A stretch of DNA of 64,000 nucleotides from an uncultured Lachnospiraceae bacterium (GTDB taxonomy: Bacteria > Bacillota > Clostridia > Lachnospirales > Lachnospiraceae), in NCBI GenBank assembly GCA_947567595.1, contig CANOMQ010000011.1, positions 1 through 64,000 of the forward strand. The letters are read 5' to 3'. The notes below the pieces were generated by a model. The model searched no databases. It saw nothing but the letters and a program-made list of their open reading frames with translations, and was not told the DNA's origin. The position numbers and the translations under genes are program-made. This document shows, one piece after another, positions 1-64,000 of this stretch (its first letter is position 1; each line of letters opens with the position of its first letter).

Positions 1-1
1 C

Positions 2-1954
2 TGCTGGCGCTGCGATACGCCGCTGATTTATTATGCGCGTGAGTCGTGGTTTATCAAGATGACGGCGGTAAAGGAGGACTTGGTTCGCAATAACAATACG
101 GTGAACTGGATTCCGGAGTCGATTGGTAAAGGGCGGTTTGGCGACTGGCTTGAGAATATACAGGACTGGGGTATTTCAAGGAACCGTTACTGGGGCACGC
201 CGCTCAATGTGTGGGAATGCGAGTGTGGTCATCAGGAGTGTATCGGCAGCAGGCAGGAGCTTGCCGAGAGAAGTGGCAATCCCGACGCGGCAAAGGTGGA
301 GCTGCACAGACCGTATATTGATGAAGTGACGTTTCAGTGTCCTGACTGCGGGAAGGAAATGCATAGGGTTCCCGAGGTGATTGACTGCTGGTTTGATTCG
401 GGAGCCATGCCGTTTGCGCAGCACCATTATCCGTTTGAGAATAAGGAGCTGTTTGAGCAGCAGTTTCCGGCGCAGTTTATCTCGGAGGCGGTTGACCAGA
501 CGCGTGGGTGGTTCTATTCGCTGATGGCGGAGTCTACACTTTTGTTTAATAAGTCGCCGTATGAGAATGTCATTGTGCTTGGTCATGTGCAGGACGAGAA
601 CGGGCAGAAGATGAGTAAGTCGAAGGGCAACGCGGTTGACCCGTTTGAGGCGCTTGAGACGTATGGTGCGGACGCGATCCGCTGGTATTTTTACATTAAT
701 TCGGCTCCGTGGCTGCCGAACCGTTTTCATGGAAAGGCGGTACAGGAGGGACAGCGCAAGTTTATGGGTACGTTGTGGAATACCTACGCATTCTTTGTGC
801 TTTATGCGAATATTGACCGGTTTGACGCGACGAAATATACGTTGGAGTACGACAAGCTTCCGGTTATGGATAAGTGGCTTTTGTCAAAGCTGAACACGGT
901 GGTCGGCGAGGTTGACAGCAATCTTGAGAATTACCGTATTCCCGAGGCGGCAAGAGCGTTGCAGGAGTTTGTGGACGAGATGAGCAACTGGTATGTGAGA
1001 CGCAGCCGGGAACGTTTTTGGGCGAAGGGCATGGAGCAGGACAAGATTAACGCGTACATGACGCTTTACACCGCGCTTGTGACGATTTCGAAGGCGGCGG
1101 CGCCGATGATTCCGTTTATGACGGAGGATATTTACAGAAATCTTGTTTGCAGCATTGATTCGTCTGCACCGGAAAGCGTGCATTTGTGCGATTTCCCGAC
1201 GGTTGACGAGAAGCTGATTGATAAGCAGCTTGAGGCGGATATGGAAGCACTCTTGAAGACGGTTGTGATGGGGCGTGCGTGCAGGAACACGGCGAACATC
1301 AAGAACAGACAGCCGATTAGCACGATGTTTATCAAGGCGCCGTTTACGCTTGGGGCGTTTTATCAGGAGATTATCGAGGACGAGCTGAATGTCAAGAAGG
1401 TTGTGTTTACGGAAGATGTGCGGGAGTTTACGACGTACACGTTTAAGCCGCAGCTAAAAACGGTTGGTCCCAAATACGGCAAGCAGCTTGGCGGGATTAA
1501 GGAGAAGCTTTCAACGATTGACGGGAATGCGGCGATGGACGAGCTGAAAGCGAACGGTGTTATCGTGCTTGATGTGAACGGAACGGAAGTTCGGCTTGCG
1601 GAGGAGGATTTGCTGATTGACATTTCGCAGAAGGAAGGCTATGTCACGGAGGCGGACAACACGGTGACGGTTGTGCTTGACACCAATCTGACGGACGAGC
1701 TGATTGAGGAAGGCTTTGTTTACGAGGTTATCAGCAAAATTCAGACGATGCGTAAGGAGTCGGATTTTGAGGTGATGGATCATATCAATGTTTACATTAG
1801 CGGGAACGAGCGGATTGCGGACGTGGTTCGGAAGAATGCGGACGCGATTGGGGAGAAGGTTCTTGCGAATGCGATTTCGTATGAGAATGGCGGGAATACG
1901 AAGGAGTGGAATGTGAACGGCGAGAAGGTTGTGATTGGCGTGGAACGGGTTTAA
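2..1954 (+). CDS. ileS: Isoleucine--tRNA ligase, type 2 (3' part; 5' end outside window)
   Basis: Charges tRNA-Ile with isoleucine in the cytoplasm. The reading frame is open from base 2, so an internal ATG at 59 is not the start; about 650 C-terminal residues are present. Visible are the class I KMSKS signature (608-622), the NRYWGTP motif before it, and cysteine pairs (CECGHQEC and CPDC) in the connective-peptide region. Motifs such as CWRCDTPLIYYARESWF and the long C-terminal anticodon-binding region resemble the eukaryote/archaeon-like type 2 IleS common in Clostridia; that clade is known to be less sensitive to mupirocin, though resistance here is only inferred. The gene is followed directly by an intrinsic terminator, so it ends its transcription unit. 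Confidence 0.95.
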   Translation, partial: CWRCDTPLIYYARESWFIKMTAVKEDLVRNNNTVNWIPESIGKGRFGDWLENIQDWGISRNRYWGTPLNVWECECGHQECIGSRQELAERSGNPDAAKVELHRPYIDEVTFQCPDCGKEMHRVPEVIDCWFDSGAMPFAQHHYPFENKELFEQQFPAQFISEAVDQTRGWFYSLMAESTLLFNKSPYENVIVLGHVQDENGQKMSKSKGNAVDPFEALETYGADAIRWYFYINSAPWLPNRFHGKAVQEGQRKFMGTLWNTYAFFVLYANIDRFDATKYTLEYDKLPVMDKWLLSKLNTVVGEVDSNLENYRIPEAARALQEFVDEMSNWYVRRSRERFWAKGMEQDKINAYMTLYTALVTISKAAAPMIPFMTEDIYRNLVCSIDSSAPESVHLCDFPTVDEKLIDKQLEADMEALLKTVVMGRACRNTANIKNRQPISTMFIKAPFTLGAFYQEIIEDELNVKKVVFTEDVREFTTYTFKPQLKTVGPKYGKQLGGIKEKLSTIDGNAAMDELKANGVIVLDVNGTEVRLAEEDLLIDISQKEGYVTEADNTVTVVLDTNLTDELIEEGFVYEVISKIQTMRKESDFEVMDHINVYISGNERIADVVRKNADAIGEKVLANAISYENGGNTKEWNVNGEKVVIGVERV

Positions 1955-1958
1955 ATAG

Positions 1959-2003
1959 AAATCCCACATGCGGTAGTTGGCTGCATGTGGGATTTCATTT
2001 TTT
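1959..2003 (+). terminator. Intrinsic terminator after ileS
   Basis: A 13-bp perfect stem (1959-1971 with 1983-1995, core ATCCCACATGC) with an 11-nt loop is followed by CATTTTTT. It starts five bases after the ileS stop codon. Confidence 0.85.
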
Positions 2004-2237
2004 CATAGGAAATTGCATCAATTGTAATGTCATTTGAAAAATTATTTTGCGATGTTGATAATTGTCTTTCCTGTTTTTTCCTGAAGGAAATTGGAAAAAT
2101 CGCGAAACATAACCTGATCCTCAATAAAGCTCGGTTCAATTATAGCAAGATGCACAAAAGATGTAAAGTAAAGATAAATCTGTGTACAAATTTAAACAAT
2201 GGTTAAATAATTTAATTTCAATTTAATAGACAGTCAA

Positions 2238-2266
2238 TTGTTATATGCTGCAAAATTTGTTATGCT
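2238..2266 (+). promoter_or_regulatory. Sigma-A-like promoter of the XRE regulator
   Basis: TTGTTA (2238-2243), 17-bp spacer, TATGCT (2261-2266). The rest of the intergenic stretch 2004-2327 is AT-rich and holds nothing else recognised. The promoter lies inside what would be an upstream extension of the reading frame, which supports the internal ATG at 2328 as the true start. Confidence 0.5.
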
Positions 2267-2327
2267 ATCAGTAAACATTTGTACGCAGTTTAGTGTAAAT
2301 TTTCAGACATATAGGGAGGAAAAAAGC

Positions 2328-3368
2328 ATGGAGATTGGGAAGGTAATCAGGACATATCGAAAAAAGAAGGAACTGACGCAGGAGGAGATGGCGAGCAGGC
2401 TGGGTGTCACGACGCCTGCAGTCAATAAGTGGGAGAAGGGCGTCTCACAGCCGGATATTGGGTTGCTTGCGCCGATTGCCCGGCTGCTGGATATCTCATT
2501 GGATGAATTGCTATCATTTCATGAAGAACTTTCCGATGAGGAAATTAATGCGATTATCAAGGAGCTTGATGCGAAGCTGGAAACGGAGACTTATGCTGCG
2601 GTTTTTCAGTGGGCAGAAAACATATTGCATGAATATCCAAACTGTAATCAGCTTATTTGGCAGGTTGCACTTGTTTTGGATGTTGGACGCATGAGAAGGA
2701 AAGCAGAAAATACAGAGCAGTACGCGGAGCCCATTAATCGCTATTATCAAATGGTACTGGAGGATGAAAACCCGCAAGTACAGAAGAACGCAGCAGATTC
2801 GCTGTTTGGGTTTTATGTCAGAAAAGGGGAATATGATAAAGCGGAGACATATTTGCAGTATTTTTCAGAAGATGATCCAATACGCAAATTGAAGCAGGCG
2901 GAAATTTATAGACATAAGGGAATGGAAGCGGATGCCTGTAAGCTGTATGAACAGCTACTGTTTTCGGGATATCAGATTTTAAATCAAGTCCTAAGTGTAT
3001 TTTACTTATTTTCAATGGAAAAAAAAGACTATGTGAGGGCAAAAGCATATTTGGATAAGCAAAGCGAAATGGCGCGGACGTTTGAGATGGGAAGGTACAA
3101 TGAAGTATCGGGATATCTTGACTTTGCCGTCAGTCAAAAGAATGTGGGGGAAACGATTCAAATTATAAAAGAAATCATGTCGAGCGTGGAAACGATAGAA
3201 GATTATGCAAAATCGTTTTTGTTTGAGCATATGGGCTTTCGGCAGGTAGAGCAGTCTTTTTATGATAAGATTAAAAGGAATTTGCTGGACTGTTTTAAAA
3301 ATGATGAAAGTCTTGCGTATATGAAAGGATGTGAGGAGTGGGCGCGGATTTTGGAAGGGGAGGATTAA
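2328..3368 (+). CDS. XRE-family transcriptional regulator with TPR-like C-terminal region
   Basis: Probable DNA-binding regulator of 346 residues. The N-terminal 65 residues are a Cro/CI-type helix-turn-helix: IRTYRKKKELTQEEMA, then the recognition helix around TTPAVNKWEKG and SQPDI. The remainder (about residues 80-340) is predominantly helical with repeated aromatic and charged helices, reminiscent of the TPR sensor half of many Firmicute XRE regulators, which often bind peptides; ligand and targets are unknown. The start at 2328 is chosen because AGGGAGG lies 8-14 bases upstream; a longer frame back to 2238 lacks a ribosome site and would overlap the promoter. It stands alone, downstream of the ileS terminator and convergent with the Abi gene. 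Confidence 0.8.
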   Translation: MEIGKVIRTYRKKKELTQEEMASRLGVTTPAVNKWEKGVSQPDIGLLAPIARLLDISLDELLSFHEELSDEEINAIIKELDAKLETETYAAVFQWAENILHEYPNCNQLIWQVALVLDVGRMRRKAENTEQYAEPINRYYQMVLEDENPQVQKNAADSLFGFYVRKGEYDKAETYLQYFSEDDPIRKLKQAEIYRHKGMEADACKLYEQLLFSGYQILNQVLSVFYLFSMEKKDYVRAKAYLDKQSEMARTFEMGRYNEVSGYLDFAVSQKNVGETIQIIKEIMSSVETIEDYAKSFLFEHMGFRQVEQSFYDKIKRNLLDCFKNDESLAYMKGCEEWARILEGED

Positions 3369-3404
3369 CATTCGCTGATTGTTTGGTGTATATTGTAGGT
3401 ACTC

Positions 3405-4343
3405 TTATCGTTTATATCGGGTAATATTCTCCCAATTTTGTGGAAATCCCATATGTTTCAGCAATTCTGATTTTGTTAATCTGTTGCTGGATTTAAAATA
3501 TTGTTTTATGATACACACAAGATTTTTCTTAAATGTTAAAAAATCGTTTTGGGGCAAAAGGTACCGGAATGCAATGACTAAGCTGAACAAATCCCTTTTT
3601 CCATAAATATACTGTGTTCCAGTCTGCGGGATATTTAATTTTTTATGTAATATTGTATTTGGTATTTCAGAATGTGCATAGGCGGAGAATAATCTCTCAT
3701 TATGGGCACAGATATTTCGGAACATAACAAGGACTTTCAGATATTGTTCCAATTCTCTTTCATTCACATTGATAAAGTTATGGCTGACCTTGCTTCTGAT
3801 ATGATGGCTGGACAAAGCATATAAATTTGATATATTACCCATAGTCAAAGCATTGACTAAAATTTTTAAAGGAACATTTCCTTTTATGATTCTATGGTGA
3901 TTGATATAGGCATGCTGTGTGTTGTGAATGGTATTTTGCAAAATCGTAATGAGTTTGTTGATTTTTGGTACATTTTTGGGAGTGTTATTATAGTTATTGA
4001 TTTTTAAATACTCGGATTGGCTGTTCCCAAAAGTCTCTGTAAATGCATATGCAATCGAAACTGCTATTTTTCGTTCAACTTGGCATAAATAAGGAAGAAA
4101 CAATTTTTTTAACTGCACATCGAACTGATATAGGGAATAAATGTCTTCAAAAGTGGTACTGTTGATAAATTGTCTTGTATTGGTATCTATAAAAGGTGAC
4201 TTATAGCCTCCTATGATGTTGAAATACCCATATTCCTTTAAAATGGTTTCTGCAAATTGTGTATCGTTGATGATTAAATGCTTGTCGTTTTTTAACTTAT
4301 TGATTAATTGCTGATTGGTTTGGAATGCTTCAATGATAGCCAT
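3405..4343 (-). CDS. Abi_2 (AbiD/AbiF-like) HEPN abortive-infection protein
   Basis: A 312-residue protein of the Abi_2 family, known from lactococcal phage-abortive systems and related to HEPN ribonucleases. The N-terminal region has the family YGYFNIIGGYKSPF-type motif (about residues 38-51) and the centre carries R-N-I-C-A-H (Rx4H), the catalytic signature of HEPN RNases, followed by NERLF. The length is usual for the family. GC content is clearly lower than in its neighbours, suggesting acquisition. It is transcribed alone, and just upstream lies a separate short transcription unit (promoter plus hairpins plus terminator, 4364-4466). AbiF-type genes are known to be associated with a structured upstream RNA, so a toxin/RNA pair is inferred. 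Target RNA and trigger cannot be read from the sequence. Confidence 0.8.
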   Translation of the reverse strand: MAIIEAFQTNQQLINKLKNDKHLIINDTQFAETILKEYGYFNIIGGYKSPFIDTNTRQFINSTTFEDIYSLYQFDVQLKKLFLPYLCQVERKIAVSIAYAFTETFGNSQSEYLKINNYNNTPKNVPKINKLITILQNTIHNTQHAYINHHRIIKGNVPLKILVNALTMGNISNLYALSSHHIRSKVSHNFINVNERELEQYLKVLVMFRNICAHNERLFSAYAHSEIPNTILHKKLNIPQTGTQYIYGKRDLFSLVIAFRYLLPQNDFLTFKKNLVCIIKQYFKSSNRLTKSELLKHMGFPQNWENITRYKR

Positions 4344-4363
4344 AATATGATACCTCTTATAGT

Positions 4364-4431
4364 AAAAAAGAGAACCCCGCAGGGCTCTCCCTCGGTCTCA
4401 GGCATCTCAAGTTTCTGAAACCTTATCCATT
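4364..4431 (-). ncRNA. Short structured RNA upstream of the Abi_2 gene (abiF-RNA-like candidate)
   Basis: Between the Abi_2 start and an upstream promoter lies a roughly 68-nt unit. It folds into an 8-bp stem (GGUUUCAG at 4422-4415 with CUGAGACC at 4401-4394, one G-U) with a 13-nt loop, then a GC-rich 8-bp terminator stem (GAGAGCCC / GGGUUCUC, loop UGCG, 4389-4370) followed by six U. Transcription from the promoter should therefore end about 20 bases before the Abi_2 ATG. Seen: promoter, stems and U tract. Known: an abiF RNA motif occurs upstream of such genes. Inferred: this is an example, possibly an RNA antitoxin. The alternative is a leader attenuator controlling read-through into the gene. 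Confidence 0.65.
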
Positions 4432-4437
4432 AGTTAG

Positions 4438-4466
4438 AATATAACAATAAAAAACAATTTTGTCAA
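4438..4466 (-). promoter_or_regulatory. Strong sigma-A promoter of the Abi-linked RNA
   Basis: On the minus strand: consensus TTGACA (4466-4461), exactly 17-bp spacer, TATATT (4443-4438). The predicted start is near 4431. The near-consensus strength contrasts with the immediate terminator downstream and suggests that the short RNA itself is the main product. Confidence 0.75.
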
Positions 4467-4554
4467 TCATTTTTTATTCGTTTTCTAACCACTTATATTA
4501 TATGCAGTAACAGCGCTGTCATGCATAATTGAATGTGCAAAAATGATTTGATTG

Positions 4555-5841
4555 TTACATCGTAGTTTCCACCCCATTTAAGTTAACATGCTCATTTTCT
4601 TCCATCGGAATCAGCAGATACTTCTGACCATCTATGGTCTGCGCCTTGACCTGCTGCGCTTTATCCGGTTTCATGCGCAGAAAGACCTCCGCCCAGTTTT
4701 TCGCCTCCTCGGGGTCTAGCGGTGCCTCCATTTTTACAAGTGTTTCAATCTGTTCTGCCTTTTCCAAATTTTCCTGCTTGAGCGTGGCAACTTCCTCAAG
4801 CAGCTTAAATTCTTTCTTTTCTTTATTGTTCTTCTCAATCGCCTTCTCATTCACAAGGTTTCGCACCGCAGGCGGCTGGTCGCTGAATTCTTCCGTGATA
4901 TGGCTCTGAATTAGAGCAACGGTAGCGTCAGGAATTTCTTTGTCGGAAAGTACATCTTTTATCATTTCCGCAGTCAGCGTCAACTCCTCCGGCTCAAGCA
5001 CGACCAAATCCTCCATCGCAGCCTCATGTTCTTCTACAATATCATTCAACTTTTCCTGAATATCAATCAGCATTCCATCGCTGTCCTCAATAATCGGGGC
5101 AATGGCGGATTTGACAATGCTGCCAAACGCATTCTGCTCCTCCGTCGCCGTGCGCTTTGCGCCGCACCCAAGCGCCGTTTCAATAAAATCCCTGTGCGAG
5201 TCCTTTGCGTCGCGTACATAGTATGTAAGTGAGTGGACATCAGCGGAGCGCTCCGCAAATGACGGAAACAGAAATCCCACGTCGGGCATTCCGACCACCC
5301 TGTCCTGAATGCGCACGCCGATACGGTTCTCGTCCTCACGGTAGCCAAGCCCCGGCTTGGAGAGATTGACAGGGCAGATGGCGCATAGAAGGTAGTCAAA
5401 AACTTCCTCTGACTCGTCGATTTTCAGGTCGTCATTCGTCTTTGTCATCACGTCGTAGGCGTCATGGAAAATTAAAATCAGATAGTTTCCGACGTAATCA
5501 TAATTTTCAATAATCATATCGTACAAATGTTCAAGAAGCTCGGGATTTTTCAGACCGCTCTCGCGCAGCCCGAGCAGGTATTGCTGCCGTCCGCCGCTTT
5601 CCTCTTCGCTTTTTTCGAATTTAAGTTCAAGCAGATTGTTGCCAATCGTGCCGGAAAGCGCCTTTTTTGCAATATCCAGATATTTGTAAAATTCCGCGTC
5701 GTCTAAATTCAGGAACGTTTCGTTCAGCTCCACGACTTTATTTTTATTCGAGTCCACATAACAGCCGCACATGCGCGTGATGGTGCAGGATTCTTTTTTG
5801 AAGCGGCGTTTTAGCTCTAAGATGTCACGGTTTCTAAGCAT
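4555..5841 (-). CDS. DUF4317 family protein
   Basis: A 428-residue soluble protein matching the DUF4317 family of Clostridia (N-terminus MLRNRDILELKRRFKKE, then CGCYVDSNKNK). No signal peptide, membrane segment or recognised catalytic motif is visible. The C-terminal third is a charged, helical, partly coiled-coil stretch (about residues 325-380) after an acidic segment. The family has no assigned function as far as I know. It is a single gene oriented with pyrG, with 214 bases between the two; the ribosome site AAAGGAGG precedes the ATG. Confidence 0.75.
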   Translation of the reverse strand: MLRNRDILELKRRFKKESCTITRMCGCYVDSNKNKVVELNETFLNLDDAEFYKYLDIAKKALSGTIGNNLLELKFEKSEEESGGRQQYLLGLRESGLKNPELLEHLYDMIIENYDYVGNYLILIFHDAYDVMTKTNDDLKIDESEEVFDYLLCAICPVNLSKPGLGYREDENRIGVRIQDRVVGMPDVGFLFPSFAERSADVHSLTYYVRDAKDSHRDFIETALGCGAKRTATEEQNAFGSIVKSAIAPIIEDSDGMLIDIQEKLNDIVEEHEAAMEDLVVLEPEELTLTAEMIKDVLSDKEIPDATVALIQSHITEEFSDQPPAVRNLVNEKAIEKNNKEKKEFKLLEEVATLKQENLEKAEQIETLVKMEAPLDPEEAKNWAEVFLRMKPDKAQQVKAQTIDGQKYLLIPMEENEHVNLNGVETTM

Positions 5842-6055
5842 ATGTATCCTCCTTTGTCAAAAATGAGGAAGATTGCGCTTCCCCAATGTAACAGTTCAGC
5901 CTTCGGTGGTTGCGTAAATTTACCATCGGATTGTTACGTTCCAATATCACATCGGATCAATCGTATGAAAAACCCGTTTCAGTCCGCCATCTGTGTACAT
6001 AAACGCAAGCTGCGGACGCAGCAGTCTGCCGTTCCTATGCCCTGCAATTTTTTCC

Positions 6056-7663
6056 CTACTTATTTTTATAAGCAATCGCCGCTTCCACAAGCCCCTTAAA
6101 CAATGGGTGCGGTCTGTTTGGGCGGCTCTTTAGCTCGGGGTGCGCCTGCGTTGCGAGGAAGAACGGGTGTGCGGGAATTTCAATCATTTCCACAATCCGC
6201 CCGTCAGGAGAAAGCCCTGATAAGAGCATTCCCTTCTCCGAAAGCACATTCCGGTAATCATTGTTCACCTCATAACGGTGCCTGTGACGCTCATGGATAA
6301 CCTCACTGCCGTAAAGCTGATACGCCTTTGAAGACGTGTCAAGATGGCACTCATAAGAGCCAAGCCGCAGCGTGCCGCCAATATCTTCCACACCATTTTG
6401 GTCGGGCATGAGCGCGATAACAGGGTGAATGGTGTTGGGGTCAAGCTCAATGCTGTGCGCGTCGTTGTAGCCGACCACGTTCCGGACATACTCCACAATC
6501 GATAACTGCATTCCAAGACAAAGCCCGAGGAACGGGATATTATGTTCCCGCGCGTAGCGGATTGCGTCAATCATGCCCTCAATGCCCCTGTCGCCAAAGC
6601 CGCCGGGCACAAGGACGCCGTCAACGTCACACAAAACTTCTGCCACGTTTTCCGCGTTCACCTGCTCCGAGTCAATCCACTTGATGTTGACCGTCGCGCG
6701 CTGCGGAATGCCGCCGTGCTTTAACGCCTCGACTACGCTGATGTAGGCGTCATGAAGCTGGGTATATTTCCCGACAAGCGCGATGTTGACCTCCTGCGTG
6801 GGGGATTTGAGGTTGTCCACCATTTTTGCCCATTCCTCCAAATCAGGCTCGGGGCATTTTAAATGAAGGCATTCGCAGGCAACCTCTGCCAAATGCTCCC
6901 GCTCCATTGCAAGCGGCGCCTCGTAAAGGTACTCCACGTCGAGATTTTGCAGCACATGGGAGGCGGGGACATTGCAAAACAGTGCGATTTTGTCCTTAAT
7001 CCCATGGTCGAGCGCATGTTCGCTGCGGCAGACAATGATGTCGGGCTGGATTCCCATTCCCTGCAGCTCCTTGACGCTTGCCTGCGTCGGTTTTGTTTTC
7101 ATTTCCTGTGAAGCGCTCAGATACGGAATGAGCGTTACATGGATTAAAATCGCGTTTTCGTGTCCGACCTCGTGCTGGAATTGTCGGATGGACTCCAAAA
7201 ACGGCTGGCTTTCAATATCGCCGACCGTGCCGCCGACCTCGATAATGGCTATGCGCATGTCGGGGTCAGTGAAATTCCGGTAAAAGCGGCTCTTGATTTC
7301 GTTGGTGATGTGCGGGATTACCTGCACGGTTCCGCCCCCGTAATCGCCGCGCCGTTCCTTTTGCAGGACGCTCCAGTAAACCTTTCCGGTCGTGACGTTG
7401 GAATTTTTGTCAAGGCTTTCATCAATGAAACGCTCATAGTGACCTAAGTCAAGGTCTGTTTCCGCGCCATCGTCCGTGACAAAAACTTCCCCGTGCTGAA
7501 TGGGGTTCATGGTGCCGGGATCGATGTTGATATATGGATCAAACTTTTGCATTGTGACTTTGTAGCCTCTTGCCTTTAAAAGCCTGCCGAGCGATGCGGC
7601 TGTAATTCCCTTCCCAAGTCCTGAAACGACGCCGCCGGTTACAAATACATATTTAACGGGCAT
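6056..7663 (-). CDS. pyrG: CTP synthase (glutamine hydrolysing)
   Basis: Converts UTP to CTP using ATP and glutamine; last step of pyrimidine nucleotide synthesis. About 535 residues, the usual length. The N-terminal synthetase domain begins [15 protein letters not shown] (P-loop-like), and the class I glutamine amidotransferase domain has PGGFGDRG, the nucleophile context GLCLGMQ and the terminal HPELKSRP. The start at 7663 (MPVKYVF) matches family N-termini, with GGAAAGG about 12 bases upstream; an in-frame ATG at 7684 would add seven residues. A sigma-A promoter lies upstream at 7746-7774. It is transcribed away from ftsH. Confidence 0.96.
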
Positions 7664-7745
7664 GATACACATTTTCCTTTCCATTACATTATTTTAGTTT
7701 TATTTCATAAAGAAATTATTGATTTATAAATGGATTATCTTTATA

Positions 7746-7774
7746 ATTATACTTGATTTGTTAAAAATATTCAA
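7746..7774 (-). promoter_or_regulatory. pyrG promoter
   Basis: On the minus strand TTGAAT (7774-7769), 17-bp spacer, TATAAT (7751-7746), leaving a leader of about 75 bases before the pyrG start. No terminator-like hairpin was seen in the leader. Confidence 0.6.
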
Positions 7775-7845
7775 TACAGGTTAGCAATTATAGAAAGGGA
7801 TTACTGGATTAAAGCAAACAGTAACAGAAGGGTTTTCAATAAATC

Positions 7846-10173
7846 ATGGATAATAATCAATTTAACAATCATGATAACAACGGCGGTCATGGCAATGGGA
7901 ATGGCGGCGGCGGGAACAACGGAAAGGATCCGAGAAGGCAAAGCCTGATTATCATGCTCGTGGCAGCAGTGCTTTCCCTGTTTTTCGTAAGCTATCTGAC
8001 CAAGGTCGTGACCGGCGCTACGAACAGGGAGATTACCTATAATGAATTTATCAAGCTGGTTGACAGCGATTCGGTTGAGAGCGTGAAAATCGAGACAGGG
8101 CAGCTTGTTATCACGCCAAAGGTCAAGGAGTCGAGCGATAAGCTGCTATCGTACTATCAGCCGACGATAACGTATGTGACGGGAAAGGTTGAGGACGACG
8201 ACACGCTGACGAAGCGTCTGCTGGACGCGGGCGTGGAGGTGAAGGGCTCGCTTCCCGACCGTTCGGGCATTATCATTTCCTTATTATATTATGCAGTCCT
8301 TGCGCTCATGATGTGGGGCTTTTTGAGCATGATTTTTCGAAAGGTCTCCGGCGGCGGAGGGGCGTTCAGCATGGGAAAGAGCAATGCGAAGGTCTATGTA
8401 CAGAAGGAAACGGGCATTACGTTTCGCGACGTTGCGGGAGAGGACGAGGCGAAGGAGTCACTGCAGGAGGTGGTCGATTTCCTGCATAATCCCGGGAAAT
8501 ACGCCAAAATCGGTGCGAAGCTGCCAAAGGGCGCGCTGCTTGTAGGTCCTCCCGGAACGGGTAAGACCATGCTTGCGAAGGCGGTGGCAGGTGAGGCGCA
8601 TGTGCCGTTTTTCTCGCTGGCGGGTTCGGATTTTATTGAGCTTTACGTGGGCGTAGGTGCGTCGCGTGTGCGTGATTTGTTTAAAGAGGCGGAAAAAAAT
8701 GCGCCTTGTATTGTTTTTATTGACGAGATTGACGCGATTGGTAGGAGCCGTGACTCGAAATACGGCGGTGGAAATGAGGAGCGGGAACAGACGCTGAACC
8801 AGTTGTTGTCGGAGATGGACGGCTTTGACGGCAAGAAGGGCATTATCATTTTGGCGGCGACGAACCGCCCTGAGATTTTGGATAAGGCACTGCTTCGTCC
8901 GGGGCGTTTTGACAGGCGGATTATCGTGGATAAGCCGGACTTGAAGGGGCGTGTCAATATTTTAAAGGTGCATGCAAAAGATGTGCTGATGGACGAGACG
9001 GTTGATTTGGACGCAATCGCGCTTGCGACAAGCGGTGCGGTCGGCGCGGACCTTGCGAATATGATTAACGAGGCGGCAATCAACGCCGTGAAGGAAGGCA
9101 GGGAGTTTGTCAGTCAGAAGGATTTGTTCAATGCGGTTGAGGTCGTGCTTGTGGGCAAGGAGAAAAAAGACCGCATTATGAGCAAGGAGGAGCGCAAGAT
9201 TGTGTCTTACCACGAGGTCGGTCATGCGCTGATTAGTGCGCTGCAAAAGAACTCGGAGCCGGTGCAGAAGATTACGATTGTGCCGCGTACAATGGGTGCG
9301 CTTGGGTATGTCATGCATGTGCCGGAGGACGAAAAGTATTTGAACTCCAAGGCGGAGCTGCACGATATGATTGTAGGGCTTTTGGGCGGTCGTGCCGCGG
9401 AGGAGATTATGTTCGACACGGTGACGACGGGTGCGGCGAATGATATTGAGCGGGCTACGAACATTGCGCGGTCGATGGTGACAAGATATGGTATGAGCGA
9501 GAAGTTCGGACTGATGGGGCTTGCGACGGTGGAGAGCCAGTACCTTGACAGCACCAGTACGCTCAACTGTGCGGAAAATACGGCGGCGGAGATTGACGCG
9601 GAGGTCATGAAAATCCTGAAGGAGGCTTATGACGAGGCACTTGCCTTGCTGTGCGACAATAAGGACGTTATGGACAAGATTGCGGCGTATCTGATTGAGA
9701 AGGAGACGATTACGGGCAAGGAGTTTATGAAGATTTACCGCGAGGAGAAGGGACTGCCGGAGCCGGAGGAGAAAAAGCCGGAGGACGCGCAGGAGAAGTC
9801 TTCGGAGGAGAAATCAGGGCAGGAGGAGTCTTCGCAGGAAGCGTCTGCTGTCGCGCCGGATACGGAGAGCGGGAAGGGGCAGACGGAAGGCTTGCAGGAG
9901 CCGCAATCTTCGCAGGAGAATGAGCCGAAGGTGCCAAGTGCGCAGGAGCTTCGGGATTTTACACCGCAGCAGCCTGTTTTCCAAATTCCGGGGTATGCGC
10001 AGAACGAACAGAATGCACAGAACACACAAAACGGACAGAACCGTTCCGCACAGGGGCAGCAGGAAAACGAGCGGCAGGATAATGAGGAGCAGAATGTTAA
10101 AAATCAGACAAACGGTGAGGGCGGCGAGAAATCACGGTTTGGCTCGGCTTGGGACAGGAATGTAAATGGATGA
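7846..10173 (+). CDS. ftsH: ATP-dependent zinc metalloprotease FtsH with long polar C-terminal tail
   Basis: Membrane-anchored AAA+ protease for quality control of membrane and regulatory proteins. 775 residues: a short Gly/Asn-rich N-terminus, a first membrane segment (about 34-55), an extracytoplasmic domain, a second membrane segment (about 142-160), then Walker A GPPGTGKT (234-241), Walker B IVFIDEID, and the zinc site HEVGH (456-460). After the protease domain (about residue 640) there is a 135-residue low-complexity tail rich in Glu, Gln, Ser and Asn, longer than in most FtsH. The stop overlaps the uvrC start by 8 bases, implying coupled translation. Confidence 0.97.
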
Positions 10174-12055
10174 TTTTGATGTAAAAGAGGAATTGAAAAA
10201 GCTTCCGAATAAGCCGGGAGTTTATATCATGCACGACGCAGATGACACCATTCTCTATGTGGGAAAGGCGGTCAATCTGCATAATCGTGTGCGGTCTTAT
10301 TTTCAGGGGAACATCGGAAGGGGACCGCAGATTGACAAGATGGTGTCGCTGATTGCGCGGTTTGAGTATATCGTGACGGACTCGGAGCTTGAGGCGCTTG
10401 TGCTGGAAAATAACCTCATCAAGGAGAACAGCCCGAAGTACAACACGCTGTTAAAGGACGACAAGACGTATCCTTATATTAAGGTGACGCTTGGCGAGGC
10501 GTATCCGCGCGTGCTGATGGTGCGGCAGATGAAGAAGGACAAGGCGAAATATTTCGGACCGTTTACTAACGGGGGCGTGAAGGAAAGCATTGACCTGATT
10601 AACAAGCTGTATAAGCTAAAGACCTGCAACCGGAAGCTGCCGCGCGACATCGGGAAGGAGCGTCCTTGTCTGAATTACCATATCGGACAGTGCTGCGCGC
10701 CGTGTCAGGGGTATGTTTCCGAGGAGGCTTACGCGGCGACCATCGAGCAGGTGATTGACCTTCTGAACGGGAAGCACCAGCCTGTGATTAAGGAATTGAA
10801 AGAGAAAATGCAGATAGCCTCTGAGAACATGGAGTTTGAGGAGGCTATTCAATACCGCGATTTGATTGAGAGCGTCAAGAAGGTGAGCGAGACGCAGAAG
10901 ATGTCGGACAATATCGGCGAGGACAAGGATATTATCGCGCTTGCAATCGACGGCAATGAGGCGGTCGTGCAGGTCTTTTTTTTAAGGAACGGGAAGCTGA
11001 TTGGCAGGGAGCACTTTTATATGACGCAGATAGAGGAGCCTTTGCCTGATAAAATTTTAACAAGCTTTGTGAAGCAGTTTTATGCGGGCACGCCGTTTAT
11101 TCCGCGCGAAATCATGCTCCAGCAGGCAATTGAGGATATGGAGCTTGTGGAGCAGTGGCTGACGAATAAAAAGGGCGCGAAGGTGCATTTGCGGGTGCCG
11201 CTTAAGGGCGCGAAGGAAAAGCTTGTGGATTTGGCGGCAAGGAATGCGCAGCTTGTCTTGAGTCAGGACAGGGAGCGCATGAAGCGCGAGGAGGGCAGGA
11301 CAATTGGCGCGGTGAAGGAAATCGAGGAGATTTTGGGGATTGCGCCGCTGACAAGAATGGAAGCGTTTGACATTTCCAATACGAGCGGGTTTGCGAATGT
11401 CGGCTCGATGGTGGTGTATGAGAAGGGAAAGCCCAAGCGCAGTGATTACAGGAAGTTCCGCATGAAGACGGTGGCGGGGCCGGACGATTATGCGTGTATG
11501 CATGAGGTGCTCACGAGGCGGTTCCAGCACGGGCTCGAGGAGCGCGAGGAAATCCGGCGGGAGCTTGGAAATGACGAAAACGGTTATGACGAGAGCTTTG
11601 GCAGCTTTACGCGGTTTCCCGATTTACTTTTGATGGACGGCGGGCGTGGGCAGGTGAACATTGCGAAGCAAGTGCTTGGCGAGCTTGGGATTGACATTCC
11701 GGTCTGCGGCATGGTGAAGGACGATAACCACCGCACGAGGGGCTTGTATTTCAACAATCTTGAGCTGCCGATTGACCGGAACAGCGAGGGCTTTAAGCTG
11801 ATTACACGCATACAGGACGAGGCGCACCGTTTTGCAATTACGTATCACCGTTCACTTCGCAGCAAGGCGCAGGTGCATTCGGTGCTTGACGAAATTCCGG
11901 GCGTGGGGCCGAGCCGCAGGAAGGCGTTGATGAAGTATTTTAAGTCAATTGAGGAGCTGCGGGGCGCGAATGCTGCTGAAATTTCGCAGGTGCCGGGGAT
12001 TACGGCGAATGTGGCGGAGGAGATTTACCACTTTTTCCGCGGGAAAGAAGAATGA
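10166..12055 (+). CDS. uvrC: UvrABC system protein C
   Basis: Excinuclease subunit that incises on both sides of DNA lesions in nucleotide excision repair. 629 residues, typical length. The N-terminal GIY-YIG nuclease domain is seen in [12 protein letters not shown] and ILYVGKA; a four-cysteine stretch (CNRKL, CLNY, CCAPC) follows at about 153-176; the UVR helical hairpin ([13 protein letters not shown]) is near 218; the RNase H-like C-terminal nuclease domain has DISNTSG and LLMDGGRGQ; tandem helix-hairpin-helix motifs ([25 protein letters not shown]) end the protein. The first codon lies inside the 3' end of ftsH. Confidence 0.97.
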
Positions 12056-12061
12056 GGTCAA

Positions 12062-12592
12062 ATGGAGGCTGACAAGATGGAGGGCGACAGCAGGCGGGAG
12101 AAAATCATGGAGATGTTAAACTGCACGGCGGAGCCGCTTTCGGGGGCGGCGCTTGCCAAAAAGCTCAAGGTGAGCAGGCAGGTGATTGTGCAGGATATTG
12201 CGCTTTTGCGGGCATATGATAAGAATATTTTGAGCACGAACAAGGGGTATATTCTGTATCAGCCGCTTGAGACGAAGACTGCGCATAAGCGCACGGTGTC
12301 GGTGTGCCACACAGACGAGCAGATGAAGGACGAGCTGTATACGATTGTGGATTGCGGGGCGCGTGTTTTGGACGTGGTGGTGGAGCATGATGTGTATGGT
12401 CAGATTACGGCGGATTTATTCTTGCGCAGCCGTGCGGACGTGGACGAATTTATTGGAAAGATTGCGCAGAGCAAGGCGCAGCCTTTAAAGACGCTGACAA
12501 ACGGCGCGCATTTCCACACACTTGAGGCGGATCATGAGGAGGTCTTTGCGCGGGTGGAGGAGCGGCTTTTGGAGAAAGGGTATCTGAATTAG
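12062..12592 (+). CDS. NiaR-like transcriptional repressor (HTH_11 plus 3H domain)
   Basis: 176 residues. The N-terminal winged helix (RREKIMEMLN, then SGAALAKKLKVSRQVIVQDIALLR) is followed by a 3H domain with conserved histidines in VEHDVYGQI and NGAHFHTLEA. This architecture matches NiaR/YrxA, the nicotinate-responsive repressor of NAD biosynthesis and niacin-uptake genes in Bacillota. No nad gene is in the window, so its targets are elsewhere or include the next gene, whose promoter region has repeated TGACA words. It lies 6 bases after uvrC. A second ATG at 12077, with GGAGG 8 bases upstream, is an equally plausible start. Confidence 0.8.
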   Translation: MEADKMEGDSRREKIMEMLNCTAEPLSGAALAKKLKVSRQVIVQDIALLRAYDKNILSTNKGYILYQPLETKTAHKRTVSVCHTDEQMKDELYTIVDCGARVLDVVVEHDVYGQITADLFLRSRADVDEFIGKIAQSKAQPLKTLTNGAHFHTLEADHEEVFARVEERLLEKGYLN

Positions 12593-12684
12593 GAAATTTG
12601 GAATTAAAAATAGATAAGAATGGTTTCGGGATTGCAGTTATTTTGTGCAGATTTGTAGAATTTTCTGAAAAAATTCCATAGTCA

Positions 12685-12713
12685 TTGAAATGCGAAAATC
12701 CTTGTGTTATACT
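12685..12713 (+). promoter_or_regulatory. Promoter of the PTS IIC gene
   Basis: TTGAAA (12685-12690), 17-bp spacer, TATACT (12708-12713), 66 bases upstream of the start codon at 12779. Confidence 0.65.
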
Positions 12714-12722
12714 GCTTAGAGC

Positions 12723-12751
12723 TGACAAGACAGTTGACTATACAATTGACA
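12723..12751 (+). repeat. Three TGAC(A/T) words at exact 12-bp spacing downstream of the promoter
   Basis: TGACA at 12723, TGACT at 12735 and TGACA at 12747 lie on the same face pattern just after the predicted transcription start. Position suggests an operator, possibly for the adjacent NiaR-like repressor; this is inference. Confidence 0.35.
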
Positions 12752-12778
12752 GGATAGCATTGGGAATGGAGGATTGAC

Positions 12779-13840
12779 ATGGAAAAACTGACAGGATTTT
12801 TGAAGCGTAAGGATATTGTCATTTCGGGAAAGCGGTATGGCATTGATGCACTGGGCGCGATGGCGCAGGGACTTTTTGCGTCGCTTCTGATTGGAACGAT
12901 TATCGCAACGCTCGGGGAGCGGCTTGGGATTGAGCTGCTTGTGACGATTGGCGGTTATGCGAAGGCCGTGACGGGGGAGGCGATGGCAATTGCAATCGGC
13001 TTTTCGCTGAATTGTCCGCCGCTTGTGCTGTTTTCACTCGCAGCCGTGGGACATGCCGCGAATACGCTTGGCGGGGCGGGCGGTCCGCTTGCGGTGCTGA
13101 TTATTGCAGTGGTTGCCGCGGAGTTTGGCAAGGCGGTCTCAAAGGAGACAAAGATTGACATTATTGTAACGCCGCTTGTTACAATTCTTGTGGGCGCGCT
13201 GCTTTCAATGCTTTGTGCGCCTGCGATTGGGGCGGCGGCAAGTGCGGTCGGCAGTGCAATTATGTGGGCGACGGAATTACAACCGTTTTTAATGGGAATA
13301 ATTATTTCTGTAATCGTCGGCATTGCGTTGACGCTTCCCATCAGCAGCGCGGCAATCTGTGCGGCGCTTAGCCTGACGGGGCTTGCGGGCGGCGCGGCGC
13401 TTGCGGGGTGCTGTGCGCAGATGGTCGGGTTTGCGGTGATGAGCTTTCCGGAAAACGGCTGGGGCGGATTTTTCGCGCAGGGCATTGGCACGTCCATGCT
13501 TCAGATGGGCAACATTGTGAAAAAGCCGCGGATTTGGCTGCCGCCGATTATCGCGTCGGCGATTGTGGGACCGATTGCGACGTGTGTGTTCCAGTTGAAG
13601 ATGAACGGTGCGGCGGTGGCGTCCGGAATGGGCACCTGCGGGCTTGTCGGGCAGATTGGCGTTTATACGGGGTGGCTGAATGATATTGCGGCGGGCGCAA
13701 AGGCTGCAATCACGTTTGGCGACTGGGCTGGCTTAATCTGTATCAGCTTTGTGCTTCCGGCGGTGATTACATATGCCATTGGCATGGGATTTCGCAAAAT
13801 CGGATGGATTCAGGGGGACGACCTGAAGCTTGATTTATAA
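12779..13840 (+). CDS. PTS_EIIC_2 / PfoR-type membrane transporter
   Basis: 353-residue polytopic membrane protein with about nine to ten hydrophobic segments rich in Gly and Ala, e.g. ALGAMAQGLFASLLIGTI and VTILVGALLSMLCAPAIG. The pattern matches the PTS_EIIC_2 family (PfoR-like), sugar-permease relatives that usually occur without IIA/IIB partners; the substrate is unknown. No phosphorylation-site domain is present. It has its own promoter and GGAGG 6 bases before the ATG. The preceding NiaR-like regulator and the repeated TGACA words raise, but do not prove, a link to vitamin uptake. Confidence 0.7.
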   Translation: MEKLTGFLKRKDIVISGKRYGIDALGAMAQGLFASLLIGTIIATLGERLGIELLVTIGGYAKAVTGEAMAIAIGFSLNCPPLVLFSLAAVGHAANTLGGAGGPLAVLIIAVVAAEFGKAVSKETKIDIIVTPLVTILVGALLSMLCAPAIGAAASAVGSAIMWATELQPFLMGIIISVIVGIALTLPISSAAICAALSLTGLAGGAALAGCCAQMVGFAVMSFPENGWGGFFAQGIGTSMLQMGNIVKKPRIWLPPIIASAIVGPIATCVFQLKMNGAAVASGMGTCGLVGQIGVYTGWLNDIAAGAKAAITFGDWAGLICISFVLPAVITYAIGMGFRKIGWIQGDDLKLDL

Positions 13841-13872
13841 AAACAGATGTTATTTAATAAAGGGGGAACCTT

Positions 13873-14412
13873 ATGGCTCACGTATATTTCACGAGACATG
13901 GACAGACGGTTTGGAATGTTGCAAACAAAATCTGCGGTGCGACCGATGTCGAGCTGACGCAGCTTGGACGCGAGCAGGCAAGGGGGCTTGGGGAAGCAAT
14001 CTTGGCACAGGGCTTGCAGATTGATGAAATTTTATATTCGCCGTTAATGCGTGCAAAGGATACGGCGCTTGAGGTTTCCCGGATTACGGGCATTCCCGCG
14101 CGCGAGGAAGTGCGTCTGATGGAGCAGAATTTTGGAAAGTACGAGGCGACGGCGCGCAACGGGGCGGAGTTTCAGGAGATGAAAAAGAGCTTTGTCAACC
14201 ATTTCGGCGGCGGCGAGACCATGCTGCATTTGGCGCAGCGGATTTATAACCTTCTTGATGATATCCGGGAGGCTTCGCAGGATAAGACGTTTTTATTGGT
14301 GGCGCACAACGGGATTGCGCGGGTGGTGCATTCGTATTTCCATGATATGACGAATGAGGAGTATGCGGCGTTTGGGATACGGAATTGTGAGATACGGGAG
14401 TATTTCTTTTGA
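13873..14412 (+). CDS. Histidine phosphatase family protein (phosphoglycerate-mutase-like)
   Basis: 179 residues of the branch-2/branch-1 histidine phosphatase fold. The phosphate pocket is clear: RHGQTVWN at residues 8-15 (catalytic His9), a YSPLMRAKDTA segment near 57, and the second histidine in VAHNGIARV near 145. These enzymes remove phosphate from small molecules; the substrate cannot be read off, and mutase activity is unlikely at this length. AAAGGGGG precedes the ATG; 32 bases separate it from the transporter gene, so co-transcription is likely. Confidence 0.85.
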   Translation: MAHVYFTRHGQTVWNVANKICGATDVELTQLGREQARGLGEAILAQGLQIDEILYSPLMRAKDTALEVSRITGIPAREEVRLMEQNFGKYEATARNGAEFQEMKKSFVNHFGGGETMLHLAQRIYNLLDDIREASQDKTFLLVAHNGIARVVHSYFHDMTNEEYAAFGIRNCEIREYFF

Positions 14413-14434
14413 TTTTTAATAATTTTTAATGGAA

Positions 14435-14464
14435 TTGCGGAAAACAGTCAGAGTATGCTATAAT
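14435..14464 (+). promoter_or_regulatory. Promoter of the AAA-ATPase-like gene
   Basis: TTGCGG (14435-14440), 18-bp spacer, TATAAT (14459-14464), 51 bases upstream of the start codon. Confidence 0.55.
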
Positions 14465-14514
14465 ACACACGAGAAACACTAACTGGATTATGTTTTCATT
14501 TAGAAGGCAGGGTA

Positions 14515-16212
14515 ATGAATATGGTAGTGAGTATTGGCGTACAGAATTTTGAAGAAATTCGTGAAAAAGGCACATTTTATGTAGATAAAACGGATTTTAT
14601 AAGGCAGTGGTGGGAATCGAAAGATAATACGACGCTTATCACGCGTCCGCGTCGTTTTGGAAAAACATTGAATATGAGCATGATGGAGTGCTTCTTTTCG
14701 AATAAATATGAAAACAGGGGGGACCTTTTTGAGGGGCTTTTCATTTGGAGGGATGAGAAGTACCGCAGGCTTCAGGGAACATATCCTGTAATATTTTTAA
14801 GCTTTGCACCTGTTAAGACGGGAAATGTTAATGAAATAAAAGCGTGCATAAAGCAATTGATTGCAAATGTGTACGGGGGTTTTAGCAGTATTATGCATTC
14901 GGATGCTTTCGACGGGAATGATAGGGCTTATTTTCAAAAAATCTGCTACGAAATGGATGATATGACTGCCGCTATGGCAATTAATAAATTATGCGGTTTC
15001 CTTGAAAAATATTACGGGAAAAAGGTTATTATTCTCCTTGATGAATACGATACACCAATGCAGGAGGCATGGCTTAGTAATAATTGGGATGAAGCGGTGG
15101 CATTTTTTCGGACTTTTTTTAACGCAACCTTTAAGACCAATCCCAATATGTGTCGCGGCATTATAACAGGAATTACCCGTATTAGCAAGGAATCCATTTT
15201 TTCTGATTTAAATCATTTAGAGGTCGTTACAACGACTTCACAAAAATATGCTGACTGTTTTGGCTTTACGGAAGAAGAAGTTTTCGAATCACTTGTCATG
15301 ATGGGACTTGGCAGCGAAAAGCAGGGTGTGAAACAGTGGTACGACGGTTTTACTTTTGGCAGGCACTCTGACATTTATAATCCTTGGTCAATTACAAAAT
15401 TTTTAAACAGTGGTGGCGACTATGATACTTATTGGGCAGACACAAGCGGAAACGGTCTTGTGGATTCCCTCATCAAAACCGGCTCAGACAGTGTGAAGCA
15501 GACAATGGAAATTTTGATAAACGGAGGGAGCTTTGAAACACAGCTTGATGAGCAGGTGATATTTAATCAGCTTGACAATGATGAAGCTGCTATTTGGAGC
15601 CTGCTTTTGGCTGCCGGATATTTGTGTATCAGGAAGTATGAGTGTGTCGGAGAAAGTAAGACAAAGGTATATCATTTGGCGCTTACCAATTACGAAGTGA
15701 AATTGATGTTTCAAAAAATGATAAAGGGTTGGTTTAACAGCACAAGAAAAGTGTATAACGAATTTATCAAATCGCTTTTGGACGACAATGTGAAACGAAT
15801 GAATACCTTCATGAATAAGGTTGCGTTAAATACGTTCAGCTCATTTGATACAGGAAATCACCCATCAGAATGCTCAGAACCGGAGCGGTTCTATCACGGT
15901 TTTGTTCTTGGAATGGTAGTTGACCTTTCAGACAGGTATCAAATAATATCAAACCGGGAAAGCGGATATGGGCGGTATGATGTAATGATTGAGCCGATTG
16001 ACAGAAGTCAGAAGGCATTTATTTTTGAATTTAAAGTACAGGATACAGATGATGATGAAGATTCATTAGAGGACACGGCAGCGAACGCACTGTCTCAAAT
16101 TGAAGAAAAAGGTTATGAGGCAACACTCATTGCAGGTGGAATTTCACGGGAAAACATTCGGAAATATGGTTTTGCCTTTTGCGGCAAAAAATGTCTGATA
16201 AAAGAAGGTTAA
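14515..16212 (+). CDS. AAA-ATPase_like / PD-(D/E)XK nuclease fusion (DUF1703-type)
   Basis: 565 residues. The N-terminal AAA-ATPase_like domain (about 5-290) begins with IGVQNFEEIREKGTFYVDKT; Walker A is RPRRFGKT (44-51) and Walker B VIILLDEYDTP near 172-182. The C-terminal domain (about 460-560) has GRYDVMIEP followed by FIFEFKV, a PD-(D/E)XK nuclease core. This family is amplified in gut Clostridia and Bacteroides; its role is unsettled (mobile-element or defence functions have been proposed). It has its own promoter and a terminator behind it. A second ATG lies two codons downstream (14521). Confidence 0.85.
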   Translation: MNMVVSIGVQNFEEIREKGTFYVDKTDFIRQWWESKDNTTLITRPRRFGKTLNMSMMECFFSNKYENRGDLFEGLFIWRDEKYRRLQGTYPVIFLSFAPVKTGNVNEIKACIKQLIANVYGGFSSIMHSDAFDGNDRAYFQKICYEMDDMTAAMAINKLCGFLEKYYGKKVIILLDEYDTPMQEAWLSNNWDEAVAFFRTFFNATFKTNPNMCRGIITGITRISKESIFSDLNHLEVVTTTSQKYADCFGFTEEEVFESLVMMGLGSEKQGVKQWYDGFTFGRHSDIYNPWSITKFLNSGGDYDTYWADTSGNGLVDSLIKTGSDSVKQTMEILINGGSFETQLDEQVIFNQLDNDEAAIWSLLLAAGYLCIRKYECVGESKTKVYHLALTNYEVKLMFQKMIKGWFNSTRKVYNEFIKSLLDDNVKRMNTFMNKVALNTFSSFDTGNHPSECSEPERFYHGFVLGMVVDLSDRYQIISNRESGYGRYDVMIEPIDRSQKAFIFEFKVQDTDDDEDSLEDTAANALSQIEEKGYEATLIAGGISRENIRKYGFAFCGKKCLIKEG

Positions 16213-16236
16213 ATAATAGTAGGAAACAAAAAACGG

Positions 16237-16287
16237 AAAATCGGTTTGCCTTATCTAATAAAATAGATAGGACAAACCGATTTTTTT
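16237..16287. terminator. Bidirectional terminator between convergent genes
   Basis: A long imperfect palindrome: AAAATCGGTTTG (16237-16248) pairs with CAAACCGATTTT (16273-16284), with an inner ATCTA/TAGAT stem. T runs occur on the plus-strand side and A runs on the other, serving the AAA gene and the minus-strand gene at 16340. Confidence 0.8.
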
Positions 16288-16339
16288 AATGCTCATTTTT
16301 TAAAATGCAGGTCAATCTATGGTCAATGCCTTATTTTTG

Positions 16340-16810
16340 TTATTTAATCGGTTTCGCCCCTGCCTTCTCCTGCATTTTGGAAACCCATGCCTTGAATTTG
16401 CTCTTTTTCTTCGTAGGTGTCGTGGCGAGCGGGCCGCGGATTCCCTTTACGTCGGTAATATAAATACCGCTGACGGTTGCCTTCACTTCCTTCTTTACGG
16501 GCACGCTGTCAAAAATCTCGGCATCGCAAATCAGCGACATAATCTGTGGCCCAATTTTCGCCTTTACAATCGGAAGCTTGGCGCGGCGCATGTATTTTGG
16601 CGCCTGCTCCAATACGGCGGCGGGCAGCCCTGCCTCGCTGAGCTTCATTTTCTTTTTGTCAATCACCAGCATGGAAACGCTTTGTTTCATGGCGTCAATC
16701 TGCGCCTGCTGTTCCGCCTGCTTTTTCTGCATTCGTCTGCCGAGGAAATACATTCCGACAAGCAGCAATATTAAAATAACAAGTATTATCAAAAGTACCT
16801 TCCACACCAT
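16340..16810 (-). CDS. Hypothetical protein with one N-terminal membrane anchor
   Basis: 156 residues if started at 16810, where MVWKVLLIILVILILLLVG forms a membrane segment (residues 3-24) followed by a positively charged, glutamine-rich helix (GRRMQKKQAEQQAQ); GAAAGG lies about 11 bases upstream. A start at 16855 would put 15 polar residues ahead of the anchor and is less likely. The rest is a small cytoplasmic domain without recognised motifs, ending in a lysine-rich tail. The 3' end and the upstream region of this gene recur in diverged form at 19525-19622, on the far side of the restriction-modification island. Confidence 0.65.
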   Translation of the reverse strand: MVWKVLLIILVILILLLVGMYFLGRRMQKKQAEQQAQIDAMKQSVSMLVIDKKKMKLSEAGLPAAVLEQAPKYMRRAKLPIVKAKIGPQIMSLICDAEIFDSVPVKKEVKATVSGIYITDVKGIRGPLATTPTKKKSKFKAWVSKMQEKAGAKPIK

Positions 16811-16866
16811 TGTATCAATCAGCCTTTCTATATGCGTTCTATATGTATATAACAATGTATATCACA

Positions 16867-16917
16867 ACTTAATAAAGATTGTATCATTAATAACCGGAAA
16901 GTGCAAGAAACTCTTTC
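16867..16917. repeat. Left copy of a ~50-bp direct repeat flanking the R-M island
   Basis: The stretch beginning CTTAATAAAGA and running through AACCGGAAAGTGCAAGAAAC matches 19572-19622 with about one mismatch. It lies just upstream of the minus-strand gene at 16340. Confidence 0.8.
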
Positions 16918-17121
16918 ATGTTTTTAAGAGCATGTTTAAGAGATTGCATAGAGCATTAAATAAAGTGTTTGAAAGTGTTTGACACATTTCAAATTTTTGT
17001 CTGGCACAGAGCCGGATATTGATTACCTGACTGCTGCCAATAAGAGAATATCAAATGTTACTTATAATCCGTTGCCTTAAAAGCATAACATGATATTCTT
17101 GAGGGAAAGAGGTGAATAGAA

Positions 17122-17268
17122 GTGATAGCAACAGAATTGGGATTGAGGATAAAGGAGCTTCGAAGGCAGACCGGAATGGGTCAGGAGAAATTTGCATTGA
17201 AAATTGATATGGATCGTACATATTTTGCAAGCGTTGAAATGGGGAAAAGAAACATATCGTTAAGAAAC
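17122..17268 (+). pseudogene. XRE helix-turn-helix regulator, truncated (C-protein-like)
   Basis: About 49 residues of a helix-turn-helix protein: LGLRIKELRRQTGMGQEKFA, then MDRTYFASVEMGKRNIS. This is the N-terminal half of the small regulators that often control restriction-modification operons. The frame runs out of similarity at about 17268, just before the 3' end of a TdeIII-like gene on the opposite strand. A ribosome site (GAGGGAAAGAGG) is still present upstream. Interpreted as a remnant left by a deletion. The 200 bases before it (16918-17121) hold only short coding-like scraps. Confidence 0.5.
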
Positions 17269-17300
17269 AATCTCCATGTTGTAAATCCATCACCTTATTC

Positions 17301-17717
17301 TTATTTCACAGTCCTTTCAATCATTTGCCGGATCCACATGTTCAAATCCAGCTCCTCCATCGCCATTCCATACAGCCCGGTAAAGCGTTCATATGAAATG
17401 CCCTGCGGCAGAATTGTATTCCAAAACCGTTTTCCGATTAAAAACATTTCCGGAAACGCCATATGCTTCTTTACAGCGCCCTTCCACATATTCCCCTCGC
17501 CGTCCTTATTGTACAGCGTCGCAAAATAAGCCTTGGAATTGGGGACATTCAGCCCTGCGTATATCGTCAGCAGCTTTTCCACGTTGGAGGGCGCATTGGA
17601 GCTATCCAAATCCCCACCTGCCTTCAACTCAAGAACCACCCAGTCTGTCCCGTCAAAAAAAGCCAAATCAACCGGTTTCTTGTGAAAGCCCGACGTTTTG
17701 TATTTCTGAGCTTCCAA
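17301..17717 (-). pseudogene. TdeIII-like type II restriction endonuclease, N-terminally truncated
   Basis: 138 residues with the restriction-nuclease core VDLAFFDGTDWVVLELKAGGD: the acidic residue in PVDLAF and the ELK motif form a PD-(D/E)XK site near residues 16-36. Length and sequence fit the C-terminal half of TdeIII-family enzymes. The natural stop codon is kept (17301-17303), but upstream the frame runs straight into a methyltransferase fragment on the other strand, so the N-terminal half is missing. Family assignment is from memory and moderate; loss of the N-terminus is clear from the abrupt junction. Confidence 0.6.
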
Positions 17718-18395
17718 TACATAAAAAAGCTTTCAGAGAAATCGGTTGACTTGATTTTAACCGACCCGCCCTACAATATAGCGCAGTATTCCACGGGAAA
17801 CATACCACTACCCGGAAGAAGTGCGGTGAATAATGATTTGGGGGAGTGGGATTTAAAGGAGATTAATCCGTTTGATTTTGTGGAGGACTTTAAAAGAATT
17901 TTAAAGCCGGACGGGAATATTTTTATTTTTACAAGCTATAATCTGATTGGAAAATGGCATGAGGCGTTTGATTCGGAATTTGATACCTTCCAGTATTTTA
18001 TATGGCATAAGACCAATCCAATGCCCAAAATCTATAAAAACGGGTTTTTAAACAGTTGTGAAATGATTGTATGCTTATGGAACAAGGGACATAAGTGGAA
18101 TTTTTCAACGCAGAATGAAATGCATAATTTTTTTGGGTGCCCTATTTGTATGGGAAGGGAACGCCTGAAGGAGCCAAAGCACCCGTCGCAAAAGCCCTTA
18201 AAGCTGCTGCGTCATCTGATACGGATTGCAAGTAATGAGGAGGACGTAGTTTTTGACCCTTTTATGGGAGTTGGCTCGACAGGCGTCGCGGCGCAGGAGC
18301 TAGGGCGGCAGTTTATCGGATGTGAGATTGATTCTGTCTTTTACAATGCTGCAAGGAAGCGGATAGAACAGGATTCGCACAAGCCAACGTTATAG
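17712..18395 (+). pseudogene. DNA methyltransferase (beta class, DPPY), N-terminally truncated
   Basis: About 227 residues beginning inside the usual N-terminal segment (YIKKLSEKSVDLILTDPPYN). Catalytic motif IV DPPYNI comes first and the AdoMet motif I DPFMGVGSTG near the end, the order of beta-class N4-cytosine or N6-adenine methylases; HPSQKPLKLL is also typical. The starting residues before the DPPY segment are absent: the frame upstream of 17712 is the antisense of the TdeIII-like gene. The active site is intact, but without its start it is probably not expressed. It is convergent with the Dam-like gene at 18442. Confidence 0.75.
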
Positions 18396-18441
18396 AAAAT
18401 GTTATAGAAAAACACCCCAAGAAGGATGACCGCTCAGGGTG

Positions 18442-19505
18442 CTAAATTTCGTAATTTGTTATAATCAGATGTTTCGCCTTACGGTCGTTTCGGTTCATAA
18501 AGCTTACAAGATATTTTTTGTCAAAGCTTGCAATCTGGAAATGATTTTGATACAGCTCATAAATAAAATCCGTATTTTTTATCACTAACAGAATTTTGGC
18601 AGGCGTTCTTTTCAGACATTCGCAAAGGCGTATCTGTTCCTCCCTTCCGAAGGTGTTTTGCGCATAGGTGGAAAAATCGCTGTCATAGGGCGGATCCAAA
18701 AAACGAAATCATTTGGCGTAAGTATCAGATTTTCCATAAACGGCTCAAAATCGGTATTTTGAATAGAGGCATTTTGCAGCTTGTTCCTGACATCATCTGA
18801 GAACAGATAGTCGATTTTTCTTTGGAAATCTTTTCGGTTATAGGAGATACCCCCGTAGGGTACATTAAATTCCCCTTTTGCGTTATACCGGAACATGGAG
18901 GAATAGCAATATTCCCGGATAAAGAAAAATACGGCAGCCTGACGCCCACAGCTTACGCCTTCGGGGTGGTTTTGCAGATACCGTATATACATATAATAGG
19001 CTGATTTTAATGCAGATTCCATATTGTCCAGCCGGTCATGGTCGGGTAATTCCCCGTTTTGCGCTTCCAGCTTTTGGGAACGTTTTATCTTGCTGTCAAG
19101 ATTTTTATGCAGCTCCCGGATAAAAACAGGATTATAGTCTTTGGCAAGCTGGGAAAAGACGTCTGAAAACTGGCTGATAAAGTCGTCAACCGCGATTTTG
19201 GAATGATACAGCTTGAGAATGGTTTCCCTGTTATTATCCACGAAGGCACTTAATGCAGCAAATTCATCTGCCTGTGTTTGCAGATATTGTTTGAAATCGC
19301 CGTCCTGTGTCTGTATGCAGCGATACAGATTGATAAGCTCATCTGATTTATCATTGATACAGCAGTCTGCATGACTGATGTCGAAAAATACAGCGCCGCC
19401 CCCGACAAAGGGTTCGACAAACCTGCCAGTGTAGTCAGGGATATAGTTTCGGATTACGGGCAGTTCTTTTTCCTTGCCGCCCGGCCATTTTAGTATTGTT
19501 TTCAT
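18442..19505 (-). pseudogene. Dam-like adenine-N6 DNA methyltransferase with a frameshift at the DPPY motif
   Basis: The upstream part (19505-18690) starts MKTILKWPGGK and has the AdoMet motif PFVGGGAVFFD; it ends reading NDFVFW. The downstream part (18699-18442) begins in another frame with DPPYDSDFSTYAQN and continues to a natural C-terminus. Inserting one base into the six-base A tract at 18698-18703 (T tract on the coding strand) restores VFLDPPYDS, giving about 355 residues, normal for the alpha-class Dam family. So the gene is broken by a single-base loss in a homopolymer, exactly at the catalytic motif. Either a recent mutation, slippage-based switching, or a sequencing error. Confidence 0.8.
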
Positions 19506-19570
19506 AGTAACTGTTCTGATAACCTTATTTAATCGGTCTCGCTCCTGCCTTTACATTCTGTAAATATAAC

Positions 19571-19622
19571 AATCTTAATAAAGAGTGTATCATTAATAAC
19601 CGGAAAGTGCAAGAAACTCTTT
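19571..19622. repeat. Right copy of the direct repeat flanking the R-M island
   Basis: Diverged copy of 16867-16917. Just before it, 19525-19551 matches the last 27 bases of the gene at 16340 (25 of 27 identical), so this side carries a shrunken second copy of that locus with nearly all of the gene deleted. Confidence 0.8.
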
Positions 19623-19686
19623 TATTTTCCTTCTTTTTTTGCTATACTGATAAAAGTAAAAAAGAACAACAAAGAAAGGCTTAAAA

Positions 19687-20904
19687 ATGAAGAATAAATT
19701 AATAACAGCATGTCTGATAGGCATGATGGCAATTGGAGTGAGTGCGTGCGGGGATAAAACGGCTGCGGACGGCGGACAGGGCACGCAGGCGGCTACGGAG
19801 GCAGGTACCACTGCACAGACGGAAAATGCCGGTCAGACAGAAAGCGCCAGTCAGACGGAAACAGACGCCGCTCCTTCTCTGCTTGACGCGGAGCGTGTGA
19901 GCGACCGGGAGGATTATGTAGGGCTTGAGGATTTGGACATTGACGCGTATGTCACGCTCAATGACTACAAAAACATGAAGGTTTCCGTCTACAAGCCAGA
20001 GCCGACAGATGAGGATATTGAGCAGTATATCAACAGCCAGCTTTTGAACGGATATATCACGGACCGCGCGGTGCAAAACGGCGACGTTGCGAACATTGAT
20101 TATGAGGGCAAGAAGGACGGTGTGGCGTTTGCGGGCGGGACGGACAAGGGGTATGACCTTGCCATTGGTTCCGGCTCGTTTATTCCGGGCTTTGAGGAAC
20201 AGCTTGTCGGGGTCATGCCGGGGGAGACGGTTGATTTGGACTTGACCTTTCCCGAGAATTATCCGGAGCCTACGCTTGCGGGGCAGCCGGTGGTGTTTAC
20301 GGTGACGGTGAACGGGATTGCCGAGACGATGGAGTATGATAAGATAACGGACGCGGACCTGGCAAGGCTTGGTCTATCGTATGAAAATAAGGAAGCGCTT
20401 TGGGAGGCGGGAAAGACTGCGGTGGAACAGAGTGCGCAGCAGAGCTTTTATGCTTCCAAAACGAGTGCGATTTTAAATCAGATTATGAGTGAGAGTACCA
20501 TAAAATCCACTCCCGAGTATCTTGTGGAGGAGCAGATGCAGGGGATTGAGACGTATATGGATTTGCTGTCACAAAAGCAGGTTGGCATGAATTTTGAGCA
20601 GTACTTGAATGATGTGGAGCAGAAATCACTTGCGGAGTTTGAGGCGGAAATCCGTCCCGACTGTGAGACGACCGTGAAGCAGTATTTAATTTCGGAGGCG
20701 CTTGCAAGGGCGGAAAACATTGAAATTACGGACGAACTCATTCAGGAATACGCGCAGAAGGACATTGCGGGGTATGATGGTTATACAGTGGATACGTATC
20801 TTGATGAGGTCGGGTATACCACGTATCGAATGTTTGTTCTGCAAGAGGAGCTTGTGAAACGGTTGAACGAGATTATCACGGTGGAGGAGACATCAGAGCC
20901 GTAA
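19687..20904 (+). CDS. Surface lipoprotein peptidyl-prolyl isomerase (FKBP domain, trigger-factor-like)
   Basis: 405 residues. The signal peptide ends in a lipobox (GVSAC, Cys near 21), followed by a Thr/Gln/Glu-rich linker to about residue 75. An FKBP-type prolyl isomerase domain (about 130-220) is marked by NGDVANIDYEGKKDG, GSGSFIPGFEEQLVGVMPGE and FPENYP, and the remaining helical region resembles the trigger-factor C-terminal chaperone arms. So it looks like a trigger factor relocated to the outer face of the membrane, a plausible foldase for secreted proteins. The next gene, a secreted cell-wall hydrolase 24 bases downstream, is a natural client. The cytoplasmic trigger factor would be encoded elsewhere. 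Confidence 0.85.
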   Translation: MKNKLITACLIGMMAIGVSACGDKTAADGGQGTQAATEAGTTAQTENAGQTESASQTETDAAPSLLDAERVSDREDYVGLEDLDIDAYVTLNDYKNMKVSVYKPEPTDEDIEQYINSQLLNGYITDRAVQNGDVANIDYEGKKDGVAFAGGTDKGYDLAIGSGSFIPGFEEQLVGVMPGETVDLDLTFPENYPEPTLAGQPVVFTVTVNGIAETMEYDKITDADLARLGLSYENKEALWEAGKTAVEQSAQQSFYASKTSAILNQIMSESTIKSTPEYLVEEQMQGIETYMDLLSQKQVGMNFEQYLNDVEQKSLAEFEAEIRPDCETTVKQYLISEALARAENIEITDELIQEYAQKDIAGYDGYTVDTYLDEVGYTTYRMFVLQEELVKRLNEIITVEETSEP

Positions 20905-20928
20905 GGATAAAAAGGGGTTGCGTATAAA

Positions 20929-22194
20929 ATGCGGAAGAAGAAGGGGTTAAGACGCTTTTTTGCTGCGCTGCTGTGTGCGGCGGCGCTTGTGGGAGGCATG
21001 AATGGCGGTATCGGGCGCGAGTTGCAGGTACAGGCGACGAAGAAGGACGATTTGAAGAAGCAGAACGAGCAGGACGAGCAGAATTTGGACGATCTTGAGG
21101 ATCAGGCAAATGAGCTTTCGGACGAGAAGGAAGGAATTGACAGCGAAATTGCGGCTTTGAGCAACGAAATCGCGGAGATTATGGCAAGTATCAGCCTTCT
21201 TGAGGAGGAAATCGAGGTCAAAAAGGCGGAAATTGAGCAGGCGAAGCTTGACCTTGAGGAGGCAATCAGGGTGGAGCGCGCCCAGTATGAGGCGATGAAG
21301 GTGCGGATTAAGGAAATGTACGAGAGCGGGGACAGCACGTACCTTGATATTTTATTTAGCGCGACTACGATGGAAAGCCTTCTGAACAAAGCCGATTACG
21401 TGGAAAAGCTGCATGAGTATGACCGCAAAATGTTTGCCAATTATCAGGCGGCAAGGCAGAATGTGGAGCTTTTGAAGGAAGAGCTTGAAATTGAGGAATC
21501 GGAGCTTGAGGCGGCGCAGGAAGGGCTTGAGGAGGAAATGGCAAGCGTGGAGGTTGCGCGCGCGGAGCTTGAGGAAATCAGCGCCGATTACGCAATGCAG
21601 ATTAGCAAGGCGAAGCAGCAGGCGGAGGTTTACAAGACGCAGATTAAGCAGCGGAATGCGCAGATTAAGCAGATTGAGGAAGAGGAGCGCAGGGCAGCGG
21701 AAGAGGCAGCAAGGAAAAAGGCGGAGGAAGAGGCGCGCAAAAAGAAAAATAACAGTAGTAATGGAAACGGGAACAATTCCAATGCAAATACCGCAAAGCC
21801 GACAGGAAAGGCGACCGTCAATAAGGACGAAATCATGGCGGCGAACGGCAGCGCGAAGGGAAAAGAGATTGCGGTGTATGCGTGCGGCTTTGTCGGAAAC
21901 CCGTATGTGGCGGGCGGAACGAGCCTGACAAACGGCGCGGACTGCTCGGGCTTTACGCAGTCGGTGTACAAGCAGTTTGGCTATAGTCTTCCGAGAAGCT
22001 CAACGACGCAGCGTACGGCAGGGACGCAGGTCAGCTACGGCGAGGCGCAGCCGGGTGACATCATCTGTTATCCGGGGCATGTGGCGATTTATATCGGAAA
22101 CGGGAAAATCGTTCACGCAAGCTCGGCAAAGACCGGAATTAAAATCAGCAACGCCCTTTACCGCGAGATTATTTGTGTCAGAAGAATTGTGTAA
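20929..22194 (+). CDS. Secreted coiled-coil NlpC/P60 peptidoglycan hydrolase (CwlO-like)
   Basis: 421 residues: a signal peptide (RRFFAALLCAAALVGG, cleavage near 37), then about 200 residues of Glu/Lys-rich coiled coil, a low-complexity Asn/Gly/Lys linker (about 265-290), and a C-terminal NlpC/P60 domain with the catalytic cysteine in ADCSGFTQ and the histidine in GHVAIYIGNG. Such proteins cut gamma-D-Glu-diaminopimelate bonds in peptidoglycan; the coiled coil in CwlO binds the FtsEX regulator, and a similar role is inferred. No terminator lies between it and the upstream foldase gene. Confidence 0.9.
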   Translation: MRKKKGLRRFFAALLCAAALVGGMNGGIGRELQVQATKKDDLKKQNEQDEQNLDDLEDQANELSDEKEGIDSEIAALSNEIAEIMASISLLEEEIEVKKAEIEQAKLDLEEAIRVERAQYEAMKVRIKEMYESGDSTYLDILFSATTMESLLNKADYVEKLHEYDRKMFANYQAARQNVELLKEELEIEESELEAAQEGLEEEMASVEVARAELEEISADYAMQISKAKQQAEVYKTQIKQRNAQIKQIEEEERRAAEEAARKKAEEEARKKKNNSSNGNGNNSNANTAKPTGKATVNKDEIMAANGSAKGKEIAVYACGFVGNPYVAGGTSLTNGADCSGFTQSVYKQFGYSLPRSSTTQRTAGTQVSYGEAQPGDIICYPGHVAIYIGNGKIVHASSAKTGIKISNALYREIICVRRIV

Positions 22195-22220
22195 AAATTT
22201 TCAGTTTTTTATTCCATTTT

Positions 22221-22249
22221 TTGCAAAAACAGTGTACAATTATTATAGT
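22221..22249 (+). promoter_or_regulatory. Promoter of the GGDEF gene
   Basis: TTGCAA (22221-22226), 17-bp spacer, TATAGT (22244-22249). Confidence 0.5.
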
Positions 22250-22335
22250 AATATCGTGTTGTAAAAAACCGTTGAACAGGTACATTTTTATGGGGGACAG
22301 GCATTTTAGGGGAATGCGTGTTATAGGGAAAACGA

Positions 22336-24108
22336 ATGGAAAAGGCAAATATTACAGAGTACAAAACAGCGCCCGGGGCGTACATTGTTTATTATGGAAG
22401 GGCGACGATTAAAAATGATTATGAGTTTGTAAACGGAGACGAGGCGTTTTACCATTTTATCGGGAAAAATTCCGGCTATTCTTTGCTCGATTTGCTGCAC
22501 CCTGATGATAAGGAGGATTTTAAATCCGTGGCAGGCGAGCTTGACAAGGGGCGTCAGTGCACGATTGTGCGCATGAAGGACGCGGAGGACAACTACAGGC
22601 TGTTATACCTTGAGATTGAACTCAACGGCAGGCTGTATGGCGATTTTAAGTCCTTTAATTTAGAGTTTTCGAATTTTATGGAGCTTAAAGACCGTTATGT
22701 GAAATACTTGGAGCTTGTGAAGAAATACCGCGAGTTTATGGGACTTTCCGAAAATATGTTCTTCGAGTATAACTACAATACGGACGAGATTAATATTTAC
22801 AGGTATGTCAATGTGAAGAGCATTCCCGTATTGAAAAAGAAGCTGGGCGACATCAAGAAGGAGGGCTTTGTCTCCGGCGAATTTGAAATGTTCTGTGATT
22901 TTGTGAAACGGGGTGTTGACCGTTTTAATTCGGAATTTGAGGCGGCTCTTCTGATAAAGGATACGCAGGGGCGGTTTGCAATCAGAGGGTGCACCCTGTA
23001 TGATAATGGAAAGCGGATTATGACGGTGGGGCTGATTATGCATGTTGGCGGTAAGAGCGAGAAGAAGAGCTATTACCTGTCCGACAATGCGTTTGACCCG
23101 GGCACGGGGCTTTACAATAAGAGGGCAATCCACGAATATGCGATGGAAAAGACGCAGGAGGGAAAAGCGCTGTACCTTGCCATGATGGACGTGGACGATT
23201 TCAAGAAGGTCAACGACAGCTTCGGGCATATGTTCGGTGACGAGGTGCTTTCGAAGGTTTCGGAGATTATGCGTGCGGTGATTGACTCGCGCGGCATGGT
23301 GGGACGCTTTGGCGGCGACGAGTTTATGCTGGTGCTCGACGGCGTTTCGAGTGAGGAGGAGCTGCGGCGCATTTTCAAGACGATTTCCAAGAATATCCAG
23401 TGGGAATATCAGGATATTAAGGATACGATGGCGATTACCACCTCATGCGGCGTGGCGAAATTCCCGGACGACGCGGCGAATTTTGAGGATTTGTTTAAAA
23501 AGGCGGACAAGGCGCTTTACGTGGCAAAGGCGAAGGGCAAGAACCGCTATATTATTTATGACGAGGCAAAGCACGGCGCGGTTGAGGACGCGGCAATTTC
23601 GGAGCGCAGCATTGGGATTAAAGCGATTGCGAGCGATGACAAGAAGGCGGCGGTGATGTCGGACTGTGTGCTTATGCTCAACACGAACGGGTTTGCGGCA
23701 TTTGATGGGGTGATGGAGAAGCTGCGCAGCTATCTTGACATTGACGGGATTGCGGTGTATGCGGGCAGCGACCTTCATCGGGTGAGCATGTCGGGGCGGT
23801 ATATTAATCCGATTGAGACGTTTGCATGTATCTGCAGCGAGAACAGTCAGAAGCAGTTTGACAGGCGTGGTGTGCGTGTGGAGAAAAATTTCGGCAAGCT
23901 GGAAATGCAGCAGCCGGAAATGTACCAGCTTTATATGCGGCAGGAAAATAAGGAATTTGTGCAGTGCGTCGCGCGGCGCGATGATGAAATCTGTGCGGTG
24001 GTTTCCTTTGATTATTTTAACAGGGCGCCAAAAATCGGCGTGGTAGATTTGGGCTTTATCACGATTGTCGGCAGGCTGATGGCGGAAATTGCAAGCGGTT
24101 TAGAGTAA
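22336..24108 (+). CDS. Diguanylate cyclase (GGDEF) with N-terminal PAS-like domain
   Basis: 590 residues, no membrane segment. The N-terminal 110 residues look PAS-like (YEFVNGDEAFYHFIGKN, LLHPDDKEDF). The central cyclase domain (about 255-415) opens with PGTGLYNKRAI and carries the active-site GGDEF at 326-330, with an intact metal-binding DVDDFKKVNDSFGH, so c-di-GMP synthesis from GTP is expected. The last 150 residues form an unassigned, possibly GAF-like domain. No RxxD inhibitory site was noted just before GGDEF. A hairpin with the stop codon in its loop ends the gene. The start at 22336 follows AGGGAAAAC. Confidence 0.88.
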   Translation: MEKANITEYKTAPGAYIVYYGRATIKNDYEFVNGDEAFYHFIGKNSGYSLLDLLHPDDKEDFKSVAGELDKGRQCTIVRMKDAEDNYRLLYLEIELNGRLYGDFKSFNLEFSNFMELKDRYVKYLELVKKYREFMGLSENMFFEYNYNTDEINIYRYVNVKSIPVLKKKLGDIKKEGFVSGEFEMFCDFVKRGVDRFNSEFEAALLIKDTQGRFAIRGCTLYDNGKRIMTVGLIMHVGGKSEKKSYYLSDNAFDPGTGLYNKRAIHEYAMEKTQEGKALYLAMMDVDDFKKVNDSFGHMFGDEVLSKVSEIMRAVIDSRGMVGRFGGDEFMLVLDGVSSEEELRRIFKTISKNIQWEYQDIKDTMAITTSCGVAKFPDDAANFEDLFKKADKALYVAKAKGKNRYIIYDEAKHGAVEDAAISERSIGIKAIASDDKKAAVMSDCVLMLNTNGFAAFDGVMEKLRSYLDIDGIAVYAGSDLHRVSMSGRYINPIETFACICSENSQKQFDRRGVRVEKNFGKLEMQQPEMYQLYMRQENKEFVQCVARRDDEICAVVSFDYFNRAPKIGVVDLGFITIVGRLMAEIASGLE

Positions 24109-24120
24109 TCTAAACCGTTT
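24093..24120 (+). terminator. Hairpin enclosing the GGDEF-gene stop codon
   Basis: A 9-bp perfect stem CGGTTTAGA/TCTAAACCG (24096-24104, 24109-24117), extendable to 12 bp with one G-U, has a 4-base loop GTAA that holds most of the TAA stop (24106-24108). The T tract is weak (TTTGT), so it may be a partial terminator before dnaE. Confidence 0.5.
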
Positions 24121-24155
24121 GTACATTCATTAAGACGAAACGGAGCGTAGGAAGA

Positions 24156-27100
24156 ATGGCATTTACGCATTTACACGTCCACACGGAGTACAGTCTGTTG
24201 GACGGTTCCAATAAGATTAAGGAGTATGTCAAGCGGATTAAGGAGCTTGGCATGGACAGCGGCGCGATTACGGACCACGGCGTCATGTATGGCGTGATTG
24301 ATTTTTATAAGGAAGCGCGGGCGAACGGGATTAAGCCCATTCTGGGCTGTGAGGTCTATGTGGCGCCCAATTCGCGGTTTGACAAGGAGCTGACAGGTGG
24401 TGAGGACAGGTATCACCACCTTGTTTTGCTTGCGGAAAATAACACGGGTTATGCAAACCTGATGAAGATTGTGAGCATCGGATTTACGGAGGGCTATTAC
24501 TATAAACCGCGTGTTGACATGGAGGTTCTGAACAAGTACCACGAGGGCATTATCGCGCTTTCCGCCTGTCTTGCGGGTGAGGTGCCGCGGCTGATTTCCA
24601 AGGGGCTGTTTGAGGAGGCAAAAAAGTGTGTTCAGAAATACCTTGACTGCTTCGGGCGGGGCAACTACTTTTTGGAGCTGCAAGACCACGGCATTCCCGA
24701 GCAAAAAACGGTGAATGCGGCGTTAATCCGTATCAGCAAGGAGATGGACGTTCCGTTAGTGGCAACGAACGACATTCACTATACGTACGCGGAGGACGAG
24801 AAGTCGCATGACATTCTCCTCTGTATCCAAACGGCGAAAAAGGTGTCGGACACGGACAGAATGCGCTATGACGGCGGGCAGTATTATGTAAAAAGCGAGA
24901 TGGAAATGCGCGGGCTGTTCCCGTATGCGCAGGAGGCAGTGACGAATACGGCGCTGATTGCGGAGCGGTGCAATGTGGAGATTGAGTTTGGCGTGACGAA
25001 GCTGCCCAAATTTGACGTGCCAACGGGCTATGATTCGTGGTCGTACCTGAATAAAATCTGCTATGACGGCTTAAAGGAGCGTTACCCTGACGACGACGGG
25101 ACGCTTGTGAAAAAGCTGGAATATGAGCTGAATGTCATCAGGGATATGGGCTATGTGGACTACTTCCTGATTGTGTGGGATTTTATCAACTGGTCACGGG
25201 AGAACGGTATCCCGGTTGGACCGGGGCGTGGCAGCGCGGCGGGCTCGATTGTCTCGTACTGCCTTCATATCACGAACATTGACCCAATCCGCTACGGGCT
25301 GCTGTTTGAACGGTTTTTAAATCCCGAGCGTATTTCCATGCCGGATATTGATATTGACTTTTGCTATGAGCGCAGGCAGGAGGTTATTGACTATGTAAGT
25401 CAAAAATACGGCGCGGACAAGGTGGTGCAGATTGTAACGTTCGGTACGATGGCGGCAAAGGGCGTTATCCGCGATGTGGGGCGCGCTTTGGATTTGCCGT
25501 ATAATTTCTGTGACAGCATTGCGAAAATGATACCAAACGAGCTCAATATCACGATTGCGCGCGCATTGGAGATTAATCCGGAATTTCGGGAATTATATAA
25601 GAGTGACGAGCAGGTGCACTATCTGATTGATATGTGCAAACGACTGGAAGGTCTGCCGCGCCACACGTCCATGCACGCGGCGGGCGTCGTGATTTGTCAA
25701 AGACCTGCGGACGAGCTTGTGCCGCTCTCAAGAGGCAGCGACGGTTCGATAACGACGCAGTTCCCGATGACGACGATTGAGGAGCTGGGACTGCTTAAAA
25801 TGGATTTTCTCGGCTTGCGGACGCTGACGGTGATTAAAAATGCAGTGGACAATGTGGAAAAAACCACGGGAAAATTGATTGATGTGGATAAAATCGATTA
25901 TGACGATAAAAAGGTGCTTGCGTCGCTTGGCACGGGAAAGACGGACGGCGTGTTCCAGTTGGAAAGTCAGGGCATGAAAAACTTTATGAAGGAGCTAAAG
26001 CCGCAAAGTCTTGAGGACGTGATTGCGGGCATTTCGCTCTACCGTCCGGGACCGATGGAGTTTATCCCGGCGTATATCCGCGGCAAGAACAACCATGCGG
26101 CGGTGACGTACGCCTGCCCGCAGCTAGAGCCCATTCTTGCGCCGACCTATGGCTGTATTGTGTATCAGGAGCAGGTAATGCAGATTGTGCGCGATTTGGG
26201 CGGGTATACGATGGGGCGAAGCGACCTTGTGCGCCGTGCGATGAGCAAGAAAAAGGCGTCCGTGATGGAGCAGGAGCGGGCAAATTTCGTGCACGGGAAC
26301 GAGGCGGAGCACGTGCCGGGCTGCGTGGCAAACGGGATTTCCGAGCAGGTAGCAGACCACATTTACGATACGATGACGGACTTTGCGAAGTATGCGTTTA
26401 ATAAGTCCCACGCGGCTTGTTATGCGGTGGTTGCATATCAGACGGCATACTTGAAATACTATTATCCAGTGGAGTTTATGGCGGCGCTTTTGACGTCCGT
26501 GATTGACAATTCGTCAAAGGTTTCGGAATATATCATGGTGTGCCGTAGCATGGGTATCCAAATACTTCCGCCGGACATCAATGAGGGTGAAGCAGGATTT
26601 TCCGTGTCAAACGGGGCAATCCGCTATGCGCTCACGGCGATTAAGAACGTCGGCAGACCGATTATCGGCGCGATTGTGGAGGAGCGCAGGGCGCATGGAA
26701 ATTACCAAAGCCTGAAGGATTTTATTGAGCGCACACAGGGCAGCGATGTGAACAAACGTGCGATAGAGAATTTTATCAAGGCGGGTGCGTTTGACAGCTT
26801 CGGCGCGACGAGGAAGCAGCATATGAGCGTGTATGTGCAGATTTTGGACGACATTACGCACAACAAGCGCGGAACGATGGCGGGGCAGATGTCGCTGCTG
26901 GACATTGTTTCGGACGAGCAGCGGGAGGAGCTTGAGATTAAAATGCCAGACGTTGGCGAGTACGAGAAGGAGCTTTTGCTAAGCTTTGAGAAGGAAGTGC
27001 TCGGCTTTTACGTCAGCGGACACCCCATGCAGGAGTATCAGGCGCTTTGGGAGAAAAAAATCACCGCGAAAACGTCGGATTTTTATCTTGACGAGGAGAC

Positions 27101-27608
27101 GAATGCCGTGCATTTGCTTGACAATGCGAAGGTCGTGATTGGCGGAATGATTGCGGACAAAAAGATTAAGTATACGAAGAATGATAAAATCATGGCGTTC
27201 CTTACCCTCGAGGATTTGGTGGGGAGCGTGGAGGTCATTGTGTTTCCGAATGCCTACGAGAAGTTTTCGCCGAAGCTGATGGAGGAAAACAAGGTATTTA
27301 TCGAGGGCAGGGTGAGCGTAGAGGAGGAGCGCGACGGGAAGCTCATTTGCGAGAATGTCACGTCGTTTAGCGAAATCCCGAGAAAGGTGTGGATAAAGTT
27401 CCCAAACCTTGACAACTATGTGGAAAAGGAGCCTGTGCTGTTCGACGCGATTTATGCCTCGGAGGGGAATGACAACGTGGTTATTTATATAGAAGAAACG
27501 CGTCAGAAAAAGACGCTGCCGCCGAACAAAAACATTCAGGCGGACAGCGAGCTTTTGGACAGGCTGCGGGCACTTTTTGGCGAGGAGAATGTGAAGGTGG
27601 TATGCTGA
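24156..27608 (+). CDS. dnaE: DNA polymerase III alpha subunit DnaE
   Basis: C-family replicative polymerase of 1150 residues. The PHP domain opens with HLHVHTEYSLLDG and keeps TDHGVMYG; the palm catalytic aspartates are in PDIDIDFCYE (about residue 393-402) with PGRGSAAGS before it; a helix-hairpin-helix region and an OB fold (MIADKKIKYTKNDKIMAFLTLED, about 1005-1027) occupy the C-terminal part. This is the DnaE1-type layout; Bacillota usually also have PolC, so a lagging-strand or lesion role is expected from knowledge of the group. It begins 47 bases after the GGDEF gene, with GGAGCGTAGGA ahead of the ATG. Confidence 0.96.
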   Translation: MAFTHLHVHTEYSLLDGSNKIKEYVKRIKELGMDSGAITDHGVMYGVIDFYKEARANGIKPILGCEVYVAPNSRFDKELTGGEDRYHHLVLLAENNTGYANLMKIVSIGFTEGYYYKPRVDMEVLNKYHEGIIALSACLAGEVPRLISKGLFEEAKKCVQKYLDCFGRGNYFLELQDHGIPEQKTVNAALIRISKEMDVPLVATNDIHYTYAEDEKSHDILLCIQTAKKVSDTDRMRYDGGQYYVKSEMEMRGLFPYAQEAVTNTALIAERCNVEIEFGVTKLPKFDVPTGYDSWSYLNKICYDGLKERYPDDDGTLVKKLEYELNVIRDMGYVDYFLIVWDFINWSRENGIPVGPGRGSAAGSIVSYCLHITNIDPIRYGLLFERFLNPERISMPDIDIDFCYERRQEVIDYVSQKYGADKVVQIVTFGTMAAKGVIRDVGRALDLPYNFCDSIAKMIPNELNITIARALEINPEFRELYKSDEQVHYLIDMCKRLEGLPRHTSMHAAGVVICQRPADELVPLSRGSDGSITTQFPMTTIEELGLLKMDFLGLRTLTVIKNAVDNVEKTTGKLIDVDKIDYDDKKVLASLGTGKTDGVFQLESQGMKNFMKELKPQSLEDVIAGISLYRPGPMEFIPAYIRGKNNHAAVTYACPQLEPILAPTYGCIVYQEQVMQIVRDLGGYTMGRSDLVRRAMSKKKASVMEQERANFVHGNEAEHVPGCVANGISEQVADHIYDTMTDFAKYAFNKSHAACYAVVAYQTAYLKYYYPVEFMAALLTSVIDNSSKVSEYIMVCRSMGIQILPPDINEGEAGFSVSNGAIRYALTAIKNVGRPIIGAIVEERRAHGNYQSLKDFIERTQGSDVNKRAIENFIKAGAFDSFGATRKQHMSVYVQILDDITHNKRGTMAGQMSLLDIVSDEQREELEIKMPDVGEYEKELLLSFEKEVLGFYVSGHPMQEYQALWEKKITAKTSDFYLDEETNAVHLLDNAKVVIGGMIADKKIKYTKNDKIMAFLTLEDLVGSVEVIVFPNAYEKFSPKLMEENKVFIEGRVSVEEERDGKLICENVTSFSEIPRKVWIKFPNLDNYVEKEPVLFDAIYASEGNDNVVIYIEETRQKKTLPPNKNIQADSELLDRLRALFGEENVKVVC

Positions 27609-27668
27609 CGCATGGGGGCTGAATGGAAGCTAACTGATAAAATTTTCACAATTTTTTCGCAACTTCTA

Positions 27669-27697
27669 TTGTATTCTTGCCAAAAAAAGGGTAAAAT
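27669..27697 (+). promoter_or_regulatory. pfkA promoter
   Basis: TTGTAT (27669-27674), 17-bp spacer, TAAAAT (27692-27697). Confidence 0.5.
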
Positions 27698-27740
27698 GAA
27701 CATGGTTTGATGAATGCGAACTGAGTAGGAGGTATGGAAC

Positions 27741-28715
27741 ATGGCGAATCAGGTGAAAACAATCGGTGTATTGACAAGCGGCGGTGACGCACCCGGAATG
27801 AATGCGGCAATCCGCGCGGTTGTGCGAAAGGCGCTTACGAATGGCATGAAGGTAAAGGGAATTAAGCGCGGTTATCTTGGTATTTTAAATGAAGAAATTG
27901 TTGATATGGAGGCTTACAGTGTAGCGGATATTATTCACACGGGCGGTACGATTTTGGGTACGGCGCGCTGTCCGGAGTTCAGTCAGTTGGACGTTCAGGC
28001 GCAGGCAGCGGATTTGTGCCGCAAGAATGGGATTGACGGTCTTGTGGTCATCGGCGGCGACGGCTCGTACAGAGGGGCGCAGGCGCTTGCAAGACAGGGT
28101 ATCAATACGGTGGGTGTTCCCGGAACGATTGACCTTGACATTGCCTGTACGGAGTACACGATTGGTTTTGATACGGCGATTAACACGGCGATGGAGGCGA
28201 TTGATAAAGTAAGGGATACCTCTTCCTCACATGAGCGCTGCTCGATTATCGAGGTTATGGGAAGAAACGCGGGCTACATCGCACTTTGGACAGGCGTGGC
28301 AAATGGTGCGGAGGACATTCTGCTTCCTGAGAAATATACGTTTGACGAGCAGGAGCTGATTAACAATATCGTGCGCAGCCGTAAAAAGGGAAAGAAGCAC
28401 CATATCGTGGTCAATGCGGAGGGTATCGGGCATTCGACCTCGATGGCAAAGCGTATTGAGGCGGCGACGGGCATTGAGACAAGGGCGACGATTTTGGGTT
28501 ATCTGCAGCGCGGCGGACATCCGACGTGTAAAGACCGTTTCTATGCGTCCATCATGGGTGCGTATGCTTCGGACTTGCTTGCGGAAGGAAAATCGAACAG
28601 GGTTGTCGCATATACGCACGGGAAGTTTGTTGATTATGATATTGAGGAAGCCCTGAACATGAAAAAAGGCATTGATGATTATCAGTATGAGGTCTGCAGA
28701 AAGCTTTCAAGATAG
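27741..28715 (+). CDS. pfkA: ATP-dependent 6-phosphofructokinase
   Basis: Phosphorylates fructose 6-phosphate in glycolysis. 324 residues, the bacterial length. GVLTSGGDAPGMNAAIR forms the ATP-binding start, GGDGSYRGA the phosphate loop that favours ATP (Gly-Asp-Gly), and GTIDLDI the catalytic region: the base Asp is kept, but the residue after it is Leu where Escherichia coli has Asn (TIDND). I recall this variant as common in Clostridia. MGRNAGYIAL and the GHST-to-allosteric C-terminal half are normal. AGGAGG precedes the ATG, and a terminator follows. Confidence 0.95.
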   Translation: MANQVKTIGVLTSGGDAPGMNAAIRAVVRKALTNGMKVKGIKRGYLGILNEEIVDMEAYSVADIIHTGGTILGTARCPEFSQLDVQAQAADLCRKNGIDGLVVIGGDGSYRGAQALARQGINTVGVPGTIDLDIACTEYTIGFDTAINTAMEAIDKVRDTSSSHERCSIIEVMGRNAGYIALWTGVANGAEDILLPEKYTFDEQELINNIVRSRKKGKKHHIVVNAEGIGHSTSMAKRIEAATGIETRATILGYLQRGGHPTCKDRFYASIMGAYASDLLAEGKSNRVVAYTHGKFVDYDIEEALNMKKGIDDYQYEVCRKLSR

Positions 28716-28727
28716 GGATAAAATGAT

Positions 28728-28767
28728 ACAATCCGGAAGTGGCGAATGGACATTTCCGGATTGTTTG
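28728..28767 (+). terminator. Intrinsic terminator after pfkA
   Basis: 11-bp perfect stem ACAATCCGGAA (28728-28738) with TTCCGGATTGT (28754-28764), then TTG; short T tract but strong stem. Confidence 0.7.
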
Positions 28768-28802
28768 TATATAATAGGAAAAAATCAGAGGGAATTTATA
28801 TC

Positions 28803-30164
28803 ATGGTAGTGCAATGGAAAAACAGGCAGATGAGAAAAGCAAAGCATTCAACGACACGGCTCATTGCGTTCGGCTTTGCGCTGATTATTGTGATTGGCAC
28901 GCTGCTGCTGTCCCTGCCGTTTGCCACGAGGAGCGGGGAGACAAATCTTTTGACGTCGCTGTTTACGGCGACCTCGGCGACGTGTGTGACGGGCTTGGTC
29001 GCGGCGGACACGTATCAGAACTGGACGTTGTTTGGGCAGCTTGTCATTCTTTGCCTGATTCAGGTCGGCGGGCTTGGGTTTATGACAATCGGCGTGTATA
29101 TTTCGGTGCTGCTAAAGCGCCGGATTGGCTTGCAGGAGCGGGCGACGCTGCATGAGAGCGTGAATACGCTTGAGATTGCGGGAGTTGTCCGGCTGGTAAA
29201 GAAAATCGTACAGGGTACTTTTTTAATAGAAGGAACAGGTGCGCTGCTGCTTGCGACGCGCTTTATCCCGCGCTTTGGCGTGGCGAATGGTATTTATTTT
29301 TCCATTTTTCATGCGGTTTCGGCGTTTTGCAATGGTGGGTTTGATTTGATGGGGATTGAGGAGGAATACTCGTCGCTGGTGTCCTTTGAGGGGGATATTC
29401 TTGTGAATGTGGTGGTGTGTCTGCTGATTTTAGTCGGCGGTATCGGCTTTATTGTGTGGGACGATGTATTGAAGCACAAGTGGCATTTTAAGCGGTATCT
29501 GCTGCATTCCAAAATCGTGCTTGCGTCAACGCTCGGGCTTACGGTGGTGGGGACGCTGCTGTTTCTTGTTTTTGAGAACAATGCGACGTTTGCGGGCATG
29601 ACGCCATTAGAAAAATTTTTGGGCGCGCTGTTTTCGTCGGTTACGCCGCGTACGGCGGGATTTAATACGGTGGATACCGGTGCATTGTCCAATGCGGGAG
29701 TGCTTTTGACGATGGTGCTGATGTTTATCGGCGGCAGTCCGGGTTCCACGGCAGGCGGTGCAAAGACGACGACGATGGTCGTACTGGCGTTCTATGCAGT
29801 GGCAATGCTGCGCGGCAGGGAGGATATCAACCTGTTTGGCAGGCGGCTTACGGCGGACGTGGTGCGCAAGGCGAATGCGGTAGTTGTGATTAATACGACG
29901 CTTGCATTTGGTGCGGCGTGTGCGATTATGGCGATGCAGCCTGCAATTGCAATGTCAGATGTGGTGTTTGAGGTGCTTTCAGCAATCAACACGGTGGGCA
30001 TGACGACAGGGATTACGCGCGGGCTTGGCACTGTGTCAAAGCTGATTATTGCGTTATTGATGTATTGCGGGAGGCTTGGAAGCCTTTCATTTGCGCTTGT
30101 ATTTGCGAAAAAGCCTGCGACAAACCATGTGCGGGAGCCGCAGGAAAAGATTATCGTTGGATAA
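28803..30164 (+). CDS. Potassium uptake transporter, TrkH/KtrB family
   Basis: 453-residue membrane protein that forms the ion-conducting part of a Ktr/Trk system. Four selectivity-filter repeats are recognisable: TATSATCVTGLV near residue 70, NGGFDLMG near 177, VTPRTAGFN near 280 and INTVGMTTG near 397. The start at 28803 is chosen since AGAGGGAA lies upstream and the hydrophobic segments begin soon after; the frame is open 19 codons further upstream without a ribosome site. The gating partner follows 12 bases downstream. Confidence 0.92.
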   Translation: MVVQWKNRQMRKAKHSTTRLIAFGFALIIVIGTLLLSLPFATRSGETNLLTSLFTATSATCVTGLVAADTYQNWTLFGQLVILCLIQVGGLGFMTIGVYISVLLKRRIGLQERATLHESVNTLEIAGVVRLVKKIVQGTFLIEGTGALLLATRFIPRFGVANGIYFSIFHAVSAFCNGGFDLMGIEEEYSSLVSFEGDILVNVVVCLLILVGGIGFIVWDDVLKHKWHFKRYLLHSKIVLASTLGLTVVGTLLFLVFENNATFAGMTPLEKFLGALFSSVTPRTAGFNTVDTGALSNAGVLLTMVLMFIGGSPGSTAGGAKTTTMVVLAFYAVAMLRGREDINLFGRRLTADVVRKANAVVVINTTLAFGAACAIMAMQPAIAMSDVVFEVLSAINTVGMTTGITRGLGTVSKLIIALLMYCGRLGSLSFALVFAKKPATNHVREPQEKIIVG

Positions 30165-30176
30165 CGGAGGTTTTTT

Positions 30177-30851
30177 ATGAAATCAATATTAATTATCGGA
30201 ATGGGGCGTTTTGGCCATCATTTGGCACAGGATTTTTTGGATAACGGGCATGATGTGATGATTATGGACCAGTTTGAGGAGAAGGTGGAGGATATGGTGC
30301 CTGTCGCCACCAGCACGAAAATCGGGGACTGCACGAAGGAGGAGGTTTTGCGCAGTGTCGGCGTTACCAATTTCGACGTGGTGTTTGTTTGTATCGGTAC
30401 GAATTTTCAGAGCAGCCTGGAGATTACGAGCCTTGCGAAGGAGCTTGGCGCAAAGCGCGTCATTTCCAAGGCGACAAGGGACGTGCAGGCAAAATTCCTT
30501 CTTCGAAATGGCGCGGACGAGGTGATTTATCCCGATAAGGACATTGCGCAGAAGTGGGCGGAGCGATACAGTCTGGACAATATTTTTGACTATATCGACC
30601 TACCCGGTCATTACGGGATTTACGAGATGTCGCCGCTCAAGGAGTGGGTGGGGAAGAGTATCCGCGAGTCCAATATCGCCGCAAGGTACAAGATTTCCAT
30701 ACTTGCAATCAAGAAAAAGCACGCGGCGGAGATTAGCCTTATGCCGATGGCGGATTATGTGATTAAGGAGAAAGACCATCTGATGATAATGGCGGCGAAT
30801 GAGGTTGCGGAGGAGCTGATTAAGGAGAATAGAAACCATTTCGTAAAGTAA
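30177..30851 (+). CDS. Potassium uptake regulatory subunit, TrkA/KtrA family (RCK)
   Basis: 224 residues: RCK-N domain with the nucleotide-binding glycine motif IIGMGRFGHHLA and the acidic strand end MIMD, then an RCK-C domain from about 135. It forms the cytoplasmic ring that gates the TrkH/KtrB channel in response to nucleotides (ATP/ADP or NAD(H)). GGAGG precedes the ATG, and the gene directly follows its membrane partner, so the two form an operon; the RNA methylase behind is 18 bases away and may be co-transcribed. Confidence 0.93.
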   Translation: MKSILIIGMGRFGHHLAQDFLDNGHDVMIMDQFEEKVEDMVPVATSTKIGDCTKEEVLRSVGVTNFDVVFVCIGTNFQSSLEITSLAKELGAKRVISKATRDVQAKFLLRNGADEVIYPDKDIAQKWAERYSLDNIFDYIDLPGHYGIYEMSPLKEWVGKSIRESNIAARYKISILAIKKKHAAEISLMPMADYVIKEKDHLMIMAANEVAEELIKENRNHFVK

Positions 30852-30869
30852 TGTAAGGAGTGTGCGGTA

Positions 30870-31649
30870 ATGATTACGAGTACGGGAAATACAAAGGTGC
30901 GGCGGCTTGTCAGCCTTGAGCGGAAGGCAAAGCTGCGTTACAGTGAGGGCGTTTTTATTGTGGAAGGGCTGAAAATGTTTTTGGAAGCGCCTAAGGAGCT
31001 GATTGAGGAGGTTTATGTTTCGGAAGGTTTTTTGGCGAAAAATCCGCCGGAGTTATTAAATAACACGAGTTATGAAATTGTGTCGGACGCGGTGTTCCAA
31101 AAGGTTTCGGACACGCAGACACCGCAGGGGATTTTGTGCGTGATGAAAATGCCGAAGTATTCGTTAAAGGCTTTGCTGGAAAAAAGGCGTCAATTATTTT
31201 TATTGCTTGAGGACTTGCAGGACCCGGGAAATTTGGGAACGATTTTTCGGGCAGGTGAGGGCGCGGGTGTTGATGGTGTGATTATGACTAAGAATACGGT
31301 TGACATTTTTAATCCGAAGGTTATTCGTTCGACAATGGGTTCTATTTACCGGGTGCCGTTTGTGATAACGGATGATATTTTAAAGGCGATTGCGGATTTG
31401 CAGGCAGGCGGCGTGACGGTGTATGCGGCGCATTTGAAGGAGAGTGCGGATTATGATTTGCAGGATTATACGAAGTCGACGGCATTTCTGATTGGAAATG
31501 AAGCGGGCGGGTTAAAGGCGGCGACGGCGGATAAGGCGGACTGCTATATTAAAATCCCGATGAAGGGACAGGTGGAGTCGCTGAATGCGGCGGTGGCGTC
31601 TTCTGTTTTGCTGTATGAGGCGGCTAGGCAGAACAAAAAGAATTGCTAA
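30870..31649 (+). CDS. SpoU/TrmH-family RNA 2'-O-methyltransferase
   Basis: 259 residues. The N-terminal substrate-binding domain begins TSTGNTKVRRLVSLERKAKLR, and the SPOUT domain shows the knotted-fold motifs DPGNLGTIFR (motif 1), LIGNEAGGL (motif 2) and IPMKGQVESLNAAVASSVLLYE (motif 3, in which the motif segment is under 20 residues when trimmed to IPMKGQVESLNAAVA). This layout fits the YsgA/RlmB-like rRNA methylases; the precise rRNA or tRNA target is not determinable here. Confidence 0.9.
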   Translation: MITSTGNTKVRRLVSLERKAKLRYSEGVFIVEGLKMFLEAPKELIEEVYVSEGFLAKNPPELLNNTSYEIVSDAVFQKVSDTQTPQGILCVMKMPKYSLKALLEKRRQLFLLLEDLQDPGNLGTIFRAGEGAGVDGVIMTKNTVDIFNPKVIRSTMGSIYRVPFVITDDILKAIADLQAGGVTVYAAHLKESADYDLQDYTKSTAFLIGNEAGGLKAATADKADCYIKIPMKGQVESLNAAVASSVLLYEAARQNKKNC

Positions 31650-31654
31650 GGAGG

Positions 31655-31785
31655 GGGCACTCACGTACTTTTATAAAAGGCGCAAGCTGGCTGCAGCGAG
31701 CCAAGACCAAGGGTGTCCATCGCGAGGTGGAAGGCTGAAATCCGTTGTTGTGAAATGGTAGACGAAATTAGAAAGAGAAGTTGAG
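31655..31785 (+). ncRNA. Candidate structured RNA of uncertain family
   Basis: This 130-base gap is more structured than its surroundings. It contains a stem UCCAUC-GCGA-GGUGGA with a GNRA tetraloop (31716-31732 region), a GGCU/AGCC hairpin just before it, and a purine-rich CAAGACCAAGGG stretch between. It does not read as protein in any frame. The arrangement reminds me of HEARO (omega-RNA) remnants linked to IscB elements, but no IscB gene is adjacent and the match is from memory only. Alternatives: another cis-regulatory RNA or a decayed intron-like element. Confidence 0.35.
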
Positions 31786-33126
31786 ATGGGACAGAACGAG
31801 TTTTTGAAAATCATTAAGACATACCGCCGAAAACTGAATATGGCTGTTTTTTTGAAAATACTGCTGTTTGCGCTGTGTGTCGGTGCGGGGGCTGGGATTT
31901 TGTTTCAGATGTTGGCGTTGTTTGTGCCGTTATATTATGTAAATTTATATACACTCATGGCGCTGCTGCTTGCGGTGCTTGCCGCACTTGTGGGGGCGTT
32001 TGTGAAACGGGTGGATATGGAGCGGGCGGCGCTTGCGATGGATCGGTTTGGGTTTGCGGAGCGGATTGTGACTGCGTATGAAAATCTGTCGCGCGAGGGC
32101 GGCATGTTTGCGCTGCAGCGCGAGGACGCAATGCGGGAGCTGCGCGCACATGAGGACAGGATACGCATTCCGCTTCTGCCTCCGGTAAAGAACATTCTGC
32201 TATTGTTTGCAATGCTCGCGCTTATGACGGGGCTCGCGTTTGTGCCGTCCGCGACGAAAGGGTGGGCGACGGAGTTACATCAAGTGAAGCAGGAGGCAAA
32301 GGAACAGACAAAAGAGCTTGAAGAGCTTGTGGATACACTTGAGGAGCTTGCGCAGAACGAGGCGCTTACGCCCGAGCAGCAGGCGCAGATTCAGGAAATG
32401 ATAGAGAGCCTTGAGTCGTCGCTGTCGGAGTACCAGCAGGCAGCTTCCTCGCAGCAGCTTGCGTCGGCGTCACAAAAGCTGGATTATAAATATCAGAATA
32501 TGGCGGAGCAGATGTCCGCGCTTGCGCAGAGCCTGCAAAGCGGCGCAACGGCATCGGTGGCGTCTGTGGAGGCAATGCAGGAGATGGCGCAGCAGCTACA
32601 GAAAATGAGCGGGCAGCAGATGGCGCAGGGGCAGAATGGTCAGAACAGTCAAGGTGGTAATGGACAAAACGGTCAAAACGGTAATGGTCAGAACGGTCAA
32701 AATGGTAACGGTCAGAACGGTCAAGGACAGAATGGTCAGAACGGACAAGGTCAGAATGGACAAGGGAATGGTCAGGGCAGCAATGGTGACGGACAGGGAA
32801 ATGGACAGAATGGTCAGGGCAGCAATGGCAGTGGGAACGGCGGGAATGGCAGAGGTACGGGCAGCAGTGACAATGCGCATGATTATGTCAGCGTTCCGAA
32901 TGCGATTGCGGACAGTGAAAATCTGACGGGAAATGCGCAAGGTCATGAAAATTCTGATTTTTTCCGTGCGCAGAACGGTCTGAGTTGGGAAGGCGAGCAC
33001 ATCTCCCACGAGGCGGTGATAGGCAGCTATGAGCAGAACGCCTATGAGGGCATTTCCGCAGGAAAATATCCGAGTGGTATGGAGGAGATTATTAAGGAGT
33101 ATTTTGCGAGCTTTAATAGTCGTTAG
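31786..33126 (+). CDS. Membrane protein with coiled coil and Asn-Gly-Gln repeat region
   Basis: 446 residues, family not recognised with certainty (DUF4175-like). Two hydrophobic pairs occur in the first 165 residues (about 20-75 and 124-143); then a Glu/Gln-rich coiled coil (about 165-280), and a low-complexity tract of QNGQNGNGQNGQ-type repeats (about 282-360), before a less biased C-terminal part. In related Clostridia I expect such a gene next to MoxR, DUF58 and VWA genes; here those lie further on at 37117, 41992 and 42875. A role in membrane-protein complex assembly is inferred only from this context. Confidence 0.6.
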   Translation: MGQNEFLKIIKTYRRKLNMAVFLKILLFALCVGAGAGILFQMLALFVPLYYVNLYTLMALLLAVLAALVGAFVKRVDMERAALAMDRFGFAERIVTAYENLSREGGMFALQREDAMRELRAHEDRIRIPLLPPVKNILLLFAMLALMTGLAFVPSATKGWATELHQVKQEAKEQTKELEELVDTLEELAQNEALTPEQQAQIQEMIESLESSLSEYQQAASSQQLASASQKLDYKYQNMAEQMSALAQSLQSGATASVASVEAMQEMAQQLQKMSGQQMAQGQNGQNSQGGNGQNGQNGNGQNGQNGNGQNGQGQNGQNGQGQNGQGNGQGSNGDGQGNGQNGQGSNGSGNGGNGRGTGSSDNAHDYVSVPNAIADSENLTGNAQGHENSDFFRAQNGLSWEGEHISHEAVIGSYEQNAYEGISAGKYPSGMEEIIKEYFASFNSR

Positions 33127-33153
33127 CGGGGAGGAGAGAGCAATAAGCGGTAA

Positions 33154-33369
33154 GCGTTATCAAATAACATATCCATTTGGAATGAGTGCGACGGTCATAC
33201 GGTTGTTGACTGCACGATTGATATTTATATTGGCTCAAAAATGATGTCCGTATCCGGGATTATTTTTGGAGGACTGGCATTGCTGATGTTTCGTTCTGCC
33301 CTTGCCTTGCAACCGCACCAAAGTGAGCATGAGGTGTTGGTGAAGTTCATGGAGGAACTGCAAAACTGA
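33154..33369 (+). pseudogene. Possible gene remnant without a start codon
   Basis: An open frame of about 71 codons with no convincing start runs through a hydrophobic segment (MMSVSGIIFGGLALLMF, from 33241) and ends in HEVLVKFMEELQN. The 33127-33391 gap holds nothing else recognised. It could instead be a short gene started at 33241 (42 residues), but no ribosome site is apparent. Confidence 0.25.
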
Positions 33370-33391
33370 GAAACGATAAGGGGGCGTATAT

Positions 33392-34210
33392 ATGGTGTAC
33401 ATAGCGGTCTTTTACATCATCGCCTTAGGGCTGGCTGCGCTTGGAGGGGCATTTTGGATTGACAGGAATTGGTACAAACGGTATATGAAGCAGGAAAACG
33501 GCAGGGTACAACTGGCGCAAATCCGGCGATGGGAAGCCATTCATTTGCAACGCCCTACGGTTTATGAGCTGTGGATTGAAGTTGAGGAAAACGGGGAGAA
33601 ACGGGAACGGCTGATACGGTCAAGCAGTTCGTTTCTGAAACGGTATAAAAGGGAAACACATATACGGATTGTTACTGTTCCGGGGACGGATTTTATATTT
33701 GCCGAAGAAGAGGACTGGCGGGAGCAGAATGTGTCGGCGTGTATGCTGATAGCGGTTGCTTTTGGTTTTGAATTGCTGATAATTGCAACGGCGGAGACAG
33801 TTCCATTCAAAACGGTAGGTTATGGTTTTGTTGTTTTGTATTTTGGGGTATTACTTTTTGCCTTGTGGTACAGAAGCAGACCACGGGTACATTGTGGGCA
33901 TAGAACGAGAATGAAATATCTTGTGAAGCTGTCGTGCAGTGCAGTCATTGAGACGCTTGAGCAGGAAACGGACGGCGCGTTTCGGCTGGAAAAGGAAGAG
34001 GCAGACACCAAGGACAAAGGGTATCTGTTTTTCATGCAAGGCAGGACTTGTGGAAAAGCCCGGTATCGTGCATTTATAACGCCGACACAGGAAGGGAGCG
34101 CTGTGTGGTTATATTTGCTGGAATGCGGTAATCCGTATGCATTGAATCACTACGCAAGGAAGCTGGAGCGGTTTTTGCAAACAGAGCTTGGAGCGGTCAG
34201 GGTGGAGTGA
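33392..34210 (+). CDS. Hypothetical membrane protein
   Basis: 272 residues with three predicted membrane segments: an N-terminal one (about 3-22) and a pair at about 117-160 (LIAVAFGFELLIIAT, YGFVVLYFGVLLFALWY). Between and after them lie cytoplasmic-type charged domains without recognised motifs. AAGGGGG precedes the ATG. It overlaps the end of the convergent NADAR-like gene by 14 bases. It sits in the block that separates the repeat protein from MoxR. Confidence 0.6.
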   Translation: MVYIAVFYIIALGLAALGGAFWIDRNWYKRYMKQENGRVQLAQIRRWEAIHLQRPTVYELWIEVEENGEKRERLIRSSSSFLKRYKRETHIRIVTVPGTDFIFAEEEDWREQNVSACMLIAVAFGFELLIIATAETVPFKTVGYGFVVLYFGVLLFALWYRSRPRVHCGHRTRMKYLVKLSCSAVIETLEQETDGAFRLEKEEADTKDKGYLFFMQGRTCGKARYRAFITPTQEGSAVWLYLLECGNPYALNHYARKLERFLQTELGAVRVE

Positions 34211-34847
34211 TTTCAGGAACGTGCTCTTTGTGGTATTGGATAAAAGCTTCCTTTGAAAATTCCGGAAGATGTCCATATTCCGCTAAAAGCAGTTTTATCA
34301 ATGCGGCGGTTCTTGCTTGGGTGTTAATGCTTTTTGCGGGATTAAATTCGATATCCGTAAAATAATTGTAGCTTGTAATCGCATGGATTTGCGCTTCCGT
34401 GAGGGATTGCTTTACGGCGGCGATGTAAATGTAATCGTAAAATGCCGTTATAGGAGTCAGAGGGAATGCCTCGTCTTGGTAATAAAATGCGGTCAGATTA
34501 CCGGAATTATGTAATCGTTCGTCGCGTTTTGCTTCTTTCGGCGGCACTTCAAGTAAGTCAGGATAGGGACCGCCGTTTTCGAAAACTTTGGCACTTTGGA
34601 AGATGTTTTCGAGCGGATAATTGTTTAACCTGAGATGAAATGCACTTAGGCTTACGCCAAGCGGTTCGGTGCTTTTGGTGCTGATTTCGAGCGGTTTTGC
34701 ATGGGTGTCTGTTTTCAGAATTGCCGTGTGCAGACTTTCTATGGACTTTTGCTTTTGTGATACTGCAAAGCCGGGAAACCAGTCAAATGTGTATTGTCTG
34801 CTGATAATTTTTTCATTATGGATAAAAAATACGGGACGTTCTGCCAT
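34197..34847 (-). CDS. NADAR-like protein (DarT-associated NADAR antitoxin family candidate)
   Basis: 216 residues. The segments QKQKSIESLHTA, YPLENIFQSAKVFENGGPY, DLLEVPPKEAKRDERL and YFTDIEFNPAKSINTQA match my memory of the NADAR-domain antitoxins that reverse DNA ADP-ribosylation by DarT1-type toxins. No DarT gene is next to it; the neighbour upstream on the same strand is a 94-residue acidic protein. So it is an orphan: a stand-alone ADP-ribosyl hydrolase, a leftover from a lost pair, or an anti-toxin defence gene. Family assignment is moderate. Confidence 0.5.
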   Translation of the reverse strand: MAERPVFFIHNEKIISRQYTFDWFPGFAVSQKQKSIESLHTAILKTDTHAKPLEISTKSTEPLGVSLSAFHLRLNNYPLENIFQSAKVFENGGPYPDLLEVPPKEAKRDERLHNSGNLTAFYYQDEAFPLTPITAFYDYIYIAAVKQSLTEAQIHAITSYNYFTDIEFNPAKSINTQARTAALIKLLLAEYGHLPEFSKEAFIQYHKEHVPEITPP

Positions 34848-34882
34848 TGTAAACCTCCATTCCTGATGTGCTTATGAGTTTC

Positions 34883-35167
34883 TTAGGTTTCTAATTCGGA
34901 GATTATCTCTTGGATTTCAAGTGCGGCGTCCTCTATGCGCAGTGCGGTTTCTTCATTTAAAAATCTGTTTCCGCCCGCCAGCTCATCAATCAGGTTAAAA
35001 AGAGCTACTGTGTCAGCGACAGGGATAGAGCCGTTTGCTTTCCATTCAGATAAATGTTTGTTTAGGTAGTCTGTAATATCTGTAAAAATTTGCTCGTTGA
35101 ATGTGCTGTTGCAGCGTAATTCTACTAATAATCCGTTTTCGCCTTGAACCATATCGGGGAATTTCAT
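34883..35167 (-). CDS. Hypothetical small acidic protein
   Basis: 94 residues, strongly acidic, predominantly helical, beginning MKFPDMVQGENGLLVELRC. No membrane segment or known motif. It lies 35 bases upstream of the NADAR-like gene on the same strand and is probably co-transcribed. I do not recognise the family; size and place would suit an immunity or partner protein, but nothing in the sequence proves it. Confidence 0.5.
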   Translation of the reverse strand: MKFPDMVQGENGLLVELRCNSTFNEQIFTDITDYLNKHLSEWKANGSIPVADTVALFNLIDELAGGNRFLNEETALRIEDAALEIQEIISELET

Positions 35168-35356
35168 TTTGCTACCTCTGTTTGTGGGTTTTGTTTTATT
35201 ATAAGATAGTTGGAGGGGATTTACAATAGAGGTTTGAAATGTTGCATTTTTATTCTGTATTTAATTTGTTTTAGGTGCAAGGTATGTAAATCTTGTGGTT
35301 GTCTAATAGGTAAAATGTGATATACTGTTATTTAGAAACAGCTTGCTCTAAATGTA

Positions 35357-35761
35357 ATGACAAGATTTTTCATAAGTAACAAGGTGAAAATAAGGGAAGG
35401 AGGAAAAGCTGTTGATAATGGTTTTGAAGAAGTTTATGTGAACACAGTTATTAGAGATAATTCGGAAGTTTCTGAGCTGATGGAAGTATTTGTAAATGAT
35501 AATGTTTATAATAGCAAATTCCCAAAAACATCCGATGGCAAGCGTCGGTATAAAGAAACAGAAGGGGGCTTGAATGCGATGTGTGAAATTATGGAGCGGA
35601 TTACCGCGGACGAAAGAAACAGAATTAACAGTTTAAATATTATTCTGTTGAGGGATAAACGATATGATGATTTAGAACGTGCTGCAGAGGATTATGAGTT
35701 TCAGGAGAAACTTATGAATGAATTACTTCCTAAAGAAACAGATGACGGATTTATAAGATAG
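35357..35761 (+). pseudogene. C-terminal fragment of a PD-(D/E)XK transposase-nuclease (Rpn-type)
   Basis: 134-codon frame in which residues 50-85 (NSKFPKTSDGKRRYKETEGG then MCEIMERI) match the conserved C-terminal tail of the Rpn / PDDEXK nuclease-family transposases; the catalytic N-terminal domain, about 200 residues, is missing. The first 45 residues are unlike that family. So it is a remnant fused to unrelated DNA rather than a functional nuclease. Confidence 0.55.
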
Positions 35762-35805
35762 ATAAGGTAAATGCAGCTATAATATGTGTTTACTGTTACA
35801 GTTAG

Positions 35806-35847
35806 GAACTCCATTGTCAAGAGGGTATTGCCGCTGCAATGGAGTTC
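35806..35847 (+). terminator. Hairpin, possible terminator
   Basis: 11-bp perfect stem GAACTCCATTG (35806-35816) with CAATGGAGTTC (35837-35847), 20-base loop, followed by TTTC. It separates the Rpn fragment from the next gene. Confidence 0.5.
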
Positions 35848-35935
35848 TTTCACAATGGAAAAGGCGCTTAATTGTGGTTTATAGAGGACTTTGGATACCA
35901 AGCAGATAAGCAGTTATGGCATAGGAGCATATAAC

Positions 35936-36538
35936 TTGAAAAACTTTCAAAGGAACAGGTTTTTTCGAAAAAATAAAAAGGGAATTGTATTTACATTATT
36001 GTGCGTATTGTTATCTTTAGCGGGCATTGTTTGCTATTGTTACCAGAACGCCGAACAAATCCAAAACAAAATAGAGAAGAAAGTATGTTCACTTGTTTTG
36101 GAACATGAGGAGGAGTTATCCGAAACGATAGAGGAATGCAGGGCAAATGAGATAAAGTACATATCGTTTCGCGACGCGCGGGAGGATGATGACGATGACA
36201 ATTCCTATTATAAGGATTTAAACAGCAAAACGGTCAATAAAATGTTTCGCACGTTTCGCTTGCTAGGCATTCATCAGTGGGAAAGTGATAATGGCAACAT
36301 TGTCCATTTTTGGGTTCGCCAGCCAATCATTAGCGTTTTATGGGAGGATTACGGTTGTGGCTTTTACTATACCGAACAGGATAAAGCGTTTGATGTTTGG
36401 GATTCAAAAGAATGCGAAGAGGAAACGGAAGAGATTGTTTTAGGACTTGGAAAATACTGGTATCGGACGAAACAGATTGATACGCATTGGTGGTTTTATG
36501 AGAGCAAAATCGTGGAGCGGTATTGGGTGAAATGGTGA
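35936..36538 (+). CDS. Hypothetical single-pass membrane protein
   Basis: About 200 residues. A TTG start at 35936 is chosen because AGGAG (35923-35927) lies 8 bases upstream and it puts a basic N-terminus (KNFQRNRFFRKNKKG) directly before the membrane segment IVFTLLCVLLSLAGIVCYCY. The exposed region is acidic and tryptophan/tyrosine rich, with no recognised motif. An upstream TTG at 35891 is possible but lacks a ribosome site. The next gene starts 53 bases on. Confidence 0.5.
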   Translation: MKNFQRNRFFRKNKKGIVFTLLCVLLSLAGIVCYCYQNAEQIQNKIEKKVCSLVLEHEEELSETIEECRANEIKYISFRDAREDDDDDNSYYKDLNSKTVNKMFRTFRLLGIHQWESDNGNIVHFWVRQPIISVLWEDYGCGFYYTEQDKAFDVWDSKECEEETEEIVLGLGKYWYRTKQIDTHWWFYESKIVERYWVKW

Positions 36539-36591
36539 TGGTGGTTCGTGATACGGATGTGAAAAAATTAACAAGTAAAAGGAGAATAATA

Positions 36592-37065
36592 ATGACAGAG
36601 CAAGAGAAAAAAGAGGTATTAATAAAGCTAGGACTAAGTGAGGAACAGGCGGAGTGGTATCTGCAATACGATAACGCTGTTTGGGCGGTGGTTCCGACGT
36701 TTCGCTTACTGAAGCCACTGAATGACAGCTTGGAGTTTTACAAGGGCGGATACCGGAAATGGCTGGAAAAGCAACAGGCGGCGGGCACGCTGGAAAAGCG
36801 CGATTCGGAGGCGGCGCAAATGCTTGCGGCGGGCGTTCCGGCGGAGGTTATTGAACGGTATGCATATAATCTAGCGCTGGAGTGCTATGAGTCGTTGCTG
36901 TATCAGATGGACGATAAAGGTGGCGCGGAGGTTGACGATGTCTTTTCGGACGAGATTTTCGAAAAGTGCACATACGGGCAGCTTTGCGAGATGGGCACGG
37001 ATGGCGAGCCGACAGGGCGGTATTTGTTTGAAGTACATGGCAAGATACCGTTTTCCAATTTGTAA
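36592..37065 (+). CDS. Hypothetical protein
   Basis: 157 residues, soluble, acidic. Starts at 36592 behind AAAAGGAG; the frame extends upstream to 36523 but that region overlaps the preceding gene and lacks a ribosome site. The N-terminus (QEKKEVLIKLGLSEEQAEWYL) looks like a small helical, UBA-like bundle; the rest is unassigned. It lies 51 bases before moxR and is likely co-transcribed with it. Confidence 0.5.
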   Translation: MTEQEKKEVLIKLGLSEEQAEWYLQYDNAVWAVVPTFRLLKPLNDSLEFYKGGYRKWLEKQQAAGTLEKRDSEAAQMLAAGVPAEVIERYAYNLALECYESLLYQMDDKGGAEVDDVFSDEIFEKCTYGQLCEMGTDGEPTGRYLFEVHGKIPFSNL

Positions 37066-37116
37066 TGGTGATATTTTTGTGACATTCTGAAAGCTGAAAG
37101 GAGCGAGAGTTTAAAA

Positions 37117-38091
37117 ATGAGCGAATTAGACAAAAACAGGCTGCACGACGCGGCGTATATGGCGGAGCGGATTGCGGCGTGCGAGGCGGAAATACAAAAG
37201 GGCATTATCGGACAACGCGAGGTTATCCGCGAGGTCATGCTTGCAATGCTGACAGGCGGGAACGTGCTGCTGGAGGGAATGCCGGGGCTTGGCAAAACGC
37301 GGCTGGTCAGTACAATCGGAAAGGTGTTTGATTTGCCGTTTAAGCGCATTCAATTTACGCCCGATTTAATGCCAAGTGACGTGACAGGGACGAACATCAT
37401 TATGAAAGGCGAGCAGGGCAGCAGCTTTTCGTTTGTGCGCGGACCGATTTTTGCCAATGTGATTTTAGCGGACGAAATCAACCGTGCCACGCCCAAAACG
37501 CAGTCGGCGCTCTTGGAGGCAATGCAGGAGCACACGGTCACGGTGGGCAGCGAAAGTCACACGCTGGACGCGCCGTTTTTTGTACTGGCGACGCAGAACC
37601 CGATTGAGAACGAGGGGACATATCCATTGCCAGAGGCGCAGCTTGACCGTTTTATGTTCAAAATACTGGTGCACTTCCCATCAAAGGAGGAGCTTAGGGG
37701 GATTGTCGGACTGACGGAGGGACTGGAACCGCCCGTTATCGAACCACAGATGGACGGCGAGGGACTGCTCGCGGCGCAGGCGTTGGTGAGCCAAATCCCG
37801 ATTGCGGACGCGGTGATGGACTACCTGCTGGAGCTTGTGATGGCGACGCACGCTGAAAACCCATACATCAGGGAGGGCGCAAGCCCAAGGGCGGCGCAGG
37901 CGTTAATCCGCGCGGCAAGGGCGAAGGCATTTTTGGAAGGGCGGTTTAACGTTTCGTTTCAGGACGTGCAGGAGGCGGCGTATCCCGTACTGCGCCATCG
38001 GATTATTCCAAGCTTCGACGCGGTGAGCGCGGGGGTGTCGGAGGATGAGATTATTAAGGAAATTCTTGCGGCGAAGTCAAAGAATTTGTAG
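37117..38091 (+). CDS. MoxR-family AAA+ ATPase
   Basis: 324 residues, typical MoxR (AAA_3). Walker A GMPGLGKT (54-61), Walker B VILADEINRATP (about 112-123), sensor 1 LATQNPIENEGTYPLPEAQ, and a C-terminal lid domain with ASPRAAQALIRAARA. MoxR ATPases act as chaperones with DUF58 and von Willebrand proteins, often in operon. Here the DUF58 and VWA genes are 3.9 kb further on, beyond a terminator and the cohesin-sortase cassette, so the usual operon seems to have been opened by insertion. Confidence 0.92.
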   Translation: MSELDKNRLHDAAYMAERIAACEAEIQKGIIGQREVIREVMLAMLTGGNVLLEGMPGLGKTRLVSTIGKVFDLPFKRIQFTPDLMPSDVTGTNIIMKGEQGSSFSFVRGPIFANVILADEINRATPKTQSALLEAMQEHTVTVGSESHTLDAPFFVLATQNPIENEGTYPLPEAQLDRFMFKILVHFPSKEELRGIVGLTEGLEPPVIEPQMDGEGLLAAQALVSQIPIADAVMDYLLELVMATHAENPYIREGASPRAAQALIRAARAKAFLEGRFNVSFQDVQEAAYPVLRHRIIPSFDAVSAGVSEDEIIKEILAAKSKNL

Positions 38092-38151
38092 TGTTCCGTT
38101 TCGATAAATTCGCCAAATAATATACACTGGAGGCAGTGTGCGAATAACAAG

Positions 38152-38205
38152 AAACTCCCATAGAAAACCAAGTGTAAAAAACATTGGTTCCTATGGGAGT
38201 TTTTG
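38152..38205 (+). terminator. Intrinsic terminator after moxR
   Basis: Long hairpin AACTCCCATAGAAAACCAA / TTGGTTCCTATGGGAGTT (about 38154-38200) followed by TTTTTGATTTT. It would stop transcription from moxR before the cohesin genes. Confidence 0.85.
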
Positions 38206-38276
38206 ATTTTGCATTGCAAATGACAAGCGGTTATGGAAAATAGTCATGACTTCTGACAAGACGGTACACTCTAAAT

Positions 38277-38603
38277 TTATTTTGTTTCACCGCTTTTGAT
38301 AATGCAGTCAGCTATGCTATGTAGAAGCTGTTGCTGTGCGCTGCTCATTTTGCGCATTTTATTAATCAAAGACAGCTCTTGCAAGCTAAGGTTATTGCCG
38401 CCTTCATGATAATCAAGCAGGTAGTCTGTAGAGACACCCAAAAGATAAGCCATAGACTTTATTGTTGTAAAGTCAGGTTGCCGTCTGTTTTTAATATAGC
38501 CATTCAATGTGGTCTGTGCTATATTTAAAGCTTTTGCAAATTCTTTTTGGCTAATGTTTTTTTCTTCTAATAGTTCAAGAACCTTATCTCCAAATTGTGC
38601 CAT
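38277..38603 (-). CDS. XRE-family repressor
   Basis: 108 residues from the start at 38603 (MAQFGDKVLELLEEKNISQ); an ATG three codons upstream sits too close to AAAAGG to be used. The helix-turn-helix ISQKEFAKALNIAQTTLNGYIKNRRQPDF occupies residues 17-45 (two halves: ISQKEFAKALNI and AQTTLNGYIKNRRQ). The C-terminal third is a short helical, probably dimerising segment. It is divergent from the cohesin-dockerin gene, with a dyad (38621-38647) in between that could be its operator, so it may regulate the cassette. Confidence 0.75.
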   Translation of the reverse strand: MAQFGDKVLELLEEKNISQKEFAKALNIAQTTLNGYIKNRRQPDFTTIKSMAYLLGVSTDYLLDYHEGGNNLSLQELSLINKMRKMSSAQQQLLHSIADCIIKSGETK

Positions 38604-38620
38604 AAAAATCATATCCTTTT

Positions 38621-38647
38621 TATTGTATTATGTGGTAAAATACAATA
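38621..38647. promoter_or_regulatory. Candidate operator between the XRE repressor and the cohesin cassette
   Basis: Perfect 9-bp dyad TATTGTATT (38621-38629) / AATACAATA (38639-38647) with a 9-base centre. A further half-site TATTGTAAATA lies near 38681. The position upstream of the repressor start fits autoregulation. Confidence 0.45.
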
Positions 38648-38864
38648 AAATATAAAAAATACTCAAAATGAATAGTTTTATATTGTAAATATTCAAGTAT
38701 TATAATAAAAAATGTCTAATGAATGATGCGTTAAAAGAAAGGTTTAAATCATTTGATATGTCAAATAAATCATTACATGAACGTAAATAATTGATTTTTT
38801 TGGTTAGTTTACAGATGATTTATAAAAAAATTAGAGTATTGTCTATGATTAGGAGGAAAGTAGT

Positions 38865-40118
38865 ATGAAACAATGGTGGAAAAGAATTGTGGTATTTTTG
38901 GCTGTGGCAGGTATCTTTTTGGGAACTTCCCGAAATGTAATGGCGGAAGGTACACAGATTTCGTCAGAAATAGTAGAGAAGTATATTGGATAGGCTGGTA
39001 CATTTTATGATGTCGGAGGAAGTGTTGGAAATGGTGCATTTGAGATAAAATCCACATCCAGTTCACTAAAAGCGGGGGATACAGTGGAAGTACAGGTTAT
39101 CTATAATACAGATAATGCTGGGTATACCTTAGATACCTTGTCAATGTCTTTATATTATGATAAGGATTTATTGCAATATTCAGAAACAATAATGAATGAT
39201 ACATATGTGGCAGAATATGATGTTAACGGATATGGCAGAGAAGACAGTAAAGGCGTTTTTTTGTGGCTTGAATTTCTGAATACAGATAAACCGTTTGATA
39301 AAAATGACAGTGTCGCAACAGTAAAGTTCACAGTTAAACAGGATACGTCTGCTATTACGGTATATGGAGGGGATATTGATGCATCTTCTGGTGATGGCGC
39401 GCAGATAAACCATTATCTTACTGACCAAACAGACGATGGTGGATATAAAATGATGAGTGTTACCATTGAGGACACATCTGAACCCGCCCCCACTCCGACA
39501 ACAAATGCATTTGCACTTTCAAATGGTACAGTCAAAGGCAAGGGAGAGATTTCAATACCAATTAAAATCCAAACAAACGATGGATTTGCAGCACTGGGAC
39601 TGACTATTAATTATGACACAACACTCTTTGATTATAAAGTATTGGAGGTTGATGATAATTTAAAAGATAAAATTGCTTTAAAGGATATATACCCGACGAA
39701 TGGGCAGATTAAGGCAGCTTTTATTGCAGGACAAAATATTACAGATACAGGTAACTTTTTGAATTTAATGTTAGAAACAAAAGAAGGTGCGACAGCGGGA
39801 GTGGTTTCTGACGTAACAGTAACGATTACACAAGCAGCAAATTATGAAGAAAAGTCCCTGAATGCAACAGGTGGTGTTTATAAAGTCACTTTGGCACAGG
39901 ACACCCCGGAACCGTCAGGACAATTGCTTGGCGATGTAAACAATGACGGAAACATTGACCTTATAGACGCGCTTTGGATATTACAATATTATAACAATGT
40001 GAAAGAATTAACAGATGATGAGAAAACAGCAGCAGATGTGGATAAAAATGGAACGGTGGATTTGGTCGATGCCTTGAGAATTATGAAATATTATAATGGC
40101 GAAATCAGTAATTTTTAG
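38865..40118 (+). pseudogene. Secreted cohesin-dockerin protein with in-frame TAG at codon 43
   Basis: One frame runs from ATG 38865 (AGGAGG 9 bases upstream) to 40118, interrupted only by TAG at 38991-38993. Codons 1-42 encode a signal peptide (RIVVFLAVAGIFLGTS, MAEG); after the TAG the frame continues AGTFYDVGGSVGNG without a gap. Two cohesin-like domains follow (SSSLKAGDTVEVQV onward, and NGTVKGKGEISIPIKI onward), then a C-terminal type I dockerin with two calcium-loop repeats, GDVNNDGNIDLIDALW and ADVDKNGTVDLVDALR. Without read-through only the signal peptide would be made; a GTG at 39084 has no ribosome site. Could be a nonsense mutation (for example CAG to TAG), recoding, or a sequence error. 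About 417 codons when read through. Confidence 0.85.
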
Positions 40119-40200
40119 CAATCAGTTCCCTTTCTGCAATTTCGTGTCAGGTAGGAGAATTGTAATATAAACAAAAGAAAGATAAGAGGTATTAATTACC

Positions 40201-40914
40201 ATGACTATAAAGCGTATCTATAAGAGGATAACAGGGATTTTGCTTTCTTTAGCGGTACTGTTTCTTGCAACTCCTGTGACTGCGTTTGCTGCACCTGATA
40301 TTGATATTATATGTGCAGCAAATACATCTGCGAATGCTGGAAATACAGTCAATGTAACAATAAGCACGACAAGCGGGGCTTCTATTTCCACGTTGGGGCT
40401 GCGGTTGTATTATGACAACGAAAAGCTCACATATCAAGGAAGCCAGTGGGTGGAAAAATTAAAAAATTCAAATTCGACAATGACTCTGGTTTCCGACGTA
40501 CCATACAGTGGCAGTCAGGTCTTGAATATCTCCATGATAGCAGATGGAGGGTATCAGAGTGGAAGTACATTGGTTACACTTGCTTTTACAGTGAAAGAGG
40601 GATATACAGAGAACCCTTTCAAGTTGGAGCTTCGTGAAATCACCGATGAGAATTTACAGAATATAAGTCCAACGACAAACATTGTTTATCAGAGTATCGG
40701 AAAAGGAATAAATGAACCTGATGCGAAGAGCACAACTGTTAGCAGCAAAGATACCCTAGCAGAAGATGCACCAAAAACCACTGCAAAAACAAATCATTCA
40801 AAAACTTTTCAAACAGGAGTTCGAGATTTTGGAACAGATTTTTTGTTTATTGGCGTTGTATTGGAGCTGGCTGGTATTGTGTGTATTATAATTAGAAGAA
40901 AGTTACTTGGATGA
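40201..40914 (+). CDS. Cell-wall-anchored cohesin-domain protein
   Basis: 237 residues. Signal peptide to about residue 31 (SLAVLFLATPVTAFAA), then a single cohesin-like beta domain (AGNTVNVTISTTSG, STLGLRLYYDNEKLTY, GSTLVTLAFTVKEG), a Thr/Ser/Lys linker, and a sorting-signal-like C-terminus: TFQTG at 202-206, a hydrophobic segment (about 214-231) and RRK. The next gene is an SrtB-type sortase overlapping by 4 bases (ATGA), so this protein is its probable substrate. Cohesins bind dockerins; the upstream gene has one. Together they look like a tiny surface-display pair. Confidence 0.8.
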   Translation: MTIKRIYKRITGILLSLAVLFLATPVTAFAAPDIDIICAANTSANAGNTVNVTISTTSGASISTLGLRLYYDNEKLTYQGSQWVEKLKNSNSTMTLVSDVPYSGSQVLNISMIADGGYQSGSTLVTLAFTVKEGYTENPFKLELREITDENLQNISPTTNIVYQSIGKGINEPDAKSTTVSSKDTLAEDAPKTTAKTNHSKTFQTGVRDFGTDFLFIGVVLELAGIVCIIIRRKLLG

Positions 40915-41903
40915 AAATACAAGATGTGAATATACTTTATGATATCAAATTAATCTATGCCCTAAACAGTAAATTTAATTTATCGAAACAGGAAGAGGTA
41001 GATGATTTATATAAACGGTTAAAAAGACTGAAACAATTCCCATTCCGCTCTTGGATAGGCAGCTCTTTCTATCAGACACTGGAAAATAGAACATCTTATG
41101 CAAAACGCCGCAGACATGTGGCGTTTTGTTTTAAGCAGGCTGAGATTGTCATATTTCTCATTGCTTTTTTTATGTTGGGGATTGGCGTGGCATATAAAGT
41201 AAAGGAAAGGGAAGGACAGGCTGTACAGGAAGCTTTACGGGGAGTCAAATCTGAAAGGATATCGGAAACAGCAGAAACCATACAGGAGGAGACAGAAAGT
41301 ATTAGTTCAGAGGAGTACATGGAGTTAGATATATTGCAGGAATATCAGCAGTTTTATGCCGCAAATCCTGATTTTTCCGGTTGGATTAGGATAGAAGGTA
41401 CTACGGTTGACTACCCCGTTTTACAAAATAAGGAAATGCCGGAATTTTATCTGTCACATGATTTTATGAAAAAAGAGCAGCGTTCGGGCTCTGTTTTTTT
41501 AGACGGTTTTGCCAATACGTATCCGATAGATGACAATGTCGTTTTATACGGGCATAATATGAAAAATGGAACAATATTTGGCAGCTTAAAAAAGTATAAG
41601 GATATGGATTTTTTTCAGGAACATCAGGAATTTGAATTTGACACCTGCTATGAAAAGGCATTATATGAAATCGTAGCCGTAGTAGTGACAGATATATCAG
41701 AGGAAAGGGATTTTTGCTATTATGAATTACGCAATTATGATGCAGCCGGTTTTCAACAATGCAAGGCGTTTATTGAGGAGGAACAGCTTTATAAGACAGG
41801 GCGTCAAATAGAATATGGAGATAAACTTGTCATGCTATCAACCTGTGAGGGGACTTCAAAGGATAGTAGGCTTATTGTGATTGGACGGCGGAAAATGCGT
41901 TAA
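40911..41903 (+). CDS. Class B-type sortase
   Basis: 330-residue membrane transpeptidase that links surface proteins to peptidoglycan. An N-terminal cytoplasmic segment of about 75 residues precedes the membrane anchor (VIFLIAFFMLGIGVAY, about 79-97), longer than in most sortases. The catalytic domain has NPDFSGWIRIEGT, VDYPVLQ, the histidine in LYGHNM (His215), the cysteine in LSTCEG (Cys312) and the arginine in SRLIVIG (Arg320). Translationally coupled to the upstream anchored cohesin gene, the likely dedicated substrate. Confidence 0.9.
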   Translation: MKIQDVNILYDIKLIYALNSKFNLSKQEEVDDLYKRLKRLKQFPFRSWIGSSFYQTLENRTSYAKRRRHVAFCFKQAEIVIFLIAFFMLGIGVAYKVKEREGQAVQEALRGVKSERISETAETIQEETESISSEEYMELDILQEYQQFYAANPDFSGWIRIEGTTVDYPVLQNKEMPEFYLSHDFMKKEQRSGSVFLDGFANTYPIDDNVVLYGHNMKNGTIFGSLKKYKDMDFFQEHQEFEFDTCYEKALYEIVAVVVTDISEERDFCYYELRNYDAAGFQQCKAFIEEEQLYKTGRQIEYGDKLVMLSTCEGTSKDSRLIVIGRRKMR

Positions 41904-41991
41904 GGGAGTTAGGATATTGGAAATTATCCTCGTTTATGATATGATGTATAAGAAAATAGAATTGTATTTGATAAGACTAAAGGAGATTTTC

Positions 41992-42885
41992 ATGAAACTC
42001 GACACCGCATTTTTTGACAAGCTGTCCCGCCTGCGCCTCTCAATGGGACAGCGAACCTCCATGAACCTCACCGGAAACCGCAAGTCCATGCAAAAAGGCA
42101 CCTCCATGGAATTTTCGGACTTCCGCGAGTATATGACAGGCGACGACATCCGCCGCATTGACTGGAATGCCTACGGCCGGTTGGACAGGCTTTACGTAAA
42201 GGAATATATGGAAGAAAAAGAGGCGGTTGTCTCGATTTTGCTCGACACCAGCGCTTCGATGGATTACGGCGCGAAGAAAAAGAGCGACCTTGCCTGCGCG
42301 CTCGCGGCGGCGCTCGCGTACTTGGGGCTGAACAACATGGACCGCGTGTTTATCTACGACATGAAAAATATGCACCAGCCATTTGTGGCGGGCGGCGGGA
42401 AAAGGGCGCTGCCGCGCCTTGTGGAGTGGCTTTCGCAGTGCACCTTTGACGGGACGGCGGACATTGGTGCGGCGGTCAGGCAGCTCCCCGCGAAAGGGAC
42501 AGGTATTACTGTGATTATCAGCGATTTTTTGCAGGAGGAGTTTGTGCAGGACGACGCGGAGGAGGCGGCATCTGCGGTGACAAAACTGCTGCGTTTTTTG
42601 GCATACAGACGGCAAAAGAGCGTGCTGCTGCATGTGCTTGCGGGCGAGGAGCTTGCGGTAAACCTTGCGGGCACCAAAAACTTCATAGACATGGAAGAGG
42701 AAAGTACGCTGCGCCTGACGCTGGACGCGGCGAGCATTCGGGTGTACGAGAAGGCGCTTGGGGAATTTATCGGACAGTTGAAACACGCGTGCGCCAAAAA
42801 CGGGGCGTTTTACGCGATGTGCAGTACGGAGCAGGACATTTATCAACTGATTTTTCAGGATTTAAGGATATTATATGATATTTGA
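41992..42885 (+). CDS. DUF58 domain protein
   Basis: 297 residues. Typical DUF58 signature GNRKSMQKGTSMEFSDFREY and GDDIRRIDWNAYGR, followed by a vWA-like half with a MIDAS-type DTSASMDYG. DUF58 proteins pair with MoxR ATPases and VWA membrane proteins. The start at 41992 is behind AAGGAG; the frame extends 37 codons upstream into the sortase 3' end without a ribosome site. The stop overlaps the following VWA gene by 11 bases. Its GC-rich codon use differs from the AT-rich cohesin-sortase cassette just upstream, marking a boundary near 41.95 kb. Confidence 0.9.
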   Translation: MKLDTAFFDKLSRLRLSMGQRTSMNLTGNRKSMQKGTSMEFSDFREYMTGDDIRRIDWNAYGRLDRLYVKEYMEEKEAVVSILLDTSASMDYGAKKKSDLACALAAALAYLGLNNMDRVFIYDMKNMHQPFVAGGGKRALPRLVEWLSQCTFDGTADIGAAVRQLPAKGTGITVIISDFLQEEFVQDDAEEAASAVTKLLRFLAYRRQKSVLLHVLAGEELAVNLAGTKNFIDMEEESTLRLTLDAASIRVYEKALGEFIGQLKHACAKNGAFYAMCSTEQDIYQLIFQDLRILYDI

Positions 42886-45800
42886 AACTTTTTTACCGCT
42901 CGTGTTTCTCGCGGCGGTTCCAATCATTATTTTGCTATATTTGTTAAAGCCAAAAGGCGAGGACTACCGCATTTCTTCCAATCTGCTTTGGAAAAAGCTG
43001 CTCAAGAACGAGCAGTCGCGGACATTTTTTGAGAAATTTGTCCACAATATTTTAATGTATTTGCAGATTTTGATCATTGTGCTGCTTGTGATTGCACTGA
43101 TGTCGCCGTTTATCCGCGTGGACAATCGCGGCGGGGGCAGGAAAATCCTGCTGGTGGACACAAGCGCGAGTATGCAGCACATTGGTCATTCGGGCAAGAG
43201 CCGCCTTGCAGAAGCAATAGAACTGACGTGCGATACCGTACAGACCGCGCAGGACACACAGTTCTGCGTTGTGACGACGGACGCGGTTGGTACACAGCTT
43301 TTGGCGGTGGATATGACGGACACGCAGAGCCTGTTGCAGACGCTGCGCGGCTTGGAGTGCAGTGACGCAGGCGGCAGTTTGACGCAGGCACAGGGGATTT
43401 TGGATACGCTTGTGGGCGATACGGCGGAGAATGCGGCGGATTTGCTTGTCTTCACGGACGGCAGTGGTGCGGCGGATTTTGGGGAGTTGCGCGGCGGCGC
43501 CGAAAAAGAGCTTTATGTTGTGGGGGACGCGGTTTCCAACGTGGCAAACGAGTACACCGTGTTCACCGAGCGGGAGGACGGAACCTATGACGTGATTGTG
43601 AGCGTAACGAATTACAGTGACGCGGAAGCGTCGTTTGACATCGGGTTGTATGACGACAGGATACTGATTGCGCTTCAGCAAATGCATCTTGCGCCGTCGG
43701 AAAATGCGTCGTGCCTGTTCGAGGCGGTTGACTGGCAGGGCGTGGCGTTACGATCGCAGCTTGACAATATTTTGTTTGACGGCGCGGCGGTGGACAGCCT
43801 TGCGGCGGACAATGTTTCGCGGGCGGTCAAAAGCCGTCAGAATAAAATACGGGGGCTGCTTGTCGGAAACGGCAACACGTTTTTGGAGAAAGCGTATTAC
43901 GCCGTGACAGGCGACACGATTACGAAATCCCAGACGGACGCGCCGTCGGACGAAGCGCAGGATACGCTCAACACATGGAAGCGGACGCCGTTTGGGGAAA
44001 TGGGCTACAATGTGGTGATTTACGACGCAGGTGAAACGCCGCAAAATAGTGAAAGCAACCGTCTGATTTTTGGCGACGGGGGTGCGCAGCCTGTTGAAAC
44101 GCTGGAAAACGTGGTGCTTGACATGACGGACTGCGATTTGACGGCGGGGCTTGCGGGTTTTACAATCGGTGTGAACAAAGCGTACTGCTTTGCGCTGCCG
44201 GAGGGTGCGCAGGGCTTTTTGGAGTACGACGGAAAGTGCGTCGGCTACTACGGCGAGCGGGACGGCAGGAAGGAAGTGGTCGTTGGGTTTGATGTGCGGG
44301 AATCCGATTTTCCGCTGCGCGCGGAGTTTCCGATTTTTTTGGCAAATGCGATGATTTACCTCTCCGACACGTCTTGGCTTGCAACAAATGTTTATTATGC
44401 GGGTGAGGAAATCGCCTTGCAGCCGTGGGCGGAGCTGGACAGGACGCGGTTTGAAAGCCGTCCGGCGAAGGCAGGGCTGTATTCGCTTGGAAATGGGGAG
44501 GAGCAAGAGCTTTATGTGGTGCGTTTTCAGACGGCGACGGAGTCTGACGGCAGGGTGACGGCGGAGTCGGTCGGCGGTTCGGGGGAAGTGCGCCTGCAAA
44601 AGGTGAAGCAGACGCTGCGCAATGTATTTTTGCTGCTTGCGCTGTTGCTTTTGGTCGCGGAGTGGATTGTTTATGTGCGCCAAATGCGTTATCGTGGGAA
44701 ATTTTACCTTGTGGTACGCGGGATAGTGCTGCTTTGCGTGTTGCTTGCGCTGTTTGGCATTACGTTCAAAAAGGGCAGCTCTCAGACGGCGACGGTGTTT
44801 GTCGTGGATTTGTCGAACAGCAACGCGGAGCATTTGGAGGGCATGGAGCGGTATTTGCAGGAGACAGTCGGCAAAATGCCTGCGGGAAATGTTTACGGGA
44901 TTGTGACGTTTGGAAAAAATACGCTGGTGGAGCAGTTTTTAACAGATGGTCGGCATTACGGGGGGCTGATGACGCTGCCGGAGAAGGCGGCGACGAACTT
45001 TGAGGACGCCATTTCCAAAGCGCTGACACTGCTTTCGGGCGATTACAGAAAACGGCTTGTGGTGCTGACAGACGGCAAGGAAACGCGCGGAGATGTTCAG
45101 AACATGGCGCAGGCGCTCACGGCAAGTCAGGCGGAGTTTCTCACACTATTATACGAGAATGCGCAGACGCCCGACGCGTATATTGACAATGTCATGCTTC
45201 CGTCGTATCTGCACCCGAATGACAAATATTCGATTACGGTGCTTGTGGAGAGCAACTATGACACGGACGCGGTGATTGCGCTTTACAACGGGAGTAGTCA
45301 GACGGCGGCAAACAGCGTGCACTTAAATAAAGGAAGCAACCGCTTTGCGTTCAGCGCGCAGGTTGAGAACGGTGCGCAAGGCGGCGCGATGGAAAATCTG
45401 CGCGTGCAGGTTCAGGCGCAGGGTGATACCTGTCCGGAAAATGACACGTTCAGCGCATATTCCGTTGTGGAGGCGGCGCCGAAAATCCTTGTCATTTCGG
45501 GGCGCGATACAAATGTTTCGGGCTTTGCGTCCGTGTTGGGTGCGGCGGGCTGTGATTACAGTGTTGTTTCCGCGTTGAACGCGCCGGACAGTATCAACGC
45601 GATGCTGGATTACAAGTCGATTATTTTGGTGGACACTTATATTGATGATTTGCCGATTGGCTTTTTGGAAAATTTGGAAACGTATGTAAAGGATTACGGC
45701 TGTGGTTTCATCTGCTGTGGCGGTGAGGACAGCTTTGCGCTTGGCGGTTATCGGGATACACCGCTGGAAACGGTGCTGCCTGTCGATATGCAGCTTCGCA

Positions 45801-47380
45801 GTGCAAACGAAATTCCTTCGATGGCAATGGTGATGGTGATTGACCATTCGGGCAGTATGAGCGGTGCGCTGGACGGTTCGGGCATTACGAATTTGGACAT
45901 CGCAATCCGCGCGGCGACGGTGGCGGCGGATAATCTGCGCGATGAGGATTATGTCGGCGTACTGACGTTCGATGACAAATATACGTGGCAGGTGGAATTA
46001 AAGAAGGCGGACGACAAAACGGCGGTCAAGGACGCGATTAAGCAGATTGCCGAGGGGGGCGGGACGACGATTAAGCCCGCGCTCGCGGAGGCGTGCAAGG
46101 TGCTTGCGGACTGCGACGCGTCGGTGAAGCATGTGGTGCTTTTGACGGACGGCATGGGGGAGACGGACAACTATGACGACGTGGTGGGCGACTACACGGC
46201 AAACGGCATTACGCTCTCGACGGTGGCGGTCGGGGACGGCTCGGACACGCGTCTTTTGAAAAAACTGGCGGACAACTGTGGTGGGCGGTATTATTATTCG
46301 GACATTTCAACGGATATTCCGAAGATTTTCGCGCAGGAGGTGTTCTTGGGCGGCGATAGCTATATCCAAAACGGCGTTTTTTCGCTTGCGGTGCGCAGCG
46401 GTCATGAGCTGACGCGCGACTTGTTTGCAGAGGGCTGGCCTGCGCTTTACGGGTATGTTGCGTCCACGCCGAAAACGGCGTCCAATCCGGTGATTGTTTC
46501 CGCGGATAAGGAAGATCCGATTTTGACGGTGTGGCAGTACGGTCTTGGCAGGACGGCGGCTTGGAACAGCGATGTTACGGGCGAATGGAGCGGCGCATTT
46601 GCGGGACAGGACGATTATGTGCAGCTTTGGAAGCGTGTTGTGGATTACGCGACGGGTAATGCCGATATGGGCGAGGATAGTGTGAATGTGGTGACGGCGG
46701 GCGAGCAGACGGAGGTTGTTTATCAGACGGGCGATTACGGGAGCGGGACAGAAATCCTTGTGACGGTGATTGGACCCGACGGGGAGAGCAGCGAGGAAAA
46801 ATTGCACGCCACGGCGCCGGGAAAATATGCGGCGGAAATTGCCACACCGCAGACCGGATTATACCATTTTAATATCCGGCGCACGGAAAGTGGCGATATT
46901 CAGAGCTACATGACGACTGCGGCGGCGGTGCAGTTTTCCGATGAGTATAAATTTGACGTGAGCACGGCGGCATATCTGCGGTTTGTGGAGCAGTATGGGA
47001 AGGTGATTACGGAGCAGGACGAGGTTTGGACGCGCATTTCGGCGCAGACGAAGGAGCGGTATCCGCTGACGAATTTGCTGACGGCGCTTGCGATTTGTCT
47101 GTTTTTGGCAGATGTGGCAATGCGGCGGTTCCAGTATGTGCCCCAAATGATTACCGTGGGCGGAAAAAGGCATAAGAAGGCGGAAGAAACGGCTGATAAG
47201 AAACCGGAAGAATGCCCACCGCAGACAGTGGAGCAGCCTGCGGAAACGGCAGCGGGGAAAGACTCCGAAAGTGTGCCCCAAAAGGCGAAAAAACAGAAAC
47301 GGACGAAAAAAGCGAAGCAGTCCGAGCAGGTGTTGGATACTTCGCAGTTGCTGAAGAAGAAAGATGAGCGGAAGGTTTAG
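42875..47380 (+). CDS. Giant BatA/von Willebrand factor A membrane protein
   Basis: 1501 residues. The N-terminus is BatA-like (FETFLPLVFLAAVPIIILLYLLKP and a second membrane helix, about 55-78). A first vWA domain has the MIDAS DTSAS at 95-99. Membrane segments near 585-605 and 615-637 separate this from a second vWA-like domain (VVDLSNSN, about 645) and a third one with VIDHSGSM (Asp990), the third preceded by a glutamine-amidotransferase-like region with CGGEDSFALGG. A last membrane helix (LLTALAICLFLADVA, about 1395) ends in a Lys/Glu-rich cytoplasmic tail. It looks like fused BatA/BatB-type subunits; partners are the overlapping DUF58 gene and the MoxR ATPase. Confidence 0.85.
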   Translation: MIFETFLPLVFLAAVPIIILLYLLKPKGEDYRISSNLLWKKLLKNEQSRTFFEKFVHNILMYLQILIIVLLVIALMSPFIRVDNRGGGRKILLVDTSASMQHIGHSGKSRLAEAIELTCDTVQTAQDTQFCVVTTDAVGTQLLAVDMTDTQSLLQTLRGLECSDAGGSLTQAQGILDTLVGDTAENAADLLVFTDGSGAADFGELRGGAEKELYVVGDAVSNVANEYTVFTEREDGTYDVIVSVTNYSDAEASFDIGLYDDRILIALQQMHLAPSENASCLFEAVDWQGVALRSQLDNILFDGAAVDSLAADNVSRAVKSRQNKIRGLLVGNGNTFLEKAYYAVTGDTITKSQTDAPSDEAQDTLNTWKRTPFGEMGYNVVIYDAGETPQNSESNRLIFGDGGAQPVETLENVVLDMTDCDLTAGLAGFTIGVNKAYCFALPEGAQGFLEYDGKCVGYYGERDGRKEVVVGFDVRESDFPLRAEFPIFLANAMIYLSDTSWLATNVYYAGEEIALQPWAELDRTRFESRPAKAGLYSLGNGEEQELYVVRFQTATESDGRVTAESVGGSGEVRLQKVKQTLRNVFLLLALLLLVAEWIVYVRQMRYRGKFYLVVRGIVLLCVLLALFGITFKKGSSQTATVFVVDLSNSNAEHLEGMERYLQETVGKMPAGNVYGIVTFGKNTLVEQFLTDGRHYGGLMTLPEKAATNFEDAISKALTLLSGDYRKRLVVLTDGKETRGDVQNMAQALTASQAEFLTLLYENAQTPDAYIDNVMLPSYLHPNDKYSITVLVESNYDTDAVIALYNGSSQTAANSVHLNKGSNRFAFSAQVENGAQGGAMENLRVQVQAQGDTCPENDTFSAYSVVEAAPKILVISGRDTNVSGFASVLGAAGCDYSVVSALNAPDSINAMLDYKSIILVDTYIDDLPIGFLENLETYVKDYGCGFICCGGEDSFALGGYRDTPLETVLPVDMQLRSANEIPSMAMVMVIDHSGSMSGALDGSGITNLDIAIRAATVAADNLRDEDYVGVLTFDDKYTWQVELKKADDKTAVKDAIKQIAEGGGTTIKPALAEACKVLADCDASVKHVVLLTDGMGETDNYDDVVGDYTANGITLSTVAVGDGSDTRLLKKLADNCGGRYYYSDISTDIPKIFAQEVFLGGDSYIQNGVFSLAVRSGHELTRDLFAEGWPALYGYVASTPKTASNPVIVSADKEDPILTVWQYGLGRTAAWNSDVTGEWSGAFAGQDDYVQLWKRVVDYATGNADMGEDSVNVVTAGEQTEVVYQTGDYGSGTEILVTVIGPDGESSEEKLHATAPGKYAAEIATPQTGLYHFNIRRTESGDIQSYMTTAAAVQFSDEYKFDVSTAAYLRFVEQYGKVITEQDEVWTRISAQTKERYPLTNLLTALAICLFLADVAMRRFQYVPQMITVGGKRHKKAEETADKKPEECPPQTVEQPAETAAGKDSESVPQKAKKQKRTKKAKQSEQVLDTSQLLKKKDERKV

Positions 47381-47457
47381 GCAGTATGAGCACTTGTGTT
47401 TTTGACAAGGGTATATTATAGTTACAATATAAAGCGGATTTAGGAGGTGGCGTGACA

Positions 47458-47973
47458 ATGGATTTAAATTTACAAATAACAGATATGGCAGGCGCACGAC
47501 CGGAGCATTCGACTGTTATCGTGAATTTTGTTTCTGCGGTGCGAAAGCAGCTGCGCAACAGCACTTGCTATGTTTTTTCTGACAATGTGCAATACAGGTG
47601 GCATACGAAAAATGGTGAGGAAAAAACAGTCATGCCTGACGCGTCCATAAATTGCCGCGTGAAATCAAGGCGCGGCAATACGTTTATTGACGCTCCGCGC
47701 TTTGTGATGGAGGTTTTATCGCAGTCAACAGAAAAATTTGACCGTACGGAAAAAAAGGAAATTTACAGGGAACAGGAGATTGACGAATATTGGATTGTTG
47801 ACTGGCAAAAAAAGCAGGTTGAGATTTACAATCTTGATTACGATGAAGAACAGAATCCGCAGTATTATTTGTGGAAGGTAGTATCTGAGGAAAATAAGGA
47901 AGAACTGAAAATTGTTCATTTTCCGAATATAGCGATTACGTTTGATGAATTGTTTGAGGAAGTGGATTTGTAG
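47458..47973 (+). CDS. Uma2 family (DUF820) putative endonuclease, copy 1
   Basis: 172 residues with the PD-(D/E)XK-like Uma2 core: MPDASINC, FVMEVLSQST, then DRTEKKEIYREQEIDEYWIVD. AGGAGGTGG precedes; either GTG 47452 or ATG 47458 may start translation. The family is abundant in cyanobacteria and Clostridia; function is unproven, with mobile-element or defence roles proposed. A clear paralogue lies 80 bases downstream. Confidence 0.8.
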   Translation: MDLNLQITDMAGARPEHSTVIVNFVSAVRKQLRNSTCYVFSDNVQYRWHTKNGEEKTVMPDASINCRVKSRRGNTFIDAPRFVMEVLSQSTEKFDRTEKKEIYREQEIDEYWIVDWQKKQVEIYNLDYDEEQNPQYYLWKVVSEENKEELKIVHFPNIAITFDELFEEVDL

Positions 47974-48053
47974 ATTGTATCATGTTTTGTGGCATTATGC
48001 CTGCCAAATGGGTGTAATTTTACCATAATAGCAATTGAGAGAAGGTGAACGTG

Positions 48054-48554
48054 ATGAATACAGTACCAATAGAAGATATGAGCAAAACATACCTTGAGCA
48101 TTCGATGGTCATTTACAATTTTGTCATTAAAATCGGAAATCAAATCAAAGACAGTTTGTGCCGTGTATTTGGTGATAGTGTTCAATATCAATGGCGGGAA
48201 AACGATGATAAAATAGTGATACCAGATGTCTCCATTATCTGTAATATGAGAGACAGGAAAAATGTGTCTTTTACAGGTATTCCGCGTTTTGTGATGGAGG
48301 TTTTGTCAGACTCCACCGAAGCGTACGACCGCAATGAAAAAATGCAGATATATTGTAAGGTCGGCGTATCAGAATACTGGATTGCGGATTGGAGAAAGAA
48401 GCAGGTGGAGATATACCTGTTTGACTGGAATGAAGATGATACGGGGTATGCGTATCTTTATAAAACCGTTTCGGAAACAAATAAGGAAGAACTGCAGCTT
48501 GTTATGTTTCCGAATTTCAAAATTACGTTTGATGAATTATTTGATATGGAATAA
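48054..48554 (+). CDS. Uma2 family (DUF820) putative endonuclease, copy 2
   Basis: 166 residues, same architecture as copy 1: HSMVIYNFV, IPDVSIICN, FVMEVLSDSTEAYDRNEK, VSEYWIADW, and the shared ending FPNFKITFDELF. Roughly half the residues match copy 1 by eye, with catalytic-type residues intact, so it is an old tandem duplication. A GAGAAGG site precedes ATG 48054. It is convergent with the gene at 48561. Confidence 0.8.
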   Translation: MNTVPIEDMSKTYLEHSMVIYNFVIKIGNQIKDSLCRVFGDSVQYQWRENDDKIVIPDVSIICNMRDRKNVSFTGIPRFVMEVLSDSTEAYDRNEKMQIYCKVGVSEYWIADWRKKQVEIYLFDWNEDDTGYAYLYKTVSETNKEELQLVMFPNFKITFDELFDME

Positions 48555-48560
48555 GCGTTT

Positions 48561-49010
48561 CTACGCATTTACCATTCGCTGCCTTTTTTGCGCAGCTATC
48601 AGCATATTGCGTAAATCATCGTCAATTTCAATCAGCTTTATTTCAATCCCAAATTGATGGATACACTCTGAAAGAACGGATGAACCCTCAAGGTGCATTC
48701 GTTCTTTCTCGTCACACACAACAATAATTTTCCGATAGGTTTTGTGTTCTAACTTTTCCAGCAGGAGCATTTTCAAAATGTCGTTTGCAATCTTGTTATC
48801 CTGCGCCTTTTTCGGCTTTCCGATATGGGAGAAAATTTCGCCGATAATGGCGTTTTTCCTTGAATAAAAATCCGGCTGCATAAATGTTGCGCCGATAGGG
48901 ATTTTTTCGTTTGCCCTGATGTCTTGGTTCAGCCATTGCCTTACTTTCTCAAAGAGAATACGCTCCGCCATTTGCTGTTCGGTGGAATTTGAGTTTTGGG
49001 AATTGGTCAT
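48561..49010 (-). CDS. Hypothetical protein, possibly PD-(D/E)XK nuclease-like
   Basis: 149 residues, soluble. The stretch QPDFYSRKNAIIGEIFSHIGKPKKAQDNK suggests a nuclease-type core in two parts (QPDFYSRK; IGEIFSHIGK), and KIIVVCDEKERMHLEG a following strand-helix, but this is weak. Its ATG overlaps, as ATGA, the stop of a 23-residue PIN remnant, which itself overlaps the antitoxin stop, so the three are a translationally coupled string. I do not recognise the family. It may be the effective partner of the UPF0175 protein now that the PIN toxin is gone, but that is speculation. Confidence 0.55.
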   Translation of the reverse strand: MTNSQNSNSTEQQMAERILFEKVRQWLNQDIRANEKIPIGATFMQPDFYSRKNAIIGEIFSHIGKPKKAQDNKIANDILKMLLLEKLEHKTYRKIIVVCDEKERMHLEGSSVLSECIHQFGIEIKLIEIDDDLRNMLIAAQKRQRMVNA

Positions 49011-49078
49011 AGTGCAGCCTCCAAATATCCTGCTTTTAATAGGGAAATAATCGGTGTCGTATCTGAAATTACAATCAT
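49007..49078 (-). pseudogene. N-terminal stub of a DUF3368 PIN-domain toxin (23 codons)
   Basis: Reads MIVISDTTPIISLLKAGYLE plus three residues, then stops. The DTTPI motif with its first metal-binding aspartate is the hallmark start of DUF3368 PIN toxins (about 160 residues). The start overlaps the UPF0175 stop (ATGA, 49075-49078) as in intact pairs; the stop overlaps the next gene's ATG (ATGA). Confidence 0.75.
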
Positions 49079-49350
49079 GCCAATGTTCCTTTCAGATAAT
49101 CAATCATAGCCAATTCCTCATCAATTTCGTCGTCTGTCAATTCGATATAGGGCAGCCCGAGATTTCCGTATAATGTAATTAAATCCATTTTAAAAATGCC
49201 GAGTATTTCCGCTGCCTTGCCATGCGATATGGTTCCCTGTTTGATGTACGGATACAGTATCATAGCGTTCCGCTTCAATTCATCTTCTTTGTTGGACGGC
49301 TTTGCAAAAGCTATCATTTCGTCGGGAAATTCCATTTTGATTGTGGTCAT
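49075..49350 (-). CDS. UPF0175 antitoxin-like protein
   Basis: 91 residues: KMEFPDEMIAFAKPS at the start, then a helix-turn-helix-like region (ISHGKAAEILGIFKMDLITLYGNLGLP) typical of UPF0175 proteins, which occur upstream of DUF3368 PIN toxins and bind DNA. The toxin behind it is only a 23-codon stub. A functional antitoxin or regulator is therefore retained without its nuclease. Confidence 0.75.
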   Translation of the reverse strand: MTTIKMEFPDEMIAFAKPSNKEDELKRNAMILYPYIKQGTISHGKAAEILGIFKMDLITLYGNLGLPYIELTDDEIDEELAMIDYLKGTLA

Positions 49351-49518
49351 AATACCGTTCCTCTTCTTAAAATTATCAATTCAAATCATTGCTTTCTCTA
49401 CCGCATATTCTACCACAGTTCCAACAATTTTACCATTACATTCCGAATGAAAAAAATTTAAAATCGTAAGTTATCAATAATATGCTGTATAATATTTCGT
49501 TAAAGGAAGGGTATTTCT

Positions 49519-49767
49519 ATGGCAAGCATATTACCGGTATCAGATTTAAGAAATTATAATGAAGTTTTGAAAAATTGTCAAATTGGGGAGCCTGTGTTTC
49601 TGACAAAAAATGGCAGGGGAAGGTTTGTGGTAATGGATATTGAAGATTATGAGCGGGAGAAAGCGGAAAAAAGGCTGCTGGAGAAACTGCATGAGGCAGA
49701 GGAGGCTGTAAAAGATGGAATGGGCTGGCTGACGATGGAAGAACTGAAAGCTGAGGTTGGAGAGTAG
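49519..49767 (+). CDS. Phd/YefM-type antitoxin
   Basis: 82 residues: LPVSDLRNYNEVL, EPVFLTKNGRGRFVVMDIEDYE are the DNA-binding Phd/YefM fold, and the helical C-terminus (about 50-82) is the toxin-wrapping part. GGAAGG lies upstream. The toxin gene following it is reduced to 17 codons. Confidence 0.85.
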   Translation: MASILPVSDLRNYNEVLKNCQIGEPVFLTKNGRGRFVVMDIEDYEREKAEKRLLEKLHEAEEAVKDGMGWLTMEELKAEVGE

Positions 49768-49771
49768 CTTT

Positions 49772-49825
49772 ATGATGAAATTGCGAATTAATCCTGTAGT
49801 GGTAAAGGACTTTAAAAACAAGTAA
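49772..49825 (+). pseudogene. N-terminal stub of a RelE/ParE-type toxin (17 codons)
   Basis: Reads MMKLRINPVVVKDFKNK and stops at 49823-49825. LRINPVVVKDF is the first strand-helix of RelE/ParE toxins (normally 90-100 residues). Nothing toxin-like follows before thiE. Confidence 0.6.
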
Positions 49826-49859
49826 GAATTTTATTTGTCATTTTCCAGTTGGGTGCTTT

Positions 49860-50495
49860 TTATGGGGGAGAATGTAAAAAAACGTTCTTCAGCTCCGTTG
49901 CCGCCCATGCAATATCGGGCTGCGCGATAATGGCGGAAATGACCGCTATACCGTCAATTCCCATAGGGCGAAGCTGCGCCGCGTTTTCCTTGGAAATTCC
50001 GCCGATTGCGACAAGCGGCAGTAAGACGGATTGTCGGATTTTTAACAATTCGTCGATGGATACGGGCGTCGCGTCCGTTTTCGTTCTGCTTGGAAAAAGT
50101 GCGCCAACGCCAAGATAGTCTGCGCCTGCGCGCACGGCATTCTGTGCCTCCTCGACACAGGTTACGGAGACGCCGAGAAGACGTTTCTGACCAAGCTGCT
50201 TTCGGGCAGCTTCGGCGGGGGTGTCGCTTTGCCCGATATGCACGCCTGCCGCGTTTACTGCGAGTGCAACGTCAATGCGGTCATTGATGATGAGGGGTAC
50301 GTGGTATTTGTCGGTCACCGTTTTGATACTGCGCGCCAGTCGATAAAATTCGGGAAACGGGCAGTTTTTTTCTCGAAGCTGTATCATGGTACAGCCGCCG
50401 ATGATCGCCTGCTCAACGGCGCGTTCCAGTGTATCCGTGCTCATGCGCAGCCGGTCGGTTACGAGGTAGAGGGTATAGTCAGGTGCTTGGTTCAT
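49860..50495 (-). CDS. thiE: Thiamine-phosphate synthase
   Basis: Joins HMP pyrophosphate and the thiazole phosphate to thiamine phosphate. 211 residues from ATG 50495, behind GGAGG; a longer frame to 50591 would lie inside thiD. TIM-barrel motifs present: LYLVTDR, IIGGCTMIQLREKN (diphosphate site), LIINDRIDVALAV, GVHIGQSD, DYLGVGALFPSRTK and VAIGGIS. The first 17 bases overlap the 3' end of thiD, so they are coupled. Last gene of a TPP-riboswitch operon; no thiG/thiC genes nearby, so the operon looks salvage-oriented. Confidence 0.95.
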   Translation of the reverse strand: MNQAPDYTLYLVTDRLRMSTDTLERAVEQAIIGGCTMIQLREKNCPFPEFYRLARSIKTVTDKYHVPLIINDRIDVALAVNAAGVHIGQSDTPAEAARKQLGQKRLLGVSVTCVEEAQNAVRAGADYLGVGALFPSRTKTDATPVSIDELLKIRQSVLLPLVAIGGISKENAAQLRPMGIDGIAVISAIIAQPDIAWAATELKNVFLHSPP

Positions 50496-51309
50496 GGTCT
50501 GCCTCCGTTTCTTTGGGTAATCCGTTTTGATAAAGCTGCCAAAAATGGTGCGTCGGTCCACAGCCTGTTCCGATGTCAAGGGAATGCGCAATCGCCATTG
50601 TTACGTAAGCCTTTGCACGTTCGACTGCTTTGGGAAGACTTGCGCCTTTTGCAAGCTGCGCGGCAATCGCGGAGGAAAAGGTACAGCCTGTTCCGTGTGT
50701 ATTTTTGGTGTCAATGCGGGCGGCGTCAAAGTGGTAGAGGCGTTCGCCGTCAAACAGGACATCGGTCGCGTTTTGGTGCGCGTGACCGCCTTTTATAACG
50801 ACGGCTTTTGCGCCCAGCGCGTGGATTTTTCGAGCAGCCTGTTCCATGTCGGAAACGGACCCGATGGCTGTGCCGATGATTTGCTGCGCCTCGGGAATAT
50901 TGGGTGTGAGCACATCGGCGAGTGGGAGAATGGTTTCAATCAGTGCGCTGATTGAAACGGGTTCCATAAGCGGACAGCCGTTTTTGGCGTACATAACAGG
51001 GTCGATTACAATATTGGCGGGGCGGTAATTGCGCAGGCGTTCGGCAGTTGCCGCCATCGCGTCGGGTGAGGAAAGCATACCGATTTTAACGACGTCCGCG
51101 CCGATGTCCTCAAAAACGGCGTCAATCTGTTTGGCAATCATATCAGGACGAATGGTTTGAATGTCGATGACTCTGCGTGTGTTTTCCGCCACGACTGCCG
51201 CAATGACGCTCATTCCGAATACGCCGTGTGCACTGAAGGTTTTTAAATCCGCCTGCACGCCTGCGCCGCCGCTGCAATCGGAGCCTGCAATGGTTAGTGC
51301 TGTTTTCAT
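50479..51309 (-). CDS. thiD: Hydroxymethylpyrimidine/phosphomethylpyrimidine kinase
   Basis: Phosphorylates HMP twice, yielding the pyrimidine precursor for ThiE. 276 residues of the ribokinase fold: ALTIAGSDCSGGAGVQADLKTF at the start (trimmed motif GSDCSGGAG), DPVMYAKNG, and the C-terminal catalytic TKNTHGTGCTFSSAIAA with its anion-hole GTGC. AAAGGAG precedes the ATG. 27 bases after tenA, 17-base overlap with thiE. Confidence 0.95.
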   Translation of the reverse strand: MKTALTIAGSDCSGGAGVQADLKTFSAHGVFGMSVIAAVVAENTRRVIDIQTIRPDMIAKQIDAVFEDIGADVVKIGMLSSPDAMAATAERLRNYRPANIVIDPVMYAKNGCPLMEPVSISALIETILPLADVLTPNIPEAQQIIGTAIGSVSDMEQAARKIHALGAKAVVIKGGHAHQNATDVLFDGERLYHFDAARIDTKNTHGTGCTFSSAIAAQLAKGASLPKAVERAKAYVTMAIAHSLDIGTGCGPTHHFWQLYQNGLPKETEADHEPST

Positions 51310-51336
51310 ATATTTAAGTTCTCCTTTCGGTTGTTT

Positions 51337-52011
51337 TTAATCGGTTTTGTCTGTCGGTGGACAGGCGCGGTAGGTCATGTTCCAAAAATCGAGTTCCAAA
51401 AGGCTTGCCTGATAAAAAAGGCGGCGCAAGGCTTCCAGCTCTGATTTCGAACGGTTTTCACATTTGCGCTCCGCAAAGCTGCACCATTCTTTGCACTGTC
51501 CGGCGTAGAAATCGTCTGCGTAATCCATGATAAAATCCCGGTACTGCGATTGCCTGCTTTCGGGGGCGTCGGCGATTGTGCGGAAGATATAGCTGTAGCT
51601 GAGCATACAGGGGAGCGTTGACATTAAAATTTTGCAGTCGTCCTCGTATACTGCGGTTTCCGTCAGAAAATCAATGTAACGCTGTGTTTCCGGCAGCGGG
51701 GCGGTCTGTTCCGCGTCCTCCTGCGTTATGCCAAGCTGTGCGAGATAGTGTAGACGCACTGCGGATTCTGCGTCGGTGACAAAGCCTAGAAGGGTGTGGT
51801 AAATTTGGATATCTTTTAAGGTGGCGGCGCAGTAAATTGCTTTTCCGAATACGCGGGCATAGTGCTTGAGATAGAGGGAGTCCTGTATCATGTATTTCCG
51901 AAAATGTGTTTTGGGGAGCGTTCCGGTTTTTAGGTTTTGCACAAACGGCGTGTCTGCGCATTTGTCCCAAATCGGGTAATTTTGTTGTAGTACGGATTTC
52001 ATAAATGTCAT
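51337..52011 (-). CDS. tenA: TenA-family aminopyrimidine hydrolase (thiaminase II)
   Basis: 224 residues. Hydrolyses aminopyrimidine breakdown products of thiamine so they can be salvaged to HMP, feeding ThiD. Motifs: the aspartate in YMIQDSLYLKHYARVF, LPCMLSYSYIF, and CKEWCSFAERKC near the C-terminus. ATG 52011 is chosen for GGAGG 8 bases upstream; the longer frame to 52095 runs back through the riboswitch terminator. First gene of the tenA-thiD-thiE operon. Confidence 0.9.
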   Translation of the reverse strand: MTFMKSVLQQNYPIWDKCADTPFVQNLKTGTLPKTHFRKYMIQDSLYLKHYARVFGKAIYCAATLKDIQIYHTLLGFVTDAESAVRLHYLAQLGITQEDAEQTAPLPETQRYIDFLTETAVYEDDCKILMSTLPCMLSYSYIFRTIADAPESRQSQYRDFIMDYADDFYAGQCKEWCSFAERKCENRSKSELEALRRLFYQASLLELDFWNMTYRACPPTDKTD

Positions 52012-52051
52012 GTTCTGCCTCCTGTTCTTTGGTGCAATGCCTATGTGCATG

Positions 52052-52086
52052 AAAAAAAGAGCCTCAGATAAAGTATGAAGCTCTTT
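52052..52086 (-). terminator. Riboswitch-controlled terminator before tenA
   Basis: On the minus strand AAAGAGCUUCA / UGAGGCUCUUU pairs into an 11-bp stem with a U-rich run, lying between the TPP aptamer and the tenA start. Confidence 0.8.
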
Positions 52087-52109
52087 CAGACGCAAAACGG
52101 CGTAAGAAA

Positions 52110-52192
52110 TTGCTTCCCTACGCCGGTATTAGCCGACAGGTCGAGAGGTCAGGTGTTAGCCTTTTTCAACTTGTTCAGTTCCCTCGCAAACG
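52110..52192 (-). promoter_or_regulatory. TPP riboswitch (THI element)
   Basis: On the minus strand the conserved 3' half is plain: CUCGACCUGUCGGCUAAUACCGGCGUAGGGAAGC, in short CGACCUG, UAAUACCGG and CGUAGGGAAGC. The 5' half (GCGAGGGAACUGA) is shorter than usual but keeps the GGG..CUGA core. With a terminator behind it, TPP should switch off tenA-thiD-thiE. Confidence 0.93.
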
Positions 52193-52222
52193 TGTTTTAA
52201 GTGGTTATTTTGTTTTGATAAA

Positions 52223-52251
52223 AGTATAGACGATGAAGGGGTGAAAGTCAA
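52223..52251 (-). promoter_or_regulatory. Promoter of the thi operon
   Basis: TTGACT (52251-52246), 17-bp spacer, TATACT (52228-52223) on the minus strand, about 25 bases before the aptamer. Confidence 0.75.
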
Positions 52252-52269
52252 TCTCTTTTTTGCTCACAA

Positions 52270-52671
52270 TCAACCTTCCTCCCACAACGCCTCCCATTCA
52301 ATACTCGCCGGGCGCTCCTGTGTGTCCCAAAATTCTTCTATGCAGTAAATGGCTTTTTCAAGCGGTATGATAACATATTCCGGAGCCGTCCACGCTTCGC
52401 CGCCTGCAAGAAAGGTCACTTCCTCGTCACAATCCCCGCAGGACTGCCACACGTCGCCGTCCTCATTTTGAAAGTAGTGGACGCAGGCGCAGCCGCCTTT
52501 TGCGAGAATGGTAAGACAGGGGTATTCTGTCTCCTCACTGCTTATCCAAAGCTCATCACCGTCCGGCAAAGCGGCGCCCCGTTTTATCAGCTCAGTTATT
52601 TCCGCTTTGCTTTGGCATAATTGTTCGCCGCTTGTGGTACTCACACGCATACGTTTTTCAGATGGGTTCAT
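52270..52671 (-). CDS. Imm1-like immunity protein
   Basis: 133 residues. DELWISSEETEYPCLTI, CACVHYFQNEDGDVWQSCG and a C-terminal PLEKAIYCIEEFWDTQERPASIEW match my memory of the Imm1 immunity family, proteins that neutralise polymorphic deaminase or nuclease toxins delivered between cells. No toxin gene is next to it, so it would be an orphan immunity gene. AAGGAG lies 9 bases before the ATG. The promoter of the thi operon sits just behind its stop. Confidence 0.5.
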   Translation of the reverse strand: MNPSEKRMRVSTTSGEQLCQSKAEITELIKRGAALPDGDELWISSEETEYPCLTILAKGGCACVHYFQNEDGDVWQSCGDCDEEVTFLAGGEAWTAPEYVIIPLEKAIYCIEEFWDTQERPASIEWEALWEEG

Positions 52672-53026
52672 AACATCGTTCTCCTTGTACTATAGTGGAA
52701 AATTATCCACATTGAAAAATAAAATCATTTCACAATTATATTTTAACTTTGCATTCATTCCTGTATAAATAGTAACATTAACATTAACATGTATTTATTA
52801 TAACGGGATTGGCAATCATTTACAATCACAAATTGCACAGCTTTCCTTAAATAATAATTCCTTATTTTTAAGCAGCTATATCGAATGCTTTTTTCAAAAC
52901 CATCATGCATAATAGACAGAATGAAGTTATTCGTGGAAAAGGAAAAAATTCACTCAAGAAAACTATAAAACATGACATCAGATGTCGGGTTATATTTGAT
53001 ACCCTGTTCCCATAGGAGGTGCCAAA
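52672..53026. other. AT-rich intergenic region without recognised gene
   Basis: 355 bases. I see no convincing coding frame, RNA or repeat, other than a TAGGAGG ribosome site at its right end for the next gene. Confidence 0.5.
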
Positions 53027-53272
53027 ATGAAATTGGAATGGAGAAAACACGAAAAAGCGCTGTACGGAGCAAAATGTATCCCTGCTTTCGTAGAGATACC
53101 GAAACAAAATTTTATTATGATAAAAGGAAGCGGAAATCCAAACGACACAGATTTTTCAGAAAAGGTATCTGCCCTTTATTCACTGGCGTATGCCATTAAA
53201 ATGGGCTATAAAGCCGTTGCGTCGAAAAACGTTTTATCCAATGAAATCCACGACTTTACGGTTTACCCTTAA
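53027..53272 (+). pseudogene. GyrI-like domain protein, truncated
   Basis: 81 residues starting MKLEWRKHEKALYGAK and containing FIMIKGSGNPNDTDFSEKV and LYSLAYAIKMGYK, the start of the roughly 200-residue GyrI-like small-molecule-binding proteins. It stops just after DFTVYP, where full-length relatives continue. The ribosome site is strong (TAGGAGG). Either a truncated gene or a retained short form. Confidence 0.6.
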
Positions 53273-53356
53273 AGAAATTAGGCTTCTGATAATTGGAAAT
53301 CTTGTAAAATAAGTGTTGATGGCATATAATAAAGGTGATTGGGAAGGAGGAGTCCT

Positions 53357-53611
53357 ATGCAGTCTATGGCATTGAAAATAAATCATCTGCTGGAAGGTTT
53401 GGAAGAAGAGGATTTTGACAAGGCTGTTTCCTATATAGAATTTTTAGTCAGTGACAGAAAAAAGAAGAAAGCAGTACAAGAGGCACTGGCAGAAGAAAAA
53501 GAGGATGTGGAGGCGATTGTCAGATCTCTGACAGGCATTATCCCGGATAAGGGAAAGACACTGGAGGATTACCGGAATGAAAGGCTGAAAAAATATGAAA
53601 TACCTGATTGA
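53357..53611 (+). CDS. Antitoxin of a PIN-toxin pair
   Basis: 84 residues, helical, charged (LLEGLEEEDFDKAVSYIEFL, then KKKKAVQEALAEE). ATG 53357 follows AAGGAGG; an upstream TTG at 53339 has none. The place before, and 17-base overlap with, a PIN gene identifies it as the antitoxin; the N-terminal part resembles DUF2281/VapB-like antitoxins. Its toxin has lost its C-terminus. Confidence 0.7.
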   Translation: MQSMALKINHLLEGLEEEDFDKAVSYIEFLVSDRKKKKAVQEALAEEKEDVEAIVRSLTGIIPDKGKTLEDYRNERLKKYEIPD

Positions 53612-53909
53612 TACGAATATTATCCTTGATGTGCTGCTAGGCAGGGAACCTTATTATGATGACAGTGCAAAAGTGTTAAATCTGTCCGGAAAGAAGAATA
53701 TTACCCTGTATGTAACGGCTTCTTCCATAACAGATATATACTATATTGCGAACCAGACGCTGAGAAATAAGGAAGAAGTAAAGGCACTGTTGATAAAGCT
53801 GCTAAAGGTTGTATTCATTGCGGGTGTTTCAGAAGATGAGATTAGGAATGCACTTGCATTGTCTTGGAGGGATTTTGAGGATTCGGTACTTTTATGGAAA
53901 ATATATTGA
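53595..53909 (+). CDS. PIN-domain toxin, C-terminally truncated
   Basis: 104 residues instead of about 140. It begins YLIDTNIILDVLLGREPYY with the first metal-binding Asp6; the second acidic site (SSITDIYYI) and third (DFEDSV) are present, but the sequence then ends LLWKIY, without the usual final strand and the TRNxxD aspartate. The frame changes right after DFEDSV, suggesting a deletion. Probably a weak or dead ribonuclease. Confidence 0.75.
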   Translation: MKYLIDTNIILDVLLGREPYYDDSAKVLNLSGKKNITLYVTASSITDIYYIANQTLRNKEEVKALLIKLLKVVFIAGVSEDEIRNALALSWRDFEDSVLLWKIY

Positions 53910-53920
53910 TTGTGCTGATA

Positions 53921-53955
53921 GGGGCAGTTATCATGACGTGTAACTGCCCGTTTTG
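53921..53955 (+). terminator. Terminator after the PIN toxin
   Basis: 9-bp perfect stem GGGCAGTTA (53922-53930) with TAACTGCCC (53941-53949), then GTTTTG. Confidence 0.65.
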
Positions 53956-54009
53956 TAATATAAATGAAAATTATCGAAATTGTTTTTTTTATCGGTGAGC
54001 TTGTGCAGA

Positions 54010-54948
54010 TTACAACAGAATTGCTGCAAAGTATATGGCATATCCCGCCAACAACAGCGCACCGTGCGGGCGTTTGAGTGTTTTATTTTTATGACAAAAG
54101 ACAATCAGACAAAATGCAGCCACTGCGGAAATGATGCTGTCAAAGCGAAATTCCGGCGCAAATGCCACAGGGCGGATAAGCGCGGAAAGACCTACGACAA
54201 ACAGGATGTTAAAAATATTGCTGCCCACAATGTTCCCGATGGCGATGTCCGCCTCGCCCTTTCGCGCCGCCGTAACCGATGTTACAAGCTCAGGCAGGGA
54301 AGTCCCGAGGGCGACAATGGTTAGTCCGATAAAACGCTCGCTCATGCCCAGTTTTTTGGCAATGCCACAGGCGGCGTCCACTGCAAAGTTACTTCCTATG
54401 ACGGTCATTGCCAAGCCTAAAATGCACATTAGGAGGATTTTCCAAATGGCTTGGGAACTGGGGGTGGTATCATGCGCATTGCTTTGTGCGGTGTTTTTGC
54501 GTGCGGAGCAAAACAGATAGGCAAGGTATAGGATAAAAAGGGCAATCTGCACAACGCCATCTGCAAGCCCGACTGTTCCGTCTAACCCTTGCAACAGCAA
54601 CAATATGCTCACACCCGTAAGAAACGGCAGTTCGATTGCCACAGTGCTTTTTTCGACCGCAAGCGGTGTGATGACTGCCGATATTCCAAGGATAATAAGA
54701 ATGTTGAGGATATTGCTCCCGACGACATTTCCAATCGTGATATCCGCGTTTCCTTTCAGCACGGCGGAAATGCTGACTGCCGCCTCCGGCAGGCTTGTGC
54801 CCATTGCGACGACGGTCAGACCAATGATAAGCTGCGAAATGCCAAGCCTTGCCGCAAGCCCACACGCCCCGCCGACGAATAAATCCGCGCCTTTCACTAG
54901 CAGAACGAGTCCTGCGGATAAAATGAGTAACCATGCAAAAATTTCCAT
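54010..54948 (-). CDS. Cation/proton or sodium/calcium-type exchanger (CaCA family), probable Mn/Ca exporter
   Basis: 312-residue membrane protein with about ten helices and the two inverted alpha repeats of the CaCA family: GLTVVAMGTSLPE with GNVVGSNILNIL, and GLTIVALGTSLPE with GNIVGSNIFNIL. The conserved glutamate (SLPE) and GSN motifs bind the cation. Family members swap Ca2+ for Na+ or H+. A yybP-ykoY (Mn2+) riboswitch lies upstream, so manganese, perhaps with calcium, is a likely export substrate here. Confidence 0.92.
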   Translation of the reverse strand: MEIFAWLLILSAGLVLLVKGADLFVGGACGLAARLGISQLIIGLTVVAMGTSLPEAAVSISAVLKGNADITIGNVVGSNILNILIILGISAVITPLAVEKSTVAIELPFLTGVSILLLLQGLDGTVGLADGVVQIALFILYLAYLFCSARKNTAQSNAHDTTPSSQAIWKILLMCILGLAMTVIGSNFAVDAACGIAKKLGMSERFIGLTIVALGTSLPELVTSVTAARKGEADIAIGNIVGSNIFNILFVVGLSALIRPVAFAPEFRFDSIISAVAAFCLIVFCHKNKTLKRPHGALLLAGYAIYFAAILL

Positions 54949-55023
54949 AATGAGAATCTTTCCTTTCCGTTTTTCGATGTGCGTTTTTGAATTTTACGCA
55001 CATATTTTTTGATGATTTCGGCA

Positions 55024-55064
55024 AAATAAAAAGACTTTGCCATTTACAATAACAGCAAAGTCTT
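55024..55064 (-). terminator. Riboswitch terminator ahead of the exchanger gene
   Basis: Minus strand: AAGACUUUGC (55064-55055 region) pairs with GCAAAGUCUU (55040-55031) around a 14-nt loop, then UUUUAUUUU. The first arm overlaps the 3' end of the aptamer. Confidence 0.85.
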
Positions 55065-55163
55065 GCAATTTCATTACAAAGCCGGATCACTTGGATCGTA
55101 CTGACGGCAAGGTAAACATGGAAACGTTTCATGAAAATTTTCCATGCAAGCTACTCCCTTTGT
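55054..55163 (-). promoter_or_regulatory. yybP-ykoY manganese riboswitch
   Basis: Minus strand starts CAAAGGGAGUAGC, then has the P2/P3 hairpin GGAAAA..UUUCC region, CUUGCCGUCAGUACGAUCC, CCGGCUUUGUAA and ends GCAAGACUUUGC, all hallmark blocks of the motif. Because the last block also forms the terminator arm, Mn2+ binding should prevent termination and switch the exchanger on. Confidence 0.9.
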
Positions 55164-55169
55164 AGCTTT

Positions 55170-55199
55170 AGTATAGTATCAATGCAGAGAGAATGTCAA
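55170..55199 (-). promoter_or_regulatory. Promoter of the Mn-riboswitch unit
   Basis: TTGACA (55199-55194), 18-bp spacer, TATACT (55175-55170) on the minus strand. Confidence 0.7.
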
Positions 55200-55253
55200 T
55201 AGTAAATTGAAATCACAAATCAAAATTTCAACAAAAATACAAAATTTAACAGG

Positions 55254-55283
55254 TTGTATGTACACATCCGTTTATGTTATAAT
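55254..55283 (+). promoter_or_regulatory. Promoter of the helicase fusion gene
   Basis: TTGTAT (55254-55259), 18-bp spacer, TATAAT (55278-55283), 36 bases before the ATG. Confidence 0.6.
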
Positions 55284-55318
55284 ACTCTCAAATAAACGCA
55301 CCCACAAAGGAAGAAATT

Positions 55319-58300
55319 ATGTACACAGTCATATTTGCCGATACCGAAGTAAGCCCGAAAACAAATACCGTATTAGACTATGGCGCCGCAGTGGACGCAA
55401 ATACGTCTATCCACACCAATGCAAGGGGAAAATTCCGCGATTTTCTCATAAAAAACAGCACAGGCAGCAAGCGCTTCGTGTGCGGGCATAATTTTGTGCA
55501 CCATGACGCAAAATACATCCGGCAGGAATTGCAGGACGCCCAGATTGACGACATCATAGACACGCTCTATCTGTCCCCGCTGCTGTTCCCGAATAAGCCG
55601 TACCATGCCCTAGTCAAAGACGACAAGCTGCAGACTGACGCGCTCAACAATCCGCTCAACGACGCAATCAAAGCGATGGAATTATTTTATGATGAAGTAA
55701 ACGCCTTTTACAGCCTGAACGAGCTGCAAAAGGATATTTATGCCGATTTGCTTTATCAGAAGGAAGAATTTCATGGCTTTTTTTCGTATCTCAATTTTTA
55801 CCCGAGAAGAGGCACGGCAAATCTTATCCGAACAGTTTATCATGGCAAAATATGCAGCAACTGCGATATTGCGGGCATTGCGCAGCAGTATCCGGTGGAG
55901 CTTGCATATGTCTTGGCAATGATTTCGGCAAAGGACACGACGTCCATGATACCAAACTGGGTGAATATGAGGTTCCCGGCGGTTTCCAATGTCATCCGGC
56001 TGCTGCGCGGTACAATCTGCGCCGAAAAATGCGCCTATTGCCAAAAGGAGCTGAATATCCACAGGCGATTAAAGCAGATTTTTGGCTATGATGATTTTCG
56101 CAAATATGACGGCGAAAACTTGCAGGAAAAGGCAGTGCAGGCGGCGGTGGACAATCAGTCCCTGCTTGCCATTTTCCCGACGGGAGGCGGAAAGTCAATC
56201 ACGTTTCAGCTCCCCGCGCTGATGGCAGGCGCATTGTCCAAGGAGCTGACGGTTGTCATCTCGCCGCTGCAATCCCTTATGAAGGATCAGGTGGACAACC
56301 TTGAAAAGAAAGGCATTGTGGATGCTGTGACGATTAACGGGCTGCTCAGTCCGATTGAACGCGCGGACGCCATTGAGCGTGTTGAGAACGGAATGGCATC
56401 AATCCTATACATATCGCCGGAGTCCCTGCGCTCCAAGACCATCGAGCTTTTGCTCCTAAAGCGCAACATTGCAAGATTTGTCATCGACGAGGCACACTGT
56501 TTTTCCGCGTGGGGACAGGATTTCAGGGTGGATTACCTATACATTGGCGACTTTATCAAAGAGCTGCAGGAGAAAAAACAGTTAAACAAAAAGATTGCGG
56601 TATCCTGCTTTACCGCGACTGCCAAGCAGAAGGTGGTCAGCGATATCAAGGCATATTTTAAGGAGCATCTGGACTTGGATTTGGAGCTGTATACCTCCAA
56701 TGCAAGCCGAAAAAACTTACGGTACGAGGTCATTTACAAGGAAAGTGACGAGGAAAAATACGCGGCGCTGCGGTGGCTTATAGAACAGAAAAACTGCCCG
56801 ACCATCGTCTATGCTTCAAGGACAAAACGGACGATGGAGCTTGCTAAAAAGCTATGCGACGACGGCTTTTCGGCGCGTGCTTTTAATGGCAGAATGGATC
56901 GGAACGAAAAGCAGGAAAACCAAAATGCCTTCATCAACGACGAGGTACAGGTGATGGTTGCGACCTCTGCGTTTGGCATGGGGGTAGACAAGCCGAACGT
57001 CAAGCTTGTGGTACACTATGATATTTCCGATTCGCTGGAAAATTACGTGCAGGAGGCGGGCAGGGCAGGCAGGGATCAGAACCTGCAGGCAGAATGCTAT
57101 GTGCTTTTTAATGAAGGGGACTTGGACAAGCATTTCATGCTTTTAAATCAGACGAAGCTTAGCATCAGTGAAATCCAGCAGGTTTGGAAAGCGATTAAGG
57201 ATCTGACAAGGAACCGTCCGATTGTACAGCGTACACCACTGGAAATCGCGCGGCAGGCGGGATGGGACGAAACGGTCTCGGATATTGAGACGCGTGTCAG
57301 GACGGCAGTGCAGGCACTGGAGAATGCCGGATATATTAAACGCGGGAAAAACGTGCCGCACATTTACGCGACAAGCATTCTTGTCAGGAACATGATAGAA
57401 GCCTCTGCAATGATTGAAAAGTCCTATAAAATGAATGAGGCGGAGCGCACGAACGCAAAGCGGATTATCAGTATGCTGATTTCGGCAAGGAGCGTTGCGA
57501 ATGCGGCGGCTGACGAGGGGGAGTCGCGGGTTGATTACATTTCGGACAGGCTTGGCATCGGGCGCGAGGAAACGTTTAAGCTCATTCAGATTTTGCGCGA
57601 GGAGAATATTTTGGCAAACACGAAGGACTTGACGGCGTACATCCAGAAAACGGATACGGAAAATAAGTCGCTGAATATCCTTAGGAAATATTCCCTGCTG
57701 GAAGAATTTCTTGTGAAAAATCTAAACGAGGATGGGGAAAGCCTGAATTTAAAGGAGCTGAATGAAACCGCCATAAGCAGTGGGATAAAGACCGCGACAG
57801 TTAATGCGATGAAGACCATATTTTATTTTTGGACCATCAAAAAATATATCAAAAAAAGCATTGAAAACACGACGCAGCGTACGGTTGTCATTCCAGAGCT
57901 GAAACGGGAGCAGTTGTGGAAAAAGCGGCAGCAGTGTATTGGTCTGGCGGATTTTATCGTAAAGTATCTGTTTGACAAAAGCAGGGCGGTTCTAAGCAGC
58001 AAGGAGCAGGTTTTGGTGGGCTTTTCCGTTTTGGAGCTAAAGCAGGAATATTGGAAAAGCAGGGATATCGCGGCGTCCGATGAGGAGGTGGAGGACGCGC
58101 TTTTGTATTTGTCAAAAATTGATGCCATGAAGCTTGAGGGCGGTTTTCTTGTGCTTTATAGCGGAATGCAGATTACAAGGCTGGAGCTGGACAATAAAAT
58201 CCGGTACAAGGCAGACGACTATAAGGATCTGAATGCGTACTACAAACAGAAAATGCAGCAAATCCATATCGTCGGCGAGTTTGCGAACATGATGGTCAGA

Positions 58301-60109
58301 AATTATCAGGAAGCGCTGCAGTTTGTCAATGAGTATTTTCAGATGGATTACCGGATGTTTATCGCAAAATATTTCAAGGGAAACCGGAAAAACGAGATTA
58401 ACAGAAACATCACGCCGGACAAATACAATAAGCTGTTTCAGGAGCTGTCGCAGCGGCAAAGGGAAATCATTGATGATGATGTGTCGAAGTATGTCGTCGT
58501 GGCGGCAGGACCGGGAAGCGGCAAGACAAAGGTCTTGGTGCATAAGCTCGCTTCGCTCATGCTGTTGGAGGATGTAAAGCATGAACAGCTTCTGATGGTG
58601 ACATTTTCGCGCGCGGCGGTGACGGAGTTTCGCCAGAGGCTTTATGCGCTGATTGGAAACGCAGCGGGCTTTATCGAAATCAAGACGTTTCATTCGTACT
58701 GCTTTGACTTGATTGGCAGGGTGGGAAATCTTGTCAATTCCAAGACGGTCGTGCGGGACGCTTCGGAAATGATTGAGAACGGGGACGTTGAAATCGGCAG
58801 GATTACGAAGACCGTTCTTGTGATTGATGAGGCGCAGGACATGGACGAGAATGAGCACAGGCTGGTTTGCGCGCTGATGGAGCGAAACGATGATTTGCGT
58901 GTGATTGCCGTAGGGGACGACGATCAGAATATTTATGAGTTCAGAGGCTCTAATTCCGCTTATTTTGCGGCGTTTTTGAAGGAGGAGAACGCGAAGAAAT
59001 ACGAGCTTTTGGACAACTACAGAAGCGCTCCTTGCATCGTGGCGTTTGCCAATCATTTTGTGCAGTGCATTCATCAACGGCTGAAAAGTGCGCCTATTGT
59101 CTCGCGGGGCGCTGCGGGCGGCGAGGTTGAGCTGGTGCAGTGCGCAAGCCAAAATTTGGAGGAGCCTGTGGCAAATGCGGCAATTGCGGCGCGCAGCAAA
59201 GGAACGGTGTGCATTCTCACCAACACCAACAACGAGGCGTTCTGCATAGTCGGGCTTTTAAAGCACAAGGGAATTGGCGCAAAGCTGATACAGTCCAGTG
59301 ACGGATTTGATTTGTATAACATGGTCGAGCTGCGGTTTTTCATGATGAAAATTGAGAAGGATTTGACAACGCCGATTATTTCCGATGCGAAGTGGGAGGA
59401 CGCGAAAAGCAGGATGGCGCGGTATTATGAACGCAGCAGTAATCTTGCGCTGTGCCTTACGATTTTGGCAGTTTTTGAGCAGTCCAACAAGCGGAAATAC
59501 AAATCGGATTTGGAGGCGTTTTTGCATGAGTCGAAGCTGGAGGATTTTTTTCAGAATGAAAACGGCGATGTGGTCGTGTCCACGATTCATAAATCAAAGG
59601 GCAGGGAGTTTGACGAGGTTTTTATGCTGCTTGACAAGGTGCGCATTGATACAGACGCGTGCAAACGCAAGCTCTATGTGGGTATGACAAGGGCGAAGCG
59701 GGGGATGCATCTGTTTTATAATAATAAGGAGTTTGACCGTTTTATTTCCGAGGGTGTGAGGACGAGGGCGGATGATGTGCTGTATGAAAAGCCGGAGGAA
59801 ATTCTGATGCAGCTTTCACATAAGGATGTTAATCTTGGTTTTTTTAAGGGGAAGAAAGAGATTATCCGGCAAATGATATGCGGCACACAGCTTTTTGTGC
59901 GCGGGGTGGAGCTTTGCGTGGAATATGACGGAAGAATGCAGGCGGTGGTGCAGTTTTCCAAGGATTTCCGCAAGCAGGCGCAGCAGTATCAGACGCAAGG
60001 GTATGTGATGAAAAGCGCGCGGGTGCGGTTTGTCGTGGGGTGGATGGACGTGGACGAAGGGAAGGAGTATCCGATTGTTTTGCCGGATGTGTGGTTTTGT
60101 CATGAATGA
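55319..60109 (+). CDS. DEDDh exonuclease-like / RecQ helicase / UvrD-like helicase fusion
   Basis: 1596 residues. The first ~110 residues look like a DnaQ-type exonuclease (FADTEV with Asp8 and Glu10; CGHNFVHHD). A cysteine cluster follows (CSNC near 180; CAEKCAYC near 235), perhaps metal-binding. The RecQ helicase (about 265-700) has FPTGGGKS (286-293), DEAH (390-393), SCFTATA and a motif VI QEAGRAGRDQ. The second motor, a UvrD/Rep superfamily 1 helicase (about 1045-1500), has GPGSGKT (1064-1070), VIDEAQD (Asp1170), GDDDQNIYEF and VSTIHKSKGREFDEV. Both ATPase sites look intact. The three activities in one chain suggest coupled unwinding and resection in repair or anti-phage defence. It has its own promoter and a terminator. 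Confidence 0.88.
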   Translation: MYTVIFADTEVSPKTNTVLDYGAAVDANTSIHTNARGKFRDFLIKNSTGSKRFVCGHNFVHHDAKYIRQELQDAQIDDIIDTLYLSPLLFPNKPYHALVKDDKLQTDALNNPLNDAIKAMELFYDEVNAFYSLNELQKDIYADLLYQKEEFHGFFSYLNFYPRRGTANLIRTVYHGKICSNCDIAGIAQQYPVELAYVLAMISAKDTTSMIPNWVNMRFPAVSNVIRLLRGTICAEKCAYCQKELNIHRRLKQIFGYDDFRKYDGENLQEKAVQAAVDNQSLLAIFPTGGGKSITFQLPALMAGALSKELTVVISPLQSLMKDQVDNLEKKGIVDAVTINGLLSPIERADAIERVENGMASILYISPESLRSKTIELLLLKRNIARFVIDEAHCFSAWGQDFRVDYLYIGDFIKELQEKKQLNKKIAVSCFTATAKQKVVSDIKAYFKEHLDLDLELYTSNASRKNLRYEVIYKESDEEKYAALRWLIEQKNCPTIVYASRTKRTMELAKKLCDDGFSARAFNGRMDRNEKQENQNAFINDEVQVMVATSAFGMGVDKPNVKLVVHYDISDSLENYVQEAGRAGRDQNLQAECYVLFNEGDLDKHFMLLNQTKLSISEIQQVWKAIKDLTRNRPIVQRTPLEIARQAGWDETVSDIETRVRTAVQALENAGYIKRGKNVPHIYATSILVRNMIEASAMIEKSYKMNEAERTNAKRIISMLISARSVANAAADEGESRVDYISDRLGIGREETFKLIQILREENILANTKDLTAYIQKTDTENKSLNILRKYSLLEEFLVKNLNEDGESLNLKELNETAISSGIKTATVNAMKTIFYFWTIKKYIKKSIENTTQRTVVIPELKREQLWKKRQQCIGLADFIVKYLFDKSRAVLSSKEQVLVGFSVLELKQEYWKSRDIAASDEEVEDALLYLSKIDAMKLEGGFLVLYSGMQITRLELDNKIRYKADDYKDLNAYYKQKMQQIHIVGEFANMMVRNYQEALQFVNEYFQMDYRMFIAKYFKGNRKNEINRNITPDKYNKLFQELSQRQREIIDDDVSKYVVVAAGPGSGKTKVLVHKLASLMLLEDVKHEQLLMVTFSRAAVTEFRQRLYALIGNAAGFIEIKTFHSYCFDLIGRVGNLVNSKTVVRDASEMIENGDVEIGRITKTVLVIDEAQDMDENEHRLVCALMERNDDLRVIAVGDDDQNIYEFRGSNSAYFAAFLKEENAKKYELLDNYRSAPCIVAFANHFVQCIHQRLKSAPIVSRGAAGGEVELVQCASQNLEEPVANAAIAARSKGTVCILTNTNNEAFCIVGLLKHKGIGAKLIQSSDGFDLYNMVELRFFMMKIEKDLTTPIISDAKWEDAKSRMARYYERSSNLALCLTILAVFEQSNKRKYKSDLEAFLHESKLEDFFQNENGDVVVSTIHKSKGREFDEVFMLLDKVRIDTDACKRKLYVGMTRAKRGMHLFYNNKEFDRFISEGVRTRADDVLYEKPEEILMQLSHKDVNLGFFKGKKEIIRQMICGTQLFVRGVELCVEYDGRMQAVVQFSKDFRKQAQQYQTQGYVMKSARVRFVVGWMDVDEGKEYPIVLPDVWFCHE

Positions 60110-60160
60110 TGTGTTCAGCAGGGATTACCCTAGAGATGTAAAAGTGGAGCTTTTAAGCAG

Positions 60161-60201
60161 AGGGAAGTATTTCCGTTAAAGATGGGGATACTTCCCTTTT
60201 T
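60161..60201 (+). terminator. Terminator after the helicase fusion gene
   Basis: 10-bp stem AGGGAAGTAT (60161-60170) with ATACTTCCCT (60188-60197), then TTTT. Confidence 0.8.
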
Positions 60202-60288
60202 GCGTGGAAAATGTAAAGATATTTATGTTTTTGTGTGCATTTGCGGAGTGTTAAAATTTTTACAGGAACAGGTTGAAAGCCTAAAGGC

Positions 60289-60298
60289 AAAAAGGTTT
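60289..60298. repeat. Target-site duplication, left
   Basis: AAAAAGGTTT, identical to 61872-61881, directly outside the element's left terminal repeat. Confidence 0.85.
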
Positions 60299-61871
60299 CT
60301 TGAGTTTCCGCAAAATGTAATAAAAAAATGATTACACTCTCTCAAAGCATCAATCTGCCGATTTTTTGAGATTTTAAGAATGGCAGCTCTGTGAATAGAG
60401 ACACTTTAATAAGCCCCGCCGGAACCGGACTTCGGGAGATATATTCTTTTATCTATTCAAACAGCCAGCTTAAGGCAGAGTTGACGGTATTTCGGACGTT
60501 TCGTCCGAAACCAGAGCCTGACGCCCTCTCTTGCATACGAGAGTATGCCTGAGACGCCTTTTGCCAGCCGGTAATAGCAGAAGAAAACTTTTTCCTTTAC
60601 AGGATCTGCTGTCTTTATGATGGCAGCCTTAAGGGCATTGGTTTCTGATCCCATGGAGATCATTGCAAGAAATGCCATACATAAGGTGATATAAAAGTTA
60701 AGCGCGTTGATTGACTTTAACTTTCTCACTCGAAAGTTTTCAAACTGGAACATCTGCTTTTTGCAGCGGAAATATTCTTCGATTTTCCAGCGTGAAAAAT
60801 AGGTTCTTGCCACCCGGACCACATCATCTTTGGATTTGATTGCCTTGTTGGTGGCAGGCATCATTGGATGCTCGGTAATGCCATAAACAAGTACTAGATA
60901 AATATCCTTTCTGGATGCGGTAATCTGCACCCTTACATGGGAGAGATATGCTTCATGTTCTTTCCCTTTGTAAAACACACTGGTTTTGACTCTGCCTTTT
61001 CGGCGGTTGCAAAGCTCTGTAGCCGGTGTCCATTTGTTATGATACAGCAGCCTGCGTTTAGCGGTCAGGCGAATGACATAATCCTGACCAAGTTCATCCA
61101 GTTTTAAAAACATCTTATTGTCATCGTATCCCCTGTCCATGGCAAAAGTTGCTTTACCGAAGAGAGAAGCTCCCTGTTTTATGGCGTCGAAAGTGATTGT
61201 ATTTGCAGACTTATAGTCTTTTTCCCGTGAAGAATGAATGTGGGAGAAGATGCTGACAGGATGATTGCTGGCGGTAAGGACACAGGCTTCTGTAACATGA
61301 TAGCCCTTCTTATAAACACTTTTTGTGGCAGTGCTTTCAGAACCATCCCTGACAATGCCCAGGGCTTCGAATTTATAACCGTCAGGTTTTACAACATCAC
61401 TGTCATCAATGTAAATCACAGGTTCAGCAGGAACCATCTTTTTTACCTGCTGGAGATAGGAAGCTGCCGCAGGAGCTGGGGTTCCTTTATCAAGGTGTCT
61501 GGACAAACGGTCAACAATATTTATTTTTTTAGAGGGTTCGTGAAGCTGGTCTACAACATCGGTCAGAAGGCAGCTTCTGGAAGCCAGCATACCATAAGTG
61601 ATGTCAGCGACAAATTTCTTTTCGGGTTTTGAAAGGTGGTTTGAAATTTTATTTGTAAAAGTCAAAATTTTTCGTTTTAAAGCGTAAGTATTTGATGTAA
61701 AATTAGTCATAAGGAATCCCTTTCTTTTTTGTTTAGTGAGGTTTTATTGTGGTGATTTAATTTTACAACAAAAAGAAACAGGATTCCTTATATTTTGGCT
61801 ATTTTTTGAAAGTTGTGGATAACGATATATGGAAAAAGATGCAATTATGGATAAAAGTACGGAAACTCAAG
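60299..61871 (-). mobile_element. IS4-family insertion sequence, intact
   Basis: 1573 bases bounded by 12-bp perfect inverted repeats CTTGAGTTTCCG (60299-60310) and CGGAAACTCAAG (61860-61871), flanked by a 10-bp direct repeat AAAAAGGTTT, the target length typical of the IS4/IS231 group. It encodes one transposase on the minus strand. The insertion lies in intergenic DNA, 13 bases before the -35 box of the LytTR regulator promoter. Clean ends and duplication point to a recent event. Confidence 0.92.
60457..61710 (-). CDS. IS4-family DDE transposase
   Basis: 417 residues, full length. Catalytic region: IDDSDVV (Asp102-105), AMDRGYDD (Asp192), and the IS4 signature Y(2)R(3)E(6)K as YFSRWKIEEYFRCKK (Tyr304, Arg307, Glu311, Lys318). 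The conserved zone before it (TKSVYKKGYHVT) and a basic C-terminus are intact; no frameshift or stop was seen. It cuts and pastes the element. 160 bases of non-coding DNA lie between its 3' end and the left terminal repeat, with a GC-rich stretch near 60420. Confidence 0.93.
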   Translation of the reverse strand: MTNFTSNTYALKRKILTFTNKISNHLSKPEKKFVADITYGMLASRSCLLTDVVDQLHEPSKKINIVDRLSRHLDKGTPAPAAASYLQQVKKMVPAEPVIYIDDSDVVKPDGYKFEALGIVRDGSESTATKSVYKKGYHVTEACVLTASNHPVSIFSHIHSSREKDYKSANTITFDAIKQGASLFGKATFAMDRGYDDNKMFLKLDELGQDYVIRLTAKRRLLYHNKWTPATELCNRRKGRVKTSVFYKGKEHEAYLSHVRVQITASRKDIYLVLVYGITEHPMMPATNKAIKSKDDVVRVARTYFSRWKIEEYFRCKKQMFQFENFRVRKLKSINALNFYITLCMAFLAMISMGSETNALKAAIIKTADPVKEKVFFCYYRLAKGVSGILSYAREGVRLWFRTKRPKYRQLCLKLAV

Positions 61872-61881
61872 AAAAAGGTTT
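61872..61881. repeat. Target-site duplication, right
   Basis: AAAAAGGTTT, second copy of 60289-60298. Confidence 0.85.
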
Positions 61882-61884
61882 TGA

Positions 61885-61913
61885 TTGAGTTCACACAAGT
61901 CTTGTGATATAAT
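61885..61913 (+). promoter_or_regulatory. Promoter of the LytTR regulator
   Basis: TTGAGT (61885-61890), 17-bp spacer, perfect TATAAT (61908-61913). The IS-derived duplication ends 3 bases before the -35 box, so any upstream activator site has been displaced. Confidence 0.7.
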
Positions 61914-62016
61914 CTTTAAATATACCAATTTGCAATCAAGAAAATAAAAAGCTATCAGTATGACAGACCAACGACAGAACAGTTTTTTCGTTAGGAAATA
62001 CTAGAAGGAGGAAGAA

Positions 62017-62751
62017 ATGTACACAATAGCGCTTTGCGATGACGAAGAGGCAGGACTTGAGCAAATGGAGGAATATTTGTCTAAGTATCAGGAGCAAAAA
62101 GGCTCCTTGGAATATAAAACGCAGCATTTCCAAAGCGGGGAAGCGCTGCTGGAATATGTTGAAAAAGGGGAGTGTATGCCGGATTTGCTGCTCCTAGACA
62201 TCTTTATGACAGGCAAGACCGGGATTGAGGTGGCGCAGGCGATACGCAGGTTTGGCAAGAAGGTGCCAATCATTTTTCAGACTATGTCAATGGACTACGC
62301 GCTAAATGCCTACGAGGTGGACGCAATCCAGTACCTTGTCAAGCCGTTAGAGGAGGATAAGTTTTTCCACGCGATGGATGTCGCGTTCGGGCAGTTGCAA
62401 AAGGAAAAGGATAACCACATTTTAATCAAGCAGCCCGGCGGTGTCAGGAAGCTGCGCCCCGATGAAATTATATATTGTGAATCGCAGAAAAATTATCAGA
62501 TTTTGTATTTGGAACAGGAAGAGTGCAAAATCAGAATGACAGCTTCCGAGCTGTGGGGAATTTTGGAAAAGTCCCCACAGTTTGGCAGGTGCGGGCGTTC
62601 TTTTATTTTAAACATGAACCATATTGTCTGCTTCCGGCGGGAAATGGTTCTGATGGATAACAACAAAAAAATCTACATGCCCAAAAACAAGACGGCTGAA
62701 TTTAAACAGGTCTATTTGGATTACTGTTTTTCGGAAATGGACATCGGATGA
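62017..62751 (+). CDS. LytTR-family response regulator (AgrA/ComE-like)
   Basis: 244 residues. Receiver domain (1-120) with the acidic pair CDDEE (8-12), phosphate-accepting Asp61 (LLLLDIFM) and Lys in YLVKPL; LytTR DNA-binding domain (about 140-240) with IIYCESQKNYQILYL and GRSFILNMNHIV. It would act on a promoter in response to a sensor kinase, which is not adjacent on this strand. AAGGAGGAAG precedes the ATG. Confidence 0.92.
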   Translation: MYTIALCDDEEAGLEQMEEYLSKYQEQKGSLEYKTQHFQSGEALLEYVEKGECMPDLLLLDIFMTGKTGIEVAQAIRRFGKKVPIIFQTMSMDYALNAYEVDAIQYLVKPLEEDKFFHAMDVAFGQLQKEKDNHILIKQPGGVRKLRPDEIIYCESQKNYQILYLEQEECKIRMTASELWGILEKSPQFGRCGRSFILNMNHIVCFRREMVLMDNNKKIYMPKNKTAEFKQVYLDYCFSEMDIG

Positions 62752-62766
62752 TTATAAAACAGTATA

Positions 62767-63525
62767 TTACTGTTTATCCAAAACCTCTTCAATCGTGTTT
62801 AGCAGCTTTTCCTTTTCTGCCGGCTTTAAAATATAACCGGCAGGATTTGACTGCAGAATTGCACAGACGGCTTTGCGGTCTGACACGCTTGTCAGAAAGA
62901 CGACCGGGATTTTTGCCATATCGTCGTCCGCAAGCATTGTCTCAAAAACCTCCCTGCCATTCATTTCCGGCATTTCATAGTCCAGTAAAACCAAATCCGG
63001 CGCCTCCTGCTGGATGGTCATTAATGCCTGCTTCCCAGAGGTGGCAAGGAGGACATCGTATTTCATATCCAGCATACTTTTGAAATTCCTGAGCATAAGC
63101 GGCGTGTCGTCCACGATTAAAATCTTCTTTTTGTCAAATCTGCTTTTTTTCGGCGCATTTTCCGCGGTATCCAAAAGCTGATGGCACTTGTTGATAAGCC
63201 CTGCACGGGTGATTGGGGAAACCATCTTTTTAAACTGTTCGTTCTCAAAAAGCTCCTTGTGGTTTTGTGCCTCCTTGCTGTCAAGCAGGATAAGCACGGG
63301 AAGCTTGGCGTGCTTTTCGCGGAACCAGTCAAGAATGGGCTGGTCGTCTCCCGCCTCCAAATCCAAATAAGAGAGAATGACCAAATCCGGTTTTAAAATT
63401 CCGGTCATTGCCTGAATGTTGTCAAACTGCTTTGTGCAAAGCTGTACCTGATAGTCCTCGGACAGGTATTCCGAAAAATTTTTCGCGGTGTTGTCTAAGT
63501 TCCCGATGATTAGTATTTTTTTCAT
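62767..63525 (-). CDS. Double-receiver response regulator
   Basis: 252 residues without an output domain. The N-terminal receiver is degenerate: where the phosphate acceptor is expected it reads DLVILSYLD, with Ser in place of Asp. The C-terminal receiver is intact: ILIVDDTP, LVLLDYEMPEMNG (acceptor Asp), FLTS and ILKPA. The start at 63525 has GGAGG 8 bases upstream; the ATG at 63540 lies within that site. It is followed upstream by the Hpt-containing gene on the same strand, a probable phosphorelay partner. Confidence 0.88.
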   Translation of the reverse strand: MKKILIIGNLDNTAKNFSEYLSEDYQVQLCTKQFDNIQAMTGILKPDLVILSYLDLEAGDDQPILDWFREKHAKLPVLILLDSKEAQNHKELFENEQFKKMVSPITRAGLINKCHQLLDTAENAPKKSRFDKKKILIVDDTPLMLRNFKSMLDMKYDVLLATSGKQALMTIQQEAPDLVLLDYEMPEMNGREVFETMLADDDMAKIPVVFLTSVSDRKAVCAILQSNPAGYILKPAEKEKLLNTIEEVLDKQ

Positions 63526-63570
63526 TTTACTTTCCTCCATGCATATATGTAATTGTATAATTCTATTCGT

Positions 63571-63999
63571 TTAATGATTATCCCCGTTGCCGGAGCCGGA
63601 CGTCATTTCGCTGATGGTCTTTTCCAAGGTTCTGATGACGGTTTTTGTCTGCTCCGCGTCTAAATTGGTGACAGAAAGGTCGAGCTGTTCCATCAGCGCA
63701 AGGACTGGTTCGGGATATTGGAACGTCTCAAAATGGCGTATGATTTCATCTGCCGTGTCAATGTCCATGCGCTGCATTGCCTGCTCCAAGATGGAAAAAT
63801 ATTCCTGTATCATGTGCAGGTCGGCATGGGGTTTTTCAGGCTTTTCGGAGTCGCTTGGCTTTTCCGCCAACGGGCGGAGCCGGTTCTTCATGCGCTTCCA
63901 CTCCTCCAGGAAATAGGGCGTCACGGAGAAGAGAATATCCGTTCTGCCGTCCCTTGCGGCATACTCAAGCATTTTCGCAACGCCGGACAAGGAGGTCGC
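63571..63999 (-). CDS. Hybrid sensor/Hpt protein, C-terminal part (continues beyond window)
   Basis: The last 142 or so residues of a longer gene; the frame is open to the window edge, so a TTG at 63990 is not the start. ATSLSGVAKMLEYAARDGR fits the second helix region of a histidine-phosphotransfer (Hpt) domain, and the tail is helical and acidic. The phosphorylatable histidine would lie just outside the window. It likely belongs to the phosphorelay with the double receiver 45 bases downstream. Confidence 0.6.
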   Translation of the reverse strand, partial: ATSLSGVAKMLEYAARDGRTDILFSVTPYFLEEWKRMKNRLRPLAEKPSDSEKPEKPHADLHMIQEYFSILEQAMQRMDIDTADEIIRHFETFQYPEPVLALMEQLDLSVTNLDAEQTKTVIRTLEKTISEMTSGSGNGDNH

Positions 64000-64000
64000 G

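What the first reader, a model, noticed from the sequence alone, without database searches (positions are those of the whole stretch)
3405..4466. Abi_2/HEPN gene with its own short promoter-hairpin-terminator RNA
A near-consensus promoter (TTGACA, 17 bp, TATATT) drives a predicted ~68-nt RNA with two stems and a terminator ending ~20 bases before the Abi_2 start. The protein keeps the HEPN Rx4H motif (RNICAH). A short, strongly transcribed RNA next to an RNase-like abortive-infection protein fits an RNA-protein toxin pair of the AbiF type, related to the ancestry proposed for Cas13. Seen: promoter, stems, motif. Known: abiF RNA motif. Inferred: antitoxin role.
Basis: partly seen in the sequence, partly recalled or inferred. 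Interest (0 to 1): 0.8.

Follow-up and report, generated by a model that had tools for sequence, protein, structure and literature searches.

The report
RNA-guarded toxin with sporulation promoter
A gut bacterium carries a toxin gene guarded by a small RNA of a family not in the RNA catalogue, and in spore-forming relatives that RNA has a second, sporulation-type promoter, which suggests that the guard has to be kept up while the cell makes a spore.

Summary
In detail: a near-consensus promoter (4466-4438, minus), a ~69-nt two-hairpin RNA ending in a terminator, and an Abi_2/HEPN gene (RNICAH). The RNA is not the Rfam abiF motif. It belongs to a separate family, unmatched in Rfam 15, with strong covariation (16 pairs, 97.6% paired, 0/500 shuffles). 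Of 32 close homologues in a 299-genome sample, 31 have it just upstream and one just downstream; 30 more RNA copies have no full toxin matched beside them. In the tree it goes with one toxin clade. An AbiF-type RNA-protein toxin pair is well supported, though untested at the bench.

The -10 element stands at 30 of 33 loci in genomes with spoIVA and 1 of 12 without (p=4e-7; 2 of 12 and 5e-6 if a distant match counts). Likely mechanism: it keeps the RNA antitoxin supplied in sporulating mother cells, and the hairpin insulates the longer transcript. Exceptions exist (three loci, one locus). Start-site mapping in sporulating cells would decide.

The parts
3405..4343 (-). Abi_2 / AbiD-F family HEPN gene, 312 aa (predicted toxin)
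   Evidence: Pfam Abi_2 2.6e-40; PADLOC AbiD 2e-55; phmmer to PbAbiF 8vz6_A 3.8e-11; NCBIfam none
3702..3719 (-). RNICAH, the HEPN R-x4-H motif (residues 209-214)
   Evidence: R, N, C, A, H invariant in 30 of 30 aligned
4353..4358 (-). AAGAGG, likely ribosome-binding site of the gene
   Evidence: read from sequence
4362..4431 (-). short RNA (R1 family), about 69 nt, predicted antitoxin
   Evidence: R1 model hit 4362-4434, 65.8 bits (the window is one of the 36 sequences the model was built from); covariation
4394..4422 (-). hairpin H1: 8 bp, 13-nt conserved loop
   Evidence: seven of its pairs are paired in 36 of 36 sequences
4366..4393 (-). hairpin H2 with T run: terminator, conserved CCTGCGGG-like tip
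   Evidence: 95.7% of cells paired
4438..4466 (-). sigma-A type promoter of the short RNA (TTGACA-17-TATATT)
4431..4491 (-). H0: self-complementary stretch that spans the sigma-A promoter; would be the 5' hairpin of a longer transcript (arm GTTAGAA pairs with TTCTAAC)
   Evidence: z -6.27; arm test; fold of 4493-4360
4496..4505 (-). GCATATAATA, -10 of the second promoter P_up, 10 of 10 to RCATAWAMTA
4518..4524 (-). GCATGAC, -35-like element of P_up at the family position (only 4 of 7 to KMATATT here)

Best explanation
It is an RNA-protein toxin-antitoxin pair of the AbiF kind. The Abi_2 protein is a HEPN RNase-like toxin. The abundant short RNA from the sigma-A promoter folds into H1 and H2, binds the toxin and silences it, and H2 ends most transcription before the gene, so that the toxin is made only by read-through. 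In spore-forming hosts a second promoter of the mother-cell sigma type, 60-100 nt upstream, makes a longer form of the same RNA when sigma-A transcription gives way to sigma-E/K; its extra 5' part folds into the hairpin H0 and so leaves H1 and H2 free. Shown by computation: homology, the HEPN motif, covariation, co-inheritance, promoter elements, self-folding of the extension, and the link of the second promoter to spoIVA. Inferred: transcription, binding, toxicity, the sigma factor, and the purpose of the second promoter.
For: RNA: 16 pairs, 97.6% of cells paired, 12 pairs with changes on both sides, 0/500 shuffles (the structure came from the same alignment). Pairing: of 32 homologues with at least 190 bits, 31 have R1 just upstream, 1 just downstream. 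Tree: 40 of 40 R1 rows in one 41-row group (support 91/91, not starred), RF03085 rows elsewhere. Second promoter: RCATAWAMTA at 9 or more of 10 in 33 of 46 RNA copies at toxin loci, 5.2 expected, at most 9 in 50 shuffles; KMATATT at one offset, 4.35 of 7 against 3.46 at the next best, 0/1000 shuffles. Arms: 6.23 against 4.26 (sd 0.18) when partners are swapped, 0/2000. Folding: mean z -2.81 (n=33) against -0.27 (n=29) for flanking stretches. Sporulation: 30 of 33 against 1 of 12 loci, p=4e-7; per genome 28 of 31 against 1 of 10, p=5.7e-6, composition does not explain it. Insulation: H1 probability 0.89 with the real extension, 0.68 with shuffled ones, p=3e-7.
Against: No expression, binding or toxicity data. 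Exceptions: L019, L020 and L004 lie in spoIVA genomes without a 9-of-10 element, L039 has one in a genome (a MAG) without spoIVA; L012 has a 9-of-10 match at -116, outside the range that I set after seeing the positions (counted: 2 of 12, p=5e-6). The window's own -35 is weak (4 of 7). spoIIID promoters of the same family match the consensus too (11.5 against 10.1 shuffled) but mostly with 14 nt, not 13 (11 of 14). H1 is lost in the long form in L041 (0.32) and L008 (0.00). The KMATATT consensus is recalled.
Confidence: 0.65

Rival explanations
1. The RNA is only a cis-acting leader: an attenuator whose terminator is opened by a signal such as a phage protein, as proposed for lactococcal abiD1, and not an antitoxin that acts in trans.
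For: The terminator lies directly before the gene. For AbiD1 a structured 5' UTR and a short prematurely ended transcript are described (passage in PMC12373285). The two roles can coexist: RCd22 does both (same paper).
Against: H1 and its loop are as conserved as the terminator and not needed for termination. 30 of 73 strong RNA copies have no toxin match beside them, and in L007 the RNA lies downstream of the toxin gene.
Confidence: 0.15
2. The second promoter serves to switch on the toxin in the mother cell, for mother-cell death or for defence of sporulating cells, and not to supply the antitoxin.
For: Same promoter evidence. Reading through H2 would give toxin mRNA.
Against: Both transcripts pass through the same terminator, and the extension is folded so as to leave H1 and H2 intact.
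Confidence: 0.2
3. The self-complementary stretch is a DNA operator or cruciform for a regulator and is never transcribed as a whole.
For: It covers the sigma-A promoter from -35 to +1.
Against: The arms differ freely between loci while staying complementary (0/2000), arm spacing varies widely, and the first arm begins about where a transcript from the upstream -10 would start. A regulator site would be conserved in sequence.
Confidence: 0.1
4. The upstream element is a chance AT-rich match or an ordinary second sigma-A promoter.
For: AT-rich flanks (69% and 65% AT).
Against: Chance gives 2.5 of 33 and 0.75 of 12; TTGACA is not enriched at any offset, its best mean being 2.38 of 6; the C of CATA is kept in 29 of 32.
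Confidence: 0.08

Closest known systems
AbiF-RCd22 of C. difficile prophage phi027 (PMC12373285)
   Same: Abi_2 protein with an RN-C-AH motif (RNQCAH there, RNICAH here), RNA from a SigA promoter directly upstream, terminator before the gene; there shown toxic and neutralised by direct RNA-protein contact.
   Different: RCd22 has two RF03085 motifs and is 88-132 nt; here one hairpin of another family plus the terminator hairpin. No second, sporulation-type promoter is described in what I saw of that paper.
PbAbiF-AbiFr (PDB 8vz6; Zilberzwige-Tal et al. 2025, seen only through PMC12737573 and PMC12373285)
   Same: Homologous protein (E=3.8e-11); one RNA per monomer inhibits the RNase, as reported there.
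Rfam abiF RNA, RF03085
   Same: Same place before Abi_2 genes; found in 21 of 299 genomes of the same family (E<=0.01, 6 over the cut-off).
   Different: 37 nt, 6-bp and 3-bp stems round an asymmetric loop, against 7-8 bp with a 13-nt loop and a separate terminator hairpin. Goes with other toxin clades.
Type III toxin-antitoxin systems (ToxIN, AbiQ, CptIN, TenpIN)
   Same: Structured RNA antitoxin upstream of an RNase toxin, with a terminator between.
   Different: Toxin fold differs (HEPN, as the C. difficile paper says); the RNA is a single copy here, tandem in L016 only.
C. difficile type I antitoxin RNAs with SigA and SigB promoters (PMC6563280, passages)
   Same: An antitoxin RNA with a second promoter for another sigma factor.
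   Different: SigB and antisense RNA there; mother-cell sigma type and protein-binding RNA (inferred) here.

Membership tests
[quoted passage not shown]
   PF07751 139.1 bits, cut-off 25.6
[quoted passage not shown]
   RNICAH; invariant in 30 of 30
[quoted passage not shown]
abiF RNA RF03085 | Match to the covariance model | tested here: not met
   No match in the window at gathering cut-offs nor at E up to 10 in 3300-4800; none in L001, L018, L027, L036, L057, L058 at E up to 1
AbiF-type RNA-protein toxin-antitoxin pair | Conserved structured RNA beside the toxin gene | tested here: met
AbiF-type RNA-protein toxin-antitoxin pair | Toxicity relieved by direct RNA binding | not testable with these tools
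   needs expression and binding assays
Type III toxin-antitoxin (ToxIN-like) | Tandem repeats in the antitoxin RNA | tested here: not met
   single copy in the window; two upstream copies only at L016 among the loci searched
Mother-cell (sigma-E type) promoter | -10 of CATA...T type with a fixed-distance ATA-type -35 | tested here: met
   family level; -10 boxes CATATTAT and CATATAAT and the ATA -35 are given for C. difficile (PMC3789822 passages). Window alone: -10 10 of 10, -35 only 4 of 7
Mother-cell (sigma-E type) promoter | Found in spore-formers, absent from non-spore-formers | tested here: met
   30 of 33 against 1 of 12 loci, with four exceptions and L012 told above
Mother-cell (sigma-E type) promoter | Transcription depends on SigE | not testable with these tools
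   needs start-site mapping in wild type and sigE mutant

The most novel reading that the evidence does not exclude
An RNA antitoxin has acquired its own developmental promoter: spore-forming hosts of this AbiF clade transcribe the antitoxin from a mother-cell sigma promoter as well, with a co-evolved self-folding 5' extension that keeps the antitoxin fold intact, because a cell that changes its RNA polymerase during sporulation would otherwise free the toxin. Lineages that lost sporulation lost both promoter and hairpin.
Probability: 0.55. Interest if true: 0.82.

Novelty: new variant of a known kind. Interest (0 to 1): 0.72.

Why it matters
It adds an RNA family that Rfam lacks to the toxin pairs from which Cas13 is thought to descend, and shows that related toxin clades are held by different RNAs. 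It also makes a general question testable: how a cell addicted to a short-lived RNA survives a developmental switch of sigma factors. If the reading is right, the structure of the antitoxin gene records whether its host still sporulates.

Tried and rejected
Rfam abiF as the identity of the RNA: rejected. Atu_C8 (18.8 bits, cut-off 50): chance. The unanchored arm test gave only a modest signal (6.05 against 5.46, sd 0.18, largest of 200 permutations 6.0; orphans none, 4.93 against 5.00); the anchored test is the strong one. H0 upstream of other Abi_2 leaders: not seen (mean z -0.40, n=26 of which four are R1 loci, start guessed from a crude tag). P_up pattern before other Abi_2 clades: weak (12.4 against 11.8 shuffled, n=40); L176, L185 and L202 have GCATATA(A/C)TA in or near their own promoter, a lead only. 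RNA copies as a mobile unit: considered because several orphans lack the promoter and because L007, L008, L026 and L058 have copies after the gene; not pursued. spoIVA and spoIIID as a first look for sigma-E boxes in the own genome gave no clear spoIVA promoter.

Literature: no paper in the listings (best rows only) links AbiF or its RNA with sporulation; PMC7438776 says that a few C. difficile ncRNA starts have sporulation-type promoters (passage), so the idea of such promoters before ncRNAs is not new.

Full report
THE OBSERVATION. On the minus strand, TTGACA-17-TATATT lies at 4466-4438, followed by a stretch that folds into an 8-bp hairpin and a 12-bp hairpin with a T run (z -4.40, 0 of 200 shuffles), then AAGAGG and the ATG of a 312-aa gene at 4343. 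Pfam calls the protein Abi_2 (2.6e-40), PADLOC AbiD (2e-55), NCBIfam nothing. By sequence it is related to PbAbiF, PDB 8vz6 (3.8e-11). The genome has one such gene and one such RNA (a second row at E 9 is chance).

THE RNA IS ITS OWN FAMILY. Rfam 15 has no match in the window, and at E up to 10 only weak chance rows. The abiF model works: it finds the phiC2 leader (37.6 bits). Upstream of homologues the same RNA recurs. In 36 aligned RNAs 16 pairs are 97.6% paired; 12 pairs have changes on both sides; no shuffle of 500 reaches any of the five measures, and sliding the partner by one column drops pairing to 62% or less. The structure was taken from the consensus of the same alignment, which favours it in the slid control. 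H1 has seven pairs paired in 36 of 36 sequences; its loop keeps C26, G29, G31 and G34 in all 36.

PAIRING WITH THE TOXIN. In 299 genomes of the host's family (probably Lachnospiraceae, judged from the titles) 76 have a protein match and 76 an RNA match at E<=0.01. Of 32 homologues with 190 bits or more, 31 have the RNA just upstream; the other, L007, has it just downstream. One of the 32 has a stop inside. One search lists 101 RNA places; I took the 73 best (32 bits or more) and left out 28 under 29 bits. Of the 73, 43 lie near a protein match and 30 do not. Of these 30, three have a toxin fragment by tblastn (L096, L108, L109), L099 and L100 begin like a toxin by eye, and L100 and L120 run into contig ends, so they cannot be judged fully. 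At other loci the toxin is broken but the RNA intact (L017, L035, and several pieces in L042 and L043; L039). Toxin lost and RNA kept is what a toxin and its antitoxin should show; the reverse was not seen in the close group. R1 occurs in 15 of 196 genomes of the order (ten in the host's family, five in two others) and 4 of 299 in the phylum sample, one of them weak.

ONE CLADE, ONE RNA. In a tree of 86 Abi_2 proteins the 40 R1 rows fall in one group of 41 (support 91/91, below the starred level; the 41st, L174, is a long branch). RF03085 rows sit in another, starred, group of 26. Other clades have yet other promoter-hairpin-terminator leaders (read). In the same 299 genomes RF03085 is found in 21 (6 over its cut-off), not in the host.

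A SECOND PROMOTER. Motif search upstream of the RNA gave GCATATAMTA (8.45 bits against 6.4-6.8 in eight shuffled sets). RCATAWAMTA at 9 of 10 or better stands at 33 of 46 RNA copies at toxin loci, 5.2 expected and at most 9 in shuffles, and at 10 of 30 orphans. An ATA-type -35, KMATATT (recalled sigma-E consensus), peaks at a single offset, 13 nt before CATA: 4.35 of 7, next best 3.46, 0 of 1000 shuffles; TTGACA peaks nowhere (26 loci). I had seen the column make-up before choosing the pattern, but the test scanned all offsets. C. difficile mother-cell promoters have -10 boxes CATATTAT and CATATAAT and an ATA -35 for SigE, AC for SigK (passages of PMC3789822). Promoters of spoIIID in 18 genomes of the family fit the same pattern (mean 11.5 of 15, shuffled 10.1, largest of 40 sets 10.6), with 14 nt of spacing in 11 of the 14 whose -10 begins with CATA.

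THE PREDICTION THAT HELD. If this is a sporulation promoter it should follow sporulation. I listed 31 R1 genomes from the promoter result and then searched spoIVA: 23 have it; the eight without are G298, G135, G002, G084, G193, G206, G261 and G190. spoIIID agrees: none of the eight has a match over the cut-off (five spoIVA genomes have only split matches). A second set of 34 followed. Over 45 toxin-associated loci the -10 element is present in 30 of 33 with spoIVA and 1 of 12 without (p=4.0e-7; per genome 28 of 31 and 1 of 10, p=5.7e-6). The range -105 to -48 was set; counting L012's match at -116 gives 2 of 12, p=5.0e-6. Left out: L033 (near-copy of L032), the phage records L057 and L058, the second copy at L008, G130 and G174. 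Three further loci with broken toxins, read later, gave 10, 8 and 10 of 10. Base composition does not explain it (AT 69% and 65%, p=0.13; chance 2.5 of 33 and 0.75 of 12), and the sigma-A promoter is alike in both groups (9.85 and 9.42 of 12, p=0.21). On the tree the losses are scattered: L206 against L023, L024 against L022/L205, L012/L013 against L003-L005, L015/L203 against L034-L038, L006 against L009-L011, L007 against L001 are six separate contrasts in the expected direction (my reading; L007/L001 is weakly supported). Against: L019, L020, L004 (spoIVA, no 9-of-10 element) and L039 (element, no spoIVA in its MAG).

THE INSULATING HAIRPIN. Just after the upstream -10, where a transcript would begin, lies an arm complementary to the stretch between the sigma-A -10 and the RNA start. 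The arms differ from locus to locus but match their own partner: 6.23 against 4.26 with swapped partners, 0 of 2000 (31 loci). The whole stretch folds better than shuffles (mean z -2.81, n=33, near-copies included; flanks -0.27, n=29; window -6.27). In a fixed window the mean is -1.54 at toxin loci and -0.28 at orphans, -2.05 with spoIVA and -0.23 without (p=7e-4). In five near relatives it has two pairs changed on both sides and four broken cells. In the long form H1 keeps a probability of 0.89, against 0.68 with shuffled extensions (p=3e-7), and the extension pairs with itself (0.58 against 0.37) and not with the RNA (0.05 against 0.14); 29 rows, L008 twice; H1 fails in L041 and the first L008 copy.

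MECHANISM. By analogy with RCd22, which binds AbiF and whose terminator also limits the gene (PMC12373285: abstract, passages, section 12, first part of the discussion), the short RNA holds the toxin. A short-lived RNA from a sigma-A promoter would run down when the mother cell changes sigma factor; a mother-cell promoter would cover the gap, and H0 would keep the added 5' end from spoiling the fold. The host has spoIVA and spoIIID. All of this is computation. Odds: AbiF-type pair about 0.85; sporulation promoter about 0.7; its purpose as antitoxin supply about 0.55.

NOVELTY. The system kind is known. The RNA family is not in Rfam 15, and no paper in my listings names a sporulation promoter for AbiF; the main comparative paper on AbiF RNAs (Cell 2025) was not held, so the RNA family may be described there.

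Noticed in passing
L007 2139-2210; L008 2456-2528; L058 1318-1390; L026 35-98: R1 copies directly downstream of the toxin gene; in L007 it is the only copy and a 398-aa gene (DUF1016-like by eye) follows.
   Followed up: partly
L101 and L107, RNA 2001-2072: In two genomes a lone R1 copy is followed by the same gene, a zeta-toxin-like ATPase by eye, with a short reading frame between.
   Followed up: no
L016 244-309 and 312-383: Two R1 copies in tandem before one toxin gene.
   Followed up: no
L163-L164, L165/L172/L178, L167/L175, L181/L182/L191/L194, L185/L190 (upstream of the Abi_2 genes): Several further leader types with promoter, hairpin and terminator before other Abi_2 clades, apparently distinct from R1 and RF03085.
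   Followed up: partly
L093, L097, L101, L106, L107, L111, L112: Lone R1 copies without a recognisable own promoter; in L093, L097 and L112 they stand 10-25 nt after the end of an unrelated reading frame.
   Followed up: no
window 4555-5841 (-) and 2328-3365 (+): Neighbours are a DUF4317 gene and a helix-turn-helix gene; no defence island was looked for.
   Followed up: no
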